Shown here: piece by piece, positions 1 to 64,000 of the stretch
Numbering within the stretch: position 1 is the first letter of the stretch
How the letters are laid out: each line of letters opens with the position of its first letter
Assembly (NCBI GenBank): GCA_013407085.1
Contig: JACCGJ010010175.1
Coordinates: 97,365-161,364 of the forward strand
Reading direction: 5' to 3'
Length of the DNA: 64,000 nucleotides
From: Atriophallophorus winterbourni
Taxonomy: Eukaryota > Platyhelminthes > Trematoda > Plagiorchiida > Microphallidae
Notes under the pieces: generated by a model
Seen by the model: the letters and a program-made list of their open reading frames with translations, nothing else
What the model was told of the DNA's origin: nothing
Database searches by the model: none
Made by a program: the position numbers and the translations under genes

Positions 1-795
1 TAACGGGTCGGTATATTGGAGAAATTATTGCAAGTTTCCAATCTGTAGGAATCACTCCACTTGCCAGTGTTTGCTCGAACAAGTTAGTGAGTGGTTTGTA
101 TAGTAAACTTGCAAATTGCTTCAATATTTTCGGGTTTATTTTGTCGGCCCCAAAAGACTTTCCCGTTTTAAGATTAAATAAACCTTGGAGGACGCGTTTA
201 GAAGTGACACTTATTTCACTTAGGTTAACCGTGTTTGAAAGTGTTGGATTTGGGCTGTTTACTGCTTGTTCTATCGGGTTGAATACCGATGAATAAAACG
301 TGGCTAAAGCATCAGCACTTTCTGCTGCAGTTGCTGTTGGTCCAGCTGATGTGTTCACGGACGCTACTCCAGGTTTCACCTTAGCTTGATCGTTAACCTC
401 TGATCTCTGATGATGGGTTTTGCCGATGGTGTCGCCAAGCAATGTTTCGTACCGTTAACCACTTACGAGTTCGGCTTCTTAGTTTAAATTCAAATTTTTT
501 CTTGACTTCCTGATGACAAATTTGGAGCTCACTTCGATTGAGCTTTCGAGATTAGATATTAGCCATATCCAAAACTCATGTACGTTGCTGGTTTCCGGTT
601 GGCAGTTAAACGTGTTTTAAAGAGCATAACTCAACGCCATAGTGTTGATCCGCCTAACTCTTTTACGGGCATCATTTGTTCTTACAGCTTCAAACAGATA
701 GTCAAACTGGATAACGACGTGATCACTTAGTCCCAGTGGACTTTCGTAAGCAACGTTATCAATTAAGATTCACTAGTCGATCCTCATGTGGGAGG
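1..795 (-). mobile_element. CR1-like LINE fragment (endonuclease end and RT start)
   Basis: Read on the minus strand, this encodes the C-terminal end of an APE-type endonuclease (YESPLGLSDHVV near 705-755), a linker with VKPGV near 375, and the start of a reverse transcriptase (GKSFGADKINPKIL near 125-175, PTDWKLAIISPIY near 15-60). These are the usual order and motifs of CR1/Jockey-type ORF2. The part between about 400 and 660 is degenerate and changes frame, so the copy is dead. It runs off the left edge of the window, so the RT catalytic core is not visible. The clade call (CR1) rests on similarity to the better preserved elements at 45.9-52.2 kb. Confidence 0.8.
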
Positions 796-2202
796 TCACA
801 AAGACAGCTCACCATTTTAGTTTCTCTTATTTAAATCATCCTATGCATCTTGATTTCTTTTTGTAGCCATGGTGACCATGCTGATGCTGAACTATAAAAT
901 CACCTTAATAAATATAAGACTTGATCATCTTCCTAAGAATATAAATGACCTTGTTATTCTGTCTTACGATAAGAAAAATAGGGGAATACATGAACATAAA
1001 TATGCAATATGATAATCTGTATATCAGTAGAATACCATGTTTATTGATCATGGTCAATATGCCTTGGATTTCCGCGAATAAAATTTATTTATTTATTTAT
1101 TTATTACGATATCGTTTTTATATGATATCACACCGCATGATACTGTGGTTTCAAATTTTCCTGAAGGTTTTCGCCAATATAAAAATCCTGATGCGATATC
1201 TCAAATATTTCCTTCCAACTTCGTCACCTTATTTCGAAAAAGATATTGCCAAATAAAAAGTGTACTGTCCTAATCTAATAAAATCAATGGTGAACATTTG
1301 CATAGGTTGTTTGAGGAATAATTTCGGAGTGTCGATTTGTTCTCAATGAATGGAAGGCGTCTAGGAATTGATCTGTTTAGAATCAACTTAATCTGGAAGG
1401 GATTCAGTGAGACTAATCCAAACTGTATGCATTTACTCGGGTTTATTAAAAATATTGGTAAACTCTTGTTAACTTTGGTAAATGAACATATCAGAACTGT
1501 CTTTCTCAAAATCATTTTAAATGTAACGGTATTAAAAACGGGAGATCAATTTATCAGCAGTTGTATGCTTTGCATTGATGTAGTTTTATAAATCGGACAA
1601 TATTCTATGTCGATCAATTTGTCAGTTTTTCATCTACTCTATGTTAAGTGGAAATCAAGAAGTCGATCATTGGGCAAAACACTTGCAGGATAAAGACGTT
1701 TTCTAAAGAAAAAATGAATGCTCGTAGTAAAGACTCTACGAGTTGTAATAAAATTGCTTCTAACCGATTACTTTACATGTTGGGGTAGAGCAGATACTGC
1801 TATCACCTGCTAATCGCTGATCATCAGCTTGCAACTTACATCGTGCGACACAAAGCCATCACGGACTTGTGATGTACATCCATGGTTGACATCTACCAGA
1901 CATAGCAAACGAAAATACCACCTATTATTAAAAATATCATAAATAATATATTGTCTTCGGAACGCAATAATGTCTCACCACAACTTCTGGCGAAAGGAGA
2001 ATTTCATTTATATTTATAGTAGTTCCTGAACTAAAGACAACGTTAAAATTTTTTTTAGGAAATTTTTGCGTTTTTTGCATGATAAGACTGTATGGACATT
2101 AGATTTACATTAATACGTACCTGTGTGAATTAAATTAAATGTACTCTAAACCGCACAAATTTAAATTTAAAATGTGAATCCACACGGTTTTCTTTGTGAT
2201 CT
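796..2202. other. Upstream flank of the kinase gene, no gene recognised
   Basis: AT-rich sequence with short open frames on both strands, none with recognisable domains. It should contain the CAMK1 promoter and 5' UTR, but I see no clear TATA or other element that decides a start site. It contains one copy of a 31-bp dispersed repeat (1867-1897) found again near 54.8 kb. Confidence 0.5.
1867..1897 (+). repeat. 31-bp dispersed repeat, copy 1
   Basis: Matches 54831-54861 at 29 of 31 positions in the same orientation (core GATGTACATCCATGG). The surrounding sequence does not align obviously, so this may be the surviving core of an older repeat. Confidence 0.5.
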
Positions 2203-35154
<32,952 letters not shown>

Positions 35155-35577
35155 TTTTTTTCTTCATGCGTCGTAATGAGGAACTTTCCCAGTCGAGTGA
35201 AGAGTTCGTTTGCGTGTAACGTAAACAAAATGTTTACAACTTTTCTAAAATCAATCGCTTGCTGGAAGTCACGAGTTTCATAGTAGCCTATGCATCTCGC
35301 ACAGTATTATTCAAAATAAATCATGTTCCTCTTTCTGTTTTTTCAAAAAACTAACATTCTGATTAGCATTGAGGTGAAACCTAAAGAAGCAAGAAAGAAA
35401 TGTTGAGTACAATAAAATGATAAAACACCTTTAGTGGAAACCATTTTTAAGCCGTGAAAGTGCCGGAGGTGTTAGCAGCAAACTATCGTGTTATGGATTA
35501 ATTTTGTAGTACTTAGCGAACTTTCGATGGTTCACCCAAAGATTGGCATGTTAGAGGAATAAATGAAAGCTGAGTTA
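35155..35577 (+). other. CAMK1 3' UTR and flank
   Basis: AT-rich sequence after the stop codon. The best polyadenylation signal is AATAAA at 35315-35320, giving a 3' UTR of roughly 180 nt. Nothing else is recognised before the LINE tail at 35578. Confidence 0.6.
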
Positions 35578-38395
35578 TGTGAGATTCAAGATTCAAGATT
35601 TGTGGTGTGTACGAAATTTAAACAAATCGTTTTTTTGATGCTTGCGTCTATGTGCTTCAAAGGAGGGGCAAAAGTAATTCCCATTGTGAGATGGAGTGGG
35701 GAAATTTGGACCGAAAATATAGGTTTGGGTAATTTGTTTATCCAAGTATGTGTGTGCAAAAATGAATCACTAAGAGATTTCAATACGCTGTGGCCAACAC
35801 TGTATTATTCACCATAAAAGATCGTAACGGTTGTTTGAAGATCAGTTTTCTTTGATTATGAAACAATTTCTGGCGGTAAACTGTTCCACAAAATGCATAC
35901 ACAGACTGCGTAAATGTTGATGTTACAGTGTTAACGAGAGTGTGGGATTTGAAGGGTCGGGAGATTTGAACTAATAATAAAGAGGTGATTGAATGGGTTG
36001 GACCCCAAATGGATTATTTGATATGTTAGGATTAAGTCAGCTGGGATGCCTCTGCGCTCGAGGGTGCACAATCCAAGTCTAGTCAGTCGCTGCTCAAATG
36101 GTAGATTGCCTTATGATAAATCCTTTCGTGAAGCGACATGTCTTTTCTACCCATGGTGTCCAAGCTTGTACTGTATAGTCCACAACTGGATGTATGTATA
36201 TATTGAGTATCTTTGACCATGAGTGCGGTGGAAAACATCTGAAAATTCGTCTGAGTAAGCCGAGTACGTTGCGTGCACGCTTATAAACGGCCTCGCACTG
36301 CAGACTGTTTTTCACATTTCCGCATACCCAGATACCGAGATCTTTCTTGAGAAAGGGAAGGGCTTCCCAACTTGCAACATTTGGCACTTGTGGAATGTTT
36401 TAAATTGATCACTAGTGCAGCTTATTTAAGTCTGCTTGTAAAACTAGATAAACCTCAACAGAGTTAATCTTCGTCCAAATATTTACATCGTCGGAAAAAA
36501 GAACAAGTATACAGCGCACTAGTTTCGGTAGATAGTTTATAAATATTAAGAACAGCATTGGACCGAGTATTGAACCTTGTGGGACACCGCTCGTGGCTTC
36601 AATAGTGCGGGAAATTTCGCCATCTATTCTGACTTTCTCTTTGCGTTCAGAAAGGTAACTTACGAGCCATGTTAGTAGATTTCCAGTGACGCCAACATTC
36701 TGCACCTTATGAAGTAATAAGAAGTGATCAAGTGGATGGAAATCTTTAGATATATCTAAGTAACAGTCATGTACGGAACTCCCTTCGTCTAATGCATGCG
36801 TTCAATCGTTTAAAGTCCTGAGCAAGTTAGACAAACATGAGTGTGTATTTCTAAATCCACGTTGTGTCTCAGAAAGAATTTCGTGGCTCTCGAGGTGCCT
36901 CATAAGAGTTTCACACATTTAGCGCCTCAATGCTTTAGAAACCACTGAAAGAAGCGCCACATGGCGGTAATGGACCGTATCTGAACGACTACCACCTTTG
37001 TAGATTGGTGGAATGAATCCGGTTTTTCAGTCAGCTGGTACGATTCCTGTATTGATTGTGTGTTTAAATAAATTACTTAATGGGCCGCAAAGCTCCAACT
37101 CACATGATTTCATAAAAGCTGGCGTTATTCTTCCCCGGGTATTTTTTACTGTTTAGCCTAGGTCGATGCTTTCGCACAAACGTAGGATTCCATGACATTA
37201 TCTGTCAATCCCTCCGCTGTCTGAATAGGGAAAACTCCCGGTATAACCCTAGTCGCATTGTTTACGATCTGTAGAGTATCTTTAGATGTCGTTCAATGTG
37301 GTCTATTTGCATCCAATAGCGATATTGCTTGTCTTCGCGAATTAAGGACGGCACCTTCTTTTGGACACTTGGAAAATGTTTCCAGTATAAGTCTGTCTGA
37401 GTGATCCCGTGTGTAGCACATGCCGAATTTCGCATGGCTATCCACTTTCGCGTGCAGCTGCGGAGTTTGATAAAAATGTTCAAACTTTTCTTTTCGGTGT
37501 ATAGACTGAGTTCTCGTCTGTTTTCATATGGATGAATCTTAATATGCTGGAAAAGTGAGTTTCTGTATTCGTAAGATCCAGATGCTTCGCGAAGGACCGA
37601 GTATTCGACCCTTGCGATGAGTTTGACGTCATTAGATGCCCTCTTGGCGCTGCAAACAAATTCGAAGAACAACACACACTTAGCCCTAGTGGACTATGAT
37701 ACGGTACTGACTCGACTGCTGTTGCTTCGGATGTGGGAATCAAATCTAGGATTGAAGATTTGTCGGGGCCTCTCTGTCGACTGAAGGAATTTACTTGGTT
37801 GTAAAAGGAAATGAGATTAATAATCGCACGGAATTTGTACTCAAGTGATGCTGCGTGTGCAATCTTTTGGCGTGAAGTTGCTGATGTTTGAAATCACCCA
37901 TAATGCGTAGTTGGGCTCCGCTCAGATTTCCAGCGTTTAGCATTATTTCTAGCAAAATTTCGTGGGCGTCAGGTGAGGTATGTTAGCGGTAAATTACACC
38001 AAAGGTGCAGTTCTCTTCTATTCCAGCCGCAAGCTGCACCACATGGTATCCTGCAGCTCAAATCGTATATCAGAAACCCTTGTGCCGTGAAGACGCTCAT
38101 GTTAATACACAGCTACTCCAACGCCTGATCTTGAGCGGTCTCGCCGAAGCAGGATCATGTTGGGAATTGTCAGCTCGCAATCATTCAGCTGATCATAGAA
38201 CCACGTCTCGGTTACAGCGATAATGTCAGCAGGAAACTGATTGCTGAAATGTATTAATTCAGATAGTTCGTTTCGCAAACACTGCGCATTTGCGTATAAA
38301 CAGGTAATACTGGTTTTGGTATGTAGCGGTGGTGATAAACTTTGTGAATATTTCGAAGGACTTGGAACTCATGAGTAGTCGCAAAACACAAAGAA
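35578..38395 (-). mobile_element. CR1-like LINE, nearly full ORF2, degraded
   Basis: Minus strand, read right to left. Endonuclease: an ANAQCLRNELSEL block near 38270-38310, ADIIAVTETWF near 38190-38225, YHSPLGLS near 37690. Linker at 37262-37675. RT: GVPQGSILGPMLFLIF near 36550-36600, the active-site box as FSDDVNIW near 36480-36505 (FADD in relatives), then the C-terminal KDLGIWVCGN block near 36315. The 3' tail is (GATTCAA)n at 35581-35600. Many frame changes make it inactive. It lies just downstream of CAMK1, tail-to-tail. Confidence 0.85.
38334..38389. repeat. 55-bp direct repeat, left copy
   Basis: GATAAACTTTGTGAATATTT and the following GAAGGACTTGG...GTCGCAAAACA recur at 38755-38809 with a few differences. 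The two copies flank the 38396-38754 insert. Confidence 0.75.
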
Positions 38396-38754
38396 CGAAC
38401 TCTCCAAAGACCCTGGAACAACAATGCCTATCAGATTTAATCGGTGTCAGCTTACATTGTCAGATGGAAAGACCTGACAAGGAGATCAGATCGGTTAGAC
38501 GACCACAACAAATGTTGCTGGCTCCTTCTCGACTGATCGGGCATATGACGCTACTCAAATGTGCCAGTCTGGAGAAACACTCATGAAGGCTTAATCGCGA
38601 TTGGTCCAACGGTGGACGGTAGTTCAGACCGCAAGGTGTGAGACTACAATCGTGATGGTCCTGGGTTCGAATCAGACCCGAGACAGGATATGCACTGCTG
38701 ATAAGCTCAAATAAGAACGAAACTCGATTCCAGTGTTGCTAATTGGACCGTTGA
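38396..38754 (+). mobile_element. Insert between direct repeats, with SINE-like part
   Basis: About 360 bp flanked by the 55-bp direct repeats at 38334 and 38755. Its right half carries a tRNA-like Pol III promoter. The flanking repeats are longer than normal target-site duplications, so the structure could also come from an unequal duplication of ORF1 sequence. Confidence 0.45.
38596..38690 (+). promoter_or_regulatory. tRNA-like Pol III promoter (A and B boxes), SINE candidate
   Basis: TAGTTCAGACCG at 38620-38631 resembles an A box, and GGTTCGAATCA at 38664-38674 matches the B-box consensus at 10 of 11 positions, 44 bp apart as in tRNAs. I cannot fold a complete cloverleaf by eye, so this is more likely a tRNA-derived SINE head than a working tRNA gene. 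Confidence 0.5.
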
Positions 38755-39145
38755 GATAAACTTTGTGAATATTTCGAAGGACTTGGTGCTGATGAGTGGT
38801 CGCAAAACATGTGGATAGTGTCTACTGGTCCGACCCAATGAAAGCCGGACCGTTGTGGTTTTTTGAACCGTCTTATGAGTTTGATTTTCCACGGCAATGC
38901 TTCAGCTTGTGTTTCTGAGGCTCTCTTTAGTGGGCCAAGTATGTCTGCGAAGTCTGTTATAGCACTTGTTAGGAAAGGGAGTTTAAATGAATTTGGTGCG
39001 TCCCTTTTGTAATTCGATGAAGGTACTTACAACGACACACTCCAGCGTTCCTATAGTTTCTGCTATGTAGAGCCACTGTTTTTAGTCGTGTTGTTGTTGT
39101 TCTTTAACAGCCTCCATCGTATTAGCAACCTCTAGAAGGCCTAGA
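38755..39145 (-). other. Unassigned minus-strand coding-like stretch
   Basis: Includes the right direct-repeat copy (38755-38809). A minus-strand frame over about 38815-39010 reads SFKLPFLTSAITDFADILG, then LPWKIKLIRRFKK and GFHWVGPVDTI. This looks coding in composition but I do not recognise it; it may be ORF1 of the element at 35578-38395, whose ORF2 follows in the same orientation. Confidence 0.4.
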
Positions 39146-40936
39146 TTCAAAGTACGCCACTTGTAAATTCTAGTGGGCTGGATAGTGCCCCATCAACTCT
39201 AACCCTGATGAATCTATCAGTGAATTAATCCTGTATCCAGGACAATAATCTGCACCCACCCCGAGCTGCTCCAATTTTTATAGCAGTATGCTGTGGTTAA
39301 CACGGTCAAAAGCTTTAGACATATCCAAGTAACAAGCATGAATAGGGTATCCATTATCCACGGCTCGAGTCCAGTTACCAAGAGTTATAAGTAAATTGCT
39401 GAGACAGGAGTGTCTTGTTTTAAATCTGTGCTGTACGATGGAAATGTTTGAAAAGTTAATGTGCTACAAATCATTCGAAAATTTTAGAGACCACTGGCAA
39501 CAACGTGACTGGTTTGTAGATAGACACATCGGATCGGTTCCCACCACGGTATATCAGAGTGATTAAACCACTTTTTCTGTCACTAGAAACCTTGGCACAA
39601 CTCAATGACAGGTTGAAAAGATCAGAGAGTGGGGAGAATAGAGCATGGGCGTGTTGTTTTAGGAGGAAAAGTGTTATTTCATCAGCACCAGGCGATATTT
39701 TATATTTAACACGAGTAGCCTTACCAGGAAACTTTCGGGTTTCACAGTGATTTAGTGTATCTTGTTAATTTGTGATCTAAATGAAGGCAAAACATAATAT
39801 AACCGCTCGTTAGGGTAGAACACTCTAGAGTTAGATTGAGTGAGTTCGTTGGCGGCTTCGAGAGCAGTGGATGTGGTTCCAGTCGTAGTAAGTAAATCGG
39901 AAACGCCTGGCTTTACCATGGCCTTTCTGTTCATGATCTGGAAGAGGAGCTTCGGCTTTGTTCAATTTTATCCATCAGATTTATTTGATACTCTTCTTTA
40001 TCCTCCTGGAAAAATTTAGTAGTTTGTTCTCAGCAAACAGTATGATTCCAAATATTCAGGTGTTGTCCGAAGTATTTGGCTTCTCTTCAAACAACACAGT
40101 TTCTCACCTTTATCCATTTCCGCGTTCGACTCCGAATCACTAATTTGAATCCCTTTTTCAGTTTTTTGAAACATATTTAGAGTGGAGTTCTACTTTTTGG
40201 TTGATTTTTTGAAGTATTGATGTTGTACATCAGTGTTAATAGGTGCCCAGTCGGTGACTTCTTGAAGGGCCATTGATAATGCAACCGTATCGATTTTTCT
40301 TATAAATTTCTGAGCATCACTAGTAGAAAACAATGACTACATGATCACTCTTTCCAAGTGGTGCTTCATAGCGGATATCCTCGATGACATTTTCCTCGCT
40401 CATCAGAACAAGATCGAGTATGCACGGTGTGTTTATGTCTCTTAAGCAAGTGCTGCCTAAGATGTGGTTAAAAAAAGGAATTTCGTTGAACATTTTGCAG
40501 AATAAATGATCACTAGAATTCACCGGTAGAATCTCGCTTTTTAATAAATTCAGTAGAATAAAGTCAACCATGATCAGGACATTGTTTTTATATCTGGAAA
40601 CAACCATCTGAGTTTTCTCATGTAAACTAGCATTGTATGCTTCGTCTGCTGATGGCGGTCCGTAAATCACACCAACAACACAGTTTTCACCTCTGAACAC
40701 CAAAATGTGTCTTCCAGTATCAAATCGTTATCCGTGATTTCTTTGAACGTGAGGTGTTGATCATAGCACAAAGTAACACCTCTTCCTCCACGGTCCATAC
40801 GATCACGATGAAAAAGAAACATGTTTGGAATGGAAATTTCCTCCTCGGCTAATTGCTCATTGAACCAGGTTTCCGTAAGGCTATCAGGATTGGTGAATAT
40901 TTTTCACGAAGCTCGATTAGCTCGAGTAATTTATTG
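39146..40936 (-). mobile_element. CR1-like LINE, endonuclease to mid-RT, 3' part missing
   Basis: Minus strand. Endonuclease: EISIPNMFLFHRDR near 40790-40830, GVIYGPPSADEAY near 40640-40690, CILDLVLMSEENV near 40400-40440, LGKSDHVVIVFY near 40320-40360. Linker: VKPGVSDL near 39900. RT start: SPGADEITLFLLK near 39650-39690. The reading stops at FIRVRVDGALSS...FTSGV near 39150-39200, just before the GVPQGS box, so the catalytic FADD region and the tail are lost. Multiple stops. Confidence 0.8.
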
Positions 40937-41420
40937 TATCAAACATTTAGTTTTAAACTCATGCAGCTAGTAGAGTGAGCAACGGTTGAAGGTAAACTGT
41001 TCCAAGTAAAACAGATACGGACAGAGTAAAAATACCTTCGACAGTTCAGGGGTACCACCAGCGTATAATCGTGGGTCCGATAATTCCGCGTATCCCTTCG
41101 CGTTAATAGACTCTGTAAGGAGTGGTTTGAGGTATAAAATACTTTGTACACTAGGATAAGGTCTCCTCTGGTTCGTCTATAGGGAATGTCCAACAGATTC
41201 ATGTGAGCTATCCTTTCTTTAAAAGGCCTGTTCCGGGTACTGAGAACTAGTTTCGTTGAGCGGTGATAGATTCACTACAACAGTTCTACAACTTTCTAGA
41301 GCCACGGAGACGACGACTGCACAGCGTATTCATGATCCGTGGGAAGATCTTGGAAGAAAATTCCCCGAATACCCGTTGAGTAGCTTTACGACACGTGTTG
41401 CTTTGTAAATGTGTGTAAAT
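40937..41420 (-). mobile_element. CR1-like LINE, RT C-terminal fragment
   Basis: Minus strand. An 87-codon frame contains RRTRGDLILVYKV, then NCRRYFYSVRICFTWNSLP and TVAHSTS. It is most like the fragment at 12832-13680. It joins the preceding endonuclease fragment abruptly at about 40936, so the two are separate insertions, and it lacks the 3' tail. Confidence 0.8.
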
Positions 41421-42724
41421 GCTATTAATATCATGTATACTAGTAATCAACTTAATTAAATGTCATGTTATGTTGAAGAAAGCACATAAGGAGATTCAGT
41501 CAAAGTATTTAATAGTTCGTATATATTATAGCCCCAATGTGACCGAAGACTTCAACTTTTGATGAATTGTGCACAACTCGAAAATCTTTATAATTCTGTG
41601 AATATGGTGAGCGAAAATGTGGAACCATATAATCTACGTGTGCCCGATTCAAGTTGGAATGACCACAGAATGGAAGACGCTCGGAATATCATAGATACAA
41701 GTATAATCCACTTCCTGCTTGGTCGAGCGTTAAACCTTCTCCAGTACATCAGTACAACTTGAGATCAGTTAGATCGCTCAATTTGGGTTTATTAATTATT
41801 AAACTGGTTCTTTGTATGATGTGCTTTAGAAAACACATTAATTTGAAATATCAACCGTACTTTTTCCTGCGATGTGAGGTGTACATTGGATTGGCGCCAA
41901 CCCATGAAATTAGGTTGCTCTACGCTGGTGTATATACTACAAAGGATCGGAAAATCTGTTTATGAGCTTGTAAGAAAGGAAACGGCTTCTCAGGGTTCTT
42001 TTGTCCTTGAGGGTGCTCAGCGTTGGGCATCGACTAACTCAGTTCTGCCATGAAATGTAAACTAAAACTATATTTTAATAATTGAGCTGCGATACTTGGG
42101 TCATAAAATGCGAAAAAACATGTTTACGTACGTAGCCATTAGGGCACGCTTTTCAAGAAAACATTGTGAAAGGTTTTGAGCTGGGGAAATGTAACCTATT
42201 CACACAAACTGCAGTGTGACATTTGTAAACGTGATTTTGTATCCATCCCCAAACATATCCTAATGGTAGCGGGTTCGTGCAGTGTATTTCAGAATAAATA
42301 ATGTTTGACTCTACCGAATGCAGATACCAGCATCAAACACAGTCGGAAAATCTTTTAAACTGGATAGGAAATTGGTTGTAGATGGATGAGACTTGTTAAA
42401 TACACAATAAACAACCAGACGGAATTATTTACAATTTGTACCGTTCTTAGCACCTTTTCATAATAGGGTGATTTCAGATCGATTTTTGTACTTCGACACC
42501 ATTTCAGCCTTCATAAAATGACGAAAATATTCTTACCAGATTTCAAGTGGTAGTGCGCATTGAAAGCTTCTAAGTAGCATAAAATATTTTCTCATCGACA
42601 TCAGCAGTTGATTAAATGGACTAAGTGAAGCCGGATACATTTTCAAAAGCAAATACTGCTGGTTAAACATTAGTACTTCCATTATCACTGGGTGCAAAAT
42701 CGACGGGTTATGTTTGTTCTTATG
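41421..42724. other. No gene recognised
   Basis: AT-rich sequence. The longest plus-strand frames (41559-41762, 41759-41965) have no recognisable domain. I see no ribozyme or LINE motif. Confidence 0.5.
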
Positions 42725-43793
42725 TGTGTAAATAAAATCAAAATAAATGGGACGAATATAGGTTATTAATAGTTGGGGCAAAATTTGGATTAGTTGTCAT
42801 ATAATCGTCAAGATTCGATTTGAATAAATTGTTTGAGCTTACCAAATCGGAAAGTAGGGAATTTCAAACAAAGCACATGCACCGAATAAAAATACCTGCG
42901 GCAGTTCCGTTTGGAATGTGGTATTTCCAACTTGCAACCATGGCCACGGCTGTTGCTGGAAGTTCGAAGGGGGAATAATAAGTCCAGGGGGTGGAAAACA
43001 ACAGTAAGTATTTTGTATGCGAGGATGACATCACCTCGCATTCTCATTTGCGCATGTGTCCTCAGCTCCATTCGTTTGAGTCTCCCGGCGAATGGCATAT
43101 TTTCGAGTCCAATGACAAGTTTAGAAGCTCTCCGGTATATGGGATCCAGAAGTAATATGTCTTTTTGGAGCCATAGTGTCCAGGCTTGTGCGACATAATC
43201 AAGAACCGGGTGTATATATGTGTTCATCATGAGAGGAAAACCCCCGGGGGGGAAACGTCCAAATATTCGCCGTAACATGCCGAGCAGCCGAGGCGCAGTT
43301 TTATAAATGGCTTCGTATTGTAGACCATTTTTTAAACTATCGCAAATCCAGACACCCAGGACCTTTTCTTCTTCGGTGTACTCCAGGTGTATGTCGCCGA
43401 GCTTGTATTAAGAGGAAAAGCCAAGGTCACTACCAATCTGAATCATCTTCGACTTTTGCATAATCAATGACAGTTTATTTTCGGATGACCGGTTGAACAA
43501 AGCATTCAAATCGTTTTGCAGCAAAATACTATCATCATCATTGCTGATTTGCCTCCATACTTTTATATCGTCAGCAAACAATACCATCTTCCTGTCATTT
43601 GGTATTGGTATATCATTCATATAGACTAGAAACAGTATTGGTCCAAGCACTGAGCCTTCTGGAACTCCGCCAGTGACATCGATGTTCTTCGATAATAGGC
43701 CGTCCACACGAACTCGGATGTGTCTGTTCCTGAGGTAATCTCTTAACAATTCATATAGATGCCTTTCCCTACACACTTGGCAGCCACCCGCTT
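42725..43793 (-). mobile_element. CR1-like LINE, RT core to C-terminus
   Basis: Minus strand. LLRDYLRNRHIRVRVDG near 43700-43760, GVPEGSVLGPILFLVYMND near 43610-43670, the catalytic box FADDIKVW near 43560, LSLIMQKSKM near 43450, then a frame break and LRRIFGRFPP with AWTLWLQKD at 43130-43278. The RT core is well kept apart from P-to-E in GVPQG. It meets the plus-strand fragment head-to-head at about 43793. Confidence 0.85.
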
Positions 43794-44640
43794 GAATGGA
43801 GTACATCACAAAAAGATCTCGGAATCTTGGTGTCTGGCACTTTGAAGAACAGCCTACAGTGCGAAGCCGTCTACAAGCGTGCGTGCAACTTGCTAGGTTT
43901 ACTGAAACGCATTTTCGGACGTTTCCCACCACACTCACTCGCGAAATTATTAAACACTTACATACATCCTGTCGTTGACTACGCTGTATAAGCTTGGACG
44001 CCATGGATGGAAAAAACATCTCGCTCCTCGAAAGAATTTATCACAAGGCAACCAAAATGGTTACCGGATTGAATAATTTACCCTTTGAGCAGCGACTGAC
44101 CAAACTTGGACTGTGCACCCTCGAGCGCAGGCGTATCCTACACGACCTCACTCTGACATATCGAATCATCTACGCGAAATCCCACCCTATCAAACACCTC
44201 TTCAAGTTTGGTTCGGTTGTCCCCACACGCAGCCACCCTTTGACCCTTCGAATCCCACACTCACGATTGAATTGTCGTCGTCACTTCTTCGCTGTTCGTG
44301 TATGCTTCTTGTGGAATAGCTTGCCGACAGATATTGTTACCTCAGCGAACGAGCACATCTTTAAACAGAGGTTACGAAACCTTATGTTGAGAACTACTGC
44401 GTTGGCCCCTACATATTGATATTTATATTTTTTTAAAGCACGGAACTACCGTCCATCCAAAGATTCTTTTCCCTCAGTCTGTGTCGCCATTGAGGATTAT
44501 ATTTGCTCCACCTATGAAGAACACGGATATGATCATACAAGTAACGATTTTTTTAAAAAATTTATACGTATATCCTATGGTACTGTACAGCAATTTGCTT
44601 TTTTTAACTATAAATCTTGAATCTTGTATCTTGAATCTTG
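43794..44640 (+). mobile_element. CR1-like LINE, RT C-terminus and complete 3' tail
   Basis: Starts at the RNLGVWHFEEQ segment (a frame-shifted EKDLGIW block), then LLERIYHKATKMVTGL, NCRRHFFAVRVCFLWNSLP and HIFKQRLRN up to a stop at 44417. The 3' UTR runs to 44640 and ends in the tandem tail TAAATCTTGAATCTTG, with a preceding ATCCTATGGTACTG box shared by several elements here. Confidence 0.85.
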
Positions 44641-44886
44641 GGTGGGTGAGTTGATTTGTTCCGGTTGATATTGATTCAGTGACAGAATCGAAAATTATAT
44701 CACGTTCTTGATTCGGATCTTGTTCGATTTCGGATCTAACAATATTTGCGTTGTCTCGTACTTTGACGCTGGGATTAGATAAGATAACCCCTTTCGGTAA
44801 ACATTGTTTCAAGGCTGTCCATGTGCATCTTAGTCTATTGACGCTGTTTAAAAAGATCACCTTCAGTGGATTTGGACCAGTTCCAT
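44641..44886 (-). mobile_element. LINE ORF1 fragment
   Basis: Minus strand. GPNPLKVIFLNSVNRL and WTALKQCLPKGVILSNPSV align with GPKPLRITFLTND and WKKAKRALPKDARLSPPKP of the ORF1 remnant at 49.1-49.3 kb. It is cut at the right by the 3' tail of another element. Confidence 0.7.
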
Positions 44887-45430
44887 ATTCAAAGTAATTC
44901 AAAGTTTTAATGGTCCAAAAAGCAAATACTGTACAATAACCACAGATTAAAAATATAGGGAATGCATAAAAACAACACAAATATTTTATTCATATGGAAG
45001 ATCTAGTGATTTTTAAAAGCGTCAATGGTTTCAGATTGTGCCACATGAGTAGGTAAACTGTTCCACAATTGCACACTGCGAACGGAAAATGCGGTTGTTC
45101 AACCCGCTATGCTGTTGCGACCCCGCAGATGTGTGTTGTGGGAAATATGTAGCAAATGGCTGCGTGAATAGTTTATTTGATTAACCACTGTCAGAATGAA
45201 GATTAGTGCTCCTCGTTGCCGTCTGTATTGGGCTGAATACAATTTCTATATTCTAAGTCGCATTTCGTATGGATAATTAGATAGTCCAAGAACGAGCGTT
45301 GTCGCTCGCGCTGTGGAGTTTCCAATAGCTAAAAATCTTTTTCAACCAAGAATCCCATGCCGGTATAGCATATTCGATATTGGGTCGGATGTAGATTGAA
45401 ATCAATTTTCAGATTATATTTGCGTCAAAC
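44887..45430 (-). mobile_element. CR1-like LINE, diverged 3' fragment
   Basis: Minus strand. The tail ATTCAAAGTAATTCAAAG at 44887-44904 is followed by the sequence that reads GCTTTTTGGACCATTA in the element direction. The coding part around 45010-45110 reads as a WNSLPTHVAQSE-like C-terminal block in a broken frame. It is more diverged from the other copies, so probably a separate subfamily. Confidence 0.6.
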
Positions 45431-45477
45431 AAACGATCGTTGAGTATCAGAATGAAAAATAAGAAAATAGAGTAGCA

Positions 45478-45552
45478 ATGTGCTGCTCGCATCCTTTGCA
45501 CTTGCACTGCACACCCGTGATCGGGTGGAAACAGTAAAGATTAGGTTCGGTG
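45478..45552 (-). ncRNA. Decayed hammerhead repeat, family B
   Basis: Minus strand: GAACCTAATCTTTACTGTTT and CCACCCGAT, as in the array units, followed by a broken core and GCGAGCAGCAC. The stretch from helix II to GAAA is missing or unrecognisable. Confidence 0.5.
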
Positions 45553-45714
45553 ATTAGTAGAAAGTAGTAGAAAAACGTTATACTTGGAAGCCATTATCCA
45601 ATAGAGTTCGTAGCATAAACGACAATGTGTTTACTCATGTATGCGTTTTTCCACAAAAAAAGAACATTTAACAACACAAACTTAATGAAAAATGAGGTTG
45701 GTATTAACGGTGTC

Positions 45715-45830
45715 TTTTTACAGTCTTACTCGTAAGGCAAGTGTACGTATCGATGTTGTGATATCTAGGGACATCGAAGCCACTAGCGGTGTCCTACAGG
45801 GTTCGGTACATTGCCTGCTTTTTGTGTGTA
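45715..45830 (+). mobile_element. Short RT fragment of a CR1-like LINE
   Basis: The plus strand reads ASVRIDVVISRDIEATSGVL and then QGSV, the RT block ahead of the catalytic box. Nothing else of the element is present on either side. Confidence 0.6.
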
Positions 45831-45934
45831 TATGTACAAGCTTCCGTCAAATACGCTGATGTGCGGTCACATTTTTGTTGCTCTGACACTTTTGACCGTT
45901 TCTTCGCCAAATCTACTCGGATTTTAACCATTTC

Positions 45935-48596
45935 AAAACTCTTTGTTATATTTTGGCCAGAGTTATAGGAAATTTATACATTTTGATTTGGTCCATCGAT
46001 TAACAGCAAAGTTACCGTTTCAATGTAAATATCTCACTTTGCTCACGCGTACAAATAATAAATCAAAAGGTTCACATTCTATAAAGAATGACGCTGCCAG
46101 ATTTCAAACGCCACTCCTGGTTATGGGAGACTTCAACCTTCCAAAATTGATGAAGAAAAACGCTCTTTCAACGAATTCGCTCGACGATGCGTTTCAAGAA
46201 CTGATCTTCGATATTCCTTTTTATAACCACGTATTTGATAACACTAGATATAGAGATGGTAACATGCCATCCGTCCTGGATCTAATACTAACGAGTGAGA
46301 AACACGCCGTCGAAAATCTCTGATACGAAACTCCATTGGGTTCTAGCGACCACCTGGTCCTCTTATTCGATTATGTTTGTCAAGCTGAGAGAATGAATGA
46401 CATCAACAAAACAAAACTACAACTGGATATTGGAAGTCTTCACAATGCTCTTCGAACGATTTCTGACTGGAAACCAGACACCACGGACGTGCATCGTTCT
46501 TGGGCAAACTTCAAAGAGAAGCTGTGTGATGAAATAAACCTACATTCCAGATTTGTGCCAAAGACAGCGAAAAAACGATTTACCTTCACGTTGAGAAGCC
46601 GCACAAGGAAGTGGATTAAGATACGCAACGATGCATGGAGAAACTATGTCCAGAATCCGATGCCAGATAATTGGGAAACATATCGTCTGTTGAGGAACAA
46701 GGTCACCTTTCATATCACCGAGGATAAGCAATCTCATCAGGCAAGACTACTGACCATGATGGAGCGGAACCCCAAAGTCCTGTACCAGATCGTTAACACT
46801 ACATCAAAAATTAAGCCAGGAATCTCAGCACTACGCACACCAAATGGTCTATCTACGACTGCGTTCGAGGCTGCCGAAGTTCTTGCAGGTTACTACTGCA
46901 AAGTTTTTAGCCCCAACGAATCAGTGCATCTTACGCCGCATTCGATCGGCTTTTCCAATGAAATACTAAATGAAATCTCAATAAACAATGAGTGTGTCAT
47001 GCTCAGACTTCTTCGTTTGAATACCGCAAAGTCACCAGGAGCAGATGGAATCACTCCTTTTATCCTCAAACGATGCGCATCATCATTGTGTGGTCCACTC
47101 AGCACATTATTCCAAATTTCGCTCGAAAATAGTATCGTTCCCGCGGAATGGAAATCTGGCATCATCACACCAATCTACAAGGGCGGGAGTCGATCTGACG
47201 CTGCGAACTATAGACCAGTTACGTTGTTGCCAGTATTTTCTAAAGTGCTAGAGAGTTTAGTAGCGGAAAAGATCACCCATCACCTCGAAAACAATAGACT
47301 GCTTGCGACTGAACAGCACGGTTTAAGGAAACATCACTCATGTCTATCTAACCTCTTGCTCACCTTAAACGACTGGACTGAGTGTGTGGACAATGGTTAC
47401 TCCATCCACGCATGCTTTTTAGACATGTCAAAGGCTTTCGACCGCGTCAATCATAGTATTTTAATCCAGAAACTTGAATTGCACGGGATAACAGGAAACT
47501 ATTTACACTACAGGAGTGCCCAAGTCAGAGTGGACGGCGCCTTATCAAAATCATGTAAAATTACGAGCGGAGTGCCCCAGGGTTCGGTCCTCGGACCGAT
47601 TTTGTTTTTGATCTACGCAAACGACATTCCCGAGCGTGTTAAATACAAGATTATGTTATTTGCAGACGATATAAAGCTTTGGAGAAGCATACGTACAAAT
47701 GATGACTGTGAAACTTTGCAGAAGGATCTAAACACATTGCACGATTGGTTTTTGAGAAACAAACTACCATTCAACTTCCAAAAGTGCAAAGCGTTAAACA
47801 TTGGAAAGACTGTTAATTACAACTACACTCTTGGGTCCCACCAACTCGTCTGGACAACTGAAGAGAAGGATTTGGGTGTTTGGACCAGTTCAAGTCTGAA
47901 GACTTCACTGCAGTGCAATGCGGCTTACAAAAAGGCGTCACAAGTATTGGCGTTATTGAGACGAATTTTCGGCAGATTCTCCAATCAGTCGGTGCCCCGT
48001 ATCATGAACACCTATCTGAGACCAGCGATGGAGTACGCTGTTCAGGCTTGGTCACCCTGGATTCAGAAAGACATCAATCTTCTGCAACGTATTTACCACC
48101 GAACCACAAAGCTTGTACCCGGACTAGCTGCTAAACCATATTAAGAACGTTTGAGGAGTCTCAATCTTTTCGACTTTCGCTGTCGTCGACTAAGAGGTGA
48201 CCTCATACTGATGTACAATATTATGCACGTCCCTAACCATCCCTTGTCCAAACGTGTCACACGCTCGCCACCCCGTGCCAGTCGGAAACATGAACTTACA
48301 GTGCTTATTCCCACTTCAAGACTGAACTGTCGAAGATATTCGTATGCTGTACGTGTAAGTTTTACATGGAACACCCTCCCCTCCACTGTTACACACTCAG
48401 CCAACCTGGATATTTTTAAAGCTAATTTGGACAAATACTTGAGAGACAACCCAAACTTTGATACGATTTACACTACATGAGTTTTCCTGTTTTTCTTTTT
48501 TATTGTATATACCTCATAACTCCATCCTATGGTTGTTGTTAAGCTAAATGCTTTTTAGACCATTACAACTTTGAATCACTTTGAATCACTTTGAAC
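45935..48596 (+). mobile_element. CR1-like LINE, almost intact endonuclease/RT frame
   Basis: 5'-truncated inside the endonuclease. One frame runs from 45943 to 48480 with only two in-frame stops: TGA at 46321 and TAA at 48142. Endonuclease: LLVMGDFNLPKLM near 46115, SVLDLILTSEKH, LGSSDHLVLLFDY near 46340. RT: SPGADGITPFILKR near 47035, GVPQGSVLGPILFLIYANDI near 47575, FADDIKLWRSI near 47660, KDLGVWTSSSLK near 47870, CRRYSYAVRVSFTWNTLP near 48320. The 3' tail has two ACTTTGAATC repeats at 48568-48596. High preservation suggests a young insertion. Confidence 0.92.
46336..48144 (+). pseudogene. LINE ORF2 protein, reverse transcriptase part (602 codons)
   Basis: The longest open frame in the window. 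It begins just after the TGA at 46321 that splits the endonuclease, and ends at a TAA (48142-48144) where relatives read on with ERLRSLNLF in the same frame. It carries the complete RT with GVPQGS and FADD boxes. The protein would copy LINE RNA at a nicked target. Both flanking stops are compatible with single-base changes. Confidence 0.9.
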
Positions 48597-49412
48597 AAGA
48601 ATTCTTGTGCACTAAGCGTAATACGTACGAATGCTAGCGAGTCCAACGAAAGCCTGTTTGATAGGAAACACAAACACGATCTCGATAAATGGTCTCAACT
48701 TTGTCAACAAATGCAAATTCAGCATGTTATTCCTGGCAAATTGATTCGTCTAACTCGCCACTCCACCTCAGCTCATATTGATAAACCTCGCTTACTAAGG
48801 GTTACACTGAAGTGCGAGGCTGATATCGAGAACATACTGCTAAATTCGTACCGACTAAAGACGGATCCCAATTCAAAGTGCCGGATATATCCCGATGTAC
48901 CATGGTGGGAAAGAAAGGGTACTTTAAACAATAAGGAAAAACGGTCTTGCGAAGTATAGTTCTACTTGGGGCACCAGAAAATACCTCCTAAGCATCGGTT
49001 CAGGAAGCCGCAGAGCACGACTTCAAGCAGTGGCGTTACATTGCGTTTTCGCTTGATATTTCTAATGTTGTGGTCAATGACACAATTTTGGCTGCCTTTT
49101 TCGCCAAAATATAAAGTAGATGGTCCGAAACCCCTGAGGATTACGTTTTTGACTAACGACATGGCTGAGATTGTAAAGTCCGACTGGAAAAAAGCGAAAA
49201 GAGCTTTACCGAAGGACGCTAGACTTAGTCCACCCAAACCAAGTACCATGATCGAAACGCATCCACGTCTGGGGACAGCAGATGGTAGCGTTCCCACCGA
49301 AATGGAAGAAATCGATGCATCAAAAAACGTCGTAGGTCCGGCTCAAACCGAGTCGGACCGAATACGACATACAGGGACCCAAATGTTGATTCAAACTGTC
49401 AGCGCGCAATAG
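48597..49412 (+). pseudogene. CR1-like LINE ORF1 remnant
   Basis: Starts directly after the 3' tail of the previous element. Frame 48591-48959 holds ESLFDRKHKHDLDKW, KPRLLRVTLKCEADIENILL and RIYPDVPWWERK; a frame change near 48950 is implied because another frame reads RSIVLLGAPENTS there. 48966-49412 holds GPKPLRITFLTND and WKKAKRALPKDARLSPPKP. The N-terminus is missing. ORF1 of this family is expected to bind RNA. Confidence 0.75.
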
Positions 49413-52360
49413 GTAGCTCACCAGTTTCAATCTCCCGGTCACTTACTGTTAAGCCAGATCAGGTATCACACTGTCTGACGCCTTATCGTATACTACACGA
49501 TTCATCGCTACATCAAGCTGGCGGAACTCATTGATATCTGTGTAGAAAAGTCCCCTGATCTTATTGCTGTGACGGAAACTTGGTATCAGTCGAGTATGAC
49601 GGACAGTGAACTTTTTATCCCTAATATGACACTTATTCGTCGAGACCGTGATGGCCCTGGAGGTGGTGTTGCATTGTATTATCACAAGCGACTCAAGGTA
49701 AATATCATTGCAGATACTGAAATTTCACTCACCGACACACTTTGGTGCTCACTTGACCTGGAATCTGGTGACAGCTGTACAATTGGGGTTATATATCGCT
49801 CACCAACTTCGACAGCAGAACATAACGATATGTTAGTTGAAAGACTTCATCGCATCATCGCTCGACTACACGCTCAACTTCTGATTATTGGAGATTTCAA
49901 CCTCCCGCAGCTATACTCGAGAAATCAGCACTCAATGAACTCACTGGAACACAAATTTCGCGAAGTATTCGATCTGGTACCCATGTACAACCACGTCTCC
50001 AACCACACACGAATGAGAGAAACAGGCCGGCCCTCTGTTCTAGACCTTGTTTTGACTTCCAACGAATCAGCCATTGAATCAATACACTACGAAGCTCAAT
50101 TGGGGCTGAGTGACCATGTGATGCTTGTGTTCGATTATGTCTGCAGTGCAACGAGACTCAGTGACGAATCGAAAGTGATCCGTAGAGTCGATTTTTGGAG
50201 ACTCAAGAAAGCACCCTCTGAGCTAAGCGATGTTCAACTTGATTCTAGTGACTCAAATACACATTACAATACTTTGATCAACTACCTTCAGATGCAAATC
50301 CAGTCTAACTCTCGATTTATTCATAGGAAAGATGTCCACACCTTGCGTTTCTCTGTTCGCAGCAGAACCAGAAAATGGATTTCACTAAAACGGCGAGCCT
50401 GGGTCACTCATTGCGATGATGCCACCCCTACATCCTGGTTACAATTTTGCGGAATACGTAACAGAGTCACCACGCTCATTCGACAGGACAAACAACAGTA
50501 CCAACAATTTATGGTGGAACGAATGGAAGAAAATCCGAAATTATTGTACAAAATTGTGAATGAAATTACCAAAGTTAAACCAGGGGATTTCCCGATCATG
50601 ACAGAAGAAGGAATGACCGTCACAGTCCAAGAGACGACAGATGTATTTGCATGCTTTTACTCTCAAGTCTTTTTCCCAAAACAGCAATTATCGCATCATG
50701 AATTATCAAACACAGTGAAACCACTAAGTGAACCGGTAATAGATCAATTTGTAGTGGAGCGACACTTACGACGATTAAACACGAAGAAATCCCCCGGGGA
50801 GGACAACATTACCCCAGTAATTCTTCATGTGTGTAATAGAGAGCTTTCACATAGCTTAGCTGCGGTTTTCATCCAGAGTCTTCGCGAAGGTTGCGTACCT
50901 TTAGCATGGAAAGCGGGTGTGATAACACCAATTTACAAGGGTAGCTGTCGTTCTGACGCAGAAAATTACAGACCTGTAACGCTGCTACCCTGTATTTCAA
51001 AGATCATGGAGCACATCATTAGTGAATGTATTGTGGGTCACCTTGAAGCAAGAGGTCTTTTGTCAGCAACACAACACGGGTTTCGCCGGACCAAATCTTG
51101 TCTGTCCAATATACTGATCACACTAAACGACAGGACTATGTCGCTTCACCAAGGCTACACGGTTCACGCTTGTTATATTGATATATCAAAGGCTTTTGAC
51201 AAGGACAATCACAGCCTGTTTCTGCAAAAGCTAGCGCATTATGGAAAAAGGGGTAACCTACTATCGTGGTTAATAGATTATCTGACCGATCGGCATGTGC
51301 GAGTTCGCATTGACGGTGTGCTATCGAAAAGTATCGATGCCACGAGCGGGGTATTTCAAGGATCAGTACTCAGGCCTATCATCGGCTTCCTGTTATACAT
51401 CAATTATATTACTGAAATAGTGCGGTGTAAGCTAGTTCTTTTTGCTGACGACATTAAAATATGGAAGCAAATCCGATCTACTGAAGATTGTTTGATGCTA
51501 TAACAGGACTTGGATGCTCTGTATCACTGGTCCCTATTAAATCAAATGCCGTTCAACTTACGTAAAATATAATATGTTACAGTTTAGCCGTAATTACGAC
51601 CATACACATCATCTAGGCCACGAAAACCTAACTTGGACCACCGCTGAAAAGGATCTCGGGATTTGGATCACTACTAACCTGAAACCGAATATGCATTGTC
51701 AAAAAGTGTTTAATAGGGTATGCGGTATATTAGGAATCCTGAGGAGAATTTTCGGGCGGTTCACTCCCAAAACACTTCCCCGCATTATAAATAATTACAT
51801 TCATCGAACGATGGAGCATTTGATCCCAGCCTGGGCACCGTGGCTGCGCAAAGACATCGACCTCTTGGATAGAATTTACCACCGAGCTACAAAGCTAGTT
51901 GATGGGATGCAGCACGTCTCATATCAAGAGCGAATGGCCATACTAGGTTTGCCTGATTTTACAAAGAGACGAATGAGGAGCGACGTTATTCTAGCTTACA
52001 AAATACTGCGAATCAAAAACCACCCGCTCCGAGATCTAATAAAAATAATTTCCCCTCGGAATACACGTAGTCACTCAAGTTGCCTCGCAATACCGCACTC
52101 AAGACTTGACTCTCGGCGCCATTTCTTCTCTGTGCGTATCTGCTTTCTATGGAATGCACTACCGCAACAACAGTTGATGTTTTTAAAGCAAAACTAGATG
52201 CATATATCAAACAACACCCCATAATCGGCCCTGTGTATTGAATCAACATGAACCCAGACAAACATGTGTGTTTTTGATTACATTTTCTTTTTGCAATAGT
52301 TGTCATCCAATGGTACATGTAAAGCAATTTCTTTTTTCACCATAAAATCTTGATTCTTAA
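49413..52360 (+). mobile_element. CR1-like LINE ORF2 and 3' end, same element as ORF1 remnant
   Basis: An open frame from 49479 to 51503 encodes a full APE-type endonuclease (LIAVTETWYQSSM near 49560, IGVIYRSPTS near 49785, IIGDFNLPQL near 49885, LGLSDHVMLVFDY near 50105) and RT (SPGEDNITPVILH near 50795, LFADDIKIWKQI near 51440). The substrate box is damaged: GVFQGSVLRPI for GVPQGSVLGPI. After a TAA at 51501 and a frameshift near 51565, the frame 51574-52197 gives KDLGIWITTNLKP and the C-terminus; another frameshift near 52175 precedes the natural end at 52239. The tail ends ATAAAATCTTGATTCTT. Confidence 0.88.
49479..51503 (+). pseudogene. LINE ORF2 (endonuclease plus RT), disrupted
   Basis: About 675 codons without a stop. 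It contains both catalytic domains in order; endonuclease residues Glu (TETW), Asp/Asn (GDFN) and SDH are all kept, as is FADD. It ends early at a TAA replacing a Gln codon (LQQDL in relatives). Confidence 0.85.
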
Positions 52361-53272
52361 TGAACTACCTTCCGAAACTCATCACAGCCAAGATGATTCT
52401 TTTTGCGTATGATGCTAAACTTTGGGTGCGAATCAAGTCAAGGGTGAACTGGTTGCGCTTACAGAGCGATGTTGATATATTGAACGGCTGGTCCGAGAGG
52501 AAGAAGCTTCATTTAACTACAACTCTGTATCCGAATTACTGGAATGGACATCAGAAGAAAAGGACCTCGGCGTTTGAATTGGTGGAAATCTGAAGAACAG
52601 CATTCAATGCAAAGCCGTATACAACCGAGCTAGCTGCTTTCTAGGTATGCTTCGACGTATTTTTGGACGTTTATCCCATGAAACATCTTCCCTGCAGCTA
52701 AATACGTGTATTAACCCAATGATAAATTACTCAATGCAAGCTTGGGCACCATGGCTGCAAAAGGCCATCAAGAAGCTAGAGATGATTTATCTCAGAACAA
52801 CCGAAATGGTGGGTTGTCTTCGCGACCTCCCTCACGAGGATTGACTCGCAGACGGGTTCTATAAAATATTGAACTCAAAGATTCCTCCTATGAGGCATCT
52901 ATTTTGTCTCCGGTCAAGCTATACCACACGCACTCCCACATTAGCATTGGATATTCCGCATTCTCACCGAAACTATCGTTGGTTCTTCTATTCGCGTGTT
53001 TCTTATAGATCTCCTTGTCGTCAGACGTACAATCATCTAATGAAAAGATTTTCAGCAACAAACTGGATATATTTATGCATAGTAATTCTACCCTACAACC
53101 CGCTTCCATAACCTGAAGTAATTTCACACAGAATTTATCCTAACGAATATTTTTCCATACATGACGTTTTTTCTAAATAATTGTACTGTCACCTAGCGCC
53201 TCAATTTTTTATATTTTTCCGTATACGAATATCCTATAGTGTTGTATATACCATGAATTCTTGAATTTGAAG
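52361..53272 (+). mobile_element. CR1-like LINE, RT C-terminus with 3' tail
   Basis: Abuts the previous tail head-to-tail. Begins MNYLPKLITAKMILFAYDAK, with the catalytic FADD changed to FAYD. It continues LRRIFGRLSHE, AWAPWLQKAI, then a degraded C-terminus to about 53110 and a tail CCTATAGTGTTGTATATACC ending GAATTCTTGAATTTGAAG. Inactive. Confidence 0.82.
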
Positions 53273-54308
53273 TCGACAAATCAATTGTATTTAGACATGA
53301 ATTCTACGTCGTTCAGTTTTCGGTTTAGATGGTGACGCTTGGAACCGGTCAGATCAATAACACGTGACTTCATCCACGCCCACGTACTTTGGCCACAGAT
53401 ATTGAGTGACCTTGTATCATGTGATTCATTCTTATTGGTTGATGAACTCTCATGCATTGTCTGCGCAGTCAATGTTAGATCGAAATGACGTTTCGCAGCA
53501 GTCCATCTGATGTTGGTTCTATCGTATTCTATTGAGACGGGAAACTAATGGATGAATCCGATAGAGGTGAGATTGGATAGAATAAACCCTTTCGATAGCT
53601 GATGCTTTGCAGCTCACCACTTAAGCAATAGGCTCTCAGCTACAGCGCTGTTTAAACAGTTAATATTTAAATAATTTGTCACTAACCAACTGTGGCGAGC
53701 AGAGCTTCGTGGTGGAAAACTTTTCAATTGCAACTTTACTCGAAGTGTCCAAACATTCTACAAGCAATCTGTACGGTTTAAGGCTACTCGGTAATTTGCT
53801 ACCATGGTCGCCGGGTTCGCTTTCCCTATCCCTTCACGAGATATCAGAGTATGTACGGCTAAATGAGTATATATCCGTAGAAGGCATGTAATAAATTTTC
53901 CAGTTCATTTTATTTAAGCAACCGTGATTTACCGTGCTATGTGAGGAAACTATTTTCTGCGAAACGCGGAAGTGGTTATTTGTTAAATTCATTTTCAGGG
54001 TATTGCCTTGCTCGAGCTACGTCTCAAGGTAGTGCTGCTTCCGAGTTTCGAATGGTGAAAGATCGAGTGTATTTATCCATAGCAAACTCAAATTATGGGA
54101 TCCACCATTAGATTTCCGGGGCATTTGTCTACGGTTTCATTGCTTTTAGTGAGACGTGTGCTAGCGTAAGTCGAAAAGTTCTGATAAGCTGCAGTAGCGT
54201 AGAATGTTGGTGGTTGAGATAAATTTTTGGGATCATTGGTTTTAATCCTTTTCTGTTGCTTTACTGGGTTTCCCAACGCCATCATTTCTACCTTGCGAAT
54301 TATAGCTA
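53273..54308. other. No gene recognised
   Basis: Open frames of 60-90 codons on both strands without recognisable domains. No LINE tail or ribozyme core seen. Confidence 0.5.
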
Positions 54309-54412
54309 TCAAGCGCATGCGGATCCTGATCTTACTGTCCCTGCCTGATGAGTGCAAACAGCCCGAAACCGGTCGTGGGGTGTGTGTGATGGAAATGCAT
54401 GCAAATGAATAT
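54309..54412 (+). ncRNA. Dispersed hammerhead ribozyme repeat, family A, intact core
   Basis: Short copy from CAAGCGCATGCGGATCC to GCATGCAAATGAA. CTGATGA at 54345-54351, helix II GTGC/GCCC (one mismatch) with AAACA loop, GAAA at 54365-54368, perfect ACCGGT helix III, cleavage predicted after C54374. Helix I pairs TGTCCCTGC with GTGGGG using two wobbles. Confidence 0.85.
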
Positions 54413-55213
54413 TATAGCAATGGCCATTTCGCACCAGCACAAGCCACGACGTGTGTTCAAAATTAGTCCAACGGTGCACGGCGTGCCGGTCATCGCTGCT
54501 CCGGTTGCCCGTATGCATGTCTCGGTGCGGTTGTGTGTGTGTGCTGACGAAGGTCTTATCGATCGGTGGTGAGGTGAATCGGGTACACAGGCATGCAGGC
54601 GTCAGAACCCAACACAACTAGGCCACGATAGACTCTGACCGAATGAGTTTCGCATTAGCGGTTACGCGTTGTGTATGAGCTCACGCGATATATATTGACG
54701 GGCTATATTGAATGGGTTTTAAATCGAGGATATATCTGACTATCGTTGCCAGCGCTACGGGAGAGATTGTTCCTCCCGAATCGGACTGTTTAGTCATTCA
54801 AAAAGCTGTATAACATGAACATTCATGCGATTGTGATGTACATCCATGGTCGACATCGACCGAAGGAGGCCAACAACAACAACAACTCTGTTGTGTAACT
54901 AAGTCCGCATTGAGAAATTCTTGTATTATCTTGCTGTGAAAGAATAATGGTATTATTTCGTCACATGTTTGACGAGACAAGCACAAACTTGTAAGCACTA
55001 TCTATCCGTGGATTCTAGGCTATGAACGATCAAGTAATAAGGAATAAGAAAATAAATTTAAACGCTTTATTCAAAAAATTCGAAATTTCAGGGGTAAATT
55101 AATAATACAATAAGTAATTACAGAATATAGCAACAGGAAATAATTCAAAATAATACGAATTGTTTGACGACACGTTGTTCACTGTTCCGTGACGTTTCCA
55201 AAGGTGCTGACTA
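54413..55213. other. No gene recognised; holds a 31-bp dispersed repeat
   Basis: GC content is higher than in the introns around 54460-54620. TAGTCCAACGGTGCACGG at 54463 resembles the start of the SINE-like insert at 38.6 kb (GGTCCAACGGTGGACGG), but no B box follows. 54831-54861 is the second copy of the repeat at 1867-1897. Confidence 0.45.
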
Positions 55214-55293
55214 AATAAGGTTATACTAGAACGCCACTGTTGCACAGGGTTCGCACAACGAACCACGATGTTCAAACACAGAATCACATAGTG
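55214..55293 (-). repeat. Inverted part-unit at the left edge of the ribozyme array
   Basis: About 80 bp matching, in reverse orientation, the unit segment seen at 55361-55437 (ATCACTATGTGATTCTG to TATAACCTT). It switches at about 55293 straight into the forward unit (TTTCGGGGAATG), so the array begins with a foldback. Confidence 0.85.
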
Positions 55294-55484
55294 ATTTCGG
55301 GGAATGTGAGCAACACATCACTTTGGTCATCCATAAACGCCTTGAGTGCTTGACTACGAATCACTATGTGATTCTGTGTTTGAACATCGTGGTTCGCTGT
55401 ACGAACCCTGTGCAACAGTTGTATTCAGGTATAACCTTGTTTACCATTTATCCACTGTTTCAAGGCTCACTGAACCTAGTCTTA

Positions 55485-55535
55485 CTGTCTCCACCCGATG
55501 ACGGCAAACAGCTAGAAACCGGTAGTAGACTGTAA
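55485..55535 (+). ncRNA. Array hammerhead 1, core mutated
   Basis: The core reads CCGATGA at 55495-55501, one change from CTGATGA at an invariant uridine, so activity should be lost. GAAACCGGTA is intact. Confidence 0.8.
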
Positions 55536-55725
55536 TTTCGGGGAATGCGAGCAACACATCAATTTCGTCATCCATAAGCGCCTTGAGTGCTTGACTACGA
55601 ATCACTATGTGATTCTGTGTTTGAGCATCGTGGTTCGCTGTACGAACCCTGTGCAACAGTTGTATTCAGGTATAACCTTGTTTACCATTTATCCACTGTT
55701 TCAAGGCTCACTGAACCTAATCTTA

Positions 55726-55776
55726 CTGTCTCCACCTGATGACGGCAAGCACCCAGAAACCGGTAGCGGAGTGTAA
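55726..55776 (+). ncRNA. Array hammerhead 2
   Basis: CTGATGA at 55736-55742, GAAACCGGTA ending at 55765. Helix II is weakened (GGC facing CCC with an AAGCA loop), the other parts are intact. Confidence 0.8.
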
Positions 55777-55978
55777 TTTCGGGGAATGTGAGCAACACAT
55801 CAATTTCGTCATCCATAAGCGTCTTGAGTGCTTGACTACGAATCACTATGTGATTCTGTGTTTGAACATCGGCGTTCGTTGTACGAGCCCTATGCAACAG
55901 TAGTATTCAAGTATAACCTTGTTTACCATTTATCCACTGTTTCGAGTCTCACTGAACCTAATCTTACTGTCTCCACCT

Positions 55979-56748
55979 CAATTCAATTCAATTCAATTCA
56001 ATTTTAATGGTCTAAAAAGCATATAGCTTTACAAAAACCACAGAAAAAATGGAAATTTACAAATAACATATCTCAATAAAAACGGGATTTGTTTGCTTAC
56101 TGAACACTTCGGGAATCAGGTAAAAATCCAAATGATATAAACTGTTTTCACTCAGTGGAATGGCACATGTATGTCCATGGAGTCGAGATGATTTGATGTG
56201 TGAGTTCAAAGTTATTAGGTTGTGGAATACATAGTCTCAATGTTCGGATGGGTCGACAGGAATTTGTCTAAGCTGGATTTGAATATGTCCAAGTTGGGTG
56301 CATGTGCAACATTCGAGGGTAGGGAGTTCCAAGTGAAACATACACGTACAGAATAAAAATATCTTCGACAGTTCAGTCGCGAGTCGGGAATTAGTACTGT
56401 GTACTCATGACTCCGGCTGGTTCTTGGTGGTTGTCGTGTGAATAGTGTATTAAGGGGATGGCTGGGGGTATGCAATATGTTAAACATTAGGATCAGATCA
56501 CCTCTAAGACGTCGGTAAGGAGAGTCGAAGAGGTTGAGGTTTGCAATACGATCTTCGTATTGTTTGTGCTTTAAGCCGCACACGAGCTTCGTGGTCCGAT
56601 GATAGATTCGCTGCAAGAGATTGATGTCTTTCTTTAACCAGGGTACCAAGCCTGAACCGCATACTCCATGGTGGGCCTCAAGTAGGTATTAATTATTCGA
56701 TGAACAGTCGGCTTCGTGAAACTCCCAAACACGCGTTTCAGCAGAAGC
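55979..56748 (-). mobile_element. CR1-like LINE inserted in the core of an array ribozyme
   Basis: 770-bp, 5'-truncated, minus-strand insertion. The 3' tail is (AATTC)n at 55980-56002 followed by the GCTTTTTAGACCATTA tail in its own direction. The coding part has WLKKDINLLQRIYHRTTKLV, NCRRYFYSVRVCFTWNSLP and NLDIFKSSLDKFL with few lesions. Left flank ends CCACCT (55978) and right flank resumes ATGACGG (56749), so it splits CTGATGA. Flanking unit lengths show no target-site duplication and a loss of one base. Confidence 0.92.
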
Positions 56749-56976
56749 ATGACGGCAAACAGCCAGAAACCGGTAGTGGTGTGTAATTTCAAGGAATATG
56801 AGCAACACATCACTTCGGTCATCCATAAGCGTCTTGAGTGCTTGACTGCGAATCACTATGTGATTCTGTGTTTGAACATCGTGGTTCGTTGTACGAACCC
56901 TGTGCAACAGTGGCATTCAAGAATAACCTTGTTTACCATTTATCCACTGTTTCAAGGCTCACTGAACCTAATCTTA

Positions 56977-57027
56977 CTGTCTCCACCTGATGACGGCAAG
57001 CAGCCAGAAACCGGTAGCGGAGTGTAA
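56977..57027 (+). ncRNA. Array hammerhead 4, intact core
   Basis: CTGATGA at 56987-56993, helix II GGC/GCC, GAAACCGGTA with cleavage after A57016. Helix I pairs CTCCAC with GCGGAG with one mismatch. Confidence 0.88.
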
Positions 57028-57217
57028 TTTCGGGGAATGTGAGCAACACATCAATTTCGTCATCCATAAGCGCCTTGAGTGCTTGACTACGAATCACTAT
57101 GTGATTCTGTGTTTGAACATCGCGGTTCGTTGTACGAACCCTGTGCAACAGTTGTATTCAGGTATAACCTTGTTTACCATTTATCCACTGTTTCAAGGCT
57201 CACTGAACCTAATCTTA

Positions 57218-57268
57218 CTGTCTCCACCTGATGACGGCAAGCAGCCAGAAACCGGTAGCGGAGTGTAA
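57218..57268 (+). ncRNA. Array hammerhead 5, intact core
   Basis: Same sequence as hammerhead 4, shifted by 241 bp. CTGATGA at 57228-57234, cleavage after A57257. Confidence 0.88.
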
Positions 57269-57458
57269 TTTCGGGGAATGTGAGCAACACATCAATTTCG
57301 TCATCCATAAGCGCCTTGAGTGCTTGACTACGAATCACTATGTGATTCTGTGTTTGAACATCGGCGTTCGTTGTACGAGCCCTATGCAACAGTAGTATTC
57401 AAGTATAACCTTGTTTACCATTTATTCACTGTTTCAAGGCTCACTGAACCTAATCTTA

Positions 57459-57509
57459 CTGTTTCCACCTGATGACGGCAAACAGTCAGAAACCGGTATT
57501 GGTGTGTAA
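57459..57509 (+). ncRNA. Array hammerhead 6, intact core
   Basis: CTGATGA at 57469-57475, GAAACCGGTA with cleavage after A57498. Helix II has GTC in place of GCC, and helix I starts with T rather than G after the cut. Last complete ribozyme before the array ends near 57541. Confidence 0.82.
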
Positions 57510-57541
57510 TTTCAAGGAATGTGAGCAACACATCACTTTGG

Positions 57542-59384
57542 TGACTAAATATTCGATATGTTTCTCTATAGTAAAAATGTGCACACTAATGATTGATGCG
57601 AAACTCATAATAACCTAGTTCAACGCATTTTTGGGACCGAACGATTCGCTGTGCAGCGTGCACCACAAATTGTTATATGGAGCCACTGCCATTTCTATTT
57701 TCATTCCTCATATCTGTCTAGACCAGGGCAACCTGACAGTATCGTGGCCAACGTGCAATTTATGACACTGCGGTACTTTGCCTGGATTAGTTTTTTGATT
57801 TCATACCTACATCTGGAAGCGCGGTTGATTGCGACAGAGCAGGAGAAATATGTTGAGATCCGCTACATTAAGAACCCTCTTTAGAGAACGCAGCAAATAA
57901 TAACAGCCGTTGGTTTTCTACGTTTTCAGCTAGCTGCCTTTTAGGTTGTTGAGTTTAAACTGTTTTTGAATAACCCAGCGAGTTGCAAAGTCAAACTCAC
58001 TCCCGTTTACTTAGAAGCTGACATTGACAGCTTTTGATGTACAATCGAGATGCTGCTAAATAAATAAATAAATAAATTAGACACACAACAGGGCCAATTG
58101 TAGAACACTGGTTTCGACAAGCGAATTGATTGTCATCGTTTTCATATTATAGAGGTGTGACGTGCACTAGCGATGAGTGCTAGTCACGAGTTCTCGAATG
58201 ATATGTAGAACACCACCATCAGGCGCAACCACAAAGCAGAAAGCATCGAAATGACCGAGGACGGACATCGCCAACCCGTATCAATTCGGGTTTCGAAAGG
58301 ATTGTTGCATGAGAACAATTCGAGCGGCAACATCCTCGGAAGCGCGAGGAGATGGAAAACTCCGGGCACTATCGAACGTCAGGGTCGGTCAAACAAGCCC
58401 AGTGTGGCTAGGGATTGAAATGAACCGGTTAGTACGAAATCGAATGTAAAATCAGATGGAAATGATGAAGGAGGAGGGACATGGTGAGGTCTGTGTCTTG
58501 GTTACGTGATTCGCATGTATAAGGTGGATGTTGTATGCTTCATTCTTGTCATCGGTGTAATAAACGCGGCTGTCCAATCGACTTTCCCTGGTGTTGTGGG
58601 ATTCATGGGTGAACACGACAGTTTATCTTCAGTGATGAATCGGGGCCCAATCGACCCGGGGATGACGTAGTCAATGACGGATTGAGTATCCTGAGGCTTG
58701 TGCAGGTCGTTAGAACATGATATGAGATTTACCTTCGATTGGTCTGACATAATGTTGCATCCCCGCTACAATTAGGTGGCTTTTGTGCAGGAGAAAGAAT
58801 TTATGTTCTGCTGACCGGATAAAATCTTGCTCTTTCCAACATTGGCAGTGGTATCATTCCAGAGACAGTCGTTTTGAATGTTGGCTGAATAATCGAATTC
58901 ACCCTCAGGCTTTCAATGCCATCGGCTTATAGCTTGGAAACCAACTGTTTTGCTTACCTTATAGAAGTTTTGCTCATTTGAGGTTAGAAATTGGCAGTTG
59001 ATGCACATCTATTTCACTACTGAATTTCACTTTGAGTTCACATTCATTTCTGGCCACAATATTGTGTGAACCGCTTGTAATGCACCACAATCAAAGATAA
59101 GGACTTCTGCGTCGAAGCAATCGCCAAGTGTAGAGCATCCATACTGCTCGTATCGCAACACATCCTGCAGATTTGATGACGCGTAAGCTATTTATAAATA
59201 TGATATAAATTTACGATTCCTATTGATAAGCGGTTTCAGCGTCAAACCTTGTTTGAAACTTTGCTACTGTGTCAAGAATCTGACATTGTCGTCTCCATCC
59301 AATAAAACCAATGAGCGTAAAACCGATGGTGGAATATGCGGTATATATGTATTTTTCTAACTAGAAAAGATTGTTTACATTACT
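57542..59384. other. No gene recognised; (AAAT)n at 58057-58078
   Basis: A short (AAAT)n run at 58057-58078 could be the tail of an old retroelement, but I find no coding match upstream. A minus-strand frame at 58502-58750 (SVIDYVIPGSIGPRF, EDKLSCSPM) looks faintly like the end of a LINE endonuclease but lacks a clear SDH motif, so I leave it unassigned. Confidence 0.4.
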
Positions 59385-59480
59385 AACGCCTCAACTTTTT
59401 ATGTATATTTTGCACTTATACGAATATATTACGGTGTTGTACAGCGAGGAGCTTTTTATACCATAAATTCTTGAATCTTG
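59385..59480 (+). mobile_element. LINE 3' tail fragment
   Basis: ACGCCTCAACTTTTTATGT, ACGAATATATTACGGTGTTG and the end ACCATAAATTCTTGAATCTTG match the tail of the element ending at 53272. Only the tail remains. Confidence 0.7.
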
Positions 59481-59997
59481 AGCATGAACAAAGCAATACA
59501 TTTAACTCGGAATAACTAAATCTCTACAGGAAGTTCGATGTTTTTTACTAGAACCAATCTAAGCACGTCTTGATTTGATTGTAAAAACCTGCTTTCTGAC
59601 ATTGAATTTATACACCGTTTGGTTTCTAGGTTCATTTAGTTTTAAAAGGATCGGAAATCCATGATAATTGAAACTGGAATTGGATCAAATAACAGCCAGA
59701 AGATTTGTGGTAACCTTTCTGTCCTGATACCCTTCGTCCGATCAAGAGTGTTCGAATGAATACAATTCAAAGTGCCTATTGTAGGTCAATCATTCGCGAA
59801 AAAACCAGAAACCTTTTTTGATATGACTGAACTTTTCATTTAAGCGCTAAAGCTATTCAAGTTCGTTGTGTAGACCACCGATTGGTGTCGAATATAAAAG
59901 CATCAAACCGGAGACAAGCTTCGAGATCTCGCAACTGATTACTTCTAGAATCGATTAGAGAAAAAATGTTCGCAGTCAGCCAACACTCCTATTCACC
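59481..59997. other. No gene recognised
   Basis: AT-rich sequence between two LINE tails; nothing identified. Confidence 0.5.
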
Positions 59998-60168
59998 TGA
60001 TTCAAAGTTGATTCAACGTGATTCAAAGTTGTAATGGTCTAAAAAGCATTTAGCATAACAAAAACCACAGGATGGAGTTATGAGGAATATACAATAAAAT
60101 GAGAACAGGGAAATTCATGTAATGTAAATCGTATCAAAATTTGGGTTTTCTCTCAAGTATTTGTCCAA
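59998..60168 (-). mobile_element. CR1-like LINE 3' end, left part (split by RTE)
   Basis: Minus strand. Tail with GATTCAA repeats, then the 3' UTR reading CCTGTGGTTTTTGTTATGC and the C-terminal codons for LDKYLRENPNFDTIY. Very similar to the 3' end of the element at 45935-48596. It continues at 63647 beyond the inserted RTE. Confidence 0.85.
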
Positions 60169-60567
60169 CTCCTGGCCTGCACGAGTGGCTTTCACAAGCC
60201 CGGCGGAAATGCTCTTACTGACAGGAGAAGGGGCGAAGGCGGGTGACTGGCGCCTTAAAACCAGTTTGCTCCGGGCAGATGGAGCTCGTCAGCTACTGGC
60301 AATCCATCTAGGGGAAGGAAAACCCTGACTCCAACCCCCCACTGCCTTGTGGGTTACCCGATTGCGGGAAAGGCTTCGGGAGAAAACCCCGAGGAAAAAT
60401 CCGGAGAGAAGCCCCGTAGGTAGATAACTGGCGCACAGCGCGTTTATCGGCCAGCTCCCTGCTGCCTTGTAGGTTGCACTTGGCTGTGCAAAGGCTAGAG
60501 AGGTGTACTCGAACAAACACTAAGTGGTGATGGGGACATCGCTTGTACACTATCCCCAAGAAACTTC

Positions 60568-61679
60568 ATGACGATGTCTCAAAGTATATCTCAGCTCTCT
60601 GCTACGGCGTTCCCGAGACGCGACGCGCCCTTGGCTCTCCCAGCGGCTAGGGTGAAAAGTAAGCTAGCTGGGGCCATAAATATCCGTAAGGTCTTTTATC
60701 TGGGATGTTGGAACGTACGGACACTGCGTGACGTTGGTAGTCAAACAATCACGATGCGCTCGTTATTGGACTACCAAGTAGTTGTTGCTTGTCTTTCCGA
60801 GGTCCGCCTTCCCGGACACGGATCCAAATCGATCAAGGTCCCCGGAGTCGATCGTAATTATTTCCTTTTTATAATGGGCCCGAGGATGGATCTGGTCAGC
60901 ATGGAGTAGCGATAGCGCTCAGCGACCATGCTAAACAAGCACTCATGTCATGGATGCCTGTATCCCCGAGAATTGCGGTGGTCCGGCTGAGGGGTCACCC
61001 TTTGAACATAACAGTCGTTTCGGTGTATGCCCCAACCCTATCAGCCGACCAAACTACAAAAGACGATTTTTATAACCAACTTCAATTCGTAGTCGATAGA
61101 GTTGCTGGAAACGACGTACTGGTTGTGGCTGTTGACTGGAACGCTCGTACAGGATCAGCAGATTCCGCAACAAACCGAATCCTGGGAAAATTTGGCCTAG
61201 GGCAGCGCTGCGCGAATGGCGATCGACTGATCGAGTTTGCGGCCTACAATCACCTATGCGTCTGTAACACTAAATTCCAGCACTCTAAAAAACACTTGGT
61301 CACATGGTACTCGAACGATGGTGGAACGGCAAACCAGATCGATTATGTTCTAATTCGCGCACGTTGGATGTCTTCGGTCCTCGACTGTAGGTCCTATCGT
61401 GGAGCCGAAACAGGGAACGCAGCAGGCACCGATCACACACTTGTTCGCGCAAAGCTCCGACTTCGCCTGCTAAACCGCCAAAGGAAAACTCCTATAAAGC
61501 GCTTAAACTTGGAAGCCTTAGGAAACCCGGCCCAACGTGAGAAGCTCATTGACGATATCGCTGAGTGGTTGGATGGGAGTGATGCATCAGTCGAACAACA
61601 GTGGTCCAGACTGAAGACCGCTACTCAGACTGCAGCACTAAAAACCCTAGGCACGGCCTCTCGTCGCCGACGAGATTGA
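60568..61679 (+). pseudogene. RTE endonuclease domain, frameshifted
   Basis: GCWNVRTLRDVGSQTITM near 60705, ACLSEVRLPGHGSKSIKVPG near 60785 in the first frame; after the frameshift near 60868, HGVAIALSD, VSVYAPTLSADQTT near 61015, VVAVDWNARTGSAD near 61125 (relatives have GDWNAR), LVTWYSNDGGTANQIDYVL near 61295, and GTDHTLVRAKL near 61425. Gly-to-Val in the GDWNAR motif could weaken activity. A TGA at 61677 follows RRRRD. Confidence 0.88.
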
Positions 61680-63605
61680 ATTTCTCAGAACACCATCGAG
61701 CTCTCTGCCCGGGCAAGAGACGCCCGAATGCATGGTGCATCTGATTATCGCCTCCTTAGGAGAGCTGCTACACGATCAGCCCGCAAGGATCGTCAGCTAT
61801 ACTGGGCGGAAACCGCGTCCGAAATGGAAACCCCAGCAAGTATAGGAGACTTTGGACGACTGTTTCGCCTGATTCGCAGAGCATCTGGAAGCTGTCGTTT
61901 TTGTACGAATCTTCGAGATTCGTCAGGACAGATGATATTTGACCTTCATCAAAAGATAGATAGGTGGGTTGAGCACTTCAGTCAGCTACTGAGCCGCCCG
62001 TCATCTATCAATGCAGTATTCACTTCCCCGATAAATAGTTGTGAATACCCGGTCAACTGCGAGGCACCATCAGAATACAAGATATCAAGTGTTTTACGAC
62101 GAATGCAGAATGGTAAATTGCCAGGTGAGGACGGAATTTCCGTTGAACTTATTAAAGCCTGTGCCGACGTATTATTATCTCCGCTACATCGGCTGTTTTG
62201 TTCGATCTGGGAGACGGAAGTTTTCCCATCAGACTGGGGGATGTCTATCATTCTACCACTGCCGAAACGTGGCGATAAATCTGTGTGCTCCAATTACCGC
62301 GGAATAAGTCTAATCGACACCGCTGCTAAAGTGTTTGCAACGCTCCTGCTTAATCGGTTCTCCGCCGAAAGAAATCTGCGCACCTGAGTTAACCAAGGTG
62401 GATTTCGCCCTGGGATGGGTTGCGTAGATCAAATATTTACTTTACGCAGGATCCTCGAGCACCGTGCACGGTATCAACAGCAAACGATAGCTTGCTTTAT
62501 TGAGTTCCGCGCCGCCTTCGACTCCGTAGACCGTGGTTGTTTATGGGACATCATGCTATCGGATGGGGTTCCATTAAAGCTCGTCAACCTAATCAGAGCC
62601 TATTACAGCTCTAAAAGGGCATGGGTTCGTGTCTACGGTGAAGAATCGCGTGAATTTAACTTGCACACAGGAGTCAGGCAAGGTTGCCCGCTATCGCCGG
62701 TTATGTTTAACTATGTCGTAGACTGGATAATGAACCAGGCGTTAACAGACTATCAAGGGGTGCAAATTTCAACGGATCTATGGATTTCCGACCTTGACTG
62801 CGCTGACGATATAGTCGTTCTGGGCGACAATACCGAAATGCTGCAAAGCGTTTTAGACCGCATTAGTGCCACTGCCGCGAAAGTCGGTCTTGAGATAAAC
62901 GCGGCCTAGACCAAGGCATTTTTTTATTCCGACACACCAGGCATCCAGCCACTTCGCGTCCAGGGTTGTCCGATCGAATACGTTCCAGTCTTTAAATACC
63001 TCGGCTCAAGTATATTGCCCAATGGTCAGGCGAAAGATGAAGTGAAGTTAAGGGTCGATCGTGCTCGTAATGCGTTTTGGCAGTTGAAAGGCACCCTTTG
63101 GCGCAAGCCCGGGATCAGCCTAAAAACTAAGACGCGTGTTTATCAAGCAGCGATCCGCCCTGTACTGCTTTATGGATGCGAGACATGGCCTTTAAGGTCA
63201 CAGGATGTACGCACATTAGAAGTGTTCGACCATTGGTGCCTTAGTGTAATCTTGGGCATTCGATATACTGACCGAGTATCTAACGCAGCCGTACGAGAGC
63301 GTTGCAGCGGACTATCTCCACTTTCCGCTCACATACAACGGCGAAGGCTGCAATGGTTTGGCCACGTCCTCCGAAAGACAGACACAGCACTTCCAAAACT
63401 CGTCCTCGACCCCAAACCCGTTCGCACCTGGCGTCGACGGCAAGGTGGTCAAGTGAAAACCTGGCTGTCAACTGTGAAAGAGGATGTAGACACCCTGGGT
63501 CTGCGTACCGTCTACGGAGTTCGCAGGTGGGAACGAGACTGGATCACGATCTCCGATCGACGTGCGTGGGCTGGTGCGATCCGGGACATCAATGAAGCCG
63601 GCTAA
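61680..63605 (+). pseudogene. RTE reverse transcriptase, three-part frame with two stops
   Basis: Same frame throughout. RMQNGKLPGEDGISVELIKA near 62100, LPKRGDKSVCSNYRGISL near 62260, then TGA at 62385 where relatives have Arg; NQGGFRPGMGCVDQIFTLR near 62392; FIEFRAAFDSVDR near 62495; GVRQGCPLSPVMFNYVVDWI near 62660; catalytic box DCADDIVVLGD near 62795; TAG at 62907 where Lys is usual; FKYLGS near 62995; then a C-terminal HVLR...RRRLQWFGHVLR block near 63345. The catalytic box is CADD rather than YADD/FADD. Confidence 0.88.
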
Positions 63606-63646
63606 TCCACTCGTGGAGCCAGCCGCACAAAAGTAAAAAAGTAAAG

Positions 63647-63764
63647 GTTGGCTGAATGTGTAACAGTGGAGGGGAGGGTGTTCCATGTGAAACTTAAATG
63701 TACAGAATACGAATATCTTCGACAGTTCTGTCTGGAAGTGGGAATAAGCGCTGTAAGTTCATGT
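63647..63764 (-). mobile_element. CR1-like LINE, right part (split by RTE)
   Basis: Minus strand. Encodes CRRYSY-like CRRYFVFCTFKFHMEH, the block before the C-terminus in the element at 45935-48596, and lines up with 59998-60168 on the other side of the RTE. About 20 bp of the expected sequence are missing between the two halves. Similarity stops near 63764. Confidence 0.75.
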
Positions 63765-64000
63765 AGTTCATGGTGTACCCATTTCGAACGAAGTAGAATC
63801 CAGCAAACTTCTGCAACACGATTGCAGTGAGCACGATTTCAGTGAATGGAGATTTTTAAAAGAGATCCTAGGTTTAAAGGACATAATAACGACTCATGTT
63901 ATGCGCCTTATACCGAAAAAAGAAACGCTTCAGCCTCCTCCTCTCAAAATATCATTCCGCACAGATGAGATGAAGTATAGAATACTCGAGACGTGGTATC
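63765..64000 (+). mobile_element. LINE ORF1 fragment at window end
   Basis: From about 63835 the plus strand reads KEILGLKDIITTHVMRLIPK, then PPPLKISFRTDEMKYRIL. The last part resembles the GPKPLRITFLTND block of ORF1 at 49.1 kb. It runs off the right edge, so an ORF2 may follow. Confidence 0.5.

What the first reader, a model, noticed from the sequence alone, without database searches (positions are those of the whole stretch)
55294..57541. Retrozyme-like tandem array: exact 241-bp units each with a type I hammerhead
Seen: six predicted cleavage positions, spaced exactly 241 bp wherever uninterrupted, each preceded by CTGATGA, helix II and GAAACCGGTA. Known: type I hammerheads with short helix III mark metazoan retrozymes, Sm-alpha repeats and Penelope-like elements. 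Inferred: transcription through the array would be cut into 241-nt monomers that could be ligated into circles. There is no protein in the unit, so it must depend on another retroelement's enzymes, several of which lie close by.
Basis: partly seen in the sequence, partly recalled or inferred. Interest (0 to 1): 0.88.

Follow-up and report, generated by a model that had tools for sequence, protein, structure and literature searches.

The report
Hammerhead retrozyme copied by Penelope enzyme
A chromosome of what is likely a parasitic fluke carries a short run of 241-base repeats with hammerhead-ribozyme motifs, flanked by a 10-base duplication, and relatives elsewhere in the genome often end about 42 bases past the hammerhead, where 8 of 16 sampled Penelope-type jumping-gene copies also end, so a Penelope enzyme likely copies them, a helper question that published work leaves open.

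Summary
The array is real: four of four uninterrupted intervals are exactly 241 bp and there are six GAAACCGGTA sites, but only four of six keep CTGATGA, one is broken by a LINE fragment, and none reaches Rfam's hammerhead threshold. All six have an unpaired C·A at the base of helix II, a form with 2161 exact copies in the genome. The array is likely one insertion: a 10-bp duplication encloses it and its 5' end is an inverted partial unit. In this 537-Mb, likely trematode, assembly, right ends of 32 independent A-type loci cluster at unit positions 34-44 (10) and 156-166 (7); inverted 5' ends use the same places (12 of 14). In 40 further motifs, 25 lose similarity at +38-54. Penelope-like copies end +43 (8 of 16) or about +79 (8) after their own hammerhead, without significant similarity to units A or B. 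Fixed internal starts on both strands and inverted 5' ends are the published Penelope signature. Verdict: a metazoan retrozyme, likely mobilised by Penelope-like enzymes rather than nearby LINEs; cutting into 241-nt circles is untested and doubtful here. A sister subfamily (233 bp, canonical helix II) forms longer arrays.

The parts
55208..55217 (.). Left target-site duplication TGACTAAATA
   Evidence: 10/10 match to 57542-57551 at the two borders mapped by similarity; random 35-bp pairs reach >=10 bp in 0.12%
55218..55290 (-). Inverted 5' segment, reverse complement of unit positions about 154-82 (head-to-head)
   Evidence: 85-nt arms 55212-55296, 88-94% complementary to the units; unit coordinates
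55291..55524 (+). Unit 1 (5' truncated); motif CCGATGA...GAAACCGGTA
   Evidence: blastn to unit 5, 95.7%
55525..55765 (+). Unit 2, 241 bp; hammerhead motif 55736-55765 (helix II further damaged: CACC)
55766..55978 (+). Unit 3, first part, interrupted inside CTGATGA
55979..56748 (-). 5'-truncated LINE fragment inserted into unit 3; 3' tail (TCAAT)n at 55978-56003; frame 56688-56215 resembles the C-terminus of LINE reverse transcriptases
56749..56775 (+). Unit 3, last 27 nt (ATGACGGC...GAAACCGGTA)
56776..57016 (+). Unit 4, 241 bp; motif 56987-57016 with intact CTGATGA and GAAA
57017..57257 (+). Unit 5, 241 bp (reference unit A; position 1 = first base after predicted cleavage); motif 57228-57257
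57258..57498 (+). Unit 6, 241 bp; motif 57469-57498
57499..57541 (+). Partial unit 7: ends 43 nt after the last predicted cleavage site (start site S1)
57542..57551 (.). Right target-site duplication TGACTAAATA
54307..54410 (+). Dispersed B-type copy; TSD ATTATAGC (54299-54306 / 54411-54418); ends +36
29788..29986 (+). B-type copy with inverted 5' segment; TSD AATAATATATTCT (29775-29787 / 29987-29999); ends about +45
18833..19127 (-). B-type copy, read on the minus strand with most of the 233-bp unit in its inverted 5' arm; 7-bp TSD TCTACAT (weak)
26733..26816 (-). Short copy with A-type helix II; TSD AAACAATCT; ends +42; right border chosen together with the duplication
17110..17306 (-). B-type copy with inverted 5' segment; 7-bp TSD GATTATT (weak); ends about +43
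9090..9190 (-). Short B-type copy; TSD TATAAACAAG; ends +40
6495..6552 (-). 5'-truncated B-type copy; imperfect TSD CTCARTATAG (9/10); ends about +46
30923..31148 (+). B-type copy of about one full lap, borders not settled (no convincing TSD)

Best explanation
The array is likely a single insertion of a non-coding hammerhead retrozyme, reverse-transcribed in trans by a Penelope-like element enzyme that would start copying inside the RNA about 42-43 nt past the hammerhead cleavage position and would prime on both target strands. Shown by sequence: 241-bp tandem units, a 10-bp duplication around the whole array, an inverted partial unit at its 5' end, right ends of A-type relatives clustered at unit positions 34-44 and 156-166, inverted outer ends at the same two places, and Penelope-like copies in the same genome that end at about +43 or +79 after their own hammerhead motif. 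Inferred steps: transcription of a multimer; binding of the RNA by the Penelope-like reverse transcriptase/GIY-YIG enzyme; start at S1 (about +42) or S2 (about +157); copying for part of, one or several units; a second start from the other target strand giving the head-to-head inverted end; repair leaving the duplication. Self-cleavage and circle formation are not needed for this and are doubtful for the array subfamily (C·A at helix II pair 10.1-11.1); they may operate in the sister B subfamily, which has canonical helix II and longer arrays.
For: Single insertion: TSD at both mapped borders; a haplotig carries the same (L014). Fixed 3' end: of 37 fetched A loci, 4 haplotig repeats and 1 running off its contig were dropped; of the other 32, 10 right ends fall in an 11-nt window at 34-44, reached by 1 of 2000 uniform simulations, 11 after border extension; 7 at 156-166. 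Second sample, 40 of the first 56 listed A-type motifs (16 passed over, mostly second motifs of a contig): similarity ends at +38-54 in 25, +150-166 in 6, +122-123 in 2, >=+250 (tandem) in 3, unresolved 4. Both strands: 14 of 32 have inverted 5' segments; outer ends 9 at 33-53, 3 at 152-167, 2 elsewhere; 7 in an 11-nt window, 0 of 2000 simulations. Sister family B: of 15 fetched loci 7 run on as arrays; of 8 bounded ones 7 end at B40-49, the eighth at B147 with inverted outer end at B42. Penelope-like: L060 ends at +43 and 38 of 40 best hits stop there, as they must where the query's own copy ends; of 16 copies read, 8 end near +43 and 8 near +79. Published match: a Penelope-like protein cleaves and extends both strands and starts internally at two adjacent sites, hammerhead mutants inserting normally (PMC11167929, parts 1-2 of 4 read); [quoted passage not shown]
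Against: No enzyme, RNA or cleavage data. In the anole system the RNA template needed the first 172 nt of the element's ORF, inferred to hold the protein-binding motif (PMC11167929); retrozyme RNA lacks such an ORF and would need its own equivalent. Agreement of +43 in both element types alone has a chance of roughly 2-8% (my estimate: several A sites, 241 positions). The second sites differ (+157 against +79). Right ends also pile up at 128-142 (5 of 32) and 71-92 (6 of 32; L037 looks like an internal deletion), and 2 lie at 112-113. TSD >=8 bp was found automatically in 9 of 32 loci (null 5%), >=8 bp in 12 of 40 (null 17%) and >=10 bp in 6 of 40 (null 3.7%) of the second sample, so many borders lack a clear duplication. 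Penelope identity of the genome's elements rests on GIY-YIG, hammerhead, tail and recalled motifs; the reverse-transcriptase piece on the strand of the endonuclease in L068 has no Pfam match, and the piece in L069 (sub-threshold RVT_1; flatworm relatives) lies on the other strand from its endonuclease. No significant similarity between a Penelope 3' region and units A or B; the 26775 copy is marginal (7 of 200 shuffles).
Confidence: 0.63

Rival explanations
1. Classical retrozyme cycle: the hammerheads cut the transcript into 241-nt monomers, a ligase closes them, and a reverse transcriptase runs round the circle several times to give the array.
For: Tandem units of constant length and published circles from metazoan retrozymes of about 170-400 nt (PMC7229834: abstract, Results part 1 of 3 and Discussion read). 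The sister subfamily with G-C at 10.1-11.1 has 4126 exact motifs and, among the 100 listed, 26 lie one unit (230-234 bp) from another (14 of them on contig C129), against 4 of 100 listed for the A form (counted by eye; the B pattern is looser than the A pattern).
Against: In the array helix II pair 10.1-11.1 is C·A in all six motifs, and in 43 of 44 A-type motifs of the set; Rfam does not accept it; units of one insertion differ by up to 10% with U2/U5 and U3/U6 closest, unlike laps round one circle; circular folds are not unusually stable (z -0.5 to -1.6).
Confidence: 0.22
2. LINE-driven SINE-like spread: enzymes of the LINEs in the neighbourhood move the repeat, with ordinary twin priming giving the inverted ends.
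For: Such LINEs are abundant and close; target duplications and 5' inversions also occur with LINEs (recalled).
Against: The printed right junctions of the 32 loci do not end in a microsatellite tail such as (TCAAT)n at 55978-56003, by inspection; inverted outer ends are site-specific rather than scattered.
Confidence: 0.11
3. Ordinary satellite DNA that grew by unequal crossing-over and merely contains a dead hammerhead.
For: Heterogeneous units with a roughly three-unit periodicity could come from unequal exchange after insertion.
Against: Many dispersed copies with recurring ends and different target duplications.
Confidence: 0.04

Closest known systems
Metazoan non-LTR retrozymes (PMC7229834, PMC7761336)
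   Same: Short tandem repeats with a type I-like hammerhead, no recognised protein, G+C below 50%, target duplication longer than 4 bp
   Different: Array subfamily has a fixed C·A at helix II pair 10.1-11.1; most of the 40 sampled motifs lie in short non-tandem copies ending near +42; recurring start sites tie it to Penelope-like elements, whereas PMC7761336 (passages) says the repeats show no conserved motif pointing to the helper
Penelope-like elements (PMC3846280, PMC11167929)
   Same: Head-to-head inverted 5' end, two recurring 3' ends, target duplications around 8-14 bp where found, hammerhead upstream of the start site, tandem or partial tandem copies
   Different: No protein; second start site at about +157 rather than +79; no significant similarity of units A and B to this genome's Penelope 3' region
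Schistosome Sm-alpha / W-element hammerhead repeats (PMC8490949 and PMC6155905, passages)
   Same: Trematode repetitive DNA with type I hammerhead, considered mobile
   Different: Not compared at sequence level here (no eukaryote collection was on hand)

Membership tests
Metazoan non-LTR retrozyme | Tandem repeats of 150-450 bp carrying a type I hammerhead | tested here: met
   241-bp array and 233-bp sister unit with the motif; the array's motif is non-canonical in helix II
Metazoan non-LTR retrozyme | No protein-coding capacity | tested here: met
   Four stop-to-stop frames of 86-107 aa over the units scanned, no Pfam match above cut-off. LTR, PBS and PPT were not searched for
Metazoan non-LTR retrozyme | G+C below 50% and TSD longer than 4 bp | tested here: met
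   Unit 45.2%, array 44.3%; TSD 10 bp
Metazoan non-LTR retrozyme | Efficient self-cleavage of the transcript | not testable with these tools
   Sequence speaks against the A form and leaves the B form open
Metazoan non-LTR retrozyme | Accumulates as circular RNA | not testable with these tools
   No RNA data on hand
Rfam hammerhead families (RF00163, RF02275) | Score at or above the gathering threshold | tested here: not met
   0 hits in the window; 9.5 of 52 bits for unit 5; two sister copies 18.4 of 52 and 18.6 of 34 bits
Penelope-like element | Encodes reverse transcriptase with GIY-YIG endonuclease | tested here: not met
   None recognised in the four unit frames scanned; one endonuclease segment gave no convincing window match
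Works like a Penelope insertion | Recurring internal start sites used on both target strands, inverted 5' end | tested here: met
   against PMC11167929 and PMC3846280; the enzyme step itself is untested
LINE-dependent SINE | 3' end shared with a LINE tail | tested here: not met
   Right junctions of 32 loci show no such tail, by inspection; full LINE 3' ends were not compared

The most novel reading that the evidence does not exclude
Retrozymes are parasites of Penelope-like elements that are copied from a fixed start about 43 nt past the hammerhead, on both target strands, whether or not they can cut themselves; in its boldest form the hammerhead fold is the ruler or docking signal for the Penelope enzyme, kept as a structure rather than as a cutter, which would explain a subfamily with 2161 exact motifs whose ribozyme has lost its closing pair in helix II. 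Against the boldest form: in the anole system RNA lacking most of the hammerhead still inserted (PMC11167929).
Probability: 0.2. Interest if true: 0.87.

Novelty: new variant of a known kind. Interest (0 to 1): 0.65.

Why it matters
Which autonomous element mobilises animal retrozymes is described as open (PMC7761336, passages; PMC7229834 names Penelope-like elements as a strong candidate on co-occurrence). Here the insertions carry a readable signature, start sites at a recurring distance from the hammerhead, on both strands, that matches published Penelope biochemistry and, at +43, the genome's own Penelope-like copies. It turns the helper question into a direct test and bears on the unknown role of the minimal hammerheads of Penelope-like elements.

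Tried and rejected
Hammerhead in a LINE 5' UTR: the motif at 26775(-) lies just upstream of a LINE ORF1 piece; set aside because AAACAATCT flanks it on both sides and it ends +42. The right border there was chosen after seeing the match.

Unit as part of a Penelope pLTR: unit-like stretches lie beside GIY-YIG hits in L052/L068 and L054/L069. The L068 stretch after the endonuclease has its own long flanking duplication (seen), so I took it as a separate insertion; the other L068 stretch and L054/L069 were not resolved.

Unusual stability of a 241-nt circle: z -0.5 to -1.6, ordinary. Dimer folding through the palindrome ACCGGU: predicted for some motifs, but the predicted folds are not specifically hammerhead folds. 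Pol III boxes: one weak A-like match in unit A and one weak B-like match in unit B. Viral and bacterial collections: 0 and 5 matches to a loose motif, taken as chance without following them. A second Penelope family (L067) was not mapped because the genome machine did not answer. A literature search for the 10.1-11.1 pair found nothing; that canonical hammerheads want G-C there is recalled, as are the position numbering and the LINE clade names. The multiple alignment printed nothing and was replaced.

Limits: genome DNA searches score only the 40 best candidates, so the first loci are biased to close relatives of the query. The second sample is 40 of the first 56 listed of 2161 motifs; the 16 passed over include a tandem pair on C74, so its tandem share is low by choice. 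Similarity-defined ends overshoot by some bases, and uniform simulations ignore that alignments tend to break at variable positions. The motif table counts only motifs that fit a set pattern (55).

I also corrected the B copies that share a 5' start (five short ones, not six).

Full report
WHAT IS THERE. The window belongs to a 537-Mb assembly. The closest named relative of one of its LINE proteins is from the lung fluke Paragonimus westermani (64% identity), a digenean trematode, so the host is likely a trematode. Between 55218 and 57541 lies a tandem array of a 241-bp unit on the + strand. The four uninterrupted intervals are exactly 241 bp. Unit 3 is split by a 5'-truncated LINE fragment with a (TCAAT)n tail. 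Full units are 90.0-97.5% identical, U3/U6 and U2/U5 being the closest pairs.

THE RIBOZYME. GAAACCGGTA is present six times; CTGATGA four times of six. Helix II reads C-GGC ... GCC-A: up to three pairs above an unpaired C·A at 10.1-11.1, in all six motifs. Among 55 motifs that fit a set pattern, from the window and 32 loci (five haplotig or repeat loci left out), 43 of 44 with C at 10.1 have A at 11.1, while 6 of 9 with G at 10.1 have C; 10.2-11.2 is mostly G-C in the A form and mostly U-A in the B form, a double change that keeps the pair. Exact A-form motifs number 2161 in the genome and exact G-C forms, by a looser pattern, 4126; the patterns read backwards give 0. So this is no private decay of one array but a form that spread. 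Helix III is the palindrome ACCGGU, too short to close well in one molecule but able to pair between two; weak helix III with dimeric cleavage is described for many animal type I hammerheads (PMC7761336, passages). Rfam does not accept the array's motifs at its thresholds; two sister copies give sub-threshold hammerhead matches. That canonical hammerheads want G-C at 10.1-11.1 is recalled. Activity is therefore predicted to be weak, not shown to be absent.

ONE INSERTION. TGACTAAATA stands at both borders (55208-55217, 57542-57551). Matches of 10 bp or more occur in 0.12% of random pairs of the same size. The left end is an inverted partial unit (85-nt arms) that meets the direct array head to head near the palindrome AATCACTATGTGATT. 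In the window seven of eight better-preserved dispersed copies show flanking duplications of 7-13 bp (one imperfect) and end at about +36 to +46; the copy at 31124 shows none. Some of these borders were settled by eye together with the duplication, and the two 7-bp ones are weak (random pairs reach 7 bp in 6%). Four more decayed matches (45540, 10968, 59212, 21358) were not settled.

RECURRING ENDS ACROSS THE GENOME. Of 37 fetched A loci I dropped four haplotig repeats and one that runs off its contig. Right ends of the other 32: 10 at 34-44, 6 at 71-92, 2 at 112-113, 5 at 128-142, 7 at 156-166, 2 at 240-241; border extension moves one of the last to 34. Fourteen have an inverted 5' segment whose outer end is at 33-53 in 9, 152-167 in 3 and elsewhere in 2. 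Uniform placement gave 10 of 32 in an 11-nt window once in 2000 simulations, and 7 of 14 never. In a second sample taken from the motif list, 25 of 40 end at +38-54, 6 at +150-166, 2 at +122-123, 3 continue in tandem, 4 were not resolved. Of 15 B loci, 7 run out of the fetched stretch as arrays; of the 8 bounded ones 7 end at B40-49 and one at B147. Target duplications of 8 bp or more were found automatically in 9 of 32 A loci (null 5%), in 5 of 8 bounded B copies (8-14 bp), and in 12 of 40 of the second sample (null 17%; 10 bp or more in 6, null 3.7%).

THE GENOME'S PENELOPE-LIKE ELEMENTS. A GIY-YIG search lists 17 places; one open frame is confirmed by Pfam. In L060/L061 (the same sequence over 601 bases), L067 and L069 a minimal hammerhead-like motif (CTGATGATGTCATCTAGCTTGATGACGAAACGTC and variants) lies downstream of the endonuclease on the same strand. 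Sixteen copies of the L060 type end at about +43 (8) or about +79 (8, two of which share a flank) after its cleavage position; four of the sixteen were read by eye because the script's motif did not fit. A Penelope 3' region shows no significant similarity to units A or B, and a marginal one to the 26775 copy (7 of 200 shuffles). The shared property is a hammerhead core about 43 nt before the end.

HOW IT LIKELY WORKS. PMC11167929 (parts 1-2 of 4 read) shows for an anole Penelope-like protein that both target strands are cut and extended, that reverse transcription starts inside the RNA at two adjacent sites with no apparent difference between strands, and that hammerhead mutants insert normally. 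[quoted passage not shown] The retrozyme insertions show the same anatomy. I therefore infer that a Penelope-like enzyme copies retrozyme RNA in trans. Against this, the anole enzyme needed 172 nt of the element's own ORF in the RNA, and an RNA starting 20 nt into the ORF, which removes most of the hammerhead, still inserted; so retrozymes would need their own recognition sequence, and the idea that the hammerhead itself is the docking signal is weakened though not excluded for this lineage. Since units within one insertion differ, the template was probably a multimer, read through rather than cut into monomers; unequal exchange after insertion is not excluded.

A AND B DIFFER. Among the 100 motifs listed for each form, 26 of the canonical form but only 4 of the A form lie one unit from another (by eye; 14 of the 26 are in one array on contig C129; the two patterns are not equally strict). 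This would fit a cycle with circles in B and a mostly cleavage-free life in A, but mutated neighbouring motifs could produce the same contrast.

NOVELTY. Retrozymes, Penelope hammerheads and trematode hammerhead repeats are known. In the listings and passages of the searches I saw no paper that ties retrozyme insertion ends to Penelope start sites; I did not read all listed papers, most subscription papers are not in that library, and Cervera and de la Pena 2014 and Lunse et al. 2017 were seen only as references (the first was not held). New as far as seen: recurring dual start sites, their use on both strands, the shared +43 distance, and a large subfamily with an unpaired helix II base.

Noticed in passing
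L072, L073, L080, L081, L083 (B copies): Five short B copies share not only the 3' end but also a 5' start at B165-171 (L071, longer, starts at B166 too), as if a discrete RNA of about 108 nt were copied; the query favours such copies, and the cause is unknown.
   Followed up: partly
G000:C129:5684-12264 (-): Long B-type array with canonical hammerheads, mostly 230-234 bp apart, over about 6.6 kb: a good substrate for RNA work.
   Followed up: no
unit positions 71-92 in L041, L043, L045, L046, L049: Several A copies stop in or beside the unit's own palindrome (73-89), possibly a third start site or a hairpin effect.
   Followed up: no
L103, L106, L129, L130 and window 26733-26816 (-): Copies with the A-type helix II but a different sequence after the cleavage site, still ending at about +42; probably one or more further subfamilies.
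   Followed up: no
45928-48480 and 48596-52238 (+): Two LINEs, the first ending in an (ACTTTGAATC)n tail at 48568-48595 directly followed by the second, which begins inside its ORF1.
   Followed up: partly
60499-63605 (+): A further LINE of a different type with endonuclease and reverse transcriptase pieces.
   Followed up: no
L070, also L064-L066 and L053: Head-to-head inverted repeat (about 2 kb arms in L070, 95% identical) carrying GIY-YIG frames on both arms, in L070 next to LTR-type polymerase-like frames (label recalled).
   Followed up: no
32419-32878: Long (TA)n followed by a 305-bp (ATGG)n microsatellite.
   Followed up: no
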